From assembly GCA_001515945.1 (NCBI GenBank), contig LOER01000033.1:62001-126000 (forward strand): DNA of 64,000 bases, given 5' to 3'. Every line of letters starts with the position of its first letter. Positions within the stretch are counted from its first letter, which is position 1. The notes beneath the pieces were generated by a model. The model did not search any database. It worked only from the letters and a program-made list of their open reading frames with translations, and had not been told where the DNA came from. This DNA comes from Desulfitibacter sp. BRH_c19. Its GTDB lineage: Bacteria; Bacillota; DSM-16504; Desulfitibacterales; Desulfitibacteraceae. This document shows positions 1-64,000 of this stretch, one piece after another. The position numbers were made by a program, and so were the translations under genes.

Positions 1-1
1 A

Positions 2-892
2 ATGGACAAAGAAAAATTATGGGGTGGGTTAAATCAGCCAAATCTAAAACCCCAGGAGGCAGATTTTACTATTGTAGGCTTACCATTTGATGAAGCTAGC
101 AGTTATAGAAAAGGTTCTGCCCTCGGTCCCCAAAAGTTAAGAGATATATCATATCATATCCCACCAAGTACTGAAGAAGGACAGCCCATATCTGGTATTT
201 CTTTAGTTGATCTGGGAGATTGGTTGCCTAAAGGATTGTCCCAGGAAAATTACTTTGAGCAGGTTGAAGAGAAAGCCGCAATGCTATTTGGCAAAACCTT
301 TCCCATCTTCATCGGTGGTGACCATTCAGTCACTATCCCTGTCTTGAGAGCCATGAACCGAGCGTTCACAGAACCAGTTGGCATTGTACATTTAGATGCC
401 CATCTGGATTTATGTAACATATTGGACGGTAATAGCCTATCTCATGGTTGTACCCATAGAAGAGGCCTAGAACTTGATTCCTTTTCCCTCGAAAATACAT
501 ATTTTGTGGGTATTAGGTCCTGTGAAACCCAAGAATTAGAATTCATTAAAGATAAGGATGCTAATATCTACACTTCTAGAACGCTCTTTGAAACTGGTGC
601 AAAAGTCATTGCTGAGGAAATTGTTCGAAAGCTTTCGGGACTGAACAAAATCTATCTGACACTTGATATTGATATACTTGACCCTGCTTTTGCTCCAGGT
701 ACGGGCACACCCAAGTCAGGTGGTATCAGTTCAAGAGAACTACTTGAACTTCTTAGAGTCTTTTCCAAGCTACCTCTTGTTGGAATGGACCTTGTGGAAA
801 TGTCACCACCCTTGGACTGCTCAGATATTACAGCCTTTGCAGCTCAAAGGGCTATCACAGAAATGCTTGGACATCTCTCTAAAAAGTTTTAA
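2..892 (+). CDS. speB: Ureohydrolase, agmatinase/arginase family
   Basis: Enzyme of the arginase/agmatinase family, which hydrolyses a guanidino group and releases urea. Agmatine to putrescine is the commonest reaction for proteins of this size; guanidinobutyrate, guanidine or formimidoylglutamate hydrolysis cannot be excluded. The binuclear manganese site is readable: H108 in GGDHSVT, D132, H134 and D136 in HLDAHLDL, and D222/D224 in TLDIDILDP, followed by the APGTGTP loop. The 296 residues are full family length. The ATG is the second base of the window, so the ribosome site and any upstream partner are out of view. The 3' end overlaps the convergent flavoprotein gene by 14 bp. The family is certain; the substrate is not. 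Confidence 0.9.
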   Translation: MDKEKLWGGLNQPNLKPQEADFTIVGLPFDEASSYRKGSALGPQKLRDISYHIPPSTEEGQPISGISLVDLGDWLPKGLSQENYFEQVEEKAAMLFGKTFPIFIGGDHSVTIPVLRAMNRAFTEPVGIVHLDAHLDLCNILDGNSLSHGCTHRRGLELDSFSLENTYFVGIRSCETQELEFIKDKDANIYTSRTLFETGAKVIAEEIVRKLSGLNKIYLTLDIDILDPAFAPGTGTPKSGGISSRELLELLRVFSKLPLVGMDLVEMSPPLDCSDITAFAAQRAITEMLGHLSKKF

Positions 893-1433
893 GCATGTCT
901 TTGAATTTTGTTAATTTATCAGGTTTTGAAAGTATTTCTCCAGGAGGATCTACCTGATTTACAAAGAACTCAAGTTTGTATTTTACATCTAACATTTTAT
1001 AAAAGTATTTGATGGTCTTTTTAGAGCAATCGTGTACGCCTTGGAGATTCATACCAGCAGTTGAAATAAACATTCCAGGCTTGGGTGGTTTTTCATTAAC
1101 CTTCAACACATATTTTCGAGCCCAATACATCTGTGCTCGATCAATCATTCCTTTAGCCAATGCATTTATATTCATTGAAAATACTGGAGCAGCTATGATA
1201 AGCTTGTCTGTATCTTCTATCTTTTGGAACAGGTCAACTAGGTCATCTTTAAATATACAGATGCCTGTTTTAGAGCATGATTCGCAACCTATACAAGGTT
1301 TAAATTTTAGCTCCCTTAAACGTACTATATTTGTTTTATTTCCTTGGCTTCCTAGGTAATCAATTGCTGTTTCTAAGAGGATTGTACTGTTACCCCTAGG
1401 TCTTGGGCTACAAGCTATACCCAATATATTCAT
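879..1433 (-). CDS. Iron-sulfur flavoprotein (NADPH-dependent FMN reductase fold)
   Basis: Small flavodoxin-like redox protein of the archaeal/clostridial iron-sulfur flavoprotein type. The N-terminus MNILGIACSPRPRGNST is the FMN-phosphate loop. It is followed near residue 47 by CIGCESCSKTGIC, the compact CX2CX2C-type cluster ligand motif of these proteins. Members carry electrons between ferredoxin and acceptors such as oxygen or peroxide; the partner here is unknown. The open frame extends upstream to 1472, but the AAAGG at about 1442-1446 stands 9 bases before the ATG at 1433, which also matches the usual family N-terminus. The gene converges on and slightly overlaps the ureohydrolase gene. 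Confidence 0.85.
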   Translation of the reverse strand: MNILGIACSPRPRGNSTILLETAIDYLGSQGNKTNIVRLRELKFKPCIGCESCSKTGICIFKDDLVDLFQKIEDTDKLIIAAPVFSMNINALAKGMIDRAQMYWARKYVLKVNEKPPKPGMFISTAGMNLQGVHDCSKKTIKYFYKMLDVKYKLEFFVNQVDPPGEILSKPDKLTKFKDMLKTF

Positions 1434-1483
1434 TGCCATCAACCTTTCAATGATTTTTTTACTAAAATGCAAAAGTGCCGTTT

Positions 1484-1513
1484 TCTTCTGAACTCTGTCT
1501 TCTGTCTTCTGAG
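1484..1513. repeat. TCTGTCTTCTGA short tandem repeat
   Basis: Two to three imperfect units of TCTGTCTTCTGA lie between the flavoprotein start and the DUF3784 gene. A related single unit sits near 28900, behind cbpA. It is low-complexity intergenic repeat with no coding role seen. Confidence 0.4.
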
Positions 1514-1587
1514 CTAGATGGATAATCAGTAAGCTTCATACAAAAAACATGTACTGAAGGGAGGAAGGTGCAAATGCACCAGATAAC

Positions 1588-1905
1588 ATGAAAGTATTCT
1601 ATTTTATAGCAATTGTATTCTTTGTAATTGGTTATCTCATACGTTATCAAAAGATGTATAACCTAATGGCCGGTTATAGGATCAGCTCTAAAAAAGGTAA
1701 CATTACCAACGCAGAGGGACTCGCAAAGGAAATGTTTTGGCTGTGTATGGTTCTTGGTGTACTTTTTCTTATGGTACCCTTTGTAGTCCATATTCCATAT
1801 GCCCCACCCATAATTTTTGGGATAGCTATATTTTATAGTGTCATTGCAGTATTTAGGGCCAATATGAAATATGATGTTCGTTTTCAAAAACCTCCACGTA
1901 AGTAA
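1588..1905 (+). CDS. DUF3784-like small membrane protein
   Basis: A 105-residue integral membrane protein with one N-terminal helix (residues 3-18) and two further helices (about 48-67 and 72-90). The short loop YNLMAGYRISSKKG after helix 1 is typical of DUF3784 proteins, small membrane proteins of unknown function in Firmicutes. The ribosome site AGGAAGG (1562-1568) is closer to an ATG at 1574. That ATG opens a five-codon frame whose TGA overlaps this start as ATGA, so translation may be coupled. A second protein of the same type lies convergently at 2082-2408. Confidence 0.7.
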   Translation: MKVFYFIAIVFFVIGYLIRYQKMYNLMAGYRISSKKGNITNAEGLAKEMFWLCMVLGVLFLMVPFVVHIPYAPPIIFGIAIFYSVIAVFRANMKYDVRFQKPPRK

Positions 1906-1924
1906 ACTATCTAAAGATCCAAGG

Positions 1925-2087
1925 AATTTATCCAAAACTCTAAATAGGTTAAGGCCCCCACTTCGATATAAGGAAAGGGGACACACCTGTGAGTAGAACC
2001 AGGAATTTCCCCAATTTGGCTAAATCAGGTGGAGTAGAGTCTCCATCTAATTCCCCTATGTTCAGCTTTGGGTGAACGAGTTCACTT
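1925..2087 (-). repeat. Dispersed structured repeat, copy 1
   Basis: First of three copies of an element also found at 24521-24642 and 49360-49523. Read on the minus strand it begins at the stop codon of the 2082-2408 gene. It can form a series of hairpins: GTTCAGC/GCTGAAC with one mismatch in this copy, a 12-bp stem around AATCAGGTGGAG/CTCCATCT, and a GGGGACA-type arm. It fills the gap between the two convergent DUF3784 genes. No protein is encoded. Function unknown; a terminator-like or mobile REP-like element is possible. Confidence 0.8.
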
Positions 2088-2408
2088 CTTTTTATAATAA
2101 TACGGAGTTCTAAAGTATATACGTATTGCTGCCACTAAGATAATAAAGGTATACAGCCACCAGACATAGTAGTCAATCACCCTTATGCCTAAAGGAATAA
2201 GCATTGTAGTAATTCCAATGGTGAAGAGCCATTTACCCATGAATTGGCTTAAGCCCTTTTTATCTTTGATATATTTCTCTTTGTATCCAGCAATTAAAGC
2301 GATCTTTTGCTTAAACCAAATTAAATACCCTAACATACAAACTAGCAAACCAATAAATATCAGAATGAGCTCATCACTAACTAATAAAATCTGTCTTTCT
2401 ATCTCCAT
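2082..2408 (-). CDS. DUF3784-like small membrane protein
   Basis: A 108-residue membrane protein with helices at about 14-31, 58-77 and 80-97 and the loop IALIAGYKEKYIKDKKG, the same layout as the protein at 1588-1905. It is therefore assigned to the same DUF3784-like group by eye. Function unknown. The ATG at 2408 has AGGAAGG upstream. Its TGA stop is part of the boundary of dispersed repeat copy 1. It faces the other DUF3784 gene, so the two are not co-transcribed. Confidence 0.7.
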   Translation of the reverse strand: MEIERQILLVSDELILIFIGLLVCMLGYLIWFKQKIALIAGYKEKYIKDKKGLSQFMGKWLFTIGITTMLIPLGIRVIDYYVWWLYTFIILVAAIRIYFRTPYYYKKK

Positions 2409-2510
2409 AAATACACCTTCCTACTCAAAGGTAGATTTGACTTTTGTTGGATAAAATTGTATAACTATTATACTACTATAATATAATCTTAGTATACTGG
2501 AGGAATAATA

Positions 2511-3002
2511 ATGAGTACAGAAAAAAATTTAAAAGATGCCTTTGCTGGGGAATCCCAGGCTAATCGAAAATATTTAGCTTTTGCAAAAAAAGCTGATGAA
2601 GATGGCTATCCTATAATAGCTAAATTATTTAGAGCAACTGCTGAAGCTGAGACACTTCATGCTCATGCACACCTTAGAACATTAGGAGCAATTAAATCAA
2701 CTAAGGAAAACCTTGAAGCTGCAGTTGAAGGGGAAACATATGAATTTACGAAAATGTATCCCGAATTCATAGAGGAAGCAAAACAAGAAGGAAACAAGAG
2801 AGCACAAAGGTCCTTTGAACTTGCCAATGAAGCTGAAAAGGTTCACGGTGGCCTGTTTAAGAAAACATTAGAAAAAATGGATAAAGTAGAAGACGTTGAT
2901 TTCTATCTTTGTGAAGTGTGCGGAAACATTGTAGAAAATAGTGCTCCTGAAAAATGTTCTATCTGTGGTGCACCTGCTAGTAAATTTAAAAAAATAGACT
3001 AG
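2511..3002 (+). CDS. rbr: Rubrerythrin
   Basis: Peroxide-reducing non-heme iron protein of the anaerobic oxidative-stress defence. Residues 1-130 form the ferritin-like four-helix bundle with the diiron ligand motifs ([12 protein letters not shown] and AEAETLHAHAH early, FELANEAEKVHGG later). The C-terminus carries a short rubredoxin domain with CEVCG and CSICG. At 163 residues it is shorter than classical rubrerythrin (about 190). GGAGG stands 7 bases before the ATG. The gene is followed by a hairpin and then a universal stress protein on the same strand, so a stress operon is likely. A second rubrerythrin-like gene is at 59035-59571. Confidence 0.93.
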   Translation: MSTEKNLKDAFAGESQANRKYLAFAKKADEDGYPIIAKLFRATAEAETLHAHAHLRTLGAIKSTKENLEAAVEGETYEFTKMYPEFIEEAKQEGNKRAQRSFELANEAEKVHGGLFKKTLEKMDKVEDVDFYLCEVCGNIVENSAPEKCSICGAPASKFKKID

Positions 3003-3012
3003 ATAAACTTGT

Positions 3013-3033
3013 AACCCACACTATTTGTGGGTT
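3013..3033 (+). terminator. Intercistronic hairpin between rbr and usp
   Basis: AACCCACA (3013-3020) pairs perfectly with TGTGGGTT (3026-3033) around a five-base loop. It is followed by GTTCTAT rather than a clean T-run, so it may attenuate or protect message ends and not fully stop transcription into the stress-protein gene. Confidence 0.5.
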
Positions 3034-3059
3034 GTTCTATCAAAGGAGGTTAAATAAGT

Positions 3060-3488
3060 ATGAAAAAAATTCTAGTTGCCGTTGATGGTTCAGATGCAGC
3101 TCAAAAGGCAGCTGAAAGAGCCCTTGAGCTTGCAAAAGCCCTTTCTGCAAAAATAACAGTTATTTCTGTAGCAGTACCTGCTCCAGCTCCAATTCACTGG
3201 AGTGGAACACATTTTTACTATGATGAATTATTGGAAAGACAAAAGAAGCAAGCAAAAGATCTATTGGAAAGCTATAAGAGTTTCTATGAAAAGGAAAACA
3301 TCCAAATTGAAATGATTGCCAAGGAAGGTGATCCAGCAGAAGAGATTTGCCAGGCAGCCAACTCTGGTGACTACTACATGGTCATCATGGGCAGCAAAGG
3401 TTTAACTGGTATTAAAAGGGCTCTCATTGGTAGTGTTGCAAACTATGTAGTTCAAAGCTGTAAGTCCCCAGTACTTGTGGTTAAGTAG
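3060..3488 (+). CDS. Universal stress protein, UspA family
   Basis: Cytoplasmic nucleotide-binding stress protein of 142 residues, a single Usp domain. The N-terminal strand KILVAVDGSDAA and the C-terminal phosphate-binding signature GSKGLTGIKRALIGS, which fits G-x2-G-x9-G-S, indicate the ATP-binding subclass. AAAGGAGG stands before the ATG. It follows rubrerythrin by 57 bp on the same strand and is closed by a strong terminator at 3570-3607. Co-transcription with rbr, modulated by the hairpin between them, is inferred. The precise role is unknown, as for most Usp proteins. Confidence 0.92.
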   Translation: MKKILVAVDGSDAAQKAAERALELAKALSAKITVISVAVPAPAPIHWSGTHFYYDELLERQKKQAKDLLESYKSFYEKENIQIEMIAKEGDPAEEICQAANSGDYYMVIMGSKGLTGIKRALIGSVANYVVQSCKSPVLVVK

Positions 3489-3569
3489 AAATCGATATAA
3501 AGAAAACTTCTAATAGTATACGAAAAACAGGGGGCCTTTATTGTTAGTAGTCTAAATATAGGATAAGCA

Positions 3570-3607
3570 AAGCCTACCTTTACTTTAAGTAAAGGTAGGC
3601 TTTTTTG
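3570..3607 (+). terminator. Rho-independent terminator after usp
   Basis: The arms AAGCCTACCTTTACTT (3570-3585) and AAGTAAAGGTAGGCTT (3587-3602) are perfectly complementary and run into TTTTTT. This is a strong terminator for the rbr-usp unit. Confidence 0.9.
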
Positions 3608-3685
3608 ACCTGAAATATAAACATTATTTGCTAAAGTAGTGAGTATTCTTATTGGTTGTGAAAAATATTATCTCAAGAATCGCCC

Positions 3686-4864
3686 TTATAGAAAGCTTTT
3701 ACCAAATTCCTCACATTTAGAAATCATTTCGTTATCTGGATTCCATAAGACTTTCAGACCTTGATTTGCTATTTCAAAACCAGCTTCTTCTAATCTCTTA
3801 GTCACTACCTCTACAGATTCACCACTCCAACCATAAGAACCAAAGGCTGCAGCCTTTTTACCTTTAAAGCCGAGGCCCTTAATTTCCTCAAGCAATCCTG
3901 CAATATGGGATAAAATGCCCCTGTTGATAGTAGAAGAACCAAACAATACAGCTTTTGATTTAAAGATTTCTGTGATAACATCATTTCTATCAGATTTAGC
4001 TATATTGTACAATTTCACTTTCATTGTTTCATCAGTTTTTTTAAGTCCATTAGCTATAGCCTCTGCCATTCTCTTAGTTGAATTCCACATGGTATCATAA
4101 ATAATAGTAACTTGATTTTCCTGATAATCATCTGCCCACTTGGCATAAAGCTCAACAATCTGCATTGGGTTATCGCGCCAGATGACACCATGACTTGGAC
4201 ATATGATATCTAGGGGTACATTGAAATCAACAATTTCGTTAATTTTTTTGGGAACAAACTTACTAAATGGAGTTAATATGTTTGCATAATACTTGATTGC
4301 TTCAGCTATTAGCTCATCTTTATCTACTAAATCATTAAAAAGAACTTCTGTTGCATAATGTTGACCGAATGCATCATTACTAAAGAGAATATTATCTCCT
4401 GTGAGATAACAAAACATGCTGTCTGGCCAATGAAGCATTGGAGCTTCTATAAACATTAGCTGTTTATCACCTAAATCTAGCTTGTCTCCTGTTTTTACTA
4501 TTTGGAAATTCCAATCCTGATGCATCTGTGCTTTTATCATCTTAGCACCATTTTTGGAACAATAGATAGGAACATCTGGTATCCTCTTAATTAATTCAGA
4601 AAGCGCTCCACTATGGTCAACTTCTGAGTGGTTAGCCACAATAAAATCAATATCTTTTAGATCTATTGCTTTTTCTAAGTTGTCCACATACTCATGGGCA
4701 AAAGGCGTCCACGCGGTATCAATCAAAACATTTTTCTGATCTTTGACCAAATATGAATTGTAACTAGATCCTCTGTGTGTACTTAATTCTTGTCCATGAA
4801 AATGTGTAAGCTCCCAATCAACTTTTCCTACCCAAGTAACACTATCAGTAATTTTCATATTCAT
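3686..4864 (-). CDS. fprA: Flavodiiron protein (A-type flavoprotein)
   Basis: Two-domain oxygen or nitric oxide reductase of anaerobes. Residues 1-245 are a metallo-beta-lactamase-like diiron domain with the diagnostic NHSEVDH motif near residue 79, H-W-P-D near 146, the Asp of FSNDAFG and the His of CPSHG. Residues 250-392 are a flavodoxin domain with the FMN loop IIYDTMWNSTKRMAEAI. The length of 392 is normal. GGAGG stands 7 bases before the first ATG; a second ATG two codons on is less well placed. No rubredoxin or reductase gene adjoins it; the rubrerythrin gene nearby suggests a shared oxidative-stress neighbourhood. Confidence 0.95.
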   Translation of the reverse strand: MNMKITDSVTWVGKVDWELTHFHGQELSTHRGSSYNSYLVKDQKNVLIDTAWTPFAHEYVDNLEKAIDLKDIDFIVANHSEVDHSGALSELIKRIPDVPIYCSKNGAKMIKAQMHQDWNFQIVKTGDKLDLGDKQLMFIEAPMLHWPDSMFCYLTGDNILFSNDAFGQHYATEVLFNDLVDKDELIAEAIKYYANILTPFSKFVPKKINEIVDFNVPLDIICPSHGVIWRDNPMQIVELYAKWADDYQENQVTIIYDTMWNSTKRMAEAIANGLKKTDETMKVKLYNIAKSDRNDVITEIFKSKAVLFGSSTINRGILSHIAGLLEEIKGLGFKGKKAAAFGSYGWSGESVEVVTKRLEEAGFEIANQGLKVLWNPDNEMISKCEEFGKSFL

Positions 4865-4894
4865 ATAAAAACCTCCATAAACAATTATTTTTTG

Positions 4895-5854
4895 TTATTG
4901 ATAAACAATATTATTCATTTCTCCACCAGATATATACTTTTTACATTGTTCAATAAAATAATCTACTGCATTGTCCATAAAGTAATTGGTAAAGGTTGCA
5001 GAATGGGGTGTTACCACCACTCTTGAATGGTTTTTAAGTGGATGTTCTACTGGAGCAGGTTCCTGAGATAGTACATCCAACCCACACCAAGAAATAATTC
5101 CTTCATCTAATGCCCAAAGAAGAGCATCCTCATCTACGGTACTTCCTCTACCAAGATTAATAAAAACTGTACCTTTATTCATATTCTGAAACATTTCCTT
5201 ATTGAAAAACATAAAGGTTGTTTCTAATTTTGGCAAAAGGTTTACAACTATTTTGCAATCTTGTAAAATATGAGGAATCTTGTCCATATTTGCCCAAATT
5301 ATATCGTCTTGAGTCTTATTATTTGGTACAATACGTCTTATACCATAGGCTTTCATTCCGAAACCTTTAGCCATTTTTCCCAGTTCCGTCCCTATTGAAC
5401 CGCATCCAATTATAGCCATACTAGTACCTTTGATATCAAAGAATTCATCTGCCACATCAGATCTATAGTTCTGTTTAACAGTCTGCGCCCTAGATGAGTA
5501 TATTATTCCCCTAGAAAATCCTAATATGAATCCCATTGCATGCTGTGCCATGGGATAACCATGATACCCGGAAGAGGTCGTAAAAAGAATACCCGATTCT
5601 TTAATTTCAGGGGATTCTATGTAATCTGCTCCAGCAGAAGGAGTAGTAATCCATTTGAGATTTTTTGACACATCCAGCCATTTAACTTGAAATGACCACC
5701 CAAAATATATGTGTGCATCGGAAATCATCTGGGAGATATCATCCATTTTATTATGGTAAACAGCTACATCAATATCAGGTAAAGATTCTTTAATTCTTTG
5801 AATCTGATGCTCCTTTATTTTCCAAAAATCATATTTGTGATTTAAATTTATCAA
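4895..5854 (-). CDS. D-isomer 2-hydroxyacid dehydrogenase
   Basis: NAD(P)-dependent reductase of 2-oxoacids of the D-2-hydroxyacid dehydrogenase family, 319 residues. The Rossmann motif AIIGCGSIGTELGKMAKGFG, the catalytic Arg of INLGRGSTVDEDAL, the Glu of LSQEPAP and the His of VTPHSA are all present. The substrate is not predictable. The start is uncertain: the frame begins with TTG just after an in-frame TAG, with no good ribosome site, and the next ATG would remove the first helix. It lies 30 bp upstream of fprA on the same strand, so co-transcription is possible. A related enzyme lies at 45935-46912. Confidence 0.85.
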   Translation of the reverse strand: MINLNHKYDFWKIKEHQIQRIKESLPDIDVAVYHNKMDDISQMISDAHIYFGWSFQVKWLDVSKNLKWITTPSAGADYIESPEIKESGILFTTSSGYHGYPMAQHAMGFILGFSRGIIYSSRAQTVKQNYRSDVADEFFDIKGTSMAIIGCGSIGTELGKMAKGFGMKAYGIRRIVPNNKTQDDIIWANMDKIPHILQDCKIVVNLLPKLETTFMFFNKEMFQNMNKGTVFINLGRGSTVDEDALLWALDEGIISWCGLDVLSQEPAPVEHPLKNHSRVVVTPHSATFTNYFMDNAVDYFIEQCKKYISGGEMNNIVYQ

Positions 5855-5993
5855 GAGCTTAATCTGCTATCACTCCCACAATTTAGGCAATTTTATGTTT
5901 ATACTCCTATTCTATTTTTTTCTAATCTTTTCCTTCTCTATACATAAATCTCCATATTTATTTCATAATATTATTTACCATAATATAACTACT

Positions 5994-8324
5994 TCATTTT
6001 GCAAATTTCTCTAGACTGCCCATTTGGGAAAGCACAATTTCCATCCCATCATCACTAACCTGAAGAAACTCTTTTTGATCATAATTTAACTCATTATCAC
6101 TAAGTTTTGCCACTTTGCCGCTTCCAACTTCCATATCATAAACAACTACATGCTGCCTGTTTACATTATTTTCCTCTTTATAGCCCTTAATCACCAGCTT
6201 CGTTGAGTCATTGCTCCAGATCATTTTTGTATTAAAAAAGTCCAACTCAAAATCTACACAGTTTAAGCTTGTAATAAGATCACCATTAGCATCTATGATC
6301 CTAATATTTTTTGAAGAATATCTACTACTTCCATTCAGTTCTACGACTGCTATCTTGCTATTATCTGGTGCAACAGTAGGAGCATGAACATTTTGCTTCA
6401 GCCTGGTGGTTTTACCTGTTTTTATATCAATCTTTACAAGGTCACATATGCCTTCCCATTGTTCCCGCCAGTTTTCTAACAGCAAAGTGCCATTATCCAG
6501 CCATGTAAAATTAACAGGCAGGAGACCTTGAATGTTGTTGTTAAAATATGGTAATATGTCTGTTTCATACTTGGTAAGAATCCTTTTTCCCTTACTGTCC
6601 ATAATATATAAGTTGAGGGGTAGTCCCATAACATCATATGTGTTTTCCCCATGATAATAAGAAAATACTGCAATTTTTGTATCATCAGGGGCAGGTTTGG
6701 CACCCAAAATCCACTCGTTTTGTGCCACCTTAATCTCTGTCATTTCCCATGAATTTATATCTAATAGGTTTTGCTGGTTAGTGATAACCTTGGGGGAGTG
6801 ATTAAACCATGAGGTTTTCAGCCAACCACCTACTGCTTGAAATACCATATCCAGTTCCCTTATTTCTCCTGTTTCAACATTATAGACAGCTGGCATCCCA
6901 GGAAAAGCATCACCAGCACTAGGAAGGTGCTTAATAAAAGAAATCCACTTCCTATCTGTGGAATAGTTAAAATTGTCATACTTTTGCCCAGCAAATGTCT
7001 CCAGAACCTCCCTATTTCCTGTATCAAGATTCCAGGAGATTATATTGCGGGCATAGATATATTTCCCATTTTCCATAGCTTCACCAGTAGCATTGGATCT
7101 CCTAGAGTACTCTACACCGTCTTGATCCCAGTCCTCAGCTGTATAATAAAAATCCTCTGTTCCTTTAAGAATACAAGTTGAATAGCCTACTAATTCCAGA
7201 TCATAAATATTTAGATCGCTTGTGAAATAAAGTCCTTCAGCATTTGCATTTGGGATATCATCTCCACGCCTGGTATAGGTAAAATAATTGCCATTTGGTG
7301 ACCAAAGTGGCCCTGATAAGTAATCAACTGACCCTACTCCCTTACCATTAATAATATCAAAAACATAGCCAGTAGAAATTTTTGAAGGCCCAGTCCCTAA
7401 TATCAGATATTTTTCCTGTGGAGACCAGCTTAGGTCTGGAAGACTACCTGCATAGGAATATTTTTTGACTAGTGCAAAATATTTTCCATTCTGACAATAA
7501 GCATTATAGCCTCCTCCGTTTTTGACCAGGATAAGTTCATTTTTGCCTGAAGGTGATGTATATTTTTGCAAAATCTTATTTTTGAATGCAACTTCTAGAG
7601 TTCCATCCTCCGGTGGATACCACTGTCGATGGGAATTTCCATCCATCTGGTTATAAGCATACTCTAATACTCCATCCTCATGCCAGTGCAGCGGCCTAAA
7701 ATGCTCCTTCTGATTTGCCTTTTTTATAATCTTAGTTTCTTTACTATTAATATTATACATGACTAGATCTACAGTTCCGTCTAACTCCCATTCAATAGGG
7801 GGGTTAAGATAACGCACCTGCCCGAGAGCCAGCCAATTCCCATCAGGTGACCAAACTGGTTTTCCTACATAATTGATACTGTTCACCTTGGTATATGTTT
7901 GAGCATCTAAAATCTCACCCAGGCGTAAAGAGGACATCCCTATATCTGCAATAGCGTAGTTACTATTCGGAGACCAATAGAACCCATCAATCTTACCCTC
8001 TATTTCTGAGACAGCATTAGGCTCCTTTTCTCCAACCTGCCAAATAAAAATTCCACCCGTTTCTTTAAGCTGGTCAGCAACAATATAAGCAACCTTCTGT
8101 TGGTCAGGAGACCACGTTTCTAAGGATATATCTTTCAATTCTGCTAAATGTGCCTTTATAAACCGTTGTGAATAGTGCGATATATCAGGCAGCTGGGATT
8201 TATCTCCACTATGTTCCGCTTGGGATGGAATATTGTTTTGTTCAGGAAGTTCCTCCCGTTGGTTCATCGTACAGCTAATTGTTAATAGACTTATCATCAG
8301 CAAGATAAAGAGTACCCTTTTCAT
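5994..8324 (-). CDS. Lipoprotein with TolB/WD40-like beta-propeller repeats
   Basis: A 776-residue exported lipoprotein. The signal peptide ends in LLTISC with C18 as the lipid anchor. The body repeats motifs such as WSPDGNWLALG, WSPNGNYF, WSPQEKYLILG and WSNDSTKLVI, characteristic of PD40/TolB-like propeller blades. At least two propellers are likely. It probably binds a partner outside the membrane; no catalytic residues were recognised. The frame is open to 8366, but GGAGA before the ATG at 8324 fixes the start at the signal peptide. It is the third gene of a unit with the radical SAM gene (67 bp upstream) and the lipoprotein at 9521-10321. Confidence 0.8.
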   Translation of the reverse strand: MKRVLFILLMISLLTISCTMNQREELPEQNNIPSQAEHSGDKSQLPDISHYSQRFIKAHLAELKDISLETWSPDQQKVAYIVADQLKETGGIFIWQVGEKEPNAVSEIEGKIDGFYWSPNSNYAIADIGMSSLRLGEILDAQTYTKVNSINYVGKPVWSPDGNWLALGQVRYLNPPIEWELDGTVDLVMYNINSKETKIIKKANQKEHFRPLHWHEDGVLEYAYNQMDGNSHRQWYPPEDGTLEVAFKNKILQKYTSPSGKNELILVKNGGGYNAYCQNGKYFALVKKYSYAGSLPDLSWSPQEKYLILGTGPSKISTGYVFDIINGKGVGSVDYLSGPLWSPNGNYFTYTRRGDDIPNANAEGLYFTSDLNIYDLELVGYSTCILKGTEDFYYTAEDWDQDGVEYSRRSNATGEAMENGKYIYARNIISWNLDTGNREVLETFAGQKYDNFNYSTDRKWISFIKHLPSAGDAFPGMPAVYNVETGEIRELDMVFQAVGGWLKTSWFNHSPKVITNQQNLLDINSWEMTEIKVAQNEWILGAKPAPDDTKIAVFSYYHGENTYDVMGLPLNLYIMDSKGKRILTKYETDILPYFNNNIQGLLPVNFTWLDNGTLLLENWREQWEGICDLVKIDIKTGKTTRLKQNVHAPTVAPDNSKIAVVELNGSSRYSSKNIRIIDANGDLITSLNCVDFELDFFNTKMIWSNDSTKLVIKGYKEENNVNRQHVVVYDMEVGSGKVAKLSDNELNYDQKEFLQVSDDGMEIVLSQMGSLEKFAK

Positions 8325-8391
8325 ACTGTCTCCTTTCCCTGATATCCTACATTTTTCGTGTATCAAAAATTCTGTTACTATGTAATTGGCA

Positions 8392-9513
8392 TTAACTACT
8401 TTTCCGATCCTCTATCAATGAAAGTAGGGGATACATGTCATTATAATGCTTTTGAATAAACATGGGATTTCGTTTTTTATAAAGCTTTTTTGCCAGTTTA
8501 TCGGCAATTGGCAGGAGGATTCTCTCATGGGCACATAATACTGGTGAAACCTTTTCTATACTGCCTGTTGCCTGCTTATTCAAGCATCCGCAATGATGAT
8601 TGCAGCGGTTTCTGATTGCACACTCACCACACTCTTTCTTTTCAACTTCATTTAGTGTGTAGAGAGCCTCCCTTCTTTTCTCGATTATACCAGCATCCAC
8701 ATTACCAATGGTGCTGTCCTTTTCACCGACAAATTGAACACATGGATATAATGTACCATCAGGACCAACCGATATTTGTTTTTTTCCTAGCTCACAGCGT
8801 TCTTTTCCATATGTTTGACCGTTAATATGAGAACTTATTTTAACCTCAAAGGGACTAAGATAAAATTTATTTTCTGCTAGTGTCATTTCCAGATAAAAAG
8901 CTGCCAGCTCCTTGTACTGTTTCTCTAATTTCTTCATATCCCTATCCGTCCATACTGCAGCATAATTTAATGAACATATTAAATACCTAAAGCCTCTCTG
9001 ATACAGATATTGAACTGATTCAGCATACAAATCCACCGTATCTGGATTGACCACCATAAGTACAGGTGCATAGGGACGTTGTGAAAGCAGCAGCTCCATT
9101 TTGCTGCTAAGCTTCTTAAATGTTCCACGACCATCATTATCCACGCGGTGCTTGTCATGGGCTTCTTGTACACCGTCATGGCTTAGGGCAATAAAAAGAT
9201 TATGCTTTAAGGAGAACTCCATAAATGCTTCATCCAGTAAAAGCCCATTAGTGGTAACCTTATAGTGAAATCTACAATCATTGTTTTTTTCCATCCACCT
9301 GCAGTATTCTACAGTTTCATAAATTATATCTTTGCATAAAAGGGGTTCTCCTCCAAAAAATATGATGCCCACAGAATTTTTTTCATTTGCCGCCATATTC
9401 ACCGTTTTTACAACCGTCTCTTTATTCATTTTAAGGATATGACCCTTGTCCACATAACAGTATTTGCAAGCCATGTTGCAGTTATTTGATAAATGTAATG
9501 TATAATGCATCAT
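8392..9513 (-). CDS. Radical SAM/SPASM domain enzyme
   Basis: Radical S-adenosylmethionine enzyme of 373 residues. C12, C16 and C19 (CNMACKYC) bind the SAM-cleaving cluster, and FFGGEPLL is the SAM-binding GGE motif. A C-terminal SPASM region (from about residue 240) holds GPDGTLYPCVQF and a Cys-rich run CGECAIRNRCNHHCGC, typical of auxiliary-cluster maturases that modify peptides or proteins. It starts 7 bp after the stop of the lipoprotein gene at 9521-10321 and precedes the propeller lipoprotein, so the three are almost certainly co-transcribed. The likely substrate is the upstream protein (inference). An anaerobic sulfatase-maturase role is less likely because no sulfatase is near. Confidence 0.88.
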   Translation of the reverse strand: MMHYTLHLSNNCNMACKYCYVDKGHILKMNKETVVKTVNMAANEKNSVGIIFFGGEPLLCKDIIYETVEYCRWMEKNNDCRFHYKVTTNGLLLDEAFMEFSLKHNLFIALSHDGVQEAHDKHRVDNDGRGTFKKLSSKMELLLSQRPYAPVLMVVNPDTVDLYAESVQYLYQRGFRYLICSLNYAAVWTDRDMKKLEKQYKELAAFYLEMTLAENKFYLSPFEVKISSHINGQTYGKERCELGKKQISVGPDGTLYPCVQFVGEKDSTIGNVDAGIIEKRREALYTLNEVEKKECGECAIRNRCNHHCGCLNKQATGSIEKVSPVLCAHERILLPIADKLAKKLYKKRNPMFIQKHYNDMYPLLSLIEDRKSS

Positions 9514-9520
9514 CCATCAC

Positions 9521-10321
9521 CTATATGATTTCCTGAGCTTTAAGCCACTCAAGAAAACCCTTTACTTGCTCTCTCAGCTCGGCTGATGCCAATTCCTTGG
9601 TTTTTAGCTCCATTTCTGCATAGTCATATTGTTCAATACCTAGCTCCCTCAATTCCTCATAGGGTGTCATGGGATTATAGAATATTCCCAGGTTAAAATC
9701 ACCATTTTTCCCATTTGTTCCCTGCTGCAGCAGCTTTGCAGTAGATAAAAAGTCAAAATCATCTACCGATGACCTTATGTCCTGCTTTTTCTGCCATTGT
9801 TCATAATCTTCTCTTGATACAAATTCAAAGCCTATTTTTTTTGAAGCATCGTATCCGTCTAATGTAAGATCTCCCCTTCTTGTAGCATCTATTGCTTTCC
9901 CATCTCCTAAATAGAATTTGGTTTCAGGGATTTCCACTCCCTTTAAATCAAGAGCTTTTCTTTCAAACACAATATTATATTTTCCTGCCTCTGCCTGTAT
10001 CACATCAAAGGCTTCTTCCTCTGATAAAAATGACGGGGGTGCCACAGATACACAACCAAAGCTTCCCCTTCCATTGCCATTTTCAAAAATGGGAGCTACT
10101 GCTACTTTGTTGAGCTGACTTTTTGAAATTGATCCACCCTCGTCAGTCGATGTGCTGCAGCCAACCAATGAAAAAGCCAAAATCGAAGTTAGTGCAGCAC
10201 CAATATAGATATTACCCTTCCATCTTATTGGGACTGTCTTTAACAGATCGGGATTCTCTAACAATACAGATTTTTCCGGATATGTGGGAGCCTTGTATTT
10301 TTTGACAGGTCTTAGATTCAT
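9521..10321 (-). CDS. Lipoprotein with leader-like N-terminus, likely radical SAM partner
   Basis: A 266-residue protein of no function I can name. Residues 1-38 are a basic, proline-containing cytoplasmic stretch (KKYKAPTYPEK, then NPDLLKTVPIRWKG) that resembles a recognition leader more than a signal peptide. A membrane segment (39-54) follows and ends in SLVGC with C55 as a possible lipidated Cys. After a short linker comes NGNGRGSFGCVSVAPP (81-96) and then SFLSEEEAFDVI. The Gly/Ser/Cys-rich segment is a plausible modification site. It is the first gene of the operon and is followed after 7 bp by the radical SAM/SPASM gene. I have an impression, not checked, that this pair recurs in other clostridia. 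Confidence 0.75.
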   Translation of the reverse strand: MNLRPVKKYKAPTYPEKSVLLENPDLLKTVPIRWKGNIYIGAALTSILAFSLVGCSTSTDEGGSISKSQLNKVAVAPIFENGNGRGSFGCVSVAPPSFLSEEEAFDVIQAEAGKYNIVFERKALDLKGVEIPETKFYLGDGKAIDATRRGDLTLDGYDASKKIGFEFVSREDYEQWQKKQDIRSSVDDFDFLSTAKLLQQGTNGKNGDFNLGIFYNPMTPYEELRELGIEQYDYAEMELKTKELASAELREQVKGFLEWLKAQEII

Positions 10322-10430
10322 ATTATTTCATCCTTTCTAGTTATCGCCTATACTTGTTTGACGGCTATACTCCCTCATTTGTTCACTACTCTCCAACACG
10401 TCCCGGATCTACTGCCTTATTATAAAATAA

Positions 10431-11678
10431 TTAGCGTGTTGCTATTTTCAAGACATCCCACATATCAGTAGATATTAAGCCTAATCTCCATAAAGCTATT
10501 CCTTGCAAATTGTATCTTTTCGCAATGCCTATTTTAGATAGAATGCTGTCTGGTGTTTCGTATGGAGCAGATATACCTAGTACTAATTTTTCAGCTGGAA
10601 CATAAGCAATAGCCATTTCAACAGCTTGTAACACTCGATTTATAGGTTCTGGTTTGGGTCCATAGTCATAAGCCATAATAATAATAGTGTCTGCTACTTC
10701 TCCCAACGCCTTGTAATCATATCCATTATATGCACTATTGGGGGGATGAATTGTCAGCGTAAGGGTTTTATTATTGGCGTGTAATTCTTCAGATAAAAGC
10801 CTAACAAACCTTGTAAACCTTTTTTGTTCATCTAACAAGGCTTCTCCTTTTTCAGAAAGCCCTAGACTCTCGAAATTAAGATTAACCCCTCCATACATTA
10901 CTACTTCTGCTAAAATGCTATTAATAGAATTTTTCATTGCTTCCTCATTTGCTATTATAGAGGAAATGGTACCATCACCATTGGTAATGTGTATTAACAT
11001 TTCCGTAGCCAAATTAAAGTCGTAGGCAGTTGTTAGAACAGCCTCCCACCCAGCTGGCCTTTGCCAACCAGTTTTACTGTTAAGAAGCAGATTGCCTTCT
11101 CTATCCATGCTGTACCAACCAAAAGCTAATTCATCTACCACATCAGTATTTCCTTTAGCAGCTTCTGGATATGGCGCTCCAAAAAGATTAGTCCAACTGC
11201 TTGTCCTAGTATCACCAAGGGCGTAAAAACCTATGACTTTCATCTCAGCAGGTGCAGATATAATTTTCACTTCATTTCTAGAGCCAATCCATTCTACATT
11301 ACAATTAAAAGCTTCGCTAAAAAAGCGAAGTGGAATCAGAGTCCTTCCATTAATAATTTGTGGAGAAACGTCTAGTGTTACAGCCATTTCATTTATGTAT
11401 GCTGTGCTGCTGCCAATTTGTAGCTGAATGCTTGTCCCTTTATCTGTAGCATTTATTGTTTGACTGCCACCGTCCCATTCAACTTTTACATTTAAGTCCT
11501 CTGCAATAGCACGAAATGGAACCAAGGTGCGTCCGTTTTCAATTATCGGTTCTACATCAAAGTTTGTTGGTAAACCATCCACAAGAACAGAAATTCTTTC
11601 CTCTTGAGCAAAAGTAATTGGTGACAAGCTAAATATTATACAGATACTCAAGAAAAGCACACCAATTAAACGTTTCAT
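10431..11678 (-). CDS. Stalk-domain protein with glycoside hydrolase family 18-like domain
   Basis: Secreted 415-residue protein. It has a signal peptide (1-25), a copper amine oxidase N-terminal-like stalk domain (about 28-140, two halves each with the NGRTL(V/I)P(F/L)R motif), and a GH18-like barrel (145-415). The catalytic strand reads GGVNLNFES with the acid E270 kept, but the usual DxxDxDxE aspartates replaced by N or G. The domain is closest in style to spore-cortex or wall chitinase-like proteins such as YaaH. Peptidoglycan or other polysaccharide binding or hydrolysis outside the cell is inferred. GGGGGAG precedes the ATG. It appears to be transcribed alone. Confidence 0.85.
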   Translation of the reverse strand: MKRLIGVLFLSICIIFSLSPITFAQEERISVLVDGLPTNFDVEPIIENGRTLVPFRAIAEDLNVKVEWDGGSQTINATDKGTSIQLQIGSSTAYINEMAVTLDVSPQIINGRTLIPLRFFSEAFNCNVEWIGSRNEVKIISAPAEMKVIGFYALGDTRTSSWTNLFGAPYPEAAKGNTDVVDELAFGWYSMDREGNLLLNSKTGWQRPAGWEAVLTTAYDFNLATEMLIHITNGDGTISSIIANEEAMKNSINSILAEVVMYGGVNLNFESLGLSEKGEALLDEQKRFTRFVRLLSEELHANNKTLTLTIHPPNSAYNGYDYKALGEVADTIIIMAYDYGPKPEPINRVLQAVEMAIAYVPAEKLVLGISAPYETPDSILSKIGIAKRYNLQGIALWRLGLISTDMWDVLKIATR

Positions 11679-11779
11679 TTTATCTCCCCCATTATGATAT
11701 TAATACTTAAGTCACTTCTCCTATTATTATTGGATTATTGATAAGCCTGATAGCTGATAGTCTTAAGTATATTACTGCA

Positions 11780-13549
11780 TCATTTAGTAACGCATATACC
11801 GCTTTCACTAGGGTTGAGGCTGTACCAGAACACGATGCGACCATCTTCCAATACGCCTAGTATATGTGTTTGAGCAGCCTTGACTGAGGCAATATTTTGC
11901 TCAACTTTGAAGGTTTTCAAGTTAAGGCGATTGATATAACTCATATTATTTGCATTATCACTATTGTCCCAGACCGTTGTTATAAAAGAGGCATACTCCT
12001 GCCCTACATAACAATATTCAGGGAAACGAATGTAGCCTGTGTCACCAGGGTTATCCAACTCAATTTCTGTTACGACACCAGACATAAAATCCAAATATAA
12101 GCTTTTAGGAGTAGATGTTTGATTCTTAGAATCATAAATATGTGTATTTACTTCAAGTGAACCTGTATCATAATGAATATTTCCTGTGGAAGAGCATTCC
12201 GCAGTTATATCAAAGGTCTTTACTGTATCCTTTTCTAGGTCGCACAGGGTATAACCCATAGTGTTTTCATAGCCGCTCATAATAGTTATAACCTTTTTAT
12301 CTTCTGCAACAAACCTAGGAAGAAAGTGATAGGAATTATCAATTAAACTACTTTCTTCAATTGGTACTGTTTTTGAAAGAAGCTGCTCACTATTATCACT
12401 AGTATTAAAAAGCTTAACGCCTATATTATCAGTAAAAACATATTTTGTAAGATCCCTTGATACATCATAACCACCAAAGAAAACATCAGGGTTTCCCTTT
12501 TCGTCGGTAGTTGACATTGGGTCAACTTTTTCCGCTATTACTATTGGTATTGGGGTCTCTTCTAGATTCTCAAGGTTTTTATCAACGGTTATTATTTTAT
12601 TAGGGAGACGTACTACAACTTTTTCACCTGCTACCTTAACGTCAGAGTATGCAAAGTTATTGCCAAGATCAAGCGCCTTTTCTATCTCCATTGTAAGGGG
12701 ATTCATCAGCATTAATGAACCATTCTTTCCTTTTGCATAAGGTGTGTAAGCAAGAATCACCCTGTCCTCAGTTTCCCCAACCATTGAAAGCTCTTGCATT
12801 TGCCCATCAAAACCTACAATTTTGTCAAAATGTTCATAATCCCCCGTTAAGACGACCAGGTTGTTATTTATCCATTCTCGTTTGCCCTTATCAAAATATA
12901 GGCTGCCGTCATCATGCTGCCTTAGCGTATAGGTCATTGTACTATCTACTTTTCGGGTGCGGTATGTATCATATGACACTAAAACTGCTTTAATTGAACC
13001 GTCGCTATTTCTAGTAACCTTATCAAGATGCATGCCCCAAGAGTTGTTCTCAGTATTAGCCGGACGGCTCGTTCTTCCGCCAAGAGCAAAAATAAAAGCA
13101 CTTTTCTGGGAGTCATAGTAATAATCTTCAACTTCCGACAAATCTAGGCTGTTCAAATTAAAGTAACGCTGTGCATATTCAAGAACAGTATCGAGGGGGA
13201 ACAGCCGCAGATAGCCACCCTCGTCAGCTATGGCTAAACCATCCTCACCATGCTCCAATGTATACTTTTCCCATGCGTATTTGGCTATGTTAACCGGGTC
13301 TATTTCACTTGGAGCATTGAACTCAGGAGTGTTACCTATAGTAGTTATTGTATCATATAAATACTCCTGCCATAGCCTTTCCATCTCTAATGGATCAGTT
13401 ATGTCCCCGATTTGCTGATCTAATTCCTGTTTTTGTTCAGGTACAGAGGAATTATTTGACAGCTGGCCAGAATTATTTTTGCATCCAGAAACACTTAACA
13501 AAAGGACCACCATGACCATGACGAGGATTATAGTTTTATTATTCTTCAC
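11780..13549 (-). CDS. Lipoprotein, propeller-like, function unknown
   Basis: A 589-residue exported lipoprotein. The signal peptide ends LLLSVSGC with C23 lipidated, followed by a Ser/Asn/Gln linker. The rest has many short beta-strand-like blocks (for example VGFDGQMQELSMVGE, RLPNKIITVDKNL, FFGGYDVSRDLTKYVF) suggesting a beta-propeller, but no named repeat is clear. The frame is open from a GTG at 13561, but AGGGGGTG is better spaced for the GTG at 13549. It resembles the lipoprotein at 5994-8324 in style only. No catalytic motif was recognised. Confidence 0.75.
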   Translation of the reverse strand: MKNNKTIILVMVMVVLLLSVSGCKNNSGQLSNNSSVPEQKQELDQQIGDITDPLEMERLWQEYLYDTITTIGNTPEFNAPSEIDPVNIAKYAWEKYTLEHGEDGLAIADEGGYLRLFPLDTVLEYAQRYFNLNSLDLSEVEDYYYDSQKSAFIFALGGRTSRPANTENNSWGMHLDKVTRNSDGSIKAVLVSYDTYRTRKVDSTMTYTLRQHDDGSLYFDKGKREWINNNLVVLTGDYEHFDKIVGFDGQMQELSMVGETEDRVILAYTPYAKGKNGSLMLMNPLTMEIEKALDLGNNFAYSDVKVAGEKVVVRLPNKIITVDKNLENLEETPIPIVIAEKVDPMSTTDEKGNPDVFFGGYDVSRDLTKYVFTDNIGVKLFNTSDNSEQLLSKTVPIEESSLIDNSYHFLPRFVAEDKKVITIMSGYENTMGYTLCDLEKDTVKTFDITAECSSTGNIHYDTGSLEVNTHIYDSKNQTSTPKSLYLDFMSGVVTEIELDNPGDTGYIRFPEYCYVGQEYASFITTVWDNSDNANNMSYINRLNLKTFKVEQNIASVKAAQTHILGVLEDGRIVFWYSLNPSESGICVTK

Positions 13550-13749
13550 TAGGAATAACACCCCCTGTTATTACTTTTTTAGACAACTTTTTAAATTCAC
13601 CTACTATAACCAATCATTTCAATGCCCATTGCAATAAAATCTACTACTTTAATGTCCGCTCTGATATTTATTATTTTTTGGTTATATCTACTGTCTTTTA
13701 TGAGATACTAAATTAAGAAACAAATTTTCTTTAATAGGTGTTGGGTTAT

Positions 13750-14238
13750 ATGTCAAAACTAACAAAATTAGCGGCATCAGTCATTGGAGTTGTTATAATT
13801 ATTTTGCTCATTACTTATGGCTCTTTCATGGGTGTATATTACTATACTTCTACTCCAGAATTCTGTAGTGGTTGCCACTATATTAAACCCTATGTTACTT
13901 CATGGAATAATTCACCCCATCAGGATGTTAATTGCCTGCAGTGTCATGAACCTACAGGCTCTTTAGGCAAACTACACTCAAAGTCTAGAGGATTAAATTA
14001 TTATGTTTCTGATATTACTGAGAATTACGTAATGCCTATTATTAGTGCTTCATATATTAATAATAAAGGCTGTTTTGGATGTCATACCGGACAATACCCA
14101 AATTTCCCCAACGCAGTTACGATTAAGAACAATCAAGATCATTTAGAATATCTTAAGGAAGATAGGACTTGTTCATCATGCCATAATGATACAGGTCATG
14201 AAACAAATATAGGTATAGATGAAATATTTATAGACTAA
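13750..14238 (+). CDS. Tetraheme cytochrome c, NapC/NrfH-like
   Basis: Membrane-anchored c-type cytochrome of 162 residues. An N-terminal helix (about 8-26) anchors it outside the cell membrane. Four CxxCH heme sites follow: CSGCH, CLQCH, CFGCH and CSSCH. Size and layout fit the NapC/NirT/NrfH group, which takes electrons from menaquinol and passes them to a periplasmic-side reductase. No reductase is adjacent, so the terminal acceptor is unknown. The frame is open from a GTG at 13738; the ATG at 13750 is better spaced from AGGTG. It is followed by a CGAAACGTCCCC-type hairpin. Confidence 0.85.
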   Translation: MSKLTKLAASVIGVVIIILLITYGSFMGVYYYTSTPEFCSGCHYIKPYVTSWNNSPHQDVNCLQCHEPTGSLGKLHSKSRGLNYYVSDITENYVMPIISASYINNKGCFGCHTGQYPNFPNAVTIKNNQDHLEYLKEDRTCSSCHNDTGHETNIGIDEIFID

Positions 14239-14242
14239 AACC

Positions 14243-14267
14243 TGACAGACGAAACGTCCCCTTGTCA
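14243..14267 (+). repeat. CGAAACGTCCCC short hairpin repeat, copy 1
   Basis: TGACA and TGTCA flank GACGAAACGTCCCCT just after the cytochrome gene. The same core recurs at 30984-31008 and, changed, at 32785-32811 and 22620-22650. It resembles REP-type intergenic palindromes. Confidence 0.65.
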
Positions 14268-14328
14268 CCTCCTTATGAAATAAATCGGATCCACCGTTTG
14301 CGATAACAATTCCTCACCTCTTTGAAAA

Positions 14329-15108
14329 TCAAGCTAACCATTCCTCTTCTTCTCTGATCTCCAAGTAGAAAGACATCATGGCAAAAATAACAGCCGTTCC
14401 TAAATATCCATAGATGAGAATGGCTATAAAGGCAAGTATTGGGGAAGCTGCAACCATGTAATTGGCTATAATGCTAAAAATGGAAGCAAAGAGGGCTATC
14501 AAAAAAACAAAGGAAAATACTTTTCCTAGATTAGCTTTAATTAGATTCCAAGACCTTTTAGCACCATCTATAACGTCAGTATTTTCTACAACTATTGCGT
14601 AGTCCCAGAAGATAAGTAGAAAAGCAACGATAAAAACTCCTATCAACAGAATCAAGGCTACTGGACCCAAAATAAGTGCAATTGGAATAAACGCAAGGAC
14701 AACAAGAAAAATAACTACAAGCTGAAGTAAGAAACGTCCAAAGAACTTTTTGCCATAAGTGATAAAAGTATCCACACTAAAGCTCTCCCCCCGCAGTCCT
14801 GAAAGAACACTTCCTAGAAAAGCACCCGTGAGAAAGGCGGAAGCAATTAAGAAAAAAGCAAATAACAAGACAGCAACAACCCCACCCAAATAAGCAAAAG
14901 GTAGATTAACTATAAATCCACCGCCTGCCTGTTGAGGTTCAGCCAGCACCTGAGTAAGACTTGGAATAGCTGAAGGAATACTAAATTTAATATTAAAATC
15001 CTGTGAGCGTTGCAAGATATCTCCTAACTGTATTAAATCAAGTACGACTGCTAAAAAAACCAATGGTAGAAATTTTGGTGTTAAAGAAAAACCTTTATTT
15101 AGATGCAA
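14329..15108 (-). CDS. Integral membrane protein, function unknown
   Basis: About 260 residues with six likely membrane helices (near 15-30, 75-110, 128-150, 152-175, 200-222 and 228-250), Gly/Ala/Ile/Leu-rich. It has the general look of glycerophosphodiesterase-type membrane-domain or DUF975-like proteins, with the polar segment DVIDGAKRSWNLIKANLGKVF between helices. The start is ambiguous: TTG at 15117 is only one base from AAAGG, while TTG at 15108 is ten bases away. Either overlaps the end of the sigma-like gene, indicating translational coupling in the anti-sigma operon. Confidence 0.7.
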   Translation of the reverse strand: MHLNKGFSLTPKFLPLVFLAVVLDLIQLGDILQRSQDFNIKFSIPSAIPSLTQVLAEPQQAGGGFIVNLPFAYLGGVVAVLLFAFFLIASAFLTGAFLGSVLSGLRGESFSVDTFITYGKKFFGRFLLQLVVIFLVVLAFIPIALILGPVALILLIGVFIVAFLLIFWDYAIVVENTDVIDGAKRSWNLIKANLGKVFSFVFLIALFASIFSIIANYMVAASPILAFIAILIYGYLGTAVIFAMMSFYLEIREEEEWLA

Positions 15109-15544
15109 TTTTTTCAAACCTTTCTGTCATTTTTTTATCATTAACTAATCTACAGACCTCACAACGTCCCGTTGCAAGTAGCTGTTGTATTATTTCTATT
15201 TTTATATTCATAAAGCCTGCAACTTGGGAAGAAGAAAAGCCACAGATGTCACGTAACACCACAGTAAATCTTTCACTAGCTGGCAAAGTGTTGAGAATTG
15301 CCTGCAGCTGACATGATGTGTCCTGCTCTTCAGAATAACCCGGTATATGATAAGGATACTGATTTACTGTTAGATCAACTATCTCTTTCACAGCATATTG
15401 AAACAGTTCCTCATTATCTACAGATATCCCCTGATTTGCTACATTTTCAACAGCATTTAAAGCTATTCTTTCAGCTAGTTGGGTATTTCCTGTTAGCCTA
15501 TATGCGAGGTTATATAGTTTTGTAGGAAGACTTATATGTTTCAT
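15095..15544 (-). CDS. Degenerate sigma-70-like protein
   Basis: A 149-residue protein resembling an ECF sigma factor with a reduced region 2 (LYNLAYRLTGNTQLAERIA) and a recognisable region 4 (ILNTLPASERFTVVLRDICGFSSSQVAGFM), the helix-turn-helix that reads the -35 element. Region 2 lacks most of the core-binding and -10 melting residues, so it may act as a co-regulator or helper for the true sigma factor at 17256-17753. GAGGTG stands before the ATG. It sits between the anti-sigma gene and a membrane protein gene, 18 bp behind the former. Confidence 0.7.
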   Translation of the reverse strand: MKHISLPTKLYNLAYRLTGNTQLAERIALNAVENVANQGISVDNEELFQYAVKEIVDLTVNQYPYHIPGYSEEQDTSCQLQAILNTLPASERFTVVLRDICGFSSSQVAGFMNIKIEIIQQLLATGRCEVCRLVNDKKMTERFEKIASK

Positions 15545-15562
15545 TCCAACACCTCATAAATA

Positions 15563-17047
15563 TTAATAACCTGCAGGAACCTGAAGTTCATATTCTTTGT
15601 CGCCCTGAAGCATTTCTCCGAGACTCTTCAATTCTAATGTAAAGGAACCTTCGTCGGTAAGGTGGACCTCTACTATACCCCTATTACCGTCTGTAGAAGT
15701 TATTCTTCCTTGTCTTTCAAACCCTTCAGGGTTGCTTAAAACTATTTCTGGAAGGTACTCTGGGTAAATAGCATCTTCCCCTTTGAGCATTGTATAGTAT
15801 ATTCTTAAGAGAGAATCTTGCTTGATCAACTTATCAATAACAACCTTATGTGACTCACTGCCTATATTCTCATTTATTTCCCTTTCTTCACCATCTTCCA
15901 AAGAAAGTTCTAGGCTATTTCCTGCAACTATTTCATATAAGTATAGATTAGGCAAGGTAAAGTCCATATATGATGTAGGTTCCAAAAAAGGGTCAAATTC
16001 AAAGGTCACATTTACACCACCAGATGTGGAATCTGTCTGGTAACCTATTGTGTTTAATCCTATCTGCCTCCTATTTGTCGTATCCAAAAGGGAAGCATAG
16101 TCATTGGAAATTGGTATCCCCTCAGGCACTCTGAAAGATCCTCCACTAGCACTTAAAACCTCTCCATTTTCTCCTATTATAGGGCCCTGGGGTGGCATTT
16201 TCCCAAAGCCCATTCCTCGTATTTGCTGATCTAGTGGCCATAGAGCTCTGATGTTTATCTGACTCTTTGTAAGACCAAGCACCACAGAATCTAAATCAAT
16301 TCTAACAGGACCAAACTCTCTGGTTATACTAGGCCACCACTTGCTAGTACTTGCCAAAACAGGGGTTGGATCTACTGGAACGTTAAAAGTCTCTACTGCT
16401 GGTGTCCCCTCAAGCTCAAATTCTACTGCTAACTGCTGAGCCTGGGAATCTAAAGGTTGTAAATTCATTGTATGCTCTATTCCACCATAGCTAAATCCGG
16501 ATAAGGTTTCATAAACCCTACCATCTGAATCCTTAATGGTAACGTGTACTCTATCCTCTTCACTAATAGCTGGATTAGTATTATAGAATAATACTGTCTG
16601 TGCATTATCAAGAAGTGCTCTTGATAGTGTTATTTCATATGGACCTAATTTTTTTGTCTTGTGTACTTCTACAAATAGGTCCTCTTTAATAGCTCTACTG
16701 TACACAGGATCCTGCAATGCTATGCTTTTTCCGAAGTTGTAAGCAGCAATTGCTAAACTTCCTGTTCCAACTACAATTAGCAAAAGGCACAACCATGCAA
16801 CTTTTTTAAATCTGGGCCAAAGAAAAAAAGCAAAGGGTTTTACTTTAACATCTGTATCTATATCTTCCTGTAGCTGGGTATCTGTAAAGAGGGGTTTTTT
16901 GTAAGCCTCTATTTCCAACTGGCACTGGCTACATTCCATTAAATGCTGCCTAACCATTTCACTACTTGCTTGACTTAGCTCTCCGTCTGCATAAACAGGT
17001 ATAAGATCTTGAATTATTGCACATTGAATGTCCTTATTACTTTTCAC
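15563..17047 (-). CDS. Anti-sigma factor with zf-HC2 and DUF4179-like domains
   Basis: Membrane regulator of about 494 residues. The N-terminus has the zinc anti-sigma pattern, a Cys near residue 9 and H-x3-C-x2-C in HLMECSQC near 37-44. A single membrane helix (AWLCLLLIVVGTGSLAIAA) lies near residue 90. A large extracytoplasmic part resembles DUF4179/DUF5643 sensor regions. It should bind and silence the ECF sigma factor encoded just upstream until an envelope signal. GAGGTG favours the GTG at 17047 over that at 17059. Unusually, a terminator at 17134-17178 separates it from the sigma gene. Confidence 0.82.
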   Translation of the reverse strand: MKSNKDIQCAIIQDLIPVYADGELSQASSEMVRQHLMECSQCQLEIEAYKKPLFTDTQLQEDIDTDVKVKPFAFFLWPRFKKVAWLCLLLIVVGTGSLAIAAYNFGKSIALQDPVYSRAIKEDLFVEVHKTKKLGPYEITLSRALLDNAQTVLFYNTNPAISEEDRVHVTIKDSDGRVYETLSGFSYGGIEHTMNLQPLDSQAQQLAVEFELEGTPAVETFNVPVDPTPVLASTSKWWPSITREFGPVRIDLDSVVLGLTKSQINIRALWPLDQQIRGMGFGKMPPQGPIIGENGEVLSASGGSFRVPEGIPISNDYASLLDTTNRRQIGLNTIGYQTDSTSGGVNVTFEFDPFLEPTSYMDFTLPNLYLYEIVAGNSLELSLEDGEEREINENIGSESHKVVIDKLIKQDSLLRIYYTMLKGEDAIYPEYLPEIVLSNPEGFERQGRITSTDGNRGIVEVHLTDEGSFTLELKSLGEMLQGDKEYELQVPAGY

Positions 17048-17133
17048 CTTTAAGTACACCTCACATTTGCTTGTTCTGTATAGTTAGTACCATAAGTCTC
17101 TAATTTGTTACAGTTAAAATAAAAATAATTAAT

Positions 17134-17178
17134 AAAAAATCTCCTTTTTTTGTTTCTAAAATGAAAAGGAGATTTTTA
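17134..17178 (-). terminator. Terminator between ECF sigma and anti-sigma genes
   Basis: AAAAATCTCCTTTT (17135-17148) pairs with AAAAGGAGATTTTT (17164-17177) around a 15-base loop. Read on the minus strand the hairpin ends in a T-run. It would uncouple sigma from anti-sigma transcription or allow partial read-through. A TGTAAC box at 17107-17112 might begin a separate promoter for the anti-sigma gene; that is weak. Confidence 0.8.
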
Positions 17179-17255
17179 GAACTATTATGGGGATTTTTAC
17201 CAACCTGTTTTAAAATACTAGCAACAATTGCGGAACGAACTCCACTAGCACATTC

Positions 17256-17753
17256 TCACCCTATCTTTGCGTTAAATAATTCCCTGAAACGTTTTTTAGC
17301 TCGATGTAGTATAACTCTTATAGAAGACGGAGATTTTCCTAAGACTGCCGCAATTTCTTCAAAGCTTCTTTCCTCTATTTCACGTAAAATAATTACTGAG
17401 CGATAAATTTCGGGCAGTAATTGTAGAGTATCTAATATTTCTTTTCTAAACTCTTTATTATCTAAGATTACCTCTGGCAGACCATCAATAGCTGCACAAA
17501 CCTCATCCAACCCATTCTCTAGAGTTAATTGCTTTTTATCCTGCCTTAAATATTTCAAGTAGACTCGACGAGCAATCGCTATTATCCAAGTAGAAATAGA
17601 ACTACCACCTTTAAATTCTCCATAAGAAACATACACCTGGTAAAATGTCTCTTGGGTTAATTCTTCTGCTAGGTAATCACTAGTAGTTAAATATAGAAAA
17701 TAACGATATATCATTAATTTGTATCTTTTATAGATTTCAGTAAAATTCTCCAT
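17256..17753 (-). CDS. ECF RNA polymerase sigma factor
   Basis: Extracytoplasmic-function sigma factor of 165 residues, normal length. Region 2 (about 7-75) includes YRYFLYLTTSDYLAEELTQETFYQVY and TWIIAIARRVYLKYLRQ. Region 4 (about 108-158) includes LQLLPEIYRSVIILREIEERSFEEIAAVLGKSPSSIRVILHRAKKRFRE with a clear helix-turn-helix. The anti-sigma factor, a sigma-like protein and a membrane protein follow downstream beyond a terminator. Upstream, ATACAC-N6-GTGTAT (17796-17813) is an inverted repeat in the promoter region that could be an operator. The signal and regulon are unknown. Confidence 0.93.
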   Translation of the reverse strand: MENFTEIYKRYKLMIYRYFLYLTTSDYLAEELTQETFYQVYVSYGEFKGGSSISTWIIAIARRVYLKYLRQDKKQLTLENGLDEVCAAIDGLPEVILDNKEFRKEILDTLQLLPEIYRSVIILREIEERSFEEIAAVLGKSPSSIRVILHRAKKRFRELFNAKIG

Positions 17754-17865
17754 ATTTGTACCTCAAATATTTCGCAAATCCATACAATATTACTTATACA
17801 CATCTTGGTGTATTTCCTGTAATTCTATTGTAAAAATATATTTAATGGAAGTTCTTTACGTTAAC

Positions 17866-17895
17866 ATAAAAAGCCCAACCCTTAGGTTAAGCTTT
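17866..17895 (-). terminator. Terminator after enolase-superfamily gene
   Basis: AAGCCCAACC (17871-17880), loop CTTA, GGTTAAGCTT (17885-17894), then a T-run on the minus strand. The AACC-CTTA-GGTT core recurs in the terminator near 61140. Confidence 0.8.
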
Positions 17896-17915
17896 CTTTA
17901 TAACTTTGATACGAT

Positions 17916-19034
17916 TTAGTTGCTGTGACTGGCTATTTGTATTTTGCGGATAGCTAGTTCCTCTAAAACATCTTCCTCCACATCTATGCCAAGGCCTGGC
18001 TTATCTGATAGTGTAAGCTCATCCTGATGAATACTAATCTTTGCTACATCCCTTGACAGCATTAATGGCCCAACCATTTCATTCGATTTAATAACTTGTC
18101 GAGCACAAGATAAGTGTGCTCCAGCTGCGGTGCCAATGGCTGTTTCTACCATGGAACCTACTTGGCAGGTAAGTCCAGCTGCCTCAGCCATGGAAGCTAT
18201 TGCAAGTGATGGATAAATTCCCCCTGCCTTCATAAGCTTAATATTTACCACATCTGCTGCTCTCATCTGAATGACCTTTAATAAATCTTTAACATTGTGT
18301 ACGCCTTCATCAACCATAATTCTAACTGTTGTTGCCTTTTTTACTTCAGCTAGTGCCTCTAAATCCCCATCCTTAACCGGCTGCTCCACCCAGTCAACAT
18401 TATATACCTTTATCCTTTCAATAACCTGTAAAGCTGTGGCCCGATCCATCCAGCCCTGATTAGCATCCACCCTTAATGTTGCATCAGCTATCACCTGCCG
18501 AACCTGCCTGACCCTTTCTACGTCCTTGTAAGGATCTGTTCCTACTTTCATCTTAATTATCCTAAACCCTTCATTAACAAACCTTTGCGCATCCTTTGCC
18601 ATATCTTCAGGTTCTTTAATACTTATTACCTGGGGTACAATTAACTTTTCATGGACTTTACCGCCAAGTAGATTATATACAGGTTGATTAGCAACCTTCC
18701 CCATTAGGTCATACATGGCTAAATCTAATGCCGCCCTTGCAGCAGGGGAACCATGAATTCGCCTACTAAACCTCTGATGTGCTTCTTCTATTTGAAATGG
18801 AGAAAGACCAATGACTTCAGCAATAAGCTCATTTTGTAAAACAGTAATCGTACTTTCAAAGGTTTCTCCTGTTACACATTGGTCAGGTACTGCTTCTCCG
18901 AACCCAATATATCCGTCATCCGTTTCCATTTTCACAATAATTGTTGGCATGTCAGGATACGTGCCATACGCAACTATAAAAGGCTCAAGATATGGAATAC
19001 GAACTCCATATATCGTAACGAATTTAATATACAT
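17916..19034 (-). CDS. Enolase-superfamily racemase/cycloisomerase
   Basis: Mandelate racemase/muconate-lactonizing enzyme type protein of 372 residues. The acid-base Lys pair is in IIKMKVG (about 166), the metal ligands are D of RVDANQGW (about 194), E of WVEQPV and D of MVDEGVH, and the second catalytic Lys is in NIKLMKAGG. This pattern fits dipeptide epimerases and related N-acyl amino acid racemases; the exact substrate cannot be read. It is last in a unit with a HisC-like aminotransferase (35 bp upstream) and the symporter/dehydrogenase chimera, suggesting amino-acid or cell-wall peptide salvage. Confidence 0.85.
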   Translation of the reverse strand: MYIKFVTIYGVRIPYLEPFIVAYGTYPDMPTIIVKMETDDGYIGFGEAVPDQCVTGETFESTITVLQNELIAEVIGLSPFQIEEAHQRFSRRIHGSPAARAALDLAMYDLMGKVANQPVYNLLGGKVHEKLIVPQVISIKEPEDMAKDAQRFVNEGFRIIKMKVGTDPYKDVERVRQVRQVIADATLRVDANQGWMDRATALQVIERIKVYNVDWVEQPVKDGDLEALAEVKKATTVRIMVDEGVHNVKDLLKVIQMRAADVVNIKLMKAGGIYPSLAIASMAEAAGLTCQVGSMVETAIGTAAGAHLSCARQVIKSNEMVGPLMLSRDVAKISIHQDELTLSDKPGLGIDVEEDVLEELAIRKIQIASHSN

Positions 19035-19069
19035 ACATGAACCCCCATCTCTATATTAGACAATACGTT

Positions 19070-20164
19070 CTACAGTTCTTCTTTCAGGGTTTCTATAAAT
19101 CTTTTATTCTCTTTCATAGTGCCAACAGTAACCCTTATAAAGGAATCAAGCCCCCAGCCTGCAGCTGGCCTTACGATGACTCCTTTGACCAGAAGTCTTT
19201 TAAAAAGTAATTCGCAATCTTGTTTCACGTCAAATAGGATAAAATTTGCTTGACTAGGCACTACATCACAACCAAGTGCTCTCAGCTCTTGTGATAGATA
19301 ATCCCTGCCTACTCTATTTTCAGTCACACATTTGCTTAGCCATTCCTGATCTGCTAAACTAGCAGGTCCTGCGACAATTGATAATCTATTTAAATTAAAA
19401 GGTTCCTTTATTCTATCAAGCATCTGGCAAACTCTAGCATGGGCAATTCCATAACCTAAACGTAAACCAGCAAGTCCATGTGCTTTAGAAAATGTTCTTA
19501 ACACTATAACATTTTCTAGACCCTCTTTTACAAAATCCAGCCCATTAGCATATTGCGGATCATCAACATATTCAAAATAAGCCTGGTCAAATACTACAGC
19601 GATTTCTTTTGGAATGCTTTTCAAGAAGACCTCCACTTCAGATCTTTTTACTATAGTTCCTGTGGGATTATTAGGGTTACATATCCAGATTAACTTTGTT
19701 TTACAATTAACAATGTCAGTAATTCCACTAAGATCATATCGGTAATCCATTAGAGGAACATGCCTCACAATTCCATTCATCAGTTTGCAAGCCTCTTCAT
19801 ACCTTCCGTATGTTTTATCCCCCACTATAACCTCTTCCCCAGGATTAACATATAATTGGGGAATAAGTTGTATTATAGTTTCTGAACCATGACCTACCAC
19901 GATATTTTTTGGATCAACACCATTTATATCTGCTAGAACTTTTTTAAGATCCAAAAAGCTTTTTTCAGGATACATGTAAATATTCGTTAATTCATTTGTA
20001 ATGGCCTTTAGTGCCCTTGGAGAGGGGCCATTGGGATTTTCATTCGAAGCTAACTTAACTATATCATCTAACCCAAGTTCTCTCTTAACTTCCTCAATTG
20101 TCTTTCCAGCAATATAGTCATAAAGACTAAAAACCGCAGGTCTAAAAAAACTCTCATGCTGCAT
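19070..20164 (-). CDS. hisC: Histidinol-phosphate aminotransferase-like PLP enzyme
   Basis: Fold-type I, class II aminotransferase of 364 residues of the HisC family. SNENPNGPSPRAL, GHGSETI, the NPNNPTGT substrate/PLP motif, FDQAYFEY and the Schiff-base lysine in RTFSKAHGLAGLRLGYG are all intact. HisC converts imidazole-acetol phosphate and glutamate, but family members also use aromatic or other amino acids. No other his gene is near. The setting beside an enolase-superfamily enzyme and remains of a 2-hydroxyacid dehydrogenase points to a catabolic or salvage role rather than histidine synthesis (inference). AAAAGGGGG precedes the ATG. Confidence 0.87.
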   Translation of the reverse strand: MQHESFFRPAVFSLYDYIAGKTIEEVKRELGLDDIVKLASNENPNGPSPRALKAITNELTNIYMYPEKSFLDLKKVLADINGVDPKNIVVGHGSETIIQLIPQLYVNPGEEVIVGDKTYGRYEEACKLMNGIVRHVPLMDYRYDLSGITDIVNCKTKLIWICNPNNPTGTIVKRSEVEVFLKSIPKEIAVVFDQAYFEYVDDPQYANGLDFVKEGLENVIVLRTFSKAHGLAGLRLGYGIAHARVCQMLDRIKEPFNLNRLSIVAGPASLADQEWLSKCVTENRVGRDYLSQELRALGCDVVPSQANFILFDVKQDCELLFKRLLVKGVIVRPAAGWGLDSFIRVTVGTMKENKRFIETLKEEL

Positions 20165-20189
20165 CCTAAATCCCCCTTTTGTTTAAAGA

Positions 20190-21038
20190 TTAAACACTTG
20201 CGTTAATTCTACAATTGGGTTGATCCAGTACTGTTATATTCACGACACTATTTGGTGCCTTTCCTTTTAGTGCCCTCATAACTTCTTCAACACACTTTCT
20301 CCTAACCTCACACAGAGCAACTGTAGATAAAAAGGCTGCATGTGGGGTAAATATTGCATTATCTAGTTTAAATATCTCATGGTCCGTAGGTAATGGTTCT
20401 GGTAATACCACATCAAGAGCTGCTCCTGCAATTTTACTTTCTTTAAGGGTTTGGGTTAAAACTACACCCACAAGAAGAAGTATAAACTGAACCCAGTCTG
20501 TGTATGTTACAGCTAAAAATCCTCCTGTTGCTGTATATACAATAACTACAAAGGCAGCAACAAAAAATGCTATCTGTAAATCCCAGCCTAACAAAGCATG
20601 AAGAATACTGCCCGCTGCGGCTAGCTGACCTGCTGTATAAGCAATGTAAGCTAAAATAGTAGTAACTGTGACAATAATACGGCAGCGACTATCATATCTT
20701 TCTTCAATTAAATCCGGATAAGTAATATGCTTTGATTTGTCACCAATCTTTTTAATAAGATGTGAAAAAAGTAAGGCGAATAAAATACAACCAAATGCTA
20801 CAGTTCCAACATACCAGATAGCAGTAATACCCATCTCATAAGCAGTATTTGCACTACCTACTACAGATGCTCCTCCTACCCAAGAAGCCAGCCATAAACA
20901 CATTATTGAAAAAGCCCCTAATCTTCTACCTGCAACATAATAGTCGTCCATATTTTTCTGCTTCCTGTTAGCATATAAACCCAAGGCAAGCATGCCAAGC
21001 ATATAACCAATAATTATACCAATATCAATACCACTCAT
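20190..21038 (-). CDS. Chimera: sodium/solute symporter N-half fused to 2-hydroxyacid dehydrogenase C-end
   Basis: One open frame of 282 residues built from two unrelated genes. Residues 1 to about 193 are the first helices of a sodium:solute symporter (MSGIDIGIIIGYMLGML, the DDYYVAGRRLG motif, TATGGFLAVTYTDWVQF), less than half of a normal 450-500-residue transporter. From about residue 194 (codons near 20455-20462) the sequence becomes the C-terminus of a D-2-hydroxyacid dehydrogenase: LKESKIAGAALDVVLPEPLP and FTPHAAFL with its Glu and His. The NAD domain is missing, so neither activity is expected. It looks like a deletion joining two genes in frame. GGAGG fixes the ATG at 21038. Confidence 0.85.
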   Translation of the reverse strand: MSGIDIGIIIGYMLGMLALGLYANRKQKNMDDYYVAGRRLGAFSIMCLWLASWVGGASVVGSANTAYEMGITAIWYVGTVAFGCILFALLFSHLIKKIGDKSKHITYPDLIEERYDSRCRIIVTVTTILAYIAYTAGQLAAAGSILHALLGWDLQIAFFVAAFVVIVYTATGGFLAVTYTDWVQFILLLVGVVLTQTLKESKIAGAALDVVLPEPLPTDHEIFKLDNAIFTPHAAFLSTVALCEVRRKCVEEVMRALKGKAPNSVVNITVLDQPNCRINASV

Positions 21039-21561
21039 TTTATTTCCTCCTTTTTTTATGATTACTTTAGAAAACATTTATTACATTCATGGACTTCCCC
21101 CCTTGTGTATTTAATTTTGTTGGTTTATAAACATTACCACTTCATGTATTATGCAAATTTTCTGCCATAATTAACAATTCAGTATTTTCAGTAATTAAGA
21201 GCTTCATCTTTAAAACTTAAGTGATAACCTTAATTTTCCAATTATTGATAGACCCTTATAAACATACGTTAATTCTATTGTGCAAATTATTGAAAGATTT
21301 ATCAAAAAATAGCCGTAGCATTTGCTAAAGAGGTCATATATCTTTATAATAGTAACGTTATAACGTAATTTTTCAGTTTTCTATGAAAAGCAATCAAGGG
21401 TTCCGCTCAAACTTCAATTAAAAAGGAGAATAATGATTTATCCTAAAGAGACAAACGGTATTATTAGGGTAGATATAAGTGAGGATGAAACATAAGGCAG
21501 TATTGGTTAAGGCCATGGTCAACCTTAAAGAAGTAGGCTAAAGTCAAAACTTGGAGATACT
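21039..21561. other. 523-bp gap with a 20-codon open frame
   Basis: AT-rich spacer carrying the promoter of the minus-strand chimera operon and the end of the exporter unit. At 21433-21495 a 20-codon frame (MIYPKETNGIIRVDISEDET) follows AAAAAGGAGAATA. Further coding-looking fragments (VLVKAMVNLKEVG, KLGDTLQALSLACSG) lie beyond its stop in shifted frames, which suggests a decayed gene. No known family was recognised. No RNA or repeat was seen in the rest. Confidence 0.4.
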
Positions 21562-22491
21562 TTACAAGCCTTGTCTCTTGCTTGTAGTGGATGAAAAAGC
21601 ACCCACTAATTTATTGAGTCCCAGCTTCATTTCTGCAATTATAATTGCTAATAATATTAGTCCACACCCAACCAACATTGGTTTGGTTAATAATTCATTT
21701 AAGAACAGATAGGCAAAGAGTGCTCCGAAAACACCTTCTAGGCATAGTATCAAAGCAGCGTGGGATGAAGGAGTATATTTTTGGGCAACATTTTGGATTA
21801 CAAAACACAAAACTGTACTTAACGTAACAAGATAAGCAATTGCACCCCACCCTTCTACGGAAATGCTGGTGGGGATTGGTTCAAAGACTAATCCAGTAAT
21901 GATAAATAAAACTGCACAAAAGGATACCTGAACAACAGAAAGCGCTAGTGCATCGCCCTTAGGTGCTAGTATACCAATGGTTACCACCTGAAAAGCGTAG
22001 CATAAAGCACATATTAGGGTTAACCAGTCCCCTATGTTTATAGATGCTAATGTACTGTCTTCAATGGTAAGAAAAGCCAAACCGACAACAGCTAGGAAAG
22101 CAGACATAATAGCAGGCCACCCAGGAAACTTTTTTGTTATGGCCATCACCAAAAAAGGCACCATAACCACGTTAGTTCCAGTAATAAAAGCATTTTTTGC
22201 AGCAGTTGTATAAACAAGTCCTATTGTCTGGGTTGTAAAGCCTAAGTATAGAAAGAGTCCGATGAGACATCCTCCCCATAAATCCCTTTTACTAATTGTT
22301 TGTAAGCGATTTCTGAAAACTAGACATAATATTACAGCGGCAAATCCAAACCTAATAGCCATCATTATAAGGGGAGTAATATGATCAAGAGCATTTTTTG
22401 TAACAACAAAGCCCCCTCCCCAAAAAACCGCAACAGATAATAGGGCTACGTCAGCTGTTATAGATCTATGCCTTTCTAAAAAACCCACCAT
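21562..22491 (-). CDS. EamA/DMT-family transporter
   Basis: Drug/metabolite transporter of 309 residues with ten predicted membrane helices in two EamA repeats (about 15-145 and 155-290). The first half has VFWGGGFVVTKNAL and the second ALILCLEGVFGALFAYLFLNE, typical for the family. Such proteins export amino acids or metabolites; the substrate is not predictable. GGGGGGG stands before the ATG. It appears monocistronic, and its upstream region carries a CCCC-type hairpin repeat. Confidence 0.9.
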   Translation of the reverse strand: MVGFLERHRSITADVALLSVAVFWGGGFVVTKNALDHITPLIMMAIRFGFAAVILCLVFRNRLQTISKRDLWGGCLIGLFLYLGFTTQTIGLVYTTAAKNAFITGTNVVMVPFLVMAITKKFPGWPAIMSAFLAVVGLAFLTIEDSTLASINIGDWLTLICALCYAFQVVTIGILAPKGDALALSVVQVSFCAVLFIITGLVFEPIPTSISVEGWGAIAYLVTLSTVLCFVIQNVAQKYTPSSHAALILCLEGVFGALFAYLFLNELLTKPMLVGCGLILLAIIIAEMKLGLNKLVGAFSSTTSKRQGL

Positions 22492-22619
22492 TTTAACCCC
22501 CCCTAAGCAACCACATCCAATACTACCATTTTATTTCATTTTCAGTCAACCCTTCCAATTTAATTAATCTATCAGCTTAGACGCGGGAAATCCCAAACTT
22601 ATACTATAATATAAAAGAC

Positions 22620-22650
22620 AAGGCAACATAGTGAAATGTCCCCTTGCCTT
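22620..22650. repeat. Short hairpin repeat, divergent copy
   Basis: AAGGCAA (22620-22626) and TTGCCTT (22644-22650) flank GTGAAATGTCCCC. The AAATGTCCCC core is a variant of the CGAAACGTCCCC repeats at 14243, 30984 and 32785. It lies just downstream of the CHRD gene on the minus strand and could also end its transcript. Confidence 0.55.
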
Positions 22651-22692
22651 ACTTGTTTAGTTTTCTTATTTGTTATACTTGTTTCTTTACAT

Positions 22693-23112
22693 TTATCCTA
22701 CCCTTTTTTGCCTACTAATTTGTCCACGAATTTCCCCAGCGGGATGCTGCCTAGTATGAACATTTACATAAGTATTACCCGCCTCCATTTGCCTTACCAA
22801 TTCTGAAAATGGTTCACCTTCTAAAGGTCCTACGAGATCACTTTGACTCAGAGTGCCTTGAACTGTTCCTTGGGTTACGGTTATACCAGGGTCCACAGGT
22901 CCAAATAAAAAGGCTACTATCGGTCCGTTTTCCCCTCGTCTACCAAGATGAATGTGAGCTTCAGTAAAATTCGCAAGCTTGTTAACAGTTAAACGGTATT
23001 GTAACATCTCCTGATCATCACTAAGTCTAAGATTTGAACTGCCGAAGGCATCAGTTTCAACTGGTGGTACTTCTTCTGATCCTTCAAGAATAGCAAAAAA
23101 TTGTTTTGCCAT
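22693..23112 (-). CDS. CHRD-domain protein
   Basis: A 139-residue protein consisting of one CHRD (chordin-like) domain: EGSEEVPPVETDAFG at the start, then AHIHLGRRGENGPIVAFLFGP and VNVHTRQHPAGEIRGQI at the end. CHRD domains are usually secreted, but no signal peptide is present here (MAKQFFAILEGSEE), so a cytoplasmic or spore-coat location is possible. AAAGGAG stands 8 bases before the ATG at 23112; the TTG two codons earlier is too close. It lies behind the adenosylhomocysteinase gene, separated by a terminator. Function unknown. Confidence 0.85.
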   Translation of the reverse strand: MAKQFFAILEGSEEVPPVETDAFGSSNLRLSDDQEMLQYRLTVNKLANFTEAHIHLGRRGENGPIVAFLFGPVDPGITVTQGTVQGTLSQSDLVGPLEGEPFSELVRQMEAGNTYVNVHTRQHPAGEIRGQISRQKRVG

Positions 23113-23170
23113 TTGCAAAACTCCTTTACGATTGCGTTTCTTACATATTATGCATTTTATGTAAAAATGG

Positions 23171-23204
23171 TTAAAAAAATACCCTGTTATTTAACTAACA
23201 GGGT
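23171..23204 (-). terminator. Terminator after adenosylhomocysteinase gene
   Basis: ACCCTGTTA (23181-23189) pairs with TAACAGGGT (23196-23204). On the minus strand the hairpin runs into seven T, ending the ahcY transcript before the CHRD gene. Confidence 0.88.
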
Positions 23205-23220
23205 TATATTTAGATAATTT

Positions 23221-24501
23221 TTACTTTTCATTGGTTCGCATTAGACAAGGCACTTGGGGAAACATAGAAAAATATTTCTGTTGTGCATCTGTCAATTCAT
23301 CCTTTATAATACCTGACTTTTTAAGATAAATTGAAGAGACATACTCATCTAGCTCCCTTGGAAGCTTAATTATTCCTTTTTCATTCCCAGCATTTTCAAT
23401 CAAGTGTTTAACAGCCATTACATGAATTGCAAAGCTTATATCCATCACCTCTGCTGGTTGCCCATCTCCAGCTGCAGAATTTACAATGCGTCCATCGCCT
23501 AGTAAGAATACATTTCTCCCATCCTCGAAGGAATATTGTAATATATTTTTTGCTATCTCATAGCTATCAACACTATATTCCTCTAGGTCGCACTTGTTTA
23601 TCTCTACATTTGAATGTCCAGCATTTGCAAGAATGACTCTATTTTTAATTACCTTTAAATGATTTTTTGTAATTATATCCTTGTTACCTGTAGCGGTAAT
23701 AATAAAGTCAGCCTCTGCCACAGCTTCTATAAGGGGTTTTACGTAGAAGCCGTCCATAACAGCTTCACTAAGCTTTAAGGGGTCCGTTTCGCAAATGATA
23801 ACCCTTGCACCAAAAGCTCTTGCTTTTCTCGCAATACCCTTGCCACACCAACCATAACCAACTACCACCACCATTTTCCCAGCAACAACAACATTAGTAG
23901 TATTCATAATAGAAGCCCAAACAGATTGTCCTGTTCCATGAAGATTTTCAAACAAGTATTTACTCAAAGAACTATTAACTGCTACTACGGGGTATTTAAG
24001 TACTCCACTATTGCGCATGTTTTTTAACCTTTTAACTCCAGTTGTACTTTCTTCACTTGTTCCAATAAAATTCTCTACAAGATGACTACATTCATCATGA
24101 AGAAGGTTTGTTAGAATTCCCCCAGAATCTATTACTATGTGGGGCTTACATTCTAATGCTTCCCTTTGAAATTTTTGATGGTCATTAAAAGCAGCTCCGT
24201 AATAACCCATTACATCTACACATTCTTCACACATGGCAGCAGCAACATCATCCTGTGTAGAAAGAGGGTCTGCCTCTACAAGAGTAACATTGGCCCCTGC
24301 GTCCCTTAGCAGTATTGCAAGATAAGCAGTTGTAGCTTCTATATGTAAACGCATTACTATGTTTTTATCTTGAAAGGGTCTTGTTTTGGTATATTCATCC
24401 ATGAGATAGTTTAAAACGGGCATATGCTGTTTAGTCCAGTCTATCTTTTGACTTCCCTTGGGTGCCAATTCTATTAATTGTATCATAGAGTTACTAGGCA
24501 T
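23221..24501 (-). CDS. ahcY: Adenosylhomocysteinase-like protein
   Basis: S-adenosylhomocysteine hydrolase family, 426 residues, close in style to the shorter archaeal/Thermotoga form. It would split S-adenosylhomocysteine to adenosine and homocysteine with bound NAD. Seen: DSGGILTN (canonical DDGGDLT), GTSEESTTGVKRL with the catalytic Glu, VNSSLSKYLFENLHGTGQS with the catalytic Asn and Lys, and VVGYGWCGKGIA as NAD loop. The position that is normally Asp in KFDN reads Glu here. The NAD ribose Glu (ICETDP) is kept. AAGGAG precedes the ATG. It may be a true hydrolase or a divergent relative acting on a related nucleoside. Confidence 0.85.
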   Translation of the reverse strand: MPSNSMIQLIELAPKGSQKIDWTKQHMPVLNYLMDEYTKTRPFQDKNIVMRLHIEATTAYLAILLRDAGANVTLVEADPLSTQDDVAAAMCEECVDVMGYYGAAFNDHQKFQREALECKPHIVIDSGGILTNLLHDECSHLVENFIGTSEESTTGVKRLKNMRNSGVLKYPVVAVNSSLSKYLFENLHGTGQSVWASIMNTTNVVVAGKMVVVVGYGWCGKGIARKARAFGARVIICETDPLKLSEAVMDGFYVKPLIEAVAEADFIITATGNKDIITKNHLKVIKNRVILANAGHSNVEINKCDLEEYSVDSYEIAKNILQYSFEDGRNVFLLGDGRIVNSAAGDGQPAEVMDISFAIHVMAVKHLIENAGNEKGIIKLPRELDEYVSSIYLKKSGIIKDELTDAQQKYFSMFPQVPCLMRTNEK

Positions 24502-24520
24502 CTTTTATCTCACTCCTTAA

Positions 24521-24642
24521 AATTTATCCATAATATTCTATCTGGCTTAAGACTCCCGCTTCTATAATTGGGCTTTAAACTAGGTGGAGTATAGTCCCCA
24601 TCTGATTTCCCAATGTTCAGCTTTGGCTGAACGAGTTCACTT
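24521..24642 (-). repeat. Dispersed structured repeat, copy 2 (shortened)
   Basis: Shares AATTTATCCATAATATT and the end GTTCAGCTTTGGCTGAACG with copies 1 and 3 but lacks the central GGGGACA hairpin arm (about 45 bp). It starts 14 bp beyond the pta stop codon in the same orientation as the other copies relative to their genes. Confidence 0.8.
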
Positions 24643-24655
24643 AGTGCAATTTATA

Positions 24656-25654
24656 TTATTGATTTATAGCCTGCACAGAAGTAATGGCAACTACATTTAC
24701 TATATCATCAACACTACATCCTCTAGAAAGATCATTTACAGGCTTGGCCATCCCCTGGAGAATGGGTCCAATTGCCGTTGCCCCTCCCCATCTTTCCATG
24801 ATTTTTACGCCAATATTTCCCGATTGAAGGTCTGGAAATATAAATGTGTTTGCATGACCTGCAACTGCACTACCAGGAGCTTTTCTTTCTCCAATTTTCG
24901 GAACAACAGCTGCATCAAACTGGAGTTCACCGTCTATTTTAAGGTCTGGATTTTTTTCCTTGCACAGGTATGTTGCCGCTATGACCTTGTCAACCATAAT
25001 GTGACGAGCACTCCCTTTTGTTGAAAACGAAAGCATTGCAACCTTTGGATCCATACCTAATAATTGTTGTCCTGTCTCTGCAGAACACAAGGCGATCTCT
25101 GCTAGCTGATTTGCAGTTGGATTGGGATTTACGCCACAATCCGCTACAATTATAATGCCGTTATCACCATATTCTTTCATCGGCAGTATCATAATCATTG
25201 CACCGGAGACAACGGAAATACCCTCTTGGTTTTTGATAATTTGTAGAGCAGGTCTTAAAACGTCGCCTGTAGTATTTTCTGCACCAGCAACATAACCATC
25301 AGCATCACCCTCCTTGACCATCATGGCCGCAACAAAAAGAGGGTTCTCCATTTGTGCTTGTGCCCTATCTATTGTCATCCCTTTGGTTCTTCGTATCTCA
25401 AGAAAATCTTTCGCGTAGACATCTTTTTTGGAGTGATTTGTAGGATCCCAAATCTCCGCGTCCGATACATTGTAGCCTTCCCTTTTAGCAATAGAATAGA
25501 TTTTTTCCCTATCACCAAGGAGCACTATCCTTGCTAATTTTTCCTTAAGAATAATTGAAGTAGCTTTTAGTGTTCTTCTTTCATAGGATTCCGGTAAGAC
25601 AATTGTTTTTTGTGCTTTTTTTGATTGTTCCTTAATCTTATCTAATAATTCCAT
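24656..25654 (-). CDS. pta: Phosphate acetyltransferase
   Basis: Interconverts acetyl-CoA and acetyl phosphate in the acetate/energy pathway. The 332-residue single-domain form is typical of clostridia. Recognisable blocks are KTIVLPESYERRTLKA, GDADGYVAGAENTTGDVLRPA, VADCGVNPNPTANQLAEIA, LSFSTKGSA and GHANTFIFPDLQSGNIG. No acetate kinase gene adjoins it, so ackA must lie elsewhere. GGAGGTG precedes the ATG. It is followed directly by dispersed repeat copy 2. Confidence 0.96.
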   Translation of the reverse strand: MELLDKIKEQSKKAQKTIVLPESYERRTLKATSIILKEKLARIVLLGDREKIYSIAKREGYNVSDAEIWDPTNHSKKDVYAKDFLEIRRTKGMTIDRAQAQMENPLFVAAMMVKEGDADGYVAGAENTTGDVLRPALQIIKNQEGISVVSGAMIMILPMKEYGDNGIIIVADCGVNPNPTANQLAEIALCSAETGQQLLGMDPKVAMLSFSTKGSARHIMVDKVIAATYLCKEKNPDLKIDGELQFDAAVVPKIGERKAPGSAVAGHANTFIFPDLQSGNIGVKIMERWGGATAIGPILQGMAKPVNDLSRGCSVDDIVNVVAITSVQAINQ

Positions 25655-25889
25655 TATAGACCTTACACCTCCTTAAATTAGTTTACTTAAAGTAATGCCA
25701 CATATTTCGCATTTTAAGAGAGCTACGATATATAGGTATCCATAACTGCATCTGGGATTTTTTGAATATATCTATTTTTTTAGTTTTCCTTTTACTGAAA
25801 TATGTAACCTTATATACTTATTATATATTACCACACCGCAAGTGAATTTTTCAGGTATCACCAACAAGTTTTGTAATATTAGTTAAAAT

Positions 25890-25924
25890 TTAAAAATGGC
25901 ACCTCTAAAAGAGAATGCCATTTC
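25890..25924 (-). terminator. Terminator after clpB
   Basis: AAATGGCA (25894-25901) pairs with TGCCATTT (25916-25923), with CTCT/AGAG extending inside, and a T-run follows on the minus strand. Confidence 0.85.
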
Positions 25925-25931
25925 TTAGTTT

Positions 25932-28505
25932 TCAGACAAGAACTATCTGTTTATTTTCCCCTATATTAACATTAATTGTGTCTCCAGCATTGTATTTTCC
26001 TTCAAGAACTGCTATTGATAGTGGATTTTCTACAAGACGTTGTATTAATCGCTTTAAAGGCCTTGCTCCATATACTGTATCATAACCCTTTTCTGCAAGA
26101 AATGTCTTCGTATCATCAGATACTTTAAGTTCATATCCTAAGCTTTTAATTCTTTCGGCTAAAAGTTGTATTTGAATATCAACTATGTCTATTATGTGCT
26201 CCTTCGATAGTTGATGGAATAGAACAATTTCATCAATTCTGTTAAGAAATTCAGGTCTAAAATGGCCTTTTAATGTATCCATTATTCTTTCATGTAAAGC
26301 TGCTGGATCTTCGACCTGGGTGAAATATTGGCTTCCTAGATTTGAAGTCATAATAATAACCGTATTTCTAAAGTTTACTGTCTGCCCTTGGCCATCTGTT
26401 AATCGCCCGTCATCTAGCAATTGAAGCAAAACATTAAAAACATCAGTATGAGCTTTTTCAATCTCATCAAAAAGAATTACAGAATACGGCCTACGACGAA
26501 CTGCTTCAGTAAGCTGTCCGCCTTGATCATAACCAACATATCCCGGGGGAGCACCAACAAGTCTTGATACTGAGTGTTTTTCCATATATTCACTCATGTC
26601 AAACCTAAGCATTGCTCTCTCATCATTAAAGAGAAAGTGGGCTAAACCCTTTGCCAGCTCTGTTTTCCCTACACCTGTTGGGCCAAGGAATATGAAGGAA
26701 CCAAGGGGCTTGTTAGGATCAGAAACACCCGCCCTAGATCGTCTAATAGAGTTAGCAATAACCTCAATAGCTTCATCCTGTCCAACTACCCTTCGTTGTA
26801 ACAACTCTTCCATTTTAAGTAGCTTTTGTATTTCTCCCTGAAGCATTCTGCTAACGGGAACTCCAGTCCATTTAGAAACTATTTCTGCTATATCCTCTTC
26901 ATCTACTTCCTCTTTTAACATTTTTGAAGTTTTCTGAATTTCGGCCAGTTGTCCATTGGCTTTTTCCAAATCCTTTTCAAGTTGGGGAAGAACTCCATAG
27001 CGAATTTTAGCAAGCTCATTCAATTCCAAATCTCTTTCCGCTTTCACTTCTTTTATTCGCGCCTTATCAATTTCCCCTTTAATACTACGTATTTTTTGAA
27101 TTATTTCTTTTTCATTTGCCCAATGAGCCTTTTTCCCAGAAAGGTCTTCATTATAGTTAGCAATTTGAGATTGAATTAAATTTAATTGTTCTCTACTACC
27201 TTGATCATTTTCTTTTTTCAATGCTTCCACCTGAACCTCGAGCTGTCTCACTTTCCTTTCAATCGAGTCAATCTCACCTGGCATACTATCAATCTCAATC
27301 CTCAGTTTAGAGGCGGCTTCATCAATAAGGTCAATAGCTTTATCTGGTAAGAACCTTTCAGTTAAATAGCGGTGAGAAAGGGTTGCCGCTGCAATTAAAG
27401 CGCTATCTTTTAAGCGCACCCCATGATGGACCTCATATTTTTCTTTAAGTCCTCTTAAAATACCTATAGTATCCTCAACACTAGGCTCTCCCACATAAAC
27501 CTGTTGGAATCGTCTTTCTAAAGCTGTATCCTTTTCAATATGTTTTCTGTATTCATTTAATGTTGTTGCTCCAATACATCTGAGCTCTCCTCTAGCTAGA
27601 GCTGGCTTAAGCATATTAGCGGCATCTACTGCCCCTTCAGCAGCACCAGCACCCACAAGAGTATGGATTTCATCAATAAACATAACTATATCGCCTTCAG
27701 CATCTTTTACTTCTTTTAGTACTGCTTTTAATCTGTCTTCAAACTCTCCCCTGTACTTTGCTCCTGCAACCATTGCTCCAATATCTAAAACAATAAGTTT
27801 TTTATCCTTTAGAGTTTCGGGAACTGTACCTTCTACCATCCTCTGTGCCAAGCCTTCAACAATCGCTGTTTTCCCTACCCCTGGCTCACCAATTAAGACT
27901 GGATTGTTTTTTGTCCTTCTTGATAAGACTTGGATAACTCTAGTAATTTCATCGTCTCTACCTATCACAGGGTCAAGCTTGCCTATTTGTGCTTGTTCGG
28001 TAAGATCATGACCAAACCTTAATAATGCTTCATATTTATTTTCTGGGTTAGGATCTGTGACTCTCTGGCTACCCCTAATATTTTGCAGCACATGAAGTAT
28101 CTTATCTCTATTTATCCCTTTTTGCTTTATTAAACGACCTGCTTCACCTGGAGCCTTTTTTATTACTGCTAAAAGAAGATGCTCTGTGCTTAAATACTCA
28201 TCCTTCATGCTGACAGCTTCTTTCCATGCTTCGTCGAAGATCTGACGCAGGGATTGGCTTGGATAAACCTCCATACCGCCTTGAACCTTAGGTTCTTTCC
28301 CTAAACTAACATTTAACTCCTGGACAAACTGTGCTGGGTTTACTTCTAATCCTGAAAATATCTTGGAAACTACTCCTTCTTTTTGCTCAGTAAGAGCTAC
28401 TAATAAGTGATCTGGCGTTACCTGCTGATGCTGCATCTCCTCAGCTAAACTGTAAGCGTTCTGTAACGCCTCTGCAGCTTTCGTTGTAAATTTATCCATT
28501 CTCAT
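25932..28505 (-). CDS. clpB: ClpB disaggregase
   Basis: Hexameric AAA+ chaperone that resolubilises aggregated proteins with the DnaK system. The 857 residues carry the N-terminal double Clp_N repeat (1-145), the first AAA domain with Walker A GEPGVGKT near 205, the coiled-coil middle domain (about 400-525), the second AAA domain with GPTGVGKT near 605, and the C-terminal small domain ([13 protein letters not shown]). The middle domain separates ClpB from ClpC. AGGGGTG stands just before the ATG. The gene lies downstream of hspR-cbpA but a 400-bp repeat-rich region intervenes, so it may have its own promoter. Confidence 0.97.
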
Positions 28506-28913
28506 AATCTCACCCCTTTTCAGATTCTTATTTTATCCGATGGCTAACTACCACTAAGACTCCCCACCTCTTGCTTTGCACTGGTATTTCTACGAATTGT
28601 AAAGAACACAATGCTAGAACTACTGGCGGCTCTGTACTGGTATTTCTACGCATTTGTAAAAAACAACTACTGGCGTAGTGGGAGATAAGTGGTACTAAGC
28701 CCCTGGATAACGGTTTTCCCTAAAGGATTAGCTCAGCTACGCCAAACAAGTTGGCAAGTTTCGTTCTATAATATTCAGATGGAGTCATTCAGTGAAACTT
28801 AGTTCAGGTGACTTTCCCTGAACTCTAGTTGAACTAATCCTGGGAAACTCCACCTGAATAAAGAATCCTGTTTATATTGTGGTTTTCTGTTTTTTTAATT
28901 CTGTCTTCTGAAA
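28506..28913. repeat. 408-bp non-coding region with nested hairpins and a tandem repeat
   Basis: No gene was seen. CTGGTATTTCTACG occurs at 28581-28594 and 28637-28650 and AACTACTGGCG at 28618 and 28665, giving a 50-56 bp tandem unit. It is framed by the inverted pair near 28547 (ACTACCACTAAGACTCCCC) and 28676 (TAGTGGGAGATAAGTGG). A separate block has ATTCAGATGGAGT (28773-28785) opposite ACTCCACCTGAAT (28847-28859) with an inner AGTTCAGG/CCTGAACT hairpin. GCCAA-ACAAG-TTGGC is at 28741-28755. The 28773 stem matches the second hairpin of the dispersed repeats in sequence. Confidence 0.75.
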
Positions 28914-29867
28914 TTAAAGTAGCTTTTCCCGCGGGTTAAACTTATTAATCTCTTGTAACTGTTTGTATAACTCCTTTTCCTTACTCGTTAAATCTGGAGA
29001 AATAACCACATCTAGGGTCACCAACAGATTACCTTTATTCTTTTCATTACCTAATCCCATTCCTTTTAACCTTAAGACTTTGCCCGAACTAGTTGCAGGA
29101 GGAACTGTTAGACTGATCTTGCCTTTTGGAGTAGGCACTTGTATTTTTGCTCCTAGGGCCGCCTCACTTGGGGAAATTGGGACATTTACGTTTATGTCTG
29201 TACCATCTAGTTTATATAATTTATGTTCATTAATTCGTACCACCAAGTATAAGTCTCCACTTTTGGCACCTCTTTCGCCAGCTTCACCCTTACCTGCTAC
29301 TCTTATTTTTTGTCCTTCTTTTACGCCAGGAGGTACTTTGATTTTCAACATACTGCCCTGCACATTTGCCTGAGCAGTAATTCCGTTGTATGCTTCTTCA
29401 ACTGAAAGCCTTATCTCAGATTCAAGATCCCTTCCTGCAAAGGATCTATTCCTTCTTGTAGAACCTCCAAAACCACTTCCATTCATGTCATCGTAGCCTC
29501 CAAAAAATGCGTTAAAAAATTCACTAAAGTCAGTATCGTTGCCACCCATATTTGAATAAAACTGACGACTTCCATTTCTTGCACCACCTGAGTAGCCATA
29601 AAAGTTGGTGTTAGCCTTTTGGTAATTACTGCCTGGGCTAAATCTATCCCAGTTAGCTCCCAATTCATCATATTTCTGTCGTTTTTCTGAATCACTTAAT
29701 ACCTCGTAGGCTTCTGCTATTTCTTTAAACTTATCTTCTGCTTGTTTATTGCCCTTGGTTTTATCAGGGTGATATTGCTTAACAAGCTTCCTGTAGGCTG
29801 TTTTAATTTCTTTTTCATTAGCTTTTTTATCTACACCAATAATTTTATAATAGTCTTTATAATCCAA
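28914..29867 (-). CDS. cbpA: DnaJ-family co-chaperone, CbpA type
   Basis: Hsp40 of 317 residues that stimulates DnaK. The J domain (1-66) has the HPD motif in KQYHPDKTKG. A Gly/Asn/Phe-rich linker (about 80-140) follows, then the two beta C-terminal substrate domains (KVPPGVKEGQKIRV, TVPPATSSGKVLRLKGMG). There is no Cys-rich zinc region, so it is CbpA/type II rather than DnaJ proper. The frame is open from an ATG at 29882, but GGGGGTG six bases before the TTG at 29867 (MDYKDYYKIIGV) suits better. It is transcribed right behind hspR. Confidence 0.9.
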   Translation of the reverse strand: MDYKDYYKIIGVDKKANEKEIKTAYRKLVKQYHPDKTKGNKQAEDKFKEIAEAYEVLSDSEKRQKYDELGANWDRFSPGSNYQKANTNFYGYSGGARNGSRQFYSNMGGNDTDFSEFFNAFFGGYDDMNGSGFGGSTRRNRSFAGRDLESEIRLSVEEAYNGITAQANVQGSMLKIKVPPGVKEGQKIRVAGKGEAGERGAKSGDLYLVVRINEHKLYKLDGTDINVNVPISPSEAALGAKIQVPTPKGKISLTVPPATSSGKVLRLKGMGLGNEKNKGNLLVTLDVVISPDLTSKEKELYKQLQEINKFNPREKLL

Positions 29868-29892
29868 TTTAATCACCCCCATAATATGAAAA

Positions 29893-30156
29893 TTACTTTT
29901 CCCATTCGCCCAATCTTTCCATCAATTCGAAAATCATCTTTACACCTGCAAGGTTTACACCCTTATCCTGGGTCAAAAACCTAATATACTTTACCTTCTT
30001 CACATCTTTGTCGCAATAAAGTCGAGTATTACCAGCCGTTCTTTTTGGACTGATCAGACCTTCATCTTCATAGATTCGCAATGTTCGTGGATGAACCTCC
30101 GCTAATCTTGCAGCTATACTTATAAAATAAATTCCTTCTTTCCCGTTAGACCTCAC
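29893..30156 (-). CDS. hspR: HspR-like MerR-family heat-shock repressor
   Basis: DNA-binding regulator of 87 residues. The winged helix-turn-helix reads FISIAARLAEVHPRTLRIYEDEGL, then RTAGNTRLYCDKDVKKV, close to HspR proteins that repress dnaK, clpB and cbpA operons. AAGGG favours the GTG at 30156; a GTG at 30165 is also open. It is co-transcribed with cbpA (26 bp) from a consensus promoter at 30239-30267. Autoregulation and control of clpB are inferred. Confidence 0.88.
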   Translation of the reverse strand: MRSNGKEGIYFISIAARLAEVHPRTLRIYEDEGLISPKRTAGNTRLYCDKDVKKVKYIRFLTQDKGVNLAGVKMIFELMERLGEWEK

Positions 30157-30238
30157 ATTAATCACCCTTAATAAAATACTGAATTTACATTCCTATAGTA
30201 TATTATTTTCACTATTAATAACTTTTACTACTAAAAAT

Positions 30239-30267
30239 AGTATAATATCTTACAATAATGTTGTCAA
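30239..30267 (-). promoter_or_regulatory. Sigma-A promoter of hspR-cbpA
   Basis: Minus-strand TTGACA (30267-30262) and TATACT (30244-30239) are separated by exactly 17 bp. Just downstream, ACTATT...AATAGT (near 30209-30241) forms an interrupted inverted repeat that could be the repressor operator. Confidence 0.8.
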
Positions 30268-30337
30268 GTTTTTATCCTGATTTATGGTATATTTATTAAA
30301 TGCCATATTTATATATAATATTAGTGTTGCAATTTCA

Positions 30338-30370
30338 AATATAAAAGCCAACCAATTGGGTTGACTTTTA
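30338..30370 (-). terminator. Terminator after osmC-like gene
   Basis: AAAAGCCAACC (30343-30353) pairs with GGTTGACTTTT (30359-30369), with T-rich sequence following on the minus strand. The stem is nearly the same as in the terminator at 61134. Confidence 0.82.
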
Positions 30371-30391
30371 CATCCTTGATTATTTGTTAAA

Positions 30392-30832
30392 CTATTCTTC
30401 TATTAATAGTTTAATTGGTGAAGAATGTTCAACATTATCAGAAATAGGACAACGAGCATCAATTTCTTTAAGAAAAGCTTCTTTTTCTTCTTTAGTCATA
30501 GGGGCATCAATCTTTGTATAAATACGAATGTCTTGAAAACCCGCTCTTTGCAACTGATCTTTACCCAGTAAGACGTCCAGGTCTAAATCTCCTTCTACTC
30601 TAACCTCAATACCCTTTAAGTCAATTCTCTTTTGATTCGCCATAATTCTACCAACAGTACATATGCAACCTCCAAGAGAAAAGAAGAAATACTCAAGCGG
30701 CGTAGGCCCCTCATTGTTTCCCCCCATAGCTACTGGCTGATCAATTTTCATTTTAAAATTCCTTGCTTCCAAGTCAATTACAAACTTCTCCTTTAAAGCA
30801 GCATTAATTTGAACTGTTTTTTTGGCCATCAT
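30392..30832 (-). CDS. OsmC/YhfA-family protein
   Basis: OsmC-like protein of 146 residues. The two family cysteines are in LGGCICTVGRIM (near 55) and RCPISDNV (near 129), the positions used for thiol peroxidase activity in Ohr/OsmC. The N-terminal NEGPTPLEYFFFSLGGC motif is typical of the YhfA-like group, whose substrate is not settled. GGGGGAG precedes the tandem ATG codons. It is a single gene closed by a terminator. Confidence 0.9.
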   Translation of the reverse strand: MMAKKTVQINAALKEKFVIDLEARNFKMKIDQPVAMGGNNEGPTPLEYFFFSLGGCICTVGRIMANQKRIDLKGIEVRVEGDLDLDVLLGKDQLQRAGFQDIRIYTKIDAPMTKEEKEAFLKEIDARCPISDNVEHSSPIKLLIEE

Positions 30833-30983
30833 ATCTCCCCCTATTTAAATTTAAAAACAAGTGTAATCACTTATGGATTATTTCTATAAACATTCTACTA
30901 ATCCTTCTTCTAAGTTTAGTAATAATATCATTTATAGGCTTGGAGATTTCTAGGATCTCTGAAATTTCGAGAATTTAAAAACA

Positions 30984-31008
30984 TGACAAACGAAACGTCC
31001 CCCTGTCA
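30984..31008. repeat. CGAAACGTCCCC short hairpin repeat, copy 2
   Basis: TGACA (30984-30988) and TGTCA (31004-31008) flank AACGAAACGTCCCCC, directly behind the stop of the cytochrome b gene. Nearly identical to 14243-14267. Confidence 0.7.
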
Positions 31009-31010
31009 CC

Positions 31011-31679
31011 CTATTTATTTAGTTTCTGGTACCATATACCATGGCGGTGTTTCACATAATTTAAATCTACCTTGCTAGTAAACATTCCCCGTAAAAGAGG
31101 ACGATTTTCTTTAAAAATGAAAGCTGCTAAATGACCCATTATGCCAAATAGTAAAAGGAATGTTGCAAGATTGTGAAGTGCAGTAACCCAAGTCATAAAA
31201 TCATAGTTAACTCCAACGTTATAGTTTTTATATATTTTAATCACACCTGTGATAATTAAAGTTAGAAGATTTACTCCGATGAAAAAATAGGCTAATCTCT
31301 GTTCAGCTAGGTATTTATCTGAAGGAGGCTCTTTACCAAATCCAAGCATAGCCTTTACTATCAGATAGGATTCCTTCAAATCTCCCCTTCTAGGAAAGAT
31401 ATCAAATTGTTTCAAGCTCATGTGATAGACAATATGGTACACAACCGCAAGTATTAATAATATTGCTGCTGCATAATGGATTTGACTGTTTATAACAAAA
31501 TTATCAGCCCAGGAAAAGCCAGGTACATTAACAAGACCGTAACGTCTATACATGGGCATTTGGCCAATTCCTGAAAAGAAAAGCAAAAAGGTAGATATTG
31601 CAACAGACCAATGAACAATAATCACAGAAAGTGAATGTCTTTTAACTTTATTCTGTTTAGTTAATATCTTTTCACCCAT
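31011..31679 (-). CDS. Cytochrome b membrane subunit (formate dehydrogenase gamma-like)
   Basis: Membrane diheme cytochrome b of 222 residues, resembling FdnI/thiosulfate reductase cytochrome subunits. Four helices near 18-38, 65-90, 125-147 and 160-185 carry histidines suited to heme b: H-W in VIIVHWSVA, HYAAA, VYHIVYH and ALHNLATF. It exchanges electrons between the Fe-S partner and menaquinone. The ATG follows the stop of the Fe-S gene without spacing, so the two subunits are translated together. No catalytic molybdopterin subunit is in the window. Confidence 0.85.
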   Translation of the reverse strand: MGEKILTKQNKVKRHSLSVIIVHWSVAISTFLLFFSGIGQMPMYRRYGLVNVPGFSWADNFVINSQIHYAAAILLILAVVYHIVYHMSLKQFDIFPRRGDLKESYLIVKAMLGFGKEPPSDKYLAEQRLAYFFIGVNLLTLIITGVIKIYKNYNVGVNYDFMTWVTALHNLATFLLLFGIMGHLAAFIFKENRPLLRGMFTSKVDLNYVKHRHGIWYQKLNK

Positions 31680-32654
31680 TTACCTCTCTCCTTTCATAGT
31701 TTTATAGGATGCAATGCCTGCTGCAAACACACCTGCTACAGGAGCAAGTAGCATTGCCTTACCCATCCCATTTAATGAATCAAGGGGGTTCTCAGGGTTA
31801 TGCATTCTAGGAATAGCCTCCTGTTTCTTCAGTTCATCATCAATTGACTCAAATGATACTGGAGAAACATAAATAGTGGAGGTCCCTCCATTTTCCGTAT
31901 CACCATAAGTATAACCACCTATTCTTCCTGCCAAGTCATTGGCGTAGCTTATCATTTCATCTTTTAACCCAAAGGCCATAGCATCTCTGGGGCAGCTATT
32001 GACGCAAGCAGGTTTTTCTCCTTTTACAATAAGGTCTTGACACAGGTCACACTTAAACATAACCCCTCCTCCAGCAAGTTTTGGTGCAACTTTTAAATAA
32101 ATACCTACCCCTGCCTGCCTCTGAGGTATACCCCAGGGACATACATCTCTACATTTAGCACCACCTAGACAGAAGTTATGATCAATGGAAACTGCTCCCT
32201 CCTTAGTTTTTTCTATTACTCCAAATGGACACATCTTTGCACATGGAGGATTATCACAATGCATGCATCTTCTGGGTATTGATAATTCATGAGTTTTTCC
32301 ATCCTTTTTCACTTGAACATTCTGAACAAAAATCCAATTATATGGTGTTAAACGATTAGTTAAGTCTCTCTTTTTACTCCAGTCTTCGTGTTTTTTCTGA
32401 GGCCAATATTCTGGAATATTCTCAATTGGCTCAGGATATCTATGCTGGTTTTTTGTCCGACACGAAGTAACACATTGCGGTACATCTAAACCCTTACACC
32501 CATCACATTTAGTCATATCTACTACTGAAGCATATTGACCTTTTGGGCCGTTTGCTAATGCAGATTTTTTGCCAACACCTGTAAGTGCAGCAGTTGTTAT
32601 AGCAGTAGCTGCTGCTGTTCTTTTCATGAAATCTCTCCGGGTAATAGCACCCAT
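31680..32654 (-). CDS. Tat-exported ferredoxin-like electron-transfer subunit
   Basis: Iron-sulfur subunit of 324 residues, similar to HybA/FdnH-type proteins. The twin-arginine signal RRDFMKRTAAATA exports it folded. Four cluster motifs follow: CDGCKGLDVPQCVTSC, CMHCDNPPCAKMCPFG, CLGGAKCRDVCPWG and CDLCQ...CVNSCPRDA. A C-terminal helix (GKAMLLAPVAGVFAAGIA) anchors it outside. It passes electrons to or from the cytochrome b encoded directly after it. GGAGGGG precedes the ATG. The catalytic partner is not adjacent; the orphan layout is unusual. Confidence 0.88.
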   Translation of the reverse strand: MGAITRRDFMKRTAAATAITTAALTGVGKKSALANGPKGQYASVVDMTKCDGCKGLDVPQCVTSCRTKNQHRYPEPIENIPEYWPQKKHEDWSKKRDLTNRLTPYNWIFVQNVQVKKDGKTHELSIPRRCMHCDNPPCAKMCPFGVIEKTKEGAVSIDHNFCLGGAKCRDVCPWGIPQRQAGVGIYLKVAPKLAGGGVMFKCDLCQDLIVKGEKPACVNSCPRDAMAFGLKDEMISYANDLAGRIGGYTYGDTENGGTSTIYVSPVSFESIDDELKKQEAIPRMHNPENPLDSLNGMGKAMLLAPVAGVFAAGIASYKTMKGER

Positions 32655-32751
32655 ATATATCCCCTCCGAAACAGAATCTTATTATTAAGATTATACTATA
32701 TTGCATTTTCGCTGTAAATATAATATTTGCGAAGTTTTTATCAAGAAATTA

Positions 32752-32770
32752 GCCCGGCATTGGGCCAGGC
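32752..32770 (-). terminator. Possible terminator after ABC exporter genes
   Basis: On the minus strand GCCTGGC and GCCGGGC pair (one G-U) around CCAAT, followed by TAATTTCTT. The T-run is poor. Confidence 0.45.
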
Positions 32771-32784
32771 TTGGGCAAAAAAAG

Positions 32785-32811
32785 GTGACAAGCGAAACAT
32801 CCCCTTGTTAC
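32785..32811. repeat. CGAAACGTCCCC short hairpin repeat, copy 3
   Basis: GGTGACA...TTGTTAC around AGCGAAACATCCCC, directly behind the ABC transporter stop codon. One base differs in the core. Confidence 0.65.
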
Positions 32812-32819
32812 TGCCCTTG

Positions 32820-34586
32820 TTACTGCAGTTGGTATAATTTGTAATACATTCCTCGATTTCTTAAAAGTTCTTGATGGTTTCCCATTTCCACAAGCCGTCC
32901 CTTGTGAAATACTAATATTTTATCTGCATTTTGGATAGTGGATAATCTATGGGCTACAACGATGGTAGTCCTGTCTTTTGAGAGTTTTTCCATTGCCTCT
33001 TGAATGAGACCCTCTGACTGGGAATCAATATTGGCGGTAGCTTCATCAAGTATCAGGATTTTCGGATCAAATGCAAGGGCACGTGCAAAGGCAATCAGCT
33101 GTCTTTGTCCAGTAGATAGCGTAACTCCCCTTTCCTTAACCTGATGATAATATCCTTCAGGAAGCTTCCTTATAAACTCATCTGCGCCTACGTGAACGGC
33201 AGCCTTTTTTGCTTCTTCTTCCGTAATCTTATTAGAATCAAGATGGATATTAGAAATTATATTCTCAGAAAAAAGGAAAACATCTTGCATCACAGTAGCA
33301 GTATTACTCCTTAATTCTCCTTGTTTCAAATCTTTGACGGGTAAACCATCTACTAAGATTTCCCCTTTTTGAATATCGTAAAGCCTATTTAACAGGTTAA
33401 TAACTGTTGTTTTTCCAGAGCCCGTTGGACCAACTAGCGCTATTGTTTCTCCAGCTTTTACCTCAAAGTTTACATCCTTTAAAACCCAATCTTCATTTTT
33501 ATAGGCAAACCAAACATTCTTAAACTCTATCCTTCCATGCAAATCTTGTATATGTGCAGGAGCAGTTGGATCTGAGACGTCTTCCTTTTCATCTAGGAGC
33601 ATAAAGATCCTTTCAGAAGAAACAACCGCACTTTGTAGCTGAGTGTACTTTTGGGTCATATCATTGATTGGTTCAAACAATCTTTCAGTATAATTAATAA
33701 ATGCATATAAAACTCCCAACTGAATAGTTTCCTGGATTACCCCAGCACCTCCATACCTGATTAGAAGCACAACGATAAAAAAGTAAATTATATCCATTGC
33801 AGGTCTAAAAAACGCATGGGCTTTAATTGCTTTTAATTCAGCGTTGTAATGCTCTTTGTTTATACTTTTATATTCCTTAAATCTGCTTTCTTGTTGGTTA
33901 AATATCTGAACAATTTTCATGCCTATTACATTCTCTTGAATGGATGAATTAAGGGCAGCTAATTTCACCCTAGCTTCTTGAAAAGCCTTTTGAGCAACTC
34001 TCTTATAAATATTAGTTGCCAGTAAAATTAATGGTAGTGATATAAGACTAATTAATGCTAATCTTACATCTAGCTGCAACATAACAATTACTATCCCAAT
34101 TACAATCATAAAGTCTTTAATTAATCCTATTAAAACCTCTGTGAACATTTCATTTAGATTTGCTGTATCATTAGCAACCCTGGTCACAAGTCTACCAACT
34201 GGGTTTCTGTCAAAGAATGAAAGGGATAAGCTCTGTAGATGGCTAAAAACTTCTTCTCTTATGTCGTACATAATTCTTTGACTTGTTAGGTTTAGAAGAT
34301 AATTCTGGATAAAATTAGCAGCAAAACTAATGGTGATCAAAGTAAAATATAGGATAACTAGCTGTATAATACTATTGAAATTCCCATCACCAAGAAGATG
34401 ATCATCTATGGCAATTTTTACAATATAAGGCCTTGCCAAGACAACACCTGAAACAATCATTAAGAGCATTAAGGAAAATGTAATATATGCCCAATAAGGT
34501 TTTACATATTTTAAAAGCCTCTTAATTAACTCCCAGTCATAAATCTTTCCCGAAATAGTCTCCTCAGATAAGCTATTTTTACGCAT
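32820..34586 (-). CDS. ABC exporter half-transporter, catalytic-site subunit
   Basis: Fused membrane-ATPase half of a heterodimeric type IV exporter (BmrD/TM288-like), 588 residues. Six helices fill residues 1-310. The ATPase has Walker A GPTGSGKTT, C-loop LSTGQ and Walker B ILILDEATANID with the catalytic Glu. Such pairs export drugs, lipids or peptides. GAGGG precedes the ATG at 34586; the outer frame opens at 34595. The start overlaps the end of the partner gene, so translation is coupled. Confidence 0.9.
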   Translation of the reverse strand: MRKNSLSEETISGKIYDWELIKRLLKYVKPYWAYITFSLMLLMIVSGVVLARPYIVKIAIDDHLLGDGNFNSIIQLVILYFTLITISFAANFIQNYLLNLTSQRIMYDIREEVFSHLQSLSLSFFDRNPVGRLVTRVANDTANLNEMFTEVLIGLIKDFMIVIGIVIVMLQLDVRLALISLISLPLILLATNIYKRVAQKAFQEARVKLAALNSSIQENVIGMKIVQIFNQQESRFKEYKSINKEHYNAELKAIKAHAFFRPAMDIIYFFIVVLLIRYGGAGVIQETIQLGVLYAFINYTERLFEPINDMTQKYTQLQSAVVSSERIFMLLDEKEDVSDPTAPAHIQDLHGRIEFKNVWFAYKNEDWVLKDVNFEVKAGETIALVGPTGSGKTTVINLLNRLYDIQKGEILVDGLPVKDLKQGELRSNTATVMQDVFLFSENIISNIHLDSNKITEEEAKKAAVHVGADEFIRKLPEGYYHQVKERGVTLSTGQRQLIAFARALAFDPKILILDEATANIDSQSEGLIQEAMEKLSKDRTTIVVAHRLSTIQNADKILVFHKGRLVEMGNHQELLRNRGMYYKLYQLQ

Positions 34587-36342
34587 CAATACCACCCTCA
34601 GACCTTTCTTCCTCTAAAAGCTGCATCTGGTACATCCGATTATAGAGGCCCCTGCTATCCTTTAAGAGCGCATCATGTTTTCCTTGCTGTGCTATCTCGC
34701 CATCATCTAAAACAATAATTTTATCTGCATTTTTCACAGCGGAAATTCTATGGGATATAATAATCGTACTTCTATTCTTTCTATAATCTTCTAAGAACTG
34801 TAGAATGTTCTCTTCTGTTGCCGTATCTACTGCTGATAGACTATCATCTAAAATTAAGATTGATGGATTAACCAAAAGTGCTCTAGCTATAGCAATTCTC
34901 TGTTTCTGTCCCCCCGAAAGAGTAATACCCCGTTCTCCCACGAGTGTTTCAAATTGCTCAGGAAATGCCATGATGTCATCATAAATTACAGCAGCTTTTG
35001 CAACCTGGGCAATCTGTTCCATGGATGCTTCTGGATTTCCAAAAGCAATATTTTCTTTTATTGTTGCGGAAAACAAGAAACTGTCCTGAGGAACGTAGCC
35101 AATATACCGTCTTAATATCTGGATGGGAACTTTATGTATTTCTTTTTCATCTATGAAAAGAGTATTTTTATCTGTTTCATACATACGCAGTAATAAGTCA
35201 GTAATAGTGGATTTCCCGCTACCGGTTCTACCAAATACAGCTACAGTCTCACCCTTTTCAACAGATAGAGAAAAATCCTTTAATACCTTTTCCGAAGAAC
35301 CAGGATAAGTGAAATTTAGGTTTTTGAACTGAATTGTACCTTGAATATTCTTAATAGACATATCAACGTTTTTATGGTCACTAATCTCAGGTTCCTCATC
35401 TAAAAGCTCATTTATCCTTGCCATAGAGGCAGTTCCCCGTTGAAGAATATTGATAACATACCCTATAGCCATCATTGGCCAGGTAAGAATCATTAGATAT
35501 CCATTGAATGCAACAAAATCACCAATGGTTATCCTCCCGTTTAAGACAAGAAATCCTCCATAACCAAGAACTATCAGGAAACTTATGCTTGCCAGATATT
35601 GAATAAAAGGATATAAAAAACCTGAAACTTTAACTAATCTCATGTTTGTATCAATAATATTCTTGCTTGTTTTATTAAACTTTTTAATCTGACTCTTCTC
35701 TAGCACAAAGGTTTTTACCACTCTAATGGCAGATATGTTTTCCTGCACCCTGTCCGTTAAAGACGCAAAGGCAGCTTGAACAACCTTAAATCTTTCATGG
35801 ATAAGCTTATTAAATCTTGTTACTACCAAGGCTATAATAGGTAAAGGAGCAAGGGCAAGTAAAGTTAAAAGAGGGTCGATAGTAATAATCATAACAGCAA
35901 CTGCAAAACCGGTAATTATTACAGCATCTGCTACCATGACAACGCCACCAGCAAATGTCATCCTTACAGCAACCACATCATTTGAAGCTAAAGCCATTAA
36001 ATCTCCTGTTTTCTGATTATCATAAAACTTAGGATCTAAAGTCTGCAAATGTGCAAAAATCCTATTCCTCAAGTAATATTCTAGCTTGCGAGCTATTCCC
36101 ACCACATATATTCTCCACAAATACCGAGAAATAGCCAGTCCAATAGCAATAAATATAATTAGTAAAATATATGTAAATAGTAAATTTACCGAATTCACTT
36201 CGGCAATTACATCAACAGTAAGCCCTAAAACCCTTGGGATGGAAACCTGTAGTATATTAGTAATAATTAACCACCAGACACCAATCAAATATCCTTTTTT
36301 ATTCTCCAAAAAAAAGTTCTTTAAAGTAATAAAATTTCTCAT
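34579..36342 (-). CDS. ABC exporter half-transporter, degenerate-site subunit
   Basis: First-transcribed half of the heterodimer, 587 residues, BmrC/TM287-like. It has a six-helix membrane domain, then Walker A GRTGSGKST, LSGGQKQR and a Walker B that ends ILILDDSLSAVD: Asp replaces the catalytic Glu, the hallmark of the degenerate site in heterodimeric exporters. AAGGGGAAG precedes the ATG at 36342, although the frame is open to 36405. The partner gene overlaps its 3' end by 8 bp. Substrate unknown. Confidence 0.9.
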   Translation of the reverse strand: MRNFITLKNFFLENKKGYLIGVWWLIITNILQVSIPRVLGLTVDVIAEVNSVNLLFTYILLIIFIAIGLAISRYLWRIYVVGIARKLEYYLRNRIFAHLQTLDPKFYDNQKTGDLMALASNDVVAVRMTFAGGVVMVADAVIITGFAVAVMIITIDPLLTLLALAPLPIIALVVTRFNKLIHERFKVVQAAFASLTDRVQENISAIRVVKTFVLEKSQIKKFNKTSKNIIDTNMRLVKVSGFLYPFIQYLASISFLIVLGYGGFLVLNGRITIGDFVAFNGYLMILTWPMMAIGYVINILQRGTASMARINELLDEEPEISDHKNVDMSIKNIQGTIQFKNLNFTYPGSSEKVLKDFSLSVEKGETVAVFGRTGSGKSTITDLLLRMYETDKNTLFIDEKEIHKVPIQILRRYIGYVPQDSFLFSATIKENIAFGNPEASMEQIAQVAKAAVIYDDIMAFPEQFETLVGERGITLSGGQKQRIAIARALLVNPSILILDDSLSAVDTATEENILQFLEDYRKNRSTIIISHRISAVKNADKIIVLDDGEIAQQGKHDALLKDSRGLYNRMYQMQLLEEERSEGGIDA

Positions 36343-36571
36343 ATATGTCTTCCCCTTAATAAAACTTAGCATTGACAATTGTACCGTTACCAAGTACTTT
36401 ACCACTTATTGTACCACATTGTACCACAGGTATGGTGCAAAGGGAAAAATGGAAATTTGTACAGGATAACAAGTATTCTTTATTAAAAACTGGCACTTTC
36501 TCCTATTATTGCATATTATGTATGAAATAATAATATATTTTGCCTTATTTAGAGGTTTAGGAGGTATAAAA

Positions 36572-37081
36572 GTGTCGAGTAAAAATGAAAAACCTGGGCA
36601 AATACCACATTTTTCACGTGGGCGCACGGAAAGAACTGCAGTTGCAAGAATGAGGGGAGGCCCTTTGGCCCCCGCCATAAGGGGAACTGTAACCTTTAGA
36701 GATGTTCCAGCTGGAACAGAAGTTTCAGTAGAAGTAATAGGTCTTCCACCTTTTAGTCGAGTTCCTGGGCAACCACCAATAGGACCCCACGGTTTCCATA
36801 TTCATGAATTTGGGAACTGTAGAGTAGGAAATCCAGAAGATCCATTTCTGGCAGCAGGTGAGCACTGGAATCCTGATAATCAACCCCATGGGAATCATGC
36901 AGGAGATTTTCCTGTTTTATTTTCAAATAGGGGTTTGGCAAGAATGACATTTTTCACTAGTAGGTTTAAGGTTGCTGATATTATTGAGAGGTCAGTTATC
37001 ATTCATGAAAGTCCAGATGATTACAGAACCCAACCTGCAGGTGCCTCTGGAAGAAGACTAGCATGTGGAGTCATAATCTAG
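36572..37081 (+). CDS. sodC: Cu/Zn superoxide dismutase-like protein without signal peptide
   Basis: SodC-family protein of 169 residues. The metal-site motifs are readable: GFHIHEFGNC, GEHWNP with QPHGNHAGDFP, and SVIIHESPDDYRTQPAGASGRRLACGVI, including the two disulfide cysteines. TAGGAGG stands 7 bases before the GTG at 36572, so the protein starts MSSKNEKPGQ with no export signal, unlike most bacterial SodC. The role may be intracellular or in a spore layer. Its stop overlaps the convergent hydrolase gene by 11 bp. Confidence 0.9.
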   Translation: MSSKNEKPGQIPHFSRGRTERTAVARMRGGPLAPAIRGTVTFRDVPAGTEVSVEVIGLPPFSRVPGQPPIGPHGFHIHEFGNCRVGNPEDPFLAAGEHWNPDNQPHGNHAGDFPVLFSNRGLARMTFFTSRFKVADIIERSVIIHESPDDYRTQPAGASGRRLACGVII

Positions 37082-37907
37082 TTTTCAACCAATCTCCCAT
37101 AAATTTTAGAATTTTATCTTTAATCAATTCATTATGAAGTTCATGATAGAGACCTTCCCAGATTTTAAATGTACAATAATCTCCTGCTTTCTCAGCAAAT
37201 TCTTTGCTAGCATCTGGAGAAGTAATCTGATCATCTTCGCCATGCATTAACAGCATTGGAGTGGTAAGCTCATTAGCATTTTCCAAAGCCCAGTTCCCAG
37301 CTTCATGGGCAGTTATAAAAAGACGCATTGAAATTCTGTTGTGCACCAATGGGTCATTTATATAATCATCTACTACATTTTGATCATGGGATAGTAATTG
37401 TGCTTTAAGGCCATTTGCTTGGGTTAAAGGACAGCATACCTTATTTAACAGTCTAACAAAGTATAGTAGATTTGAGGAGGGTTCTGAGATAATCTTTAGC
37501 CAGGGACTTGTAACGATTACACCATGGATATTTGGTTTTAAGCGCAATGCATAATTTATGACTATATTTCCCCCTAAACTGTGACCATAAAGAAAGTATA
37601 GTATCCCAGGAAATTTTTTTAGAGCTATTTGTAATACATCTTCAACGTCTTTAATCAAGGCTTCATAAGATGGTGTATGACCCCTTTTTCCTTGGGATTT
37701 CCCATGACCTCGCTGGTCAAAAGCAACTACTGCAAAACCCCTTCCTACCAGGGAAGCTGCCACATTTGCATATCTTCCGCTATGTTCACCTAAGCCATGT
37801 ACCAAAGTAACTACCCCAGTAACCTTTTTGTTTTCTACAGGCTCCCAAACTTGAGCAAACATTCTAAGATTATCAAAGCTGTCCCAGTAGAACTCATAAT
37901 GGTTCAT
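37071..37907 (-). CDS. Alpha/beta hydrolase, monoacylglycerol lipase/lysophospholipase type
   Basis: Serine hydrolase of 278 residues. VHGLGEHSGRYANVA is the oxyanion region, GHSLGGNI holds the nucleophile Ser, and the late Asp (HGEDDQITSP) and His (GLYHELHNE) complete the triad. This pattern matches monoacylglycerol lipase and PldB-like lysophospholipases. No signal peptide is present. It is a single gene with AGGGAG before the ATG, tail to tail with sodC. Confidence 0.9.
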   Translation of the reverse strand: MNHYEFYWDSFDNLRMFAQVWEPVENKKVTGVVTLVHGLGEHSGRYANVAASLVGRGFAVVAFDQRGHGKSQGKRGHTPSYEALIKDVEDVLQIALKKFPGILYFLYGHSLGGNIVINYALRLKPNIHGVIVTSPWLKIISEPSSNLLYFVRLLNKVCCPLTQANGLKAQLLSHDQNVVDDYINDPLVHNRISMRLFITAHEAGNWALENANELTTPMLLMHGEDDQITSPDASKEFAEKAGDYCTFKIWEGLYHELHNELIKDKILKFMGDWLKTRL

Positions 37908-38135
37908 AAAATCAACTCCCTATTTCTTAGATACTACCACTTGCTGCTAATTATGAAAGTATTTATTTAATATTTAACATCTTGATAATACAACTTATTA
38001 TATAAAATGTGTAGTGATTGTTAAATAAGTAATATAGAGATTTAATCTTATCATTTACTAAATATATAATTGAATATGGGTAAATAATAACTAACAAATA
38101 AGATCATCAAACTTTGAAAAGGTAGGTGTTCATTA

Positions 38136-38354
38136 GTGCCTTTGTCTGATATTCATTCACTATACAAAGCAAATGATGAAATAACTCTTATAAGTACTAT
38201 TTCTCAAAATGAGGTAATTAGTAAAAAACTAGATCTATACGCGGGTTTAGCTAAGGAAAAGGATATTCGAGAGTTTTTTCAGGAAAAAGCAATTCGACTG
38301 AAAAAGAAAACTGATGATATGCGGAAACATTTGGATAGGTTAGGAGGAGCTTGA
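38136..38354 (+). CDS. Small helical protein, function unknown
   Basis: A 72-residue, highly charged, all-helical protein starting at GTG after AAGGTAGGTG. Predicted as a helical hairpin (LYKANDEITLISTISQNEVISKK, then EKDIREFFQEKAIRLKKKTDDMRKHLDRL). No family recognised. The next gene starts 2 bp after its stop, with the ribosome site inside this gene, so the pair is coupled. Together they have the size of a split four-helix bundle. Confidence 0.65.
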   Translation: MPLSDIHSLYKANDEITLISTISQNEVISKKLDLYAGLAKEKDIREFFQEKAIRLKKKTDDMRKHLDRLGGA

Positions 38355-38356
38355 TA

Positions 38357-38548
38357 ATGAACGATATAGATATGCTTTACGACTATTACAAGGATGTTAA
38401 TTTGGCTGCAGGAGCATATGCTACAATGGCATGTCGTATTAAAGACGATAAGTTAGAGAAATTTTACCGTGATACAGTTCATGAAGTTTTAATGGAAGCC
38501 AGGTCTTCTGCCAAAATGATTATAAAGTATGGGGGAAATGTTTTTTAG
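38357..38548 (+). CDS. Small helical protein, spore coat/ferritin-like
   Basis: A 63-residue helical protein (MLYDYYKDVNLAAGAYATMA and FYRDTVHEVLMEARSSAKMI) that resembles half of a CotF/ferritin-like coat protein. GGAGGAG stands 7 bases before the ATG at 38357, which is preferred over the TTG at 38351. Co-transcribed with the preceding gene. Function unknown; a spore or stress role is a guess. Confidence 0.65.
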   Translation: MNDIDMLYDYYKDVNLAAGAYATMACRIKDDKLEKFYRDTVHEVLMEARSSAKMIIKYGGNVF

Positions 38549-38579
38549 CTAATACTGAAAATACCTTTGTATAAGTAAT

Positions 38580-38621
38580 CACAATAACCATGGCAACTAA
38601 TTAGTGGCCATGGTTATTGTG
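38580..38621. terminator. Long hairpin between convergent genes
   Basis: CACAATAACCATGGC (38580-38594) pairs perfectly with GCCATGGTTATTGTG (38607-38621). It lies between convergent units and probably ends both, although T-runs are short. Confidence 0.7.
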
Positions 38622-38646
38622 TATTAACAAAAAAATGCAACTCCAT

Positions 38647-39030
38647 TTACCAACCTGGGTTATCAATAACCTCAAGTTCATGGATGAATATAAGGGTTCC
38701 TAGGACATCATGGTCAGTCATCTTGCCATAGATTTTCACCGTTAGTCCACTTTCCTCAGCTTGTATTCTTTCTAATCCACTCTGAACTACAGCGTTTGCA
38801 GCTATTGCAGTAACATAATCCCCTGTACCATCTGTTCCTAGATAAAAGCCTGTCTGCTGCATAATAGGGCTATAGTTAATATCTATGACTCTAGCTGAGT
38901 AAAATCTTACCCAATCACCGGACTGACCTTTTGCCATTATATCAGCTACAGTAGTATGTGTTGGGGGTCCACAGCCGCTTGTAACTAATAACACTACGAT
39001 TATCATAACCACTACAAATAACCTTTTCAT
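38647..39030 (-). CDS. Small lipoprotein, function unknown
   Basis: A 127-residue lipoprotein. The signal peptide ends LLVTSGC with the Cys at about 20. The mature part (DWVRFYSARVIDINYSPIMQQTGFYLG, VKIYGKMTDHDVLGTLIFIHELEVI) looks like a small beta-barrel of the OB-fold kind. No enzyme motif. GAAAGGA precedes the ATG. It lies 170 bp downstream of another small exported protein on the same strand. Confidence 0.75.
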   Translation of the reverse strand: MKRLFVVVMIIVVLLVTSGCGPPTHTTVADIMAKGQSGDWVRFYSARVIDINYSPIMQQTGFYLGTDGTGDYVTAIAANAVVQSGLERIQAEESGLTVKIYGKMTDHDVLGTLIFIHELEVIDNPGW

Positions 39031-39119
39031 ACATCCATTCCTTTCTCAACATCTTTAACTTTAATTCTTATTTAATATTTCCTCATCTGGTAAAATAATA
39101 CATTAAACATTAACCTCAA

Positions 39120-39152
39120 ATAAAAAATACCCCGTTTATCCCAGGGTATTTA
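39120..39152 (-). terminator. Terminator after small exported protein gene
   Basis: AAATACCC (39125-39132) pairs with GGGTATTT (39144-39151); on the minus strand six T follow. Confidence 0.85.
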
Positions 39153-39198
39153 CTCTATAATTTACTTGCCTTATGGATTTGTGAAGCTTAAGGGTATA

Positions 39199-39639
39199 CT
39201 ATTGAACTTCAATGACAAAAGCATAACTAGAACTCCCTTTTTCCCATCCTGCGAAAATATCGTATACATATACACCTTTCTCTTTTGGTACGATCAAAAC
39301 GTTACCATTTAATGGGACAACCTCTGTTTCTTGATCACTAACCCATATATTTACTCCCAATGAATTTTCTTTAGGCTTGTTTCTAAATTCGATTTTCAAT
39401 TGAGCTTCAGGTGATACAATAATAGGTTTAAGACCAGACTCTCTAATAATCTCTGGGGGAGAAACCATATCAACACACTTACCGTTTAAAAGTCCCCGCC
39501 AACAATAAGAACCTTGTGCTGATGCTATATTTTTGCCGCCTACGGTAATAGTCGGTGATGGAGGTTCAGAAGTGTAAATAAAATAAACTCCGATAATTAG
39601 AACCACTAACACTGACAAAATACTTAAAAATTTCTTCAT
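39199..39639 (-). CDS. Membrane-anchored exported protein, function unknown
   Basis: A 146-residue protein with one N-terminal membrane segment (about 4-22), then an extracellular part containing GSYCWRGLLNGKCVDMVSPP with two cysteines, and a beta-rich C-terminus (EKGVYVYDIFAGWEKGSSSYAFVIEV). The SYCW...CVD block is reminiscent of small Bacillus exported proteins of unknown role. AAGGGGAAG favours the ATG at 39639; the frame opens at 39663. Confidence 0.75.
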   Translation of the reverse strand: MKKFLSILSVLVVLIIGVYFIYTSEPPSPTITVGGKNIASAQGSYCWRGLLNGKCVDMVSPPEIIRESGLKPIIVSPEAQLKIEFRNKPKENSLGVNIWVSDQETEVVPLNGNVLIVPKEKGVYVYDIFAGWEKGSSSYAFVIEVQ

Positions 39640-39770
39640 AAACTTCCCCTTCTTAAGATTCAAATTCTTATTTCTATTAGACGTATCTTAGTTCATTAAG
39701 GTTTCCTAGTGTGTTACTAAGCTACCCTGCTTATTAGTTTAAACAGAAAGCAGAAATTTGTATCACACAA

Positions 39771-41921
39771 TTAATCTCGTAGTAAAAATAGTGTGAGCAA
39801 TAATAGCCTTTGTAAAAGTTCACCTCTGTGAACTGCTTCATTGGGTGTATAAAGGTCTTTGCAAGCAGGCCCAACACCGCAAACAACAGGCACTTTAGAA
39901 GGTCCTTCACCCCCAGCTGAAGGGAGCAAGCTTGATTCTACTCCAAAAGGTAGCTTCCACTCTTCACAAAGACTTTTAAGACTTATGATAACTGGGTTCT
40001 TGGTTCTGCTTCTTATCAGAGGAGCTCTATCTTCTAGTTTTTCAATATAAACATTTATACCTTTTGTATCTCCAGTAAAGATTTTTTCAATTTGTTTTTC
40101 AGTATTATCTGCTAATGTATTATTTAAATAAGTCACATATAATGTTAAGCGAACCCTATGTGGCAAGAGCATACTGTGCCTTTCAGAGTTTATTTCTTGA
40201 ACAGCAACAGAGAGCTTTTTTTCTGGTTGATTAAGGGCCATGATCCTGTCTATTCTATGCAAAAACCAGCTTAAAACATCTAGTTGAGTATTCTTTGAGC
40301 CAATTCTCAAGGAACCTCCTTCAACGAGAATACTAAACTTGCGAGATCCGCGACGTTGATCTACAACCTTACCTCCTTTAAAGCCAGGCTGCAAAACCAA
40401 AACTTGGCGTGCATTACTAACAGCATTTCGCAAGAATGAACTGCTGTAACGCATTCCCCTTCCTTCATCAGAATAAATAAACACACCAATCTTTGATGTA
40501 TGTAGTTTTTTAATAAAACGTAAAGCTTCTAGTGTTTGTAATATACATACTATGCCAGCTCTACTAGAGCCTATACCCTCCCCATAAAGCCATTCTGGAT
40601 CTTTGCGAAATGGAACCGGATATCCTCCCCTATCTCTTGGGACATCCACAGGAACAACTAGCAATGTTCCCTGATTCAAACCAGCTTTGGTTTGCCAGGT
40701 CCAGGCAGAACGTCCATTGGTAAACTCATCTACTGGCTTTAGTCCTAGTTTTGTAATCCTTTCCTCAAACCGCCTTACTACCGTACTTAAACCTACAACA
40801 TCATCAGTCCAGCTAGGAAGATTTGTCCATGCCTTTAAACATTCTTCCATCTTGTCCCTGTTTTTTGTATGAAAGCGAAATACATCAGTTTCCTTTTTGT
40901 TTTGACGTTCATGAATAAAGGGAGTCAACAGAGAAGTTCCAAAATACCTTTTAGCTGCAGTTTCAATAAAACGATTTACTAGATCTCCATAATTTAAGCC
41001 CATCTTGCCAGCTGCATAAACATAAGAGCCACCAGCACCAAGGCTTGGCATGGAGTTTATTTCTAAAATATAAGGATTGCCTTGTTTGTCAATTCTAAAA
41101 TCTACCCTTGCACAATCAAAGCAGCCTATTGCCTTAAAGGCAGCTACTGCTAGCTCCTGTACCTTTTTAGTTTCATCTTCAGAAAGTGGTGCAGGACATA
41201 TTTTTTCGATTGTCCTACCACTTTTACTTATTTTATCTTCATAGGTATATATCTGCTCCCCCTCACCGAAAACTAATTCTACTAGAGGAAGTGCTTCTAC
41301 TGGATCATTTCCAAGAAGACCAACATTGACCTCCCTGCCCTCAATATATTCCTCCACCAAGGTTGCTCCTTGAAACATATCCCAAATTACCTTTGCACCT
41401 TCTCTTAATTCCTCTTCATTGTTAACTATCCTTAAACCAAATGATACTGCTTCGTCCTTTGGTTTAACGATAAGGGGATAAGCTAAATCGTCTGTTAGAG
41501 CTTGTCTAGGATTTTCTAATACTGCAAATTTAGGCGTAGGCATCCCTTTTTCTTTTAAAATTATTTTAGTGACTACCTTATCCAAAGCTATGGCATGAGT
41601 CTGGGGATCAGAACCGACGTAAGGAACCCCCAGCATTTCTAAAATACTGGGAATATGAGTATAACGTGCTCTTCCCTGAATCCCATAGCTTAAATTAAAA
41701 ACAAGTCCTGGTCTTTCACCAGATATTACAGATGGCATAAATTCTTCAAGCTTACTTATAATGTTCTTGTCACCTTCAAAGGTCTTGACCTGTTTTCCAC
41801 CAGCTTTAATTGCGTCCCTAATCATATTGATTGTTTGCAGACCATACTTCTCCCTATTAGGAACACCAAAAAGGTTAATTACTGCTTGGCTATCTCTGTT
41901 GTACACTATTGCAACTTTCAA
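39771..41921 (-). CDS. ATP-grasp (D-Ala-D-Ala ligase-like) fused to M20-like domain
   Basis: A 716-residue two-domain protein. Residues 1-330 are an ATP-grasp ligase like D-Ala-D-Ala ligase: MKVAIVYNRDSQ, the YPLIVKPKDEAVSFGL ATP-binding strand, VEEYIEGREVNVGLLG and the metal site DFRIDKQGNPYILEINSMPSLG. Residues about 345-716 resemble an M20 peptidase (LLVVPVDVPRD, YGEGIGSSRAGIVCILQTLEAL, YSDEGRGM, CGVGPACKDLYTPNEAV). The His and Asp metal ligands at the usual M20 places seem replaced, so that half may be inactive or bind peptides. The start is TTG with AGGGTGG. It may join an unusual amino acid or dipeptide; the product is unknown. Confidence 0.8.
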   Translation of the reverse strand: MKVAIVYNRDSQAVINLFGVPNREKYGLQTINMIRDAIKAGGKQVKTFEGDKNIISKLEEFMPSVISGERPGLVFNLSYGIQGRARYTHIPSILEMLGVPYVGSDPQTHAIALDKVVTKIILKEKGMPTPKFAVLENPRQALTDDLAYPLIVKPKDEAVSFGLRIVNNEEELREGAKVIWDMFQGATLVEEYIEGREVNVGLLGNDPVEALPLVELVFGEGEQIYTYEDKISKSGRTIEKICPAPLSEDETKKVQELAVAAFKAIGCFDCARVDFRIDKQGNPYILEINSMPSLGAGGSYVYAAGKMGLNYGDLVNRFIETAAKRYFGTSLLTPFIHERQNKKETDVFRFHTKNRDKMEECLKAWTNLPSWTDDVVGLSTVVRRFEERITKLGLKPVDEFTNGRSAWTWQTKAGLNQGTLLVVPVDVPRDRGGYPVPFRKDPEWLYGEGIGSSRAGIVCILQTLEALRFIKKLHTSKIGVFIYSDEGRGMRYSSSFLRNAVSNARQVLVLQPGFKGGKVVDQRRGSRKFSILVEGGSLRIGSKNTQLDVLSWFLHRIDRIMALNQPEKKLSVAVQEINSERHSMLLPHRVRLTLYVTYLNNTLADNTEKQIEKIFTGDTKGINVYIEKLEDRAPLIRSRTKNPVIISLKSLCEEWKLPFGVESSLLPSAGGEGPSKVPVVCGVGPACKDLYTPNEAVHRGELLQRLLLLTLFLLRD

Positions 41922-41943
41922 AATATAACCACCCTAGACATGT

Positions 41944-41979
41944 GCTCTTCTCCCCTGGATTAATCCAGGGGAGAAGAGC
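41944..41979. repeat. Perfect 36-bp palindrome
   Basis: Each arm is 18 bases (GCTCTTCTCCCCTGGATT and its exact reverse complement) with no spacer. It lies between the ATP-grasp start and the cNMP/CBS gene end. No T-run follows on either strand. It could be a terminator for the 42080 gene or a protein-binding site. Confidence 0.85.
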
Positions 41980-42079
41980 GACACGCTCCTTTCTATGATA
42001 TTTTTAAAGTACTTATGGTTTTTGAATTTTAGTTTTTATAAGTTAATTATAGTAGAAATTGGATTTTTTTAATATAAAC

Positions 42080-43975
42080 TCATGAGCTGAAATTTGATTT
42101 TATGTAGCTTTGAAGCTGACTAACTGCAATTAAAGCCTCCTTTAATGCTAAATATTGCATTCGACTAAGATTACGCGTATTTATTAAATTATCAGGTTCC
42201 TTTCCAACTTTTAGCTGATCTAGGTTGCTCTTTAATCGAAAGACTATTAGAGACTGATAAGCAGCTTCTATATATTCCGCATCCTCTTTCGGCACTACTC
42301 CTTTTTTCATTAACTGCTGAAGCCTTTTCAAGGTTGATGTTTCTAGGATGCCTTCTTTTAACGATAGTATTCTAATACAATTGACTACATGAACACATGC
42401 TTGGGTTTTTAAATTAATTTCTAACTCTAGAGCCTTCTTGGTGTCAGTTATTAATCTTTTAAAGAGCTTAGTAGGTATCTCGCCTTTCAGCTCTTCTCCT
42501 ACCATTAAATTAAGCAGTTGTGGCTTTGACAGAACATCCATGGAAATTTTTTTTAGGTTATCTGCTAATATTTTTCTGCCATACACAGGTCTAAAATCAA
42601 GAAAGGTTGTGATATAAACTACATCTTGGGGGTCTAACCCTTCAGACCACTTTTTAACTCTTAATTCCCACCTACTTGATGACAAGCACCATCTTGGATC
42701 ATTGGCAACTATCTTACCCCTGAATTTTGCATACTCAATATCTTCTAGTCCCTTTACTATTTTACCAGCCAGCCTCAAAAAATAATCATTAACGTACCCT
42801 TGTTTCTCAGAATACACATTATCAAATATTATTCCATTATTCTGGTCCATGGTTAGCAGCTGCTCTTTTCTACCTCCGCTACCCATTGTGACCCAGCAAT
42901 AATCTACTGGGGGAAATCCAAGACCTTCTCTTACCATTTCTTGTTCACATAACTCTATGACTTTCCTTGTAATTCTGTCTTTATATTCTGTTATCAGTTC
43001 ACAGATTTCAACTGGCGGTGCCTTTTCTGAAACCAGTGCCTTTAAAACGTTATCCACTTGGGGACCCAAACCCTTTAACCCCATAAGGCTATCTTGATTT
43101 TCAATTTCATCTATCACACTAAAGGCTCCCATGCTTCTAAACTTAACTAAATCTCCCATTGAAACTATTCCCCTTAATTCATTTTCCTCAGTTATAAGAA
43201 TATGCTTACATTTATTCTTAATCATTGCTAAAAGACCCTGATGAAACGAATCATCTGGTGAGAGTTCAATGGGATGGGAATTCATTACCTCTTTTGCACT
43301 AGGCCAATTGTTAGGTGGAGTACATGATACAAGGCATTTAGCTACCATATCCCTTTCAGCTATAATACCAATGTGTCTATCATCTTCATTTAGTACAACT
43401 ACAGAGCTTATATTTCTACTTTTCATAATATCTGCTACTCTCTGTACTTTTTCATTTTCATAACAAATAGCAACAGGGCTAACCATCATGTCTTTTAGTG
43501 GATTTCTAAAAAGGTTTAACTCTAAACCTGGCAATTCATAAGACTGAGACATCACAAGCTCCTGGTAAACCGAACGCATTCTTTCAGAAAGAATGTGGTT
43601 AAAGTGCTTTGCAAAGCATGGATGTTTCATGCATAAGTCTTCAAATGTATCCTTATCAAGGATAAAGCAAAATAAATCCTCAACAGCCTTTACTGATGCC
43701 GGATAAGTACTTCTGCTTAAGAAGACAGTTTCACCAAAAAGATCCCCAGGTTTCCTATATGATACACCGATATCCTGATTTTCTGTAGAAACTACAACTT
43801 CAGCAAGTCCTTTATAGACTAAATATAATCTATTATGTGATGTCTCCCCTTTCTTAAAAACATAACTATGTTGAGAGTATTTTTTTAAATTCATTTTTGA
43901 ACATACTTGAATGAGGGTGACTTTTGGTAAGGAACTAAAGGGCATTACGTTATGCAAGAATGATATACACTCCAT
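42080..43975 (-). CDS. cNMP-binding, CBS-pair, DUF294 nucleotidyltransferase protein
   Basis: A 631-residue cytoplasmic signalling protein. An N-terminal cyclic-nucleotide-binding fold (about 15-130, PGDLFGETVFLSRSTYPASVKA) is followed by two CBS domains (about 155-280), then a DUF294 nucleotidyltransferase-like domain with MGSGGRKEQLLTMDQNNG near 350, and the helical DUF294 C-terminal region. The GSGGRxE-x-DxN pattern suggests nucleotide transfer, but the target protein is unknown. In other bacteria such proteins sit near DNA polymerase III epsilon-like or transport genes; none is here. AAAGGAGG precedes the ATG. Confidence 0.9.
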   Translation of the reverse strand: MECISFLHNVMPFSSLPKVTLIQVCSKMNLKKYSQHSYVFKKGETSHNRLYLVYKGLAEVVVSTENQDIGVSYRKPGDLFGETVFLSRSTYPASVKAVEDLFCFILDKDTFEDLCMKHPCFAKHFNHILSERMRSVYQELVMSQSYELPGLELNLFRNPLKDMMVSPVAICYENEKVQRVADIMKSRNISSVVVLNEDDRHIGIIAERDMVAKCLVSCTPPNNWPSAKEVMNSHPIELSPDDSFHQGLLAMIKNKCKHILITEENELRGIVSMGDLVKFRSMGAFSVIDEIENQDSLMGLKGLGPQVDNVLKALVSEKAPPVEICELITEYKDRITRKVIELCEQEMVREGLGFPPVDYCWVTMGSGGRKEQLLTMDQNNGIIFDNVYSEKQGYVNDYFLRLAGKIVKGLEDIEYAKFRGKIVANDPRWCLSSSRWELRVKKWSEGLDPQDVVYITTFLDFRPVYGRKILADNLKKISMDVLSKPQLLNLMVGEELKGEIPTKLFKRLITDTKKALELEINLKTQACVHVVNCIRILSLKEGILETSTLKRLQQLMKKGVVPKEDAEYIEAAYQSLIVFRLKSNLDQLKVGKEPDNLINTRNLSRMQYLALKEALIAVSQLQSYIKSNFSS

Positions 43976-44186
43976 AGCACGGCCTCCTTTGTTTAAATTT
44001 TCTGATAATTATATATAGTATTCTATTCTATACAGTAGTGAATATTTCCTTCATATTTAACCCATTTAGTGGAAATTATTTATGGTGAAAGTAGGCTAAC
44101 AGGATTAGCAGGAAATATGACTAGAATGAAGAAACAATATAAAAAACAACTTTTTTGTAGTATTAGATAAATAAGGGGGTTTTGAT

Positions 44187-44936
44187 TTGAGATTGCAGAA
44201 TAAAGTAGCTATCATAACTGGTGGTAGCGGAGGTATTGGATTGGCTACCGGCTTATTATTCCAGAAAGAAGGTGCAAAGGTAGTACTTGGAGATATTAAT
44301 GAGTTAGATGAAACTAATTTTAACTATATTCAGGATAATGATGATATGCTTTTCGTTATATCAGATGTATCCACAGAGACTGGGGCAAAAGAATTAGTAC
44401 AAAGAGCCATTGATACTTACGGAAAAGTAGATATACTCATTAATAACGCTGGAATAAATCCATCAGGTACTGTTGTGGATACGCCCCTTAAACTATATCA
44501 GAAAATTATAGATGTTAATTTAACAAGTGCTTTTCTTTGCAGCAAATATTCAGTCCCTCATATGCTTGCACAAAGAAAAGGTTCAATAGTTAATATCTCC
44601 TCATTAAATGGCATTAGAGGCAACGTTAATTTAGCAGCATACTGTGCAAGCAAAGGCGGCATGGTGTCTCTAAGCCAAGCAATGGCCATGGATTATGCAA
44701 ATAAGGGTATAAGAGTAAACTGTATATGCCCTGGCAGTATAAAAACAAAAATGCTCGAAGATTTATTTAAGACAGCAGGAAATGATATGATAGATGCTTT
44801 ACTAGCTAAGAGTCCTATGGGACGTTTTGGAGAAGCTACTGAAGTGGCCTATGCAGCCTTATTTTTAGCTAGTGACGAAGCTTCATTTATTACTGGTGTT
44901 GCAATGCCTATTGATGGTGGCAGAAGTATTAGATAG
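44187..44936 (+). CDS. Short-chain dehydrogenase/reductase
   Basis: NAD(P)-dependent SDR of 249 residues, 3-oxoacyl-reductase (FabG)-like. TGGSGGIG is the cofactor loop, NNAG is present, and the catalytic Ser (ISSLNG), Tyr and Lys (YCASKGG) are intact. The start is TTG behind AAGGGGG. It is followed after 21 bp by a 3-hydroxyisobutyrate dehydrogenase-type gene, forming a two-gene oxidation unit. The substrate is unknown. Confidence 0.92.
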   Translation: MRLQNKVAIITGGSGGIGLATGLLFQKEGAKVVLGDINELDETNFNYIQDNDDMLFVISDVSTETGAKELVQRAIDTYGKVDILINNAGINPSGTVVDTPLKLYQKIIDVNLTSAFLCSKYSVPHMLAQRKGSIVNISSLNGIRGNVNLAAYCASKGGMVSLSQAMAMDYANKGIRVNCICPGSIKTKMLEDLFKTAGNDMIDALLAKSPMGRFGEATEVAYAALFLASDEASFITGVAMPIDGGRSIR

Positions 44937-44957
44937 TTCAGTTTAGGGGGAAATTTG

Positions 44958-45848
44958 ATGACACAATTAGGTTTTATAGGATTGGGAACTATGGGAAGTG
45001 AAATGGCAAGGCGATTATTAGACGCTAGTTATGACCTTGCAGTATTTAATAGAACTCAGGAAAAGATGCAACCATTTATTGAACAGGGAGCCAAAGCGGC
45101 ACTAAATATAGCCTCTTTAGCAAAAGATTCCGAAATAATATTGACTTGCCTTTCCATGCCAGCTGATGTAATTGAAGTATATACAAAGGAAGATGGTATT
45201 CTAAATAACTTACAGCCGGGCAGTATATGTCTTGACTTCACAACAGTAGGAATGGATACAAGTATCAAACTAGCTAAGCTAGCAATGGAAAATGGAATTA
45301 TTTATTTAGACTCACCCATCAGTGGAGGGCCCGAAGGAGCAGTAAGCGGTTCCCTTTCAATTATGGTTGGCGGTGATAAAGAAGCCTTTGAAACAATTCT
45401 TCCTATCCTTAATGTGCTGGGAAAAAACATCCAATATTTTGGTAACTCTGGACTTGGTAGTGCTGCCAAATTAATCAATCAATACCTTGTAGCAATCAAT
45501 TCTTTAGCAGTTTCTGAAGCAATGGTAACAGGTGTTGCTTTAGGATTAAACTCTACGCAATTATATGATCTATTGAAAACTAGTTACGGCGACAGTAAAA
45601 TATTACGTAGACATATGGAAGAGTATGTTCTGGATAGAAACTTTCAGCCAGGTGGCCAAATAAAATATATTCTGAAGGATGTAAAATTAGCAAACGAACT
45701 AGTTAAGCAAGCAGGAATAGAACCTACCGCTGGGCAAACTGCAGAAAATCTTTTCGTAACAGCTATAGATGAGGGTTTAGCAGAACTAGATATGTCAGCT
45801 CTTATCCAGGTTCTAGAAAAAAAGGCTGGAGTAATAGTTAAAAAATAA
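44958..45848 (+). CDS. 3-hydroxyisobutyrate/tartronate semialdehyde dehydrogenase family
   Basis: Beta-hydroxyacid dehydrogenase of 296 residues. GFIGLGTMGSEMARRLL is the NAD-binding signature, DSPISGGPEGA the substrate loop, and the catalytic Lys is in GLGSAAKLINQYL. Members act on 3-hydroxyisobutyrate, tartronate semialdehyde or succinate semialdehyde. AGGGGG is 8 bases before the ATG at 44958; a TTG at 44955 is also open. It follows the SDR gene and is closed by a modest hairpin. Confidence 0.92.
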   Translation: MTQLGFIGLGTMGSEMARRLLDASYDLAVFNRTQEKMQPFIEQGAKAALNIASLAKDSEIILTCLSMPADVIEVYTKEDGILNNLQPGSICLDFTTVGMDTSIKLAKLAMENGIIYLDSPISGGPEGAVSGSLSIMVGGDKEAFETILPILNVLGKNIQYFGNSGLGSAAKLINQYLVAINSLAVSEAMVTGVALGLNSTQLYDLLKTSYGDSKILRRHMEEYVLDRNFQPGGQIKYILKDVKLANELVKQAGIEPTAGQTAENLFVTAIDEGLAELDMSALIQVLEKKAGVIVKK

Positions 45849-45881
45849 GAAGCTTGTATTCTATTGGGATGAAAAGTGAGA

Positions 45882-45905
45882 GCCTTCTATTTAGAAGGCC
45901 CTTTG
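45882..45905 (+). terminator. Hairpin after dehydrogenase pair
   Basis: GCCTTCT (45882-45888) and AGAAGGC (45893-45899) form a short stem followed by CCTTTG. It lies between convergent genes; the T-run is weak. Confidence 0.5.
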
Positions 45906-45934
45906 AACTGACTAACTTGCCCTGAATTAAGAAC

Positions 45935-46912
45935 TTACTTCAATTCCTTAACAAGATTTGGGGGTTGTCCTCCAGTACATGCTATTACTAAATTCTTTGC
46001 AGCAAGGGCAGCCATAGCATGGTGTGTTTTAGCGGTTGCGGAACCTATATGCGGAATAGTAACTACATTTTTCATTTTTAAAAGTGGATTATTGGGATCT
46101 ACAGGCTCTTCTTCAAATACGTCCAAGCCAGCAGCATAAATCCTTCTTTCCTTTAAGGCCTTTATAAGTGCTTTTTCATTTACAGTTTTACCTCTAGAAA
46201 TATTGATAAATACTGCTGTATTTTTCATTAAGGAGAATTCCTTTTGATCCATTAAATATTTTGTTTCTGGGGTTAGTGGAGTAAGGACCACAACAAAATC
46301 AGAGTCCTTCAGGAGCTGATCCAAGGGCTTATATTCTACCCCTAATGCTTCCTCTACATGTGGCTTTCGACTGCGGTTGTGATAGATGACATTCATGTTA
46401 AAACCAAGCTTACCTCTTCTTGCTACCGCTTCTCCAATTCTCCCCATACCTATAATACCTAAAGTAGAGCCATGTACATCATACCCATAAAAACGATCCT
46501 CAGGTCCATCCACCCAGAGACCATCTTTGACATATTTATCCAGCTCTGTCACTCTCCTAGAAGCAGCAAGCATTAATGCAAAAGCTGTGTCGGCTACAGT
46601 TTCATCCAGTACAGATGGCGTATTTGTGCCAATTATTCCCCTTTCTTTCATTAAGGCTATATCAAAATTATCATATCCAACTGCATCATTACTAATCACC
46701 TTTAAATTAGGTACAAGATCCAGCAGCTCTTTATCTGTTTTATGATATTTAAGTAATAAACCTTCAATATCGCTATTCTCTGCAAGTATTCTTAACAAAT
46801 CTTCTCTTGAAATAGGATTCTGTCCTTCCCATTTATAATAACTACAATGTTCTCCTATGTACTTTTCTACTTCTGGTGGAATCTTAGTTGCTATTAGTAC
46901 TTTAGGTGTCAT
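45935..46912 (-). CDS. D-isomer 2-hydroxyacid dehydrogenase
   Basis: Enzyme of 325 residues of the glyoxylate/hydroxypyruvate or phosphoglycerate dehydrogenase type. GIIGMGRIGEAVARRG is the NAD motif; NISRGKTVNEKAL (Arg), FEEEPVDP (Glu) and TIPHIGSAT (His) supply the active site. AAGGGAGG precedes the ATG at 46912 (MTPKVLIATKIPP); the frame is open much further upstream but overlaps the histidine kinase gene. It lies 13 bp behind the kinase stop, so the two are probably co-transcribed. Confidence 0.92.
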   Translation of the reverse strand: MTPKVLIATKIPPEVEKYIGEHCSYYKWEGQNPISREDLLRILAENSDIEGLLLKYHKTDKELLDLVPNLKVISNDAVGYDNFDIALMKERGIIGTNTPSVLDETVADTAFALMLAASRRVTELDKYVKDGLWVDGPEDRFYGYDVHGSTLGIIGMGRIGEAVARRGKLGFNMNVIYHNRSRKPHVEEALGVEYKPLDQLLKDSDFVVVLTPLTPETKYLMDQKEFSLMKNTAVFINISRGKTVNEKALIKALKERRIYAAGLDVFEEEPVDPNNPLLKMKNVVTIPHIGSATAKTHHAMAALAAKNLVIACTGGQPPNLVKELK

Positions 46913-46925
46913 CAATTTGCCTCCC

Positions 46926-49184
46926 TTAGACTGCAGTAGTTTTTTTCTCCTTCTTAGAATATATGAGCATTCTTTCGCTGCCATCATTAATTACTTTGTG
47001 TAATACTCTTGAAAAATCTTCAATTTTATAAGGCTTGGGAATTATCCCTCTAAAACCGTAATCCCTATAATTGGCCATAACTGGGTCATGTGAGTATCCA
47101 CTAGATACAATAACTTTAACATTTTCATCTAAATCAATCAACTCTTTAACAGCAGTCTTTCCTCCCATACCAACAGGAATAGTTAAATCCATTATAACAG
47201 CGTCAAATCCGTTACCAGACTTTCTTGCCATTAAATACTTTTCAATTGCTTCTTCTCCATCTGAAGCAAAGTCTGCTTCATATCCAAGGGTAGAGAGCAT
47301 TTCACCTGCAAGAGTTCTTATTCCTTCCTCATCATCCATAATTAAAACTCTTCCAGTACCTTTGACAATTGTATCTTCATTAGTTTTATATAAGGTATCC
47401 GATGACATAGGCAGATAAATGTAAAGGCTAGTTCCTACACCTTCCTCCGTTTCTGCATTAATAAAACCATCATGATTTTTTATTATAGAATAAGTAGTTG
47501 CTAGTCCTAGCCCAGATCCGTTGTCTTTCGTAGTAAAGAATGGATCAAAAATTTTCTGCAAATTTTCCTGCGGTATCCCAATGCCCTCATCTATAATAAT
47601 AATTTTTACGTATTCTCCATCATTTAATGGAATATTGTTGAATTTCCGCTCAGTTTTCATATTAATGTTTTCCGCTAATACCCAAAGGTTGCCACCATCA
47701 GGCATTGATTGAACTGCATTAATGACAATATTATTGATGACTTGGCTAATCTGCCCCTCATCAACTTTTACAGGATACAATTCTTTCATAAAGTTGAAGT
47801 TACAGGACACATTAGTACCACTTAAAGCTATATTTATACTATCTCTTAATAAACGTTCAAGGAAAATAGTTTTTTTGACTGGTGCTCCTCCCTTTGCAAA
47901 AACTGATAATTGCTTAGTTAAATCCCTGGCCTGTAGCGTTATCTGCTCTAGGTTTTCCAGCTTTTCCTTTATTTTATCCACTTCTTCATATCTCTTAGCT
48001 AAAGCTATATTACCTAACATAATTGTTAAGATATTATTGTAATCATGGGCAATTCCACCTGCTAAAAGGCCTACTGCCTCCAACTTATCCGCCTTGATTA
48101 ATTCCTCTTCTATCCTTTTCCGTTGTGATATATTTTGCACAACACACATGATTGTAGTAATTTCTCCATTTTCACGATGAAAAGGTATGACTGTTTCTAA
48201 GTAGGTATTATTATGCCAAGTTGCCTCAAAGTTAGATTCTTCACCGTTAAAGGCAGCTTCTAGGAAGGGTTCCATATATTTGCATGACTTAGATGGCAAA
48301 ACTTCCCACATTGATTTACCTAAAAAGGATTCTTGCGTATAACCCATCTCCTCTAACCCTTTTCCTTCTACCATAAGATAATTATAGTTTCTATCATGAA
48401 GGATAATAAAGCCATTTGGATAATTTTTTGCAATAAGGCTAAATCTTTTTTCACTATCTTTTAAATCTCTAATAGCTTTTGCACTCTCGGTAATATTACG
48501 TACCACAGACATCAATTGACCATTTAATAGCCTTATTGCAGATATTTCTACGGACACAAATGTGCCATCCTTTTTCTTCAGATGCAATTCACCCATATGA
48601 TTTTGTTCATTTAACATATCTTTAAATGCATTATTAAGCCTATCAATTTGGTTTTCTGGTACTATATTAACCATATTCATTTGTAGTAGCTCTTCTTTTA
48701 TATATCCTAGCAAATTACATCCACTTTGATTAACATCCACATAATTTCCATCTAGATCTACAATAAATATTCCATCTGTGGCTTGTTCAATCAAGCAGCG
48801 ATATTTTTCCTCGCTATCTCTTATCACAATTTGGGAATCTTGTATATTATCAAGCATATTATTTATTTCTTTTGCTAATATACCGAATTCATTTTCTTTA
48901 TAATCTAGTCTTAGTCTTTTAGCTAGGCTGTAATTTTGGCCTATAGCTTTTATGTCTCTACTTAATTCTATTAACCGTGATAAAATACTCTTGTCCAAAA
49001 ATAACAGGAATAAAAAAACCGCAACCATTCCCAAAAATACTGGAAAAAAAATAAGATTTTCTACTATATTTCTATTCATTTCATATAAATTTCTTGCATA
49101 ATGATTTATAGTTGCAACAGCAATAAAGGCCCAACAAACAAAAATAACTCCAAGGGTTAAATAAACCCTTTTCCTGATTATCAC
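46926..49184 (-). CDS. Hybrid sensor histidine kinase with two PAS domains
   Basis: Membrane hybrid kinase of about 752 residues. Two helices (about 6-25 and 38-60) are followed by HAMP, PAS 1 (SEEKYRCLIEQATDGIFIVD), PAS 2 with a PAC end, HisKA with GGIAHDYNNILTIM, the ATPase domain (NAVQSMPDG, DEGIGIPQENLQKIFDPFF, GSGLGLATTYSI), and a receiver domain whose phospho-acceptor Asp is in VIMDLTIP. It probably senses a redox or small-molecule signal inside the cell. GGGGG favours the GTG at 49184 over the ATG at 49208. No separate response regulator is adjacent; a 2-hydroxyacid dehydrogenase gene follows. Confidence 0.92.
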   Translation of the reverse strand: MIIRKRVYLTLGVIFVCWAFIAVATINHYARNLYEMNRNIVENLIFFPVFLGMVAVFLFLLFLDKSILSRLIELSRDIKAIGQNYSLAKRLRLDYKENEFGILAKEINNMLDNIQDSQIVIRDSEEKYRCLIEQATDGIFIVDLDGNYVDVNQSGCNLLGYIKEELLQMNMVNIVPENQIDRLNNAFKDMLNEQNHMGELHLKKKDGTFVSVEISAIRLLNGQLMSVVRNITESAKAIRDLKDSEKRFSLIAKNYPNGFIILHDRNYNYLMVEGKGLEEMGYTQESFLGKSMWEVLPSKSCKYMEPFLEAAFNGEESNFEATWHNNTYLETVIPFHRENGEITTIMCVVQNISQRKRIEEELIKADKLEAVGLLAGGIAHDYNNILTIMLGNIALAKRYEEVDKIKEKLENLEQITLQARDLTKQLSVFAKGGAPVKKTIFLERLLRDSINIALSGTNVSCNFNFMKELYPVKVDEGQISQVINNIVINAVQSMPDGGNLWVLAENINMKTERKFNNIPLNDGEYVKIIIIDEGIGIPQENLQKIFDPFFTTKDNGSGLGLATTYSIIKNHDGFINAETEEGVGTSLYIYLPMSSDTLYKTNEDTIVKGTGRVLIMDDEEGIRTLAGEMLSTLGYEADFASDGEEAIEKYLMARKSGNGFDAVIMDLTIPVGMGGKTAVKELIDLDENVKVIVSSGYSHDPVMANYRDYGFRGIIPKPYKIEDFSRVLHKVINDGSERMLIYSKKEKKTTAV

Positions 49185-49299
49185 TTCTAAACCCCCATTT
49201 TGACCCATAATTTGATATTTTTTTCTTTATTTTCTATTTTATTGCTTTTCTTTGATTATATAACAAACATAGTGTCGAATTATGCTTAAAAGAGTCACC

Positions 49300-49353
49300 T
49301 AAAAATAGAAAGCTCCTGGAAAAGTAAGGTATGTACCCATCTCCAGGAGCTTT
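49300..49353 (-). terminator. Terminator beyond the DUF4015 gene
   Basis: AAAGCTCCTGGA (49309-49320) pairs with TCCAGGAGCTTT (49342-49353), with TTTCTATTTTT following on the minus strand. It lies beyond repeat copy 3, so the repeat is inside the transcript of the 49522 gene. Confidence 0.85.
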
Positions 49354-49359
49354 TTATCT

Positions 49360-49523
49360 AATTTATCCATAATATTTTATCTGGGTTAAGGCGCCCACTT
49401 CTCTTAAGGAAAGGGGACACACCTGTGAGTAGAACCAGGAATGTCCCCCATATGACTAAATCAGGTGGAGCAGAGTCTCCATCTGATTCCCCGATGTTCA
49501 GCTTTGGCTGAACGAGTTCACTT
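49360..49523 (-). repeat. Dispersed structured repeat, copy 3 (full)
   Basis: Most regular of the three copies. Minus-strand order: stop codon of the 49522 gene, GTTCAGC/GCTGAAC hairpin, AATCAGATGGAG/CTCCACCTGATT hairpin, GGGGACA/TGTCCCC hairpin, then AATTTATCC on the far side. It is followed by a strong terminator. With that terminator it fills the 313-bp gap between this gene and the histidine kinase. Confidence 0.85.
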
Positions 49524-51255
49524 ATTGGTCTTCAAACTCTAATTCTTGTTCTAGTTCAACTTCGGGTTCTGGTTTATAGGTTAAAAGAGCAAGAAATTCC
49601 TTAGAAGGCTTTACCTTCCAGATGTTGTTTTCCTTATATACCTGGAACATTTGACCTTCTATTTTATACTCTGTTTTATCTATTGTTACTACAATATCAA
49701 TTTCAAAAACAGCTTTCTTACCTTCCTCTGAGACTGGTTTAATATCATAAGAAACTAACTTGCCTGTCCAACTGTCCATCCAAGGTTTATATTCATTATA
49801 ACTAATTGTAAAGTCAGTTCCATGTAAGACTAATGCTTCTCTCCATTTCTTTTTAGAAACAGCCTCCATATAATCGTCAAGTGCTGTCCTAATAGTTCTT
49901 CCTAATACATCATGTCCTTTTTCTTCTAAGGAATCCTTAAACTCTTTCTTTCTTTGCTGAAATTCTTCTTCAGTTAAGAAGGCTTCAGAAATATAACTAT
50001 TCCCCGCATTCCATATTAGGTATTCATCTATTCCTAATGCCAAAGCAGCATCAATTTGTGCTCTAACTTCCTTTGCACCATAACGAATGTTTCCCTGAAT
50101 CCATGATGCAGTAAAGCTCTGCAACCAGGGTCTGATTATGGCTGGATTTTCTAATGATGCATTTCGCTTAATAGCATCTGTTAAAGCCCTTGTTACTGTT
50201 CCAGCTGGGTGGGCGTCAGGAACTGGATACCCAAAGTAACCAGGCCCATAATGACTTGGATAAATCATGGGACAATTATATTCCACATTTGCTGCAACCT
50301 TTTCCCAAGTTTGCCCTATTCTATCAGAATCTCCCCACGAAGTAGCAATTACACCAAAAGTATCCGCCGCTATATGTACATTGTACTCTTCTAGCTGTTC
50401 TCTGGCATATTCTAAAAATTCTTTGATCGCATCGTCCTTTGCCAACCCATCTTCTCCTGGATAATATGCTTCTTTGTCTACCCTTTTGGCATTTTCTGGG
50501 AAACGCACATAGTCAAACTGTATCTCCCTAAATCCCATTAAAGCAGCTTCCTTAGCGATAGCAATGTTATAATCCCAAACCTTTTTTTCATAAGGGTTAA
50601 TCCATGCTACCCCTTTGTTATCACGCCAAGTTCCACCGCCATTTCTTTGAATTGCCCATTCAGCCCTTTGCTCTGCCAGGTGTGGATCTTTAAAAACTAC
50701 AATCCGCGCGATTGGGTATATATCTCTTTCCTTTATTTTTTCCATTGCAACTTTTATATCCTTGATAGGTACAGATCGATTAGCACCTACTTCTTGTACT
50801 ATTTCAATTTCACTTTTGTAACTCATTACTCCATGGTCATTTTTTACATCAATTACCAGCGAATTTAACTCTGTGGTTGTGACTAGATCCATCAACTTAT
50901 TAAACCTGTCAGTTTGTCCCACACTATTACCTGTTAGATAGAGTCCTCTTGCTTTTACAGGTGGATTCTCTTCTAGTTCTAGTGGTGGTAGGGGGACAAA
51001 AAAAGCACCAAGCTCTTCTTTTAAGACTAATTCCCGTTGAGTTCTTTCTTCTTTTAATCGCTCTTCTTCAAGTCTTTTCTGTTCTTCCAGGTCAATTTCA
51101 TTCTCTTCCTCTACCTCTTCTTTTTGATTTTGATCGCCTTGACCTTGATCAACTACCATAAAAATGTTTTGAGAACATCCGACAAAGGTAAGGGCCAGTA
51201 ATAATGAAAGAATAACAGCAAAAGGTAAAGCATACTTTCTAGTCAACAAATTCAC
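49522..51255 (-). CDS. DUF4015 glycoside hydrolase-like lipoprotein
   Basis: Exported lipoprotein of 577 residues. The lipobox ends LTFVGC (C27). A charged Glu/Lys/Arg stretch (about 38-78) looks like a coiled coil. A TIM-barrel DUF4015 domain (about 100-430; VKARGLYLTGNS, QFDYVRFPENAKR, ADTFGVIATSWGDSDRIGQ, YPSHYGPGYFG, IRPWLQSF) is a putative glycoside hydrolase. A C-terminal domain (about 455-560; DDYMEAVSKKKWREAL) resembles NTF2-like folds. The start is GTG behind AAGGGGGA. Substrate unknown, probably a wall or extracellular polymer. Confidence 0.88.
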   Translation of the reverse strand: MNLLTRKYALPFAVILSLLLALTFVGCSQNIFMVVDQGQGDQNQKEEVEEENEIDLEEQKRLEEERLKEERTQRELVLKEELGAFFVPLPPLELEENPPVKARGLYLTGNSVGQTDRFNKLMDLVTTTELNSLVIDVKNDHGVMSYKSEIEIVQEVGANRSVPIKDIKVAMEKIKERDIYPIARIVVFKDPHLAEQRAEWAIQRNGGGTWRDNKGVAWINPYEKKVWDYNIAIAKEAALMGFREIQFDYVRFPENAKRVDKEAYYPGEDGLAKDDAIKEFLEYAREQLEEYNVHIAADTFGVIATSWGDSDRIGQTWEKVAANVEYNCPMIYPSHYGPGYFGYPVPDAHPAGTVTRALTDAIKRNASLENPAIIRPWLQSFTASWIQGNIRYGAKEVRAQIDAALALGIDEYLIWNAGNSYISEAFLTEEEFQQRKKEFKDSLEEKGHDVLGRTIRTALDDYMEAVSKKKWREALVLHGTDFTISYNEYKPWMDSWTGKLVSYDIKPVSEEGKKAVFEIDIVVTIDKTEYKIEGQMFQVYKENNIWKVKPSKEFLALLTYKPEPEVELEQELEFEDQ

Positions 51256-51435
51256 AAAAGATCCCCCTTAAAACGACAATTTCTCCTATGTATAATGTAT
51301 GTGAGCTTGGCATAGAAGTCTAATCGGATTATAAGGGGATATTCATCCCTATTTTAGCCTAAGCATGAATTATGTTACATTTAATCACCCATTCTTATAA
51401 TTTCAACTATCTGGAATTAAAAGTAAATACTTACA

Positions 51436-53454
51436 TCATTTAAGTTGCGAAGGCAGAAAGTACAATCCATTTATTTTTGGAAATCTTTTTTCTAAGCCCT
51501 TATAAAAATCTATTGCCCCTAGGGGGATGGTGAAACCATTTTCTAAATGATAGGCTACCATTCGATCAAAAATCATAAAATTCTGCCTTTCTGACGATGG
51601 AAGATTTTCCAAATGTTTAGTTACAAAATCCCATACCCCCTCTTCCGTTCCATCCATTACTTTGGCTTCTACGGTAGTGGGTATTTTTGGTTTGTAAGCT
51701 GATACTACCAAATCCTCTTTCATCGCTGAATTGGTTGTTAACTGTTTAAAACTTCCCTGCTTTTTATTTAATACACTTACGTCTGCAATTTTAAAGCCGG
51801 TTTTTAGAAGAGCTTCCTGAATTGCATTCCAAACCTGGTTTTTGGAATTACTAAAAACTAGTGTAAGCCACCGCTCCGGCTTAAGAACACGATACATTTC
51901 CCTAAAACAATTTTCCATGAGCTGGTGATAGTCATTTAATCCTTTACCTTGTACTTTATTCATAATTGCCTCAGGGTGGTTGTCAGTAAATACACCCAAC
52001 CAGGCTTCCCAGAGGAAATTGAGTTCCGAGTACATTATATTTGCTCCAAATGGAGGATCTGTAAATATATAATCACAGCTATTAACTGGAATGGTGTTAA
52101 GATTAGTAGTTGAAGTACATTGAAGCATAACTTGACCTTGATTACCAGCAGTTTTATATTTTTTTATTTTTCTTTTTAAGAAATCCAGAACATTAATCTC
52201 TCTAATCATGGAACTAATGTATAAAGTTCCATTTAGTTTGCTGGGAAGCCCAGCAGGTCTTTCACGATTTAATTTAGATGAACCTTCGGTTACAGCTGTA
52301 ACAAACCATAATAGCCGGTTGGATTTTTGTCTAGCCTTATCCGCAAAGGCTGCTAGGATATATAACGAGCGTTTTGTATAAAAATGATGGGCATGGGTTA
52401 TTCCATGGGAATTTCTCGGTTGAACTGTATTGTGTCCTTCTGGAATTTCTTTGGTGGAGTAACTGTAAGGAATCTTGAATTCCTCTATTTTATTAATAGT
52501 TTCTAAATCATAGTCATCTATTTCCTTTTCAAATCTCTTCCCATTAACTGAATAGTTTATTCTTACTGGAATTTGCTTGGCAATGGTAATTGTCTTTTGT
52601 AAATCGTTATCAAATGTATCTACATAGACCCTTTGCATTTTAGACTTAGAAATAGTCTGCTCACAAAATGGGCAAGGAAACTCCGCTAAAACTTTTCCAG
52701 ATGCCTTGTCCACCGCTTCTTTCCAGAATATTATTTCCTCCCCACAGTAGCGACAGAAAAATATATCAGACCAAATAGTATAATTGATCCATCCCATAAC
52801 CGGTTGTCCCAAAATATCCATTTGTAAGTAGCCATTTATAATATGTCTGGTCTCATACATCCACTGGCATTCTTTTTTAACTGCTTCTAAAACTTCTTGG
52901 GCTTCTCCTTGAAAAGCTTTTAAATCTACTGGTATGTTGTAATTATATGCAATAAATGTGGCTGCTGGAGACAAATCATTTAATAGAGCCTTTCGATTTC
53001 CCCAACTGACATCTCCCATTTCTTGTTCTATTTGCAATTTAAAATCTTCCTCAGGTTTTTCACACATTTGGGCTGCAACCCCTGTCATACCAGTTCCGCA
53101 GAAGCAGTCTAAGACAGTATCTCCAGGCCCCGTATAATGAAGAATATATCTCATTATTGCCTTATACGGTACTTTAGTATGATAAGAATGGGCTTTATAG
53201 ATTGGCTCATTTTTTCCTTCTTCTACATCGGCAGTAAATGGATAGCGTTGATAATTGTCACTTTCTTCATCGTAGACCTTGCCATGTTGCTTTATAAAAT
53301 CAAATATGAATGGACTAGGACAAGCTGTATATTGTGGAAATTCCGAAAGAGAGATTATTGTCTCTAAGGTCCCTTTAGGAAATCCTTCCTGCTTTTCAAA
53401 GCCTTTTAATATTTCTTGATAGCTTTTAGATAATTGAATTTTAATCCACTCCAT
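51436..53454 (-). CDS. Orphan DNA methyltransferase
   Basis: Large DNA amino-methyltransferase of 672 residues. The SAM motif VLDCFCGTGMTGVAAQ (about 114-129) precedes the catalytic DPPFGANIMYSELNFLWE (near 455), the same order as in DUF1156-type methylases. Two CxxC pairs (CRYCGE and CPFCEQ) between them form a zinc-ribbon-like insert. The conserved-looking N-terminal part ends KAHSYHTKVPYKAIMRYI; the C-terminus ends INGLYFLPSQL. No restriction gene is adjacent. The ATG has only a weak ribosome site. It may modify DNA for regulation or be part of a defence system encoded elsewhere. Confidence 0.88.
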   Translation of the reverse strand: MEWIKIQLSKSYQEILKGFEKQEGFPKGTLETIISLSEFPQYTACPSPFIFDFIKQHGKVYDEESDNYQRYPFTADVEEGKNEPIYKAHSYHTKVPYKAIMRYILHYTGPGDTVLDCFCGTGMTGVAAQMCEKPEEDFKLQIEQEMGDVSWGNRKALLNDLSPAATFIAYNYNIPVDLKAFQGEAQEVLEAVKKECQWMYETRHIINGYLQMDILGQPVMGWINYTIWSDIFFCRYCGEEIIFWKEAVDKASGKVLAEFPCPFCEQTISKSKMQRVYVDTFDNDLQKTITIAKQIPVRINYSVNGKRFEKEIDDYDLETINKIEEFKIPYSYSTKEIPEGHNTVQPRNSHGITHAHHFYTKRSLYILAAFADKARQKSNRLLWFVTAVTEGSSKLNRERPAGLPSKLNGTLYISSMIREINVLDFLKRKIKKYKTAGNQGQVMLQCTSTTNLNTIPVNSCDYIFTDPPFGANIMYSELNFLWEAWLGVFTDNHPEAIMNKVQGKGLNDYHQLMENCFREMYRVLKPERWLTLVFSNSKNQVWNAIQEALLKTGFKIADVSVLNKKQGSFKQLTTNSAMKEDLVVSAYKPKIPTTVEAKVMDGTEEGVWDFVTKHLENLPSSERQNFMIFDRMVAYHLENGFTIPLGAIDFYKGLEKRFPKINGLYFLPSQLK

Positions 53455-53517
53455 TTTTTTAAGGCACTTTACTAGAATACACTTTCTACAAACTAATCAT
53501 AAACCCTTTGAAGGTAT

Positions 53518-53545
53518 AAAAAAAAAGCAGTAAGATTACTACTGC
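53518..53545 (-). terminator. Terminator after DUF421 gene
   Basis: GCAGTA (53527-53532) and TACTGC (53540-53545) with nine T following on the minus strand. Confidence 0.85.
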
Positions 53546-53566
53546 AAGGCAGACAATGGTTTTTTC

Positions 53567-54301
53567 TTAGATAACAGAATCATCATCTTCTGTCTCTTGA
53601 ATATATTCGGGATCATCCTCCTGCAAATCAACATATAGGTTACCATCTGTTGATAAGGTAGCCAAGAAAACATCTCTTATGTTCTTAATGCTTTTTGCTG
53701 AAAGCTCATTATACAACCATTCATGTGTAAGGCTATTTTGTTTCAAGTTCTGTTCTACTATACTACCATCTCTAATGATTTCAGAGGATACACCTTTATA
53801 GTTGGTGCTAATGTTTAAATCCTTTGGTGTAGCTGCCAAGTACTGACTTTTCTTCAGAACACTTAGCTGTCCATGGGGTTCTAAAATAGCAAACTCAACT
53901 TCACTTAAATCAAATACTCCCTTTTCCCGAAGTTGCATCATCAGGTCATCCTGATTATAACGTATTTTACTCATATTTTTCTCATATATCTTGCCATTTT
54001 GCACCATGACAAGGGGTTCACCTTCTATTAGTTTTCTAGCTGGTATACTTTTCAAGGATAAGTAACCTAAAGCTACCACAAACAAAGTTAGTACTATTGG
54101 ACTGATGAGGACATAATAGCCCTCTACCTCCATAGTTACGTAAGCACCACCTATTGTGCCAATTATAATACCTGTAACAAAATCAAAGAATGTCATTTGA
54201 GATAGCAGTTTTTTACCAATTAAACGAGTTAATGTAACTAATAGGATAAAAACTATTACAGAATGATGGATTGCCTGATAAATCTCTGTAAAATCAACCA
54301 A
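53567..54301 (-). CDS. DUF421 (YetF-like) membrane protein
   Basis: Membrane protein of 244 residues: three helices at the N-terminus (about 10-85, TRLIGKKLLSQMTFFDFVTGIIIGTIGG), then a cytoplasmic DUF421 domain (RKLIEGEPLVMVQNGKIYEKNMSKIR, DLMMQLREKGVFDLSEVEFAILEPHGQLSV). The family is common in Bacillus-type spore formers; its function is not settled. GGAGGTGA favours the TTG at 54301 over the GTG at 54325. The C-terminus is acidic (EDDPEYIQETEDDDSVI). Confidence 0.85.
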   Translation of the reverse strand: MVDFTEIYQAIHHSVIVFILLVTLTRLIGKKLLSQMTFFDFVTGIIIGTIGGAYVTMEVEGYYVLISPIVLTLFVVALGYLSLKSIPARKLIEGEPLVMVQNGKIYEKNMSKIRYNQDDLMMQLREKGVFDLSEVEFAILEPHGQLSVLKKSQYLAATPKDLNISTNYKGVSSEIIRDGSIVEQNLKQNSLTHEWLYNELSAKSIKNIRDVFLATLSTDGNLYVDLQEDDPEYIQETEDDDSVI

Positions 54302-54387
54302 AGGGTCACCTCCACTAGGCTTCACCTTGTCATATTGTACAAGTAGACCTTAAGTAAAGATTTCCCTTATATTCTTGTTTTATCCCC

Positions 54388-55230
54388 TTATCGAAAATAG
54401 AAAATAGCTAAAGTACCTGGCCCCGCGTGGGTTCCAATCGTACAACCTATTTCAGTAATTATCATTTCCTTTGGATTTAGTTGCTTGATTACTTCTTGTC
54501 TAAATAGCTCTACCTTATCAGGACTATTTGCATGTGCAAGGGCAAGAGTTTTGTCTGCAAAGTTTCCACCTCGTTCTTTTGCAAGGTCAATCATCTTTTG
54601 AATAACCTTTTTACTTCCCCTCACTTTATCCAAAGGCTCAACAAGACCATCAACGACTGTCAAAATAGGTTTAATATTAAGTATATTTGCTATCGTCGCT
54701 TTCATAGGCTTTAAACGACCACCCTTTTTTAAATTTTCTAACGTATCTACCGTAAACAAGTGGTCTACCTTAGGTTTTAACTCTTCAATTTTCTGTACAA
54801 TTTCCTGTCTTTTAATTCCAGCTTCAGCCATTTTTGCTGCTTCATAAACAACCAGCCCCCCTCCAAAGGATAAACCCATGGTGTCCACCACATCTATTTG
54901 CGCATTACTGAGCTCTGCTTTTGCTAGAACAGCTGATTGATGGGTTCCACTAGCCCGGGAAGAGCCATTTATACAGAGGATTTCCTTTCCTTCATCTAGT
55001 GCTTTTTGAAAAACTTCGACAAAAGCAGGTGGAGTAACTTGAGACGTCTTAGGCAACTCCTTGATCTGAGTCAGCTTTTTGTAAAAATCAGGGTAGCTTA
55101 AATCCACACCATCAATATACTCTTCTTCCCCAAAATGAATCTTTAGCGGTACTATTTTAATGTCATACTTATCTATAATATCCTTTGGTATATCAGTCAA
55201 ACTATCTGTAATAACCTGTATTTTGCTCAA
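54388..55230 (-). CDS. DegV-family fatty-acid-binding protein
   Basis: DegV protein of 280 residues. Members bind a fatty acid and include FakB, which presents exogenous fatty acids to the FakA kinase. Typical parts: ITDSLTDIPKDIIDKYDI, TSQVTPPAFVEVF, INGSSRASGTHQSAVLA, TVDTLENLKKGGRL, and GCTIGTHAGPGTLAIFYF at the end. The start is TTG with GGGGGTG five bases upstream. No FakA gene adjoins. Confidence 0.92.
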   Translation of the reverse strand: MSKIQVITDSLTDIPKDIIDKYDIKIVPLKIHFGEEEYIDGVDLSYPDFYKKLTQIKELPKTSQVTPPAFVEVFQKALDEGKEILCINGSSRASGTHQSAVLAKAELSNAQIDVVDTMGLSFGGGLVVYEAAKMAEAGIKRQEIVQKIEELKPKVDHLFTVDTLENLKKGGRLKPMKATIANILNIKPILTVVDGLVEPLDKVRGSKKVIQKMIDLAKERGGNFADKTLALAHANSPDKVELFRQEVIKQLNPKEMIITEIGCTIGTHAGPGTLAIFYFR

Positions 55231-55308
55231 AAATACACCCCCTAAGATAGTGAAATAGCCTTTATCAGCGTGCCACGCATACTAAATATTTCCACAATAA
55301 TTAGTGAA

Positions 55309-55328
55309 ATCCTGTCAAATTACAGGAT
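55309..55328 (-). terminator. Weak hairpin after rarD
   Basis: ATCCTGT (55309-55315) and ACAGGAT (55322-55328) can pair; only a short T-rich tail follows on the minus strand. Confidence 0.4.
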
Positions 55329-55404
55329 GAACTATTATTTTTTCATTAAGTTGATATGCTCTTGTTAATTCCTATGCAATCTATTTCTCTAATAGCATTA
55401 AACT

Positions 55405-56334
55405 TTATGCTTGATGGGGTCTTTCTTTTGGTTTAAGTGGTTCCGCGCTTTTAATATTACGTGTCTTAGAAACAGTATATATCACTAGAGCCATCCATAT
55501 GAAGCCAAAACTTATTAAATGAATCCTTGTGAACGCTTCTTTAAATACAAACACACCAAGAAGTAAGCTTATAGTTGGTGCTATATACTCCATAAAACCA
55601 ACTGTAGATAACTCAAGCCTCTTTGCACTTTCAGCAAACCATAATAGGGGAGTAGCTGTAGCTATCCCAGAACCTAACAACAAAAGTATTACTGGTAAAG
55701 ATACAGAACCTAATGATCCACTACCGTCGATTTGTCTGAATATAATATACCCTAGAGCTACCGGCGCTATAATTGCTGTCTCTAGAGCCAGACCGATAAT
55801 GGGTTCTGCTTGAAGAATTTTTTTGGTTAACCCATATAATCCAAAGGTGATAGCTAATACAAGTGCTATCCAGGGTATCCTGCCATACTGCACCGTCATT
55901 ATAACGACTCCAATCAAAGCCATTCCTACTGCTATACCTTGCCAAAAATTAAATTTTTCTTTTAAGAAGCTTACCCCTAAGAATACGGATACTAAAGGTA
56001 GCATGTAATATCCCATACTAGCTTCTATAACAAAGTTAGAATTTACTGCCCAAATATATGTACCCCAGTTGAGAGAAATTAATACTGAACAAATCAATAG
56101 TATAGATAAATTCTTTCTATTCATTAAATAGTCTCTTAGACTATTCAGTTTTCCAAGAAATATAATAATAGTTGTCACAAAAACAAATGACCACAAGATA
56201 CGGTGAGCAAGAATTTGGTCTGCTGGAATCTGATTCAACATTTTCCAATATAAAGGCAAAAGCCCCCATGCAGAAAATGCAAATAAACCATAAACTAATC
56301 CAAGGGTTTTTTCACTAAGCTTTGAATTTTTCAT
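55405..56334 (-). CDS. rarD: RarD-type EamA transporter
   Basis: Ten-helix transporter of 309 residues of the RarD subgroup (chloramphenicol-sensitive protein family). The N-terminal GLVYGLFAFSAWGLLPLYWKML and ILAHRILWSF, and LNWGTYIWAVNSNFVIEASMGYY, are characteristic. AAGGAG precedes the ATG. The substrate is unknown. The next upstream gene on this strand is the TOBE/UGA gene, separated by a strong terminator. Confidence 0.92.
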   Translation of the reverse strand: MKNSKLSEKTLGLVYGLFAFSAWGLLPLYWKMLNQIPADQILAHRILWSFVFVTTIIIFLGKLNSLRDYLMNRKNLSILLICSVLISLNWGTYIWAVNSNFVIEASMGYYMLPLVSVFLGVSFLKEKFNFWQGIAVGMALIGVVIMTVQYGRIPWIALVLAITFGLYGLTKKILQAEPIIGLALETAIIAPVALGYIIFRQIDGSGSLGSVSLPVILLLLGSGIATATPLLWFAESAKRLELSTVGFMEYIAPTISLLLGVFVFKEAFTRIHLISFGFIWMALVIYTVSKTRNIKSAEPLKPKERPHQA

Positions 56335-56407
56335 TTTGTTAGCTCCTTAAAAGTGTATAATACTTCACTAATCATACGCAAAAAAGAAAAGCATTTCAAT
56401 AGTTGAT

Positions 56408-56453
56408 TCTAAAAAACACTAAGCAGGCAAATTATACTGCCTGCTTAGTGTTT
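56408..56453 (-). terminator. Terminator after the TOBE/UGA gene
   Basis: AAACACTAAGCAGGCA (56414-56429) pairs perfectly with TGCCTGCTTAGTGTTT (56438-56453), running into six T on the minus strand. A strong, intact terminator 23 bp past the TAA argues that the gene is still expressed. Confidence 0.92.
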
Positions 56454-56475
56454 CTCATATCCTAGCCCATACTTA

Positions 56476-56697
56476 TTAGTGTTTTACCATAACTACATTA
56501 ATTGCCTCTACTAGGGCATCAATAGTATCTCCCTGCTTAAAGTTTGCTTCTTCTAAACTGTCTCTCGTCATCACGGACGTGAGTCGTGGCCTATCAGGGC
56601 CTCAACCACCCAGTCACATGGTAACTTGGGCCATTAATTCATCTTGCTTTATGCTTTCTACCTCACCATGCAAAGAATTTTTCACACCAGGCTTCAT
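56476..56697 (-). CDS. TOBE/Mop-domain (molbindin-like) gene with two in-frame UGA codons, candidate selenoprotein
   Basis: An intact 73-codon frame interrupted only by two TGA codons: 28 (56614-56616) and 32 (56602-56604). The translation begins MKPGVKNSLHGEVESIKQDE, then LMAQVTM-U-LGG-U-GPDRPRLTSV, then MTRDSLEEANFKQGDTIDAL and VEAINVVMVKH. This is the single-domain Mop/TOBE fold that binds molybdate or tungstate, compared by eye with clostridial MopI. Relative to MopI there is a short insertion after the Gly-Gly turn, exactly between and after the UGA codons. GGAGGTGA stands 5 bases before the ATG and a strong terminator follows. SECIS-like hairpins follow the UGAs. A young pseudogene is the alternative. 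Confidence 0.7.
56566..56609 (-). promoter_or_regulatory. SECIS-like hairpins downstream of the UGA codons
   Basis: In the message, hairpin A pairs GUGG-UUG-A-GGCC with GGCC-A-CGA-C-UCAC (11 pairs, one mismatch, one bulged C, loop CUGAUA), starting 5 bases after the first UGA. Hairpin B pairs CG-A-C-UCAC with GUGA-U-G-A-CG (bulged U, loop GUCC), its loop 23 bases after the second UGA. Bacterial SECIS elements commonly have the loop 16-37 bases behind UGA with a G early in the loop; B fits best. A and B overlap and would be alternatives. Judged by eye only. Confidence 0.45.
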
Positions 56698-56818
56698 CAA
56701 AATCACCTCCTATTTCTTCCTATTATTCGATATTAGTTACAATTTATTCAATTTACTTATTATTGGATAGCTTTCTAGAAAAACTGGAAAACTACCCGTA
56801 ATAAGGAGGTGATACTTG

Positions 56819-56974
56819 ATGCCTGATGATATCAACTGTCAAATAGAGGAATGTATATATAACGATCAAGTAGGTGGATGTAAAGCTCCAAACATTGAAG
56901 TCCGTTCAAGTCTACAAAGTAGAGTATGTGAAGAGTCAGACAACACGTGCTGCCAATCTTTTCAACCAAGATAA
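56819..56974 (+). CDS. DUF1540 small cysteine-rich protein
   Basis: A 51-residue protein with seven-Cys DUF1540 layout: INCQIEECIYNDQVGGCKAPNIEV, then CEESDNTCCQSF. The spacing C-x4-C-x8-C-x-A-x2-I is typical of this family of small, perhaps metal-binding proteins in spore-forming Firmicutes. AAGGAGGTGA stands before the ATG and a terminator follows the stop directly. It is divergent from the TOBE/UGA gene (121 bp). Function unknown. Confidence 0.85.
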   Translation: MPDDINCQIEECIYNDQVGGCKAPNIEVRSSLQSRVCEESDNTCCQSFQPR

Positions 56975-57001
56975 AAATCAGGCCTGAGCCTGATTTTTTT
57001 G
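56975..57001. terminator. Bidirectional terminator between DUF1540 and rhodanese genes
   Basis: ATCAGGC (56977-56983) pairs with GCCTGAT (56988-56994). Seven T follow on the plus strand and five on the minus, so it can end both convergent transcripts. Confidence 0.9.
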
Positions 57002-57006
57002 GAAAC

Positions 57007-57420
57007 CTAATCAATTTCAACATCATAAGACCATTCTAGCATTCCACCAGATAAATTATAAAGATTAGTAAATCCTTCATCTACAAGAATTCTAGCTGCT
57101 TGCATACTTCTATTTCCACTTCTGCACACTAGCAGTATCGGACTATCTGGGTTTAGGGTATCTAGGTGCTCCTGCAAAATGCCTAAAGGTATTAAAATCG
57201 CTCCTGGAATATGCCCCCCTTGAAACTCATGAGGCTCACGAACATCTAATATAATTAAATTAGGTTCACTTTCAATTAGATCTCTAGCTTGTTGAGAATT
57301 AATACTGACTACTTTATTATCACTTTCTGGAGTAGCAGTCATGTTTATGAACAATAGAACCAATAATAATGCTACAAATAGCGAAACTAAAAGCTTCTTA
57401 TTTTTTAATAGCTTATCCAC
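57007..57420 (-). CDS. Membrane-anchored rhodanese-like protein
   Basis: Single rhodanese domain of 137 residues behind an N-terminal membrane helix (about 9-26, LLVSLFVALLLVLLFINM). LDVREPHEFQGGHIPGA and the active loop LLVCRSGNRS with the persulfide-forming Cys are intact. It would act as a sulfurtransferase on the outer face of the membrane. GGGAGG stands 7 bases before the GTG at 57420; the frame opens at 57447. Substrate unknown. Confidence 0.88.
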   Translation of the reverse strand: MDKLLKNKKLLVSLFVALLLVLLFINMTATPESDNKVVSINSQQARDLIESEPNLIILDVREPHEFQGGHIPGAILIPLGILQEHLDTLNPDSPILLVCRSGNRSMQAARILVDEGFTNLYNLSGGMLEWSYDVEID

Positions 57421-57664
57421 ATTCAAACCTCCCTGTAAGTTAAACAATAATCATAAGTCTTATAATAACAGAAATAGCTTGGGCATGTTGTGGATAATTT
57501 ATGAATTTGCTATGAAGATAGATGCATGAAATTTGTGATATTGAAGCATCCAAGTTATCAAGGGGATATCCTGTTTATTGATAGACGTTTTTCCTGAATG
57601 AAAAGGCCAATAATTTTGTTGGCTTTAATCTTTTAGGTTAGAATCCATTTTCCACATTCACCAC
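57421..57664. other. Intergenic region, no gene seen
   Basis: AT-rich spacer between the rhodanese start and the terminator of the stalk-domain gene. It holds the rhodanese promoter region and a modest hairpin (AAGGCCAA ... TTGGCTTT near 57602-57626). No coding frame with a ribosome site was found. Confidence 0.5.
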
Positions 57665-57703
57665 ATAAAAATACACGTACTGCATCAAAGCAGTACGTGT
57701 ATT
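57665..57703 (-). terminator. Terminator after stalk-domain gene
   Basis: AATACACGTACTGC (57670-57683) pairs perfectly with GCAGTACGTGTATT (57690-57703), then five T on the minus strand. Confidence 0.9.
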
Positions 57704-57742
57704 AGAGATACTTCCAATCTGATCTAAAGAATTTAGTGCCTA

Positions 57743-58831
57743 TTAGTCATCAAAACTTAATGTAACATTCTTGACTCTTCTTGTGTTTTTTACAATAACC
57801 TTAATTTCTTTGGTTTCATATTCATCTAGGCTAAATTCCAGCAAATAAGTACCAGCTGGTACATCTATTGAATATTTTCCATCATCACCAGTACTATCAA
57901 CCTCTCCATATTCTTCATATTTATCATCAAGCATTACGCTAAGGCTAACCTTAACATCTTCAAGAGGTTTATCATCATCATCTGTAACCATACCTCTAAT
58001 AACAAATAAATCGTCATCGTCTATTGCTTCCATCTCTATATTAACAGGTGGTACATCCTCATCAACGTATACTGCTCTAGAGACCGGTTGATATAAATAG
58101 TGGTTGAATTTTATAGTGTATCTTCCAAATGGGATATCTTCAAAATCATACTCACCATCTTCATCTGTATAAGTGTAATCCTCTTCATCATCTTCTATAA
58201 ATAAAGATACTTTTACATTTTCAATAGGATCTTTTTCTTCATCTATAACCTCACCACTAATAGTGCCTTCCTCTTCATCTTCCTCTTCATCATCAATATT
58301 TATTTTACCAGTATTCTTATCATGACTTACTTTTAGACCAAACGTTTCTGCAATAAATCTAAGGGGTACAAAAACTCTGTTGTTAATAAATCCGGGAGGA
58401 GCGTCAATTTCAACATCTTGTGCTCTTTCACCATCCTTACTTACAGTAACCCTACCATAATTGTCTTCGTCTTCTACGTCTAGATAAAACTTTATGACAA
58501 TATCATCTCTTGAAACAGTAACTATCTCATTCTTCCACTCTACGCTTGCTCCCAAGCCTTGGGTAATGGCCCTAACTGGTATTAGTGTACGCCCTTCTTT
58601 GATAACTGAGGGAAGTTCAGAATCAATGTCCATGTTTCTAACCTTAATCATGTTTTTTTCCATTGCCTTAAAATTTGTTATATTCCTTTCATGTTTCAGC
58701 TGGCCTTTAACCTTGTCTAGCCCATTACCAACTCCCTGCTCTTGGGGATTGCCTGCTAAAGCAGGTAAGGAAAAACTCATTACAAAAAATAAAGCGATAA
58801 GTATAGCTAACCATTTCTTATTCTTTCTCAA
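57743..58831 (-). CDS. Secreted stalk-domain protein with two carboxypeptidase-regulatory-like domains
   Basis: A 362-residue exported protein: signal peptide (1-26, ending LPALAG), a copper amine oxidase N-terminal-like stalk domain (about 50-185, EGRTLIPVRAITQGLGASVEW and NNRVFVPLRFIAETFGL), then two beta-sandwich repeats of the carboxypeptidase regulatory type (about 195-275 and 280-360), rich in Asp and Glu. AAAGGAG favours the TTG at 58831 over the ATG at 58867. Paralogue of 61189-62496, with which it shares the upstream motif. Likely surface scaffold; Asp-rich loops suggest calcium binding. Confidence 0.88.
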   Translation of the reverse strand: MRKNKKWLAILIALFFVMSFSLPALAGNPQEQGVGNGLDKVKGQLKHERNITNFKAMEKNMIKVRNMDIDSELPSVIKEGRTLIPVRAITQGLGASVEWKNEIVTVSRDDIVIKFYLDVEDEDNYGRVTVSKDGERAQDVEIDAPPGFINNRVFVPLRFIAETFGLKVSHDKNTGKINIDDEEEDEEEGTISGEVIDEEKDPIENVKVSLFIEDDEEDYTYTDEDGEYDFEDIPFGRYTIKFNHYLYQPVSRAVYVDEDVPPVNIEMEAIDDDDLFVIRGMVTDDDDKPLEDVKVSLSVMLDDKYEEYGEVDSTGDDGKYSIDVPAGTYLLEFSLDEYETKEIKVIVKNTRRVKNVTLSFDD

Positions 58832-58874
58832 ACTAACATCTCCTTTAGATATATTATATTTTCTCATCTAACAG

Positions 58875-58906
58875 TATATTCGCAGGATCTGGTGAATTTT
58901 AGTAGG
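58875..58906 (-). promoter_or_regulatory. Shared promoter-like motif, copy 1
   Basis: Minus strand CCTACTAAAATTCACCA, six bases, TGCGAATATA, ending 44 bp before the stalk-domain gene. The same motif stands before the paralogue at 62535. TAAA followed by GCGAATAT about 14 bases on is reminiscent of sigma-D promoters but not exact. Confidence 0.5.
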
Positions 58907-58951
58907 CACTTTATAAACTATTTGGATTTATTAGGAAATAAAACTATAGAA

Positions 58952-58988
58952 AAGTAAATAACGTGCCATGAGTAAAATAGCACGTTAT
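58952..58988 (-). terminator. Terminator after rubrerythrin-like gene
   Basis: ATAACGTGC (58958-58966) pairs with GCACGTTAT (58980-58988); a T-rich tail follows on the minus strand. Confidence 0.75.
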
Positions 58989-59034
58989 GTATGGTTCCTA
59001 TACCTAGTTGCCAACAGCAGGCAGATATATTTTC

Positions 59035-59571
59035 TTAATAATTTTCTGGAAGTATTTGATAGTGGGCTTGAGGATGAACACAAGCGGGGCATTCTTCTGG
59101 TGCTTCTTTGCCTATGTGCACATAACCACAGTTCCTACAATGCCATTTTACTACCTCTTCACGTTTAAATACTCTTCCTTTTTTAATGTTGTCTAATAAT
59201 GCTCTATATCTCTTCTCATGCTCTTCTTCTACTTCACCTGTTTCATGGAAGAATTCTGCAATCTCATCAAAGCCTTCTTCTTTAGCCTCCTCTTCCATTC
59301 GCTTATACATATCTGTCCATTCAAAATTTTCACCTGAGGCAGCATTTTCTAGATTTTCTTTTGTATCTCCTATGCCTCTTAAAAACTTGAAAGCTCTTTT
59401 AGCATGCTCTTTTTCATTATCAGCGGTTTCTAAAAATACCCCAGCGATCTGCTCATAGCCTTCTTTTTTTGCTGCGCTAGCCCAGTATGTATACTTATTT
59501 CGTGCTTGGGATTCACCAGCAAAAGCTTCCTGTAAGTTTTTCTCTGTTTTAGTACCTCTTAATTCTTTCAT
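59035..59571 (-). CDS. Rubrerythrin-family protein
   Basis: A 178-residue diiron peroxidase-type protein. The ferritin-like domain (1-140) has [27 protein letters not shown] and [12 protein letters not shown] as iron-ligand motifs. The C-terminal rubredoxin domain has [27 protein letters not shown] precedes the ATG. It is closer to classical rubrerythrin than the protein at 2511-3002. A single gene with its own terminator; expected to reduce peroxide in the cytoplasm. Confidence 0.93.
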
Positions 59572-59699
59572 AAATAATAGTCCTCCCTTAAAATATATAG
59601 ATTTCTAAATCTCTGTTTTTACCTTATGAGTATAGATTACCATAATTATATGGGACAAAAATTAAAGTTTTTGTGAAGATTTTTTGTAGAATAGGATGG

Positions 59700-59891
59700 T
59701 TACGCTTTTTTCCGGTCAACAATGAGTTTGCCCCCTACAGCCACATTTTCAGGCGCGTTTTCTTTAAAAATAACAACAATATTAGATGGATCTAGCTTAG
59801 TTGCCTTAGAAATAGTATCAGTTATTTCTTTAGCAGCAGTTCGTTTATTCTCTAGAGGCAAAGCTGGACCATCATAAGTAATCGTAGGCAT
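59700..59891 (-). CDS. 4-oxalocrotonate tautomerase family protein
   Basis: Small tautomerase of 63 residues. After removal of Met, Pro at the N-terminus (MPTITYDGPALP) is the catalytic base of the family. The length fits the 60-70 residue hexameric 4-OT group. GGGGGTGA precedes the ATG at 59891; an upstream ATG at 59909 would bury the proline. Substrate unknown; no aromatic degradation genes are near. Confidence 0.9.
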   Translation of the reverse strand: MPTITYDGPALPLENKRTAAKEITDTISKATKLDPSNIVVIFKENAPENVAVGGKLIVDRKKA

Positions 59892-59971
59892 TCTTTCACC
59901 CCCCATCAATTCTATGTCTTAATCATACCCAATTTTCTTTATTATAATATCATGAAACTTTTTGATAGTGC

Positions 59972-60005
59972 CAAAAAGGCTTGAAGGACTAGCCCTTCAA
60001 ACCTT
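59972..60005 (-). terminator. Terminator after DUF3231 gene
   Basis: AAGGCTTGAAGG (59976-59987) pairs with CCTTCAAACCTT (59994-60005) with one mismatch, then five T on the minus strand. Confidence 0.85.
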
Positions 60006-60083
60006 CTTTTATTAATTATATATTATTTTATATCTTTAGTAAATTACTGTAGGTTTTCTTCTACAGCAACGCGCGGATTAGCT

Positions 60084-61058
60084 TTAAGGATGGTAGCCAG
60101 GGCCTGGATTGAGCCAACCTTTGGTTTTGCCAAACTTAATGTAATTATCTAAGAGGTCGACTTCTTCTAACAGTAATTTTTTAAAAATGTTTCTAACCCT
60201 ATCATTAAAGGTACATTGTTTTAAAGCTTGAGCGTGAATGGTTAATGCTCCTTGGATACCTATCATGATAATCCGGTATGTGTAATCATCTTCAAATAAC
60301 TCAGTATTTCCAGGAGAAACTGTAACCTCGGGAGGTTTCTTCGGTAAGGGAATACCAAAATATTGCAGTTCTTTCTCAAGTAGCTGAGCATGCTTTGTTA
60401 ATTGGTTAATTCCAACTTTTAGAATCATTTTGTAATCACCGTCAAAAGTAAAGGCCTGATATAGCTGTGTTTGACGTCGATTATCGTAACGGTAGCCTAA
60501 ATGATCCCAGAGATGATAGGCGTCAATAGTTGATAGTTTTTCCTTAATGTTCTTGTTGATACTCTGATACAAGGGGGGTGTCTCCAACCAGCCTTTGAGT
60601 TTTAAGTATCCAACAACCTCATTCTGCTGATTGATAGTCTTTACTGACAGCTTTTTAAAAAGTCCCCGAACAGAATCATTATTCATACTAGTTCTAAATG
60701 CCCTTAATAAATTTTCCACATGTTCCTGCAAATACACAAAGAAATCATCGGCAATAAATTGATCATGTACTGCTTCTGGATTAACCGGAGCATTCATAGC
60801 GTATCTATTCTGTCCAGGGCCTTTAATCCCATATGTTGTCATTTCCTTTTCTAATATTGTGGCATTCTCCATTATTTCTTTAAGGTGCCTGGCAAGTATA
60901 AGCTTCAGGTCCATATCATGGGTGAAATTCTCCCAAATCTTTAGTTTTTCTATAGTTACATATTTTGTTTGCAAAATACCCCATAAATTATATGCTTCCT
61001 GGACATCCACCTGTTTTTGCTTTTTTTCAGTTTTGGTGCGGAGGTTTGTAAAAACCAT
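60084..61058 (-). CDS. DUF3231 protein, tandem duplicated
   Basis: A 324-residue helical protein made of two homologous halves (about 20-160 and 180-320), each with a YxLWxxLxxRY start, an ATILEKEM/AQLLEKEL helix followed by YGI or FGI and a Pro-rich turn, and a closing NDxVRxxFKKL helix. This is the DUF3231 pattern of Bacillus/Clostridium ferritin-like proteins, often linked to spore coat. TTTGGAGG precedes the ATG. No clear diiron ligands were assigned. Function unknown. Confidence 0.85.
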   Translation of the reverse strand: MVFTNLRTKTEKKQKQVDVQEAYNLWGILQTKYVTIEKLKIWENFTHDMDLKLILARHLKEIMENATILEKEMTTYGIKGPGQNRYAMNAPVNPEAVHDQFIADDFFVYLQEHVENLLRAFRTSMNNDSVRGLFKKLSVKTINQQNEVVGYLKLKGWLETPPLYQSINKNIKEKLSTIDAYHLWDHLGYRYDNRRQTQLYQAFTFDGDYKMILKVGINQLTKHAQLLEKELQYFGIPLPKKPPEVTVSPGNTELFEDDYTYRIIMIGIQGALTIHAQALKQCTFNDRVRNIFKKLLLEEVDLLDNYIKFGKTKGWLNPGPGYHP

Positions 61059-61131
61059 CCCATTACCTCCAAATATTTAAAATATTAAGCTTAGCTTTTC
61101 CCATCTAGATTTTTTTATTTAAAAAATCTAA

Positions 61132-61162
61132 TTAAAAAGCCAACCCTTAGGTTGACTTTTTT
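61132..61162 (-). terminator. Terminator after second stalk-domain gene
   Basis: AAAAAGCCAACC pairs with GGTTGACTTTTTT around CTTA, followed by T-rich sequence on the minus strand. Confidence 0.85.
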
Positions 61163-61188
61163 GCAAAACCTATAAACATTTTGCTATG

Positions 61189-62496
61189 TTACTCTTTTGC
61201 TACCATTGGTATAATTACTATTGTTTCATTATCTTCTACTGAGACATCCATTGTAAAAGTTTCATAGTTTGCATGGCTAAACTCTAAACTATAATCTCCA
61301 AAAGGTACATTGCTAGTGGTATATTCTCCATTGCTATCTGTTCTAGTTCTTACAATTAAATCATCCCCATCATATACACGCACATATACATTTCTGATTC
61401 CAACTGTGGTGTTGCTTTTTGTAACTTTTCCACTAATGAAACCTTCTTCAATTTCTGGACTCATTGTTGCATTAACTCTTATTGTTTCACCGTCTTTTAC
61501 TGTTCCACGCACATTTACGGTTTCATAGTCGTCATGGCTAAACTCTAACCTATAGGTGCCAACAGGCAGATCATTGATTGTATATTCGCCATTTCTATCT
61601 GTAGTAGTTCTTTTAACCCAATCATCTCCATCATATACACGCACATATACATTGCTGATTCCTGTTCTGGTGCCATCTATTGTAACTTTTCCAGTAACAT
61701 CCCCAACTTCAGTTTCAACTTTTGACATTATAACGTTGGTAGTAGTTACTCTATCTTCTTTTACCTCCACATCATCCCTTGAAACCGTATTATAGTCATC
61801 ATGGCTAAATTCCAGGGTATATGTGCCAGTAGGAATATCCTTTAGAATGTACTGCCCATCCTCATCAGTTTTTACTCTTTGAATCCTTTCATCTTCTTCA
61901 AACACAATTACCATAACATCTTCAATAGCTTCGCGTTTATCATCTATCATTTCGGAAACATATCCTTTAATGTCTCCTACTTCATCACCAATATTAATTT
62001 CATCATTATCAGGATTATATTTTACTTTTTCACCTAAAACTTCTGAAATAAACCTTAAAGGTACGAAAACTCTGTTGTTAATCTTACCAGGTGGTACATC
62101 AATTTCCACTTCTTTACCATTTACAAAGACTTCACCAGATTCCAAGTCAAACTCTATTTCAATATCTCCCCTGGTAACGGTAACAATTTTATTTTTTTCA
62201 TCCCAGTCCACTTCAGCTCCTAATCCCTGGGTGATAGCTCTTACTGGTATTAGTGTACGCCCTTCTTTTATTACTGGAGGTACATCAAAATTAATATGCT
62301 TATTTCTAACCTTAATCTTATTCTGAGCCATTTCTAAATACTCAGTTATGGTTTGCTCATATTTGGCTTTCTCGGCTTTCTTTAACAGACCCTTGCCTAC
62401 ACCCTGCCCATTGTTACCTGCTAGGACAGGTAAGGAACAAATCATGACGAACACCAATGTAATAAGTAATGCTATTAACCTTCTACTTTTTCTCAT
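61189..62496 (-). CDS. Secreted stalk-domain protein with three carboxypeptidase-regulatory-like repeats
   Basis: A 435-residue paralogue of the 57743 protein. Signal peptide 1-27 (LPVLAG), stalk domain about 50-170 (EGRTLIPVRAITQGLGAEVDW, NNRVFVPLRFISEVLGEKV), then three beta-sandwich repeats (about 175-260, 265-345 and 350-433) marked by GxVT...GIxNVYVRVYDGDD and LEFSHxxYET. The last two repeats are nearly the same, so duplication is recent. AAAGGAG precedes the ATG. It shares the upstream motif with its paralogue. Probably a surface structural or adhesion protein. Confidence 0.9.
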   Translation of the reverse strand: MRKSRRLIALLITLVFVMICSLPVLAGNNGQGVGKGLLKKAEKAKYEQTITEYLEMAQNKIKVRNKHINFDVPPVIKEGRTLIPVRAITQGLGAEVDWDEKNKIVTVTRGDIEIEFDLESGEVFVNGKEVEIDVPPGKINNRVFVPLRFISEVLGEKVKYNPDNDEINIGDEVGDIKGYVSEMIDDKREAIEDVMVIVFEEDERIQRVKTDEDGQYILKDIPTGTYTLEFSHDDYNTVSRDDVEVKEDRVTTTNVIMSKVETEVGDVTGKVTIDGTRTGISNVYVRVYDGDDWVKRTTTDRNGEYTINDLPVGTYRLEFSHDDYETVNVRGTVKDGETIRVNATMSPEIEEGFISGKVTKSNTTVGIRNVYVRVYDGDDLIVRTRTDSNGEYTTSNVPFGDYSLEFSHANYETFTMDVSVEDNETIVIIPMVAKE

Positions 62497-62534
62497 ATCA
62501 ATCTCTCCTTTTATTTTTTTGTATTGTCTAATAG

Positions 62535-62566
62535 ATAATTCGCACCCCTTGGTTAATTTTAGTAGG
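62535..62566 (-). promoter_or_regulatory. Shared promoter-like motif, copy 2
   Basis: Minus strand CCTACTAAAATTAACCA, six bases, TGCGAATTAT, ending 39 bp before the ATG. Matches copy 1 at 58875-58906 in sequence and distance, while the DNA around it is unlike. Confidence 0.5.
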
Positions 62567-62729
62567 TACTATAAAATTATATTTACAAATTTCCTATTTA
62601 TGTCATGTAACTCGTTGATTGAAAGAGGTTCAGATTAAGTAAGGGACTTATACACAAAAATAGTTTATAATTAATTGTAAATTTATAATAAGCAGCATCA
62701 TTGAAAGAATACCTAAGGGGAGGAAAAAA

Positions 62730-64000
62730 ATGGGGATATTTAGTGATAAAATGATATTAACATATTCTCTTTATGGTCTCGCTTTTTTTACAATGGCCGT
62801 TGTAATTGCATCTCAAGTCAGAAAAGATAGCAGCTTCATTTTAGCTAAACCTCTGTGGTTTTTATCAGTATTTGGCTTAATTCAAGCTCTTGCAGAATGG
62901 AGTAAAGTTGCTAAGTTACTTCATATGTATGAGATTGCTTTGTTAGATATTTTTACACTTCATGTGATTGATGTCCTAACAGTTGGAATATCCTCTACAT
63001 TCCTATTTTTATTTGGAATCCATTTAGTAATTGCCTCTAAGGGTAAATATACTCAATTAAGATATTTACCCTTGATTCTAGCAGTAATATGGGCTACTAA
63101 GTTCATAATAATTGACTTAATTATTCTACCCACAGATGATCTTCGAACTTGGAATGCTAACAGCATAGCCTGGTCAAGATATGTACTAGCCCTTCCAGGA
63201 TCTATTTTAGTAAGTGTAGGATTAATTCTTCAGCTTCCAGTATTAAAAAGACTGCGCTTAAAATCTGCCTATTACCATTGCTTAGGCTCAGCTGCTATAT
63301 TTGGCGCTTATGGCTTTTTTTCAGGATTAATAACTTTTCCCATAAATTTTTGGCCTGGAACTGTGTTGAATACTTCAACCTTTACTCAACTGACCGGTAT
63401 GCCCGTACAGCACTTCAGAACTGCCTTAGGCTTATTAATGGCTTATACAATTATTCGTACAATAACCATTTTCAATGTGGAGCAACAGAGGCGTGTGGAA
63501 GAGGCTGAGAGACTGAGTGTTCTTATGAAGGAGAGGAAGCGCTTCTCAATAGATTTACATGATGGGGTTATTCAATCCATTTATGCAGCAGGTCTAGTAA
63601 TAGAAACAAGCCAAGACATGCTTAAAAATGGAGAGCAAGTAAAAGCAAACGAACATTTAGAAACTGTTAAGAAAAGGCTTAATAATGCACTAATTGAACT
63701 TAGAAGTTATATTGTAGATTTAGGCAAAGAAACTGAGGGCAGTCTACAGCATATGCTAACAAATCTAATTCATGAGTTTCGTAGTATATCCATGGTCAAT
63801 ATTGACATGATAGATAAATCAAAAGGTAAACTATATTTACAACAAGCACAAGAGAACAATGTATTTCATATAGTCCAAGAGGCCTTGTTTAATATTATAA
63901 AACATGCCAACGCTTCAAAAGTAAAGATTTTCATTGAAGAAGGGCTTCATAATGATATTACTATTAGAATAATTGATAATGGTATAGGCTATAACCCCAA
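62730..64000 (+). CDS. Sensor histidine kinase, HisKA_3 type, cut by window end
   Basis: A frame with no stop before the window ends (423 codons visible). Seven or so membrane helices fill residues 1-240 without an obvious extracellular domain. A linker helix (EQQRRVEEAERLSVLMKERKRFS) leads to the HisKA_3 dimerisation motif IDLHDGVIQSIYAAGL with the phospho-accepting His near 275. The ATPase domain begins (FHIVQEALFNIIKHANASKV, IIDNGIGYNP) and is cut off. AAGGGGAGG stands 7 bases before the ATG. LiaS/DesK/NarX-type kinases pair with a LuxR-type regulator, likely just beyond the window. Confidence 0.9.
   Translation, partial: MGIFSDKMILTYSLYGLAFFTMAVVIASQVRKDSSFILAKPLWFLSVFGLIQALAEWSKVAKLLHMYEIALLDIFTLHVIDVLTVGISSTFLFLFGIHLVIASKGKYTQLRYLPLILAVIWATKFIIIDLIILPTDDLRTWNANSIAWSRYVLALPGSILVSVGLILQLPVLKRLRLKSAYYHCLGSAAIFGAYGFFSGLITFPINFWPGTVLNTSTFTQLTGMPVQHFRTALGLLMAYTIIRTITIFNVEQQRRVEEAERLSVLMKERKRFSIDLHDGVIQSIYAAGLVIETSQDMLKNGEQVKANEHLETVKKRLNNALIELRSYIVDLGKETEGSLQHMLTNLIHEFRSISMVNIDMIDKSKGKLYLQQAQENNVFHIVQEALFNIIKHANASKVKIFIEEGLHNDITIRIIDNGIGYNP

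Follow-up and report, generated by a model that had tools for sequence, protein, structure and literature searches.

The window, a stretch of 64,000 nucleotides of Desulfitibacter DNA, contains a gene for a predicted lipoprotein, P1, next to a gene for a radical SAM/SPASM enzyme. The two are probably a substrate and its maturase from a family of RiPP-lipoprotein hybrids that is apparently undescribed. In this reading, the n-region of the signal peptide would serve as the leader, a glycine motif would be modified, and Sec, Lgt and LspA would carry out export and leader removal. The computations on which this rests show adjacency and co-occurrence of the genes, a conserved leader, a lipobox pattern, the enrichment of a glycine motif, and the grouping of the enzymes into one clade. 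The features of the operon are as follows.

9521..10321, minus strand: P1, predicted lipoprotein substrate, 266 amino acids (ORF reading, family searches, homologue alignment, lipobox rule)
10211..10321, minus strand: P1 residues 1-37, signal-peptide n-region and proposed enzyme leader, KKYxxPxYPxK...PDLLKxxPxRW (pairwise identity)
10157..10210, minus strand: P1 residues 38-55, hydrophobic segment and lipobox LVGC (sequence, alignment, lipobox rule)
10010..10096, minus strand: P1 residues 76-104, conserved core APIFENGNGRGSFGCVSVAPPSFLSEEEA, proposed modification region (pairwise identity)
9524..10009, minus strand: P1 residues 105-266, alpha/beta domain with conserved C-terminal helix LREQVxxFLxWLKAQxII (AlphaFold model and alignment)
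8392..9513, minus strand: radical SAM/SPASM enzyme, 373 amino acids, proposed maturase (domain searches, alignment, tree, structure model)
9457..9480, minus strand: CX3CX2C cluster-binding motif of the enzyme, residues 12-19 (cysteines invariant in 18 aligned enzymes)
8533..8796, minus strand: SPASM-region C240, C258, C295, C298, C304, C308, C310 and C327 of the enzyme (alignment with CteB)
5994..8324, minus strand: downstream gene for the propeller lipoprotein, which is not conserved with the system (PD40 repeats and lipobox)
10431..11678, minus strand: GH18-type protein with a Cu_amine_oxidN1 domain, upstream of P1 (domain search)

The three minus-strand open reading frames and the gaps of 7 nt and 67 nt between them (the second counted from the ATG start) were found as given in the preliminary description. 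The propeller frame spans 5994-8366 from a TTG or 5994-8324 from an ATG behind AAAGGAGAC; each of the three genes has a plausible ribosome-binding site, and that of the propeller gene fits the ATG at 8324, not the TTG. The characters ascribed to the three products are borne out as well. P1 has the leader-like N-terminus, membrane segment and lipobox-like cysteine attributed to it, in the form of a 37-residue n-region, a hydrophobic segment, and the lipobox LVGC (Cys55), after which comes NGNGRGSFGCVSVAPP. The second product, described as a radical SAM/SPASM enzyme with auxiliary-cluster cysteines, has the CX3CX2C motif, the SPASM cysteines and the fold of such enzymes, and the third combines the PD40 repeats of a propeller with a lipobox. 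Near the operon lies a gene for another large predicted lipoprotein (11780-13561, minus strand), for which Pfam gave no match.

P1 has no credible family match in Pfam or NCBIfam. The mean pairwise identity of its homologues is 0.46 in the n-region, 0.63 in the core, which is the highest value of six segments, and 0.18 in the linker. The G-x-G-R-G segment is the best-conserved stretch of the protein, in keeping with the earlier proposal that P1 is modified, perhaps at a Gly/Ser/Cys segment. The cysteine part of that proposal fared less well, because the cysteine of NGNGRGSFGC is not invariant: Cys90 is kept in 8 of 10 aligned homologues, and the motif cysteine is missing from several other large precursors; the precursors without it include those of G493, G509 and L046-L047. 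Therefore, the segment appears to be important and its cysteine not essential. For the domain of P1, the best Foldseek E value is 0.41 and the best VIA-align Z score 6.7; many of the weak VIA-align matches are PD-(D/E)XK nucleases, but a Z score below 8 may reflect a common arrangement, and no fold is claimed. The weak likeness to these nucleases (Z at most 6.7) covers P1 residues 98-266 (window 9524-10030), in which E101, D155 and E166 are conserved.

P1 is rare. A scan of genome contigs detected one Formimonas warabiya locus, and P1 was accepted in 3 of 398 genomes of a phylum-wide sample (five reached the E limit and two were rejected), in 5 of 150 genomes of one family, and in 1 of 71 of one order; searches of plasmids and viral contigs gave no P1. 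The profile match G271 (23 bits, internal stops) was dropped from these counts, and G396 (16 bits) was left out of them. The gene-neighbourhood check supported the expected pairing: the enzyme gene directly adjoins P1 in 8 of 8 genomes, each counted once and that of the window included, and two tandem P1 genes lie beside one enzyme in two of these. The genes are still adjacent in distant genomes, where identity to the window proteins is 25-72% for P1 and 49-78% for the enzyme, so the pairing is more than chance. The prediction that P1 is the lipoprotein substrate of the enzyme is strengthened by this adjacency, by the conservation of G-x-G-R-G, and by the surroundings of the enzymes, in which no sulfatase motif was recognised.

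The search with the enzyme exposed a larger clostridial family beyond P1 that is apparently undescribed. Its short precursors consist of a MKITPAKNYKKPLYAIG-type n-region, a hydrophobic stretch, a lipobox cysteine, and an acidic tail of about 20-120 residues; P-x-YPT leaders are used in other clades. Because short peptides also lie beside enzymes of this same clade, the characterization of P1 as unlike ordinary short RiPP precursors was too narrow. A precursor with a lipoprotein signal and lipobox was accepted by rule beside the RiPP-type enzyme in 55 of 64 loci with enzyme scores of at least 300 bits, and in 48 of the 56 loci found through the enzyme; the remainder of the 64 are P1-first loci. 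Acceptance followed an automatic rule and then leader filtering, with lipoboxes called by a purpose-made rule and not by SignalP. As a control, the lipobox rule was applied to 179 ORFs at distances above 1.6 kb and passed 11 of them. Separately, 11 lipobox ORFs were judged to be ordinary signal peptides or spurious frames and were rejected before counting. The search of one family gave 82 places of at least 300 bits (counted by eye), of which 49 were examined and the other 33 lie outside the locus counts. One enzyme often has several precursors, with one, two, three and four in 33, 18, 3 and 1 loci, respectively. Contig or annotation limits account for five of the nine loci without an accepted precursor: the precursor is cut by the contig end in L025 and L045, the locus stops at the enzyme start in L065 and L084, and the start of the precursor in L058 is over-extended. 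The neighbour in L086, L087 and L100 is lipobox-like but off-rule, and in L051 the enzyme is interrupted and its neighbour has a membrane segment and no cysteine. A 589-residue leader-bearing protein of the family (L048:775-2544, plus strand) has a Cu_amine_oxidN1 domain, as does the GH18-type protein encoded upstream of P1.

The tails of the family are rich in a glycine motif. The pattern [LIVMYF]xG[DEGANM] occurs 144 times in 49 non-redundant tails (3735 residues), against a mean of 36 and a maximum of 53 in 1000 residue shuffles; since the pattern was picked after the tails had been viewed, this comparison shows non-randomness, not function. The motif is present in 55 of 62 unique short mature parts and occurs at least twice in 49, and six of the seven short members without it have TxG[IAM][VI]. 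The large precursors L046 and L047 have LAGDAYV or LAGDMYV just ahead of an acidic helix, where P1 has GNGRGSFGCVSV (placed by eye), which joins the large and short precursor types.

The window enzyme matches Radical_SAM with an E value of 5e-14 and Pfam SPASM with 19.4 bits, slightly under the cutoff of 21.5. In 18 aligned enzymes, C295, C298, C304 and C327 are invariant, as are the cysteines of CX3CX2C, and the other SPASM-region cysteines are nearly so. Thirty-three enzymes of the family form one clade in the enzyme tree (support 99/98), to which neither the SCIFF-type maturases nor two sister enzymes with a different small partner protein belong. The sister enzymes, L109 and L110 (255-273 bits), adjoin a small partner that is not a lipoprotein and has an HxHL....Y.LN-like segment; it may represent a related kind of substrate that is not lipidated. 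A strong enzyme match occurs in 3 of the 398 genomes of the phylum sample, and a match of 255-273 bits in 2. The enzyme profile matched 15 of 391 genomes in one search and 82 of 115 in the search of one family, where matches scoring about 205-225 bits come from other enzymes; three of these were inspected, and two of them adjoin a SCIFF-like Cys-rich peptide. L103-L105 (214-224 bits), being other radical-SAM enzymes, were dropped before counting. The search of viral contigs with the enzyme gave three weak matches only. The window genome carries a separate SCIFF-type enzyme elsewhere (L111).

The structure model of the enzyme has a pLDDT of 88.6, and the nearest solved structure is CteB (TM 0.80), followed by anSME and ChlB. 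PDB entries 5wgg and 5why are presumably the CteB / SCIFF maturase. The ChlB structure was solved with the leader of its precursor. The window enzyme begins directly at the radical-SAM core, with no added N-terminal recognition domain; therefore, leader recognition, if real, would have to be carried out by the core and SPASM domains themselves. The closeness of CteB and the best NCBIfam match, PapB (NF047865), raise the alternative that the enzyme is a PapB-type ranthipeptide maturase making Cys-Asp/Glu thioethers, which would crosslink the conserved cysteine of P1 to a nearby acidic residue; such residues come after Cys90, which most homologues keep. This alternative is rather unlikely, because the PapB score is 230.4 bits against a cutoff of 340 (three other family enzymes score 177-190 bits), several large precursors lack the motif cysteine, and P1 has one such cysteine, not six CX3D/E motifs. 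Furthermore, 32 of the 62 short substrates have no cysteine beyond the lipobox, so the Cys-Xn-Asp/Glu motifs of ranthipeptide substrates do not characterize the family, and a cysteine thioether was rejected as its general chemistry.

The propeller lipoprotein, which had been thought to work with P1 outside the cell, does not accompany the enzyme at any other locus for which the ORFs were read; its homologues elsewhere are partial and weak, and it was rejected as a partner. Among the loci read, the GH18-type gene upstream of P1 is conserved only in Formimonas. There, a transposase-like ORF (L002:4330-5625, minus strand), which we take to be of the IS110 type, separates it from P1. Consistent sulfatase neighbours had been named as evidence against the pairing, but the motif [CS]x[PA]SR had five matches among 225 frames of at least 300 amino acids at 69 loci, none judged sulfatase-like by eye, and sulfatase maturation was rejected. 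Although anSME has the second-nearest fold and also modifies exported proteins before their export, the missing motif and a family score of 107 bits against a cutoff of 349 make it almost certain that the enzyme is not an ordinary sulfatase-maturase-like activity of the anSME kind acting on an exported protein.

Within one genus, leader and enzyme also co-occur across genomes. The DNA pattern of the short leader, sought in 115 genomes of one family, matched 43, some by chance (6 matches in all for the reversed control versus 73 listed). The 85 genomes of the main genus comprise 41 with enzyme and leader, 9 with the enzyme only, 1 with the leader pattern and no strong enzyme match, and 34 with neither (Fisher 3e-14, a value inflated by the relatedness of the species); some of the nine have variant leaders, for example L050 and L100-L102. 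Eight further leader matches were inspected, mostly on contigs other than that of the enzyme match: six are full leader-lipoprotein genes, one is cut by a contig end, and one is unrelated. L131:1402 (plus strand) and L141:1384 (plus strand) are larger leader-lipoproteins with no Pfam match; the former lies on a different contig from the enzyme match of its genome, and the genome of the latter has no strong enzyme match.

The glycine motif could instead be a structural repeat. One repeat tail matches bactofilin (E 0.05) and TamB, both weakly, and the gene nearest to a SPASM enzyme need not encode its target; the lipoproteins might thus be unmodified, co-regulated partners with a beta-solenoid-like repeat, and the enzyme might act on something else. 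We regard this as very unlikely, because the n-region is under constraint, the enzyme co-occurs with the leader, leader-bearing lipoproteins are also found away from the enzyme, and the loci read share no other constant gene.

From these patterns we infer a modification, its site and an order of steps for the substrate-maturase pair. In the cytosol, the enzyme would bind the signal peptide by its conserved n-region and make a radical modification at glycine motifs past the lipobox: GxGRG[SA][FY]GC in P1 and, in short members, the repeated hydrophobic-x-G-[DEG]-x-x-V. Export of the modified protein by the Sec pathway would come next, after which Lgt would lipidate the lipobox cysteine and LspA would cleave the signal peptide; the leader would thereby be removed with no need for a peptidase or transporter dedicated to the system. 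Lgt and LspA are general in bacteria, and the loci read fit leader removal by LspA, since neither a peptidase nor a transporter gene is found repeatedly next to the two genes. About half of the short members are cysteine-free past the lipobox, which makes a thioether less likely than a crosslink or backbone change that needs no cysteine, although the chemistry is a guess.

More tentatively, and with slightly more doubt than confidence, the family could be a class of its own: lipoproteins modified by radical-SAM enzymes, with the signal peptide as the RiPP leader, signal peptidase II as the leader peptidase, and Cys-independent chemistry at hydrophobic-x-Gly-acidic repeats. One enzyme would serve several substrates in cis and in trans, and the mature products would span sizes from about 25 residues (peptides) to at least 200 residues (folded surface proteins such as P1). 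If true, this would explain how the lipoprotein pathway can be borrowed whole for leader removal and export. Because the enzyme occurs in most genomes of one sampled family, chemically altered lipoproteins may be present on the surface of many anaerobes and would have been overlooked so far.

The literature search for radical-SAM lipoprotein RiPPs, in which subscription papers were mostly outside coverage, gave no description of the family. The enzyme shares the SPASM fold with anSME; however, no sulfatase motif was recognised near the family enzymes. CteB is the nearest solved structure and its SPASM cysteines align, but SCIFF-type enzymes form a separate clade and their substrates are short Cys-rich peptides. 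PapB is likewise a SPASM enzyme acting on several repeated target motifs per substrate (NF047865; PMC9413430); by contrast, according to the accessible part of that paper, it targets Cys-Xn-Asp/Glu and its leader binding is attributed to an RRE (PMC9413430), whereas many substrates here are cysteine-free and the enzyme starts at the core. In the literature searched, RiPP-lipoprotein hybrids have so far been shown only for MNIO enzymes, as the DAG-RiPPs DybA and NedA (PMC12636315, accessible text). Its authors state that further hybrids beyond MNIOs may exist and that leader-independent pathways are expected; the word 'radical' does not occur in the accessible text (PMC12636315). The family described here would extend such hybrids from MNIO to radical-SAM enzymes, which that 2025 preprint left open. 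As in the accessible account of DAG-RiPPs, a precursor with a lipoprotein signal peptide and lipobox stands beside a cytosolic RiPP enzyme, and modification precedes export there and would do so here (PMC12636315). The modifying enzyme of all cases in that account is an MNIO, of a subfamily recognising a C-terminal motif (PMC12636315), whereas here it is a radical SAM/SPASM enzyme paired with a conserved n-region.

Follow-up and report, generated by a model that had tools for sequence, protein, structure and literature searches.

The selenomolbindin locus

The window, i.e. the whole stretch of 64,000 nucleotides that was analysed, carries on its minus strand a short gene for which we use the working name selenomolbindin (Table 1). 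Its frame runs from an ATG at 56697 to a TAA at 56476 and comprises 74 codons for a product of 73 amino acids, the only stops inside it being TGA at codons 28 and 32. The original prediction had given coordinates and codons correctly and had named no strand. It had also described the ribosome binding site and the terminator as intact, the sequence past the UGAs as Mop-like and a short insertion relative to MopI as lying exactly at the UGAs, all of which agrees with our analysis. The read-through product (MKPGVKNSLHGEVESIKQDELMAQVTMULGGUGPDRPRLTSVMTRDSLEEANFKQGDTIDALVEAINVVMVKH) scores 26.0 bits with Pfam TOBE, above the cut-off of 22.3, and 36.1 bits with the Mop model TIGR00638, below the cut-off of 55; relative L037 reaches 55.5 bits with the latter model. 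Compared with ordinary Mop proteins, the insertion of the window protein indeed sits at the UGAs.

Table 1. Features of the selenomolbindin locus, in window coordinates
Feature	Position	Strand	Evidence or remark
Selenomolbindin gene (working name)	56476..56697	(-)	Translation, Pfam TOBE and TIGR00638, AlphaFold2 (AF2)/Foldseek, 46 UGA relatives
UGA codon 28 (putative Sec)	56614..56616	(-)	UGA in 22/22 window-type relatives; Arg (CGA) in the otherwise similar L084
UGA codon 32 (putative Sec)	56602..56604	(-)	Kept in 22/22 window-type relatives, in L084 and in the U32-only L034, L035 and L038
Ribosome binding site AGGAGGT	56705..56711	(-)	Sequence; just 5' of the selenomolbindin ATG
Strong intrinsic terminator (AAACACTAAGCAGGCA ... 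TGCCTGCTTAGTGTTTTTT)	about 56411..56453	(-)	Sequence
Hairpin 1, GGCC-CUGAUA-GGCC, directly after UGA32	56588..56601	(-)	Possible spacer, or SECIS of UGA28
SECIS-like hairpin CUC-A-CGUC-CGUGAU-GACG-A-GAG	56562..56583	(-)	Loop 26 nt after UGA32; core conservation, lower-stem pairing

A small Cys-rich DUF1540 protein adjoins the gene (window 56819-56974, plus strand), and a similar small Cys-rich protein adjoins relative L144. Moreover, a DUF421 (YetF-like) membrane protein is encoded near the gene in three genomes (window 53567-54325, minus strand; L012, 5385-6071; L155, 3798-4517), in two of which it is followed by DUF4363.

Distribution, layouts and phylogeny

A first scan of a species collection yielded 15 loci, and both UGAs were kept in all of them; the carriers were Candidatus Formimonas warabiya, Pelotomaculum, Sporotomaculum syntrophicum, Desulfoscipio, Desulfotomaculaceae and other Clostridia. 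The wider search of 399 Bacillota genomes and three classes resulted in 46 UGA-containing sequences, among them a few near-duplicates or fragments, as well as 22 sense members of the subfamily. A close homologue was sought in the same-order relatives G001-G003 and not found there. The carriers include isolates and single-contig genomes (G018, G114, G263, G307). Hence, the UGAs are not an assembly artefact, and the recurrence of both UGAs together with the hairpin in independent genomes lies far beyond chance.

The sequences differ in the layout of the UGAs. Type A has U28 and U32 with the insertion and comprises 22 sequences including the window, to which L084 can be added as a type A sequence with Arg at position 28. 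Type B has U32 without U28 (L034, L035 and L038). Type C, with U14 and U28, lacks the insertion and is represented by 18 sequences; L116 is a partial sequence of this type. The 22 sense sequences, which have no UGA, form type D. A tree calculated with the Sec positions masked unites the UGA members in a single clade (support 0.73) adjacent to type D (0.85); the group of type A and L084 has a support of 0.94. Judging from the equal distance to the hairpin, U28 of type C may be the counterpart of U32 in types A and B.

The sense sister clade (type D, e.g. L044, L046 and L049) resembles the window protein in the TSVMT and KAINVV signature at 48-57% identity, and its selenium-gene neighbours are similar to those of the UGA members. 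Unlike them, it has neither UGA nor frozen hairpin and shows K, V, I, T or M at position 14 and Q, K or R at position 28. The original prediction had proposed to search homologues for TGA or Cys codons at codons 28 and 32. UGA proved to be conserved in relatives, but Cys was absent at the Sec positions 14, 28 and 32 among the sense relatives, which have K, V, I, T, Q or R there. Non-Cys sense codons at both positions in close relatives had been named as a finding that would refute selenocysteine. The sister clade carries such codons; nevertheless, type D does not refute the Sec claim because it lacks the UGAs as well as the frozen hairpin, and it serves instead as a natural control.

Two further sequences were observed beside these genes. 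A decayed and truncated tandem copy in G307 (L120, 5717-5832) still has both UGAs, but the SECIS hairpin is gone, and the copy is closed by a TAG. In G444, a type C gene is accompanied by the gene of a longer Mop-related protein (L119, 2694-3068), the N-terminal part of which is rich in Cys (HLYPGCRFCEVTAICRKTQDEC).

Selenocysteine machinery and coding constraint

The genome of the window (3.85 Mb in 48 contigs) possesses a tRNA-Sec with the anticodon TCA and, adjacent to it, selB and selA, which are among the genes for which the original prediction had advised to look. The same genome encodes three formate-dehydrogenase-type molybdopterin oxidoreductases with one in-frame TGA each (L169, L170 and L172; G000 contigs C4, C34 and C23), in which the TGA stands in the context HCARLUHS or HHARLUHS and is followed by hairpins with a GGUCU loop. 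From tRNA-Sec, selA, selB and these three UGA-containing genes it follows that the window's genome decodes UGA as Sec. Furthermore, selB was detected in all 38 of the UGA-gene genomes tested and in 20 of 21 sense-gene genomes; hence, the sense state is not due to loss of the machinery.

The substitutions located 3' of the hairpin amount to 529, 234 and 1394 at codon positions 1, 2 and 3 in type A and to 662, 455 and 1666 in type C. This excess at third positions indicates that the region behind the UGAs is translated and selected, in line with the predicted constraint on the frame.

The SECIS-like hairpin

In the UGA genes, the codons for TSVMT are frozen as ACG TCC GTG ATG ACG, whereas those of type D vary (ACT/ACC/ACA, TCG/TCT/TCA, GTA/GTT/GTC/GTG, ACC/ACT). 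The 14-nt core CGTCCGTGATGACG is found exactly in 42 of the 46 UGA genes compared to none of the 22 sense genes. The four exceptions are L065 and L066, where a change from C-G to U-G keeps the pairing, L068 with further changes, and one truncated extra copy. The core folds as CGUC-CGUGAU-GACG and is extended by a lower stem of three more pairs, which occur in differing combinations (CUC/GAG, GUG/CAC, AUU/AAU, GUU/AAC, GUG/CGC); two or all three of them are formed in 40 of 43 UGA genes versus 6 of 21 sense genes. In type A, the start of the loop follows U32 at a distance of 26 nt; in types B and C, it lies 23 nt behind the proximal UGA.

These features were compared with the published bSECIS model, which asks for a loop of 3-9 nt, a G in the first two loop positions, a distance of 16-37 nt and an MFE of -7.5 or lower. 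In loop and distance, all members with the exact core fit it: their loop CGUGAU offers GU and follows the proximal UGA at 23 or 26 nt. The MFE of the 28-nt element ranges from -3.7 to -10.9, so the limit is reached by many members, but not by all, and the window with -7.1 kcal/mol falls just short of it. Each UGA genome examined, that of the window included, has a single exact copy of the core, which lies at the selenomolbindin gene; hence, the hairpin is family-specific. A generic SECIS sequence used throughout the genome was considered as well and rejected, given that the core is unique per genome and the formate dehydrogenases have GGUCU-type loops. A search for a known RNA family matching the hairpin returned nothing credible in Rfam.

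The original prediction had placed hairpin loops 16 and 23 nt behind the first and the second UGA. Both can be drawn, namely hairpin 1 at 16 nt after UGA28 and an alternative fold of the main stretch, UCAC-GUCC-GUGA, at 23 nt after UGA32. The latter is less well supported than the fold with the loop at 26 nt: it gives no reason for the freezing of the 3' ACG codon, and in L034 and L037 a G-G interrupts it.

Possible decoding of the second UGA

The main hairpin of type A would decode U32 over the loop distance of 26 nt. The more distal codons lie further away, with 38 nt between U28 of type A and the main hairpin loop and 65 nt in the case of U14 of type C, and such distances make another element or a special arrangement necessary. 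For U14 of type C, there is a weak candidate hairpin that depends on the protein sequence. For U28 of type A, hairpin 1 is of interest. In relatives, both sides of its stem change (AU to GC, UA to CG), and the helix is 76% paired. Its stability exceeds that of synonymous recodings of the peptide, with a mean z of -1.7 against +0.13 in a control stretch, a z-score which must not be taken as a probability because the sequences are related.

U28 could accordingly be decoded in two ways. The main hairpin could serve it at a distance of about 24 nt once hairpin 1 has folded into a spacer; alternatively, hairpin 1 would act on it directly at 16 nt. That a single SECIS decodes both U28 and U32 of type A, instead of one SECIS per UGA, is an option to which we give somewhat less than an even chance. 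It is consistent with the same hairpin at 23 nt in the U32-only and the U14 plus U28 members, with a selection on hairpin 1 beyond what the protein demands and with an apical loop without a constant G; moreover, folding of the 14 nt of hairpin 1 would move U28 from 38 to about 24 nt. On the other hand, the hairpin 1 loop lies 16 nt behind U28 and thus within the bSECIS range, which means that hairpin 1 may itself be the SECIS of U28. The retention of hairpin 1 in L084 despite Arg at codon 28 can be held against the shared SECIS, yet taken by itself it speaks neither for a spacer nor for a U28 SECIS.

Predicted fold and oxyanion-site residues

The AF2 model of the window protein has a Mop fold with a pLDDT of 84. 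Foldseek returned MopII (1gug) as the best match with a TM of 0.71, and Tub (9beb) also tops the list. MopII of Clostridium pasteurianum and Tub (tungbindin) of Eubacterium limosum are, like the window protein, single Mop/TOBE domains of about 70 amino acids with the same predicted fold (TM 0.71 to both), and the sequence match to them has E values of 1e-11 to 1e-13. The window protein differs from MopII and Tub, for which no Sec is known, in Gly instead of Ser4, the TSVMT...KAINVV signature and the two UGA codons; the window type additionally has the insertion at the beta2-beta3 turn.

The type-1 site of Tub relies on the backbone at residues 20-22, its type-2 site on Ser4, Arg6, Ser40, Lys60 and Ala61, among which Ser4 is a side-chain ligand (PMC11980592). 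Throughout the subfamily Ser4 is replaced by Gly, while Thr44 at the Ser40 position keeps the hydroxyl and Ala61 is kept as Ala65. Arg6 is kept as R (K in the window) and Lys60 as K64 (E in the window). According to the model, strand 2 would end with U28, and U32 would fall into the loop that leads to strand 3, whereas the Tub sites use the equivalents of 4, 6, 20-22, 44 and 64-65. The predicted location of the Sec residues beside the oxyanion site could therefore not be confirmed.

The ordinary Mop proteins of many related genomes (L101, L102, L103, L105-L112) have a conserved Cys just before the equivalent of Ser41 in the motif EMCSTIT, possibly a thiol near the oxyanion site.

Gene neighbourhood

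Most selenomolbindin members stand alone and have no conserved gene neighbour, hence the function is only weakly constrained by gene context. A single conserved operon was rejected, as the neighbours are heterogeneous. Some are genes of selenium metabolism, namely YedF (L032, L041), YedE (L083, L013, L035), SelD together with a Sec-lyase-like enzyme (L041), the Se/S carrier DUF3343 (L013) and HGD-D type reductases; YedE, YedF, DUF3343 and Sec lyase have been tied to selenium metabolism by comparative work (PMC5322559). Others point to Mo/W, such as the MOT1 molybdate permease (L016, L023), molybdopterin oxidoreductases (L021, L042, L116) and a xanthine-dehydrogenase-like fragment (L093). Among the 22 sense members, YedF is a neighbour in 4, a Sec-lyase-like gene in 3 and HGD-D in 8 cases, which are raw counts. 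The HGD-D (2-hydroxyacyl-CoA dehydratase-like) reductases were found near 4 of 43 UGA members versus 8 of 22 sense members (L139, L150, L160-L165), and they may mark the pathway of the subfamily.

Interpretation and alternative explanations

By comparison, we could establish the conservation of the UGAs, the frozen hairpin, the presence of the machinery, and translation with coding constraint past the UGAs. From this comparison, we regard selenomolbindin with high confidence as a selenoprotein gene of a new Mop/TOBE family, in which UGA would be read as Sec via SelB and tRNA-Sec with the help of a SECIS hairpin that is specific to the family and lies within the TSVMT-R/N-D/E codons; we infer Sec for the UGA-encoded residues. 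The central claim of the original prediction, a TOBE/molbindin protein of an undescribed family with two selenocysteines, is supported by the conserved UGAs, the hairpin frozen only in UGA genes, the Sec machinery and the coding-type evolution downstream. Against this reading stand the missing Cys homologue, the window MFE short of the limit, the long distances of U28 (type A) and U14 (type C) from the loop, and a loop unlike those of the genome's own GGUCU formate dehydrogenases. Cys in place of Sec in homologues is usual, but not obligatory, for bacterial selenoproteins. Two stops in such a short gene, and the truncated, hairpin-less extra copy in G307, could also be expected of a decaying Mop pseudogene with two ordinary nonsense mutations. 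This explanation is hardly credible, since the same two UGAs occur in 22 window-type genes, TAA or TAG was never seen at the Sec sites among the genes collected, substitutions downstream are of the coding type, and ribosome site and terminator are intact; it was rejected on the conservation of both UGAs together with the downstream coding constraint. An improbable alternative is that the UGAs are partial stops or are read by a near-cognate tRNA, the hairpin then serving readthrough or regulation instead of being a SECIS, e.g. as a switch that responds to selenium, where the short product or the fate of the mRNA matters. The sense homologues without Cys at the sites and the loop differing from those of the formate dehydrogenases would suit it. 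It is opposed by selB in every UGA-gene genome tested, by a hairpin whose distance and loop fit the bSECIS model and which is frozen only with a UGA upstream, and by the two closely spaced UGAs, which would presumably make plain readthrough very inefficient.

Accepting Sec incorporation, the function can be addressed only tentatively. Selenomolbindin may be a cytoplasmic oxyanion-binding oligomer in the selenium and Mo/W economy of anaerobes, where Sec would permit a redox-dependent binding and release (diselenide) or a direct hold on Se, Mo or W species. Just as tentative is a role in selenium trafficking proper, i.e. binding of a selenium oxyanion or delivery of Se to SelD or selenium-dependent molybdenum hydroxylases in place of molybdate/tungstate storage. 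The UGA and sense members near YedF, YedE, SelD, Sec-lyase-like and HGD-D genes as well as the replacement of the Tub type-2 ligand Ser4 by Gly across the whole subfamily are in favour of trafficking, but other members adjoin MOT1, molybdopterin oxidoreductase and xanthine-dehydrogenase-like genes, and at the majority of loci neither kind of gene is nearby. The enzyme system dependent on selenium and molybdenum that the original prediction had put forward is a guess, and the neighbours favour selenium metabolism at least as much as Mo/W. More speculative, and in our view unlikely in its entirety, is a scheme of a selenolate-bearing protein for oxyanion storage, in which the Sec pair binds or reduces Mo, W or Se species directly and the protein couples the supply of Se with that of Mo/W, and in which one fixed SECIS would serve Sec codons that have moved, in the window type a pair of UGAs at a distance of four codons, measured off by a folded spacer.

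Novelty and significance

The majority of known selenoproteins have a thioredoxin-like fold and are oxidoreductases of the thiol type, and the 2026 inventory lists 119 prokaryotic selenoprotein families, with no TOBE/Mop family in its Table 1 (PMC13188914). The NCBIfam selenoprotein models gave no match to the UGA proteins queried, and a TOBE, Mop, molbindin or molybdate-binding selenoprotein was not found in the open-licence literature; as far as these sources reach, membership in a known selenoprotein family was rejected on these negative results together. The "metal-binding double selenoprotein" MbdU (NF045648) likewise has two Sec in a protein named metal-binding, but it is distinguished by a CU motif in the published table (PMC13188914), and its model did not match the window protein, L012, L034 or L037. 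With SECIS-directed bacterial selenoproteins such as the formate dehydrogenase alpha subunit, selenomolbindin shares the in-frame UGA, a hairpin within 16-37 nt and selA, selB and tRNA-Sec. It is unlike them in its predicted non-thioredoxin fold of the oxyanion-binding type, in two Sec with GG between them, in the lack of Cys homologues and in a Sec position that varies among members while the hairpin is fixed.

The lack of Cys homologues means that such genes would be missed by homology-based finders that rely on Sec/Cys pairs, and gene callers terminate selenomolbindin at codon 27. The family offers a natural experiment on UGA decoding, with a fixed hairpin, Sec codons at three positions, one or two of them per gene, and a sense control clade. 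Hence, the question whether one bacterial SECIS serves two UGAs becomes directly testable. If true, selenomolbindin would extend the selenoproteins for the first time to the molybdate/tungstate-binding Mop fold and would provide a new link between selenium and Mo/W biology.
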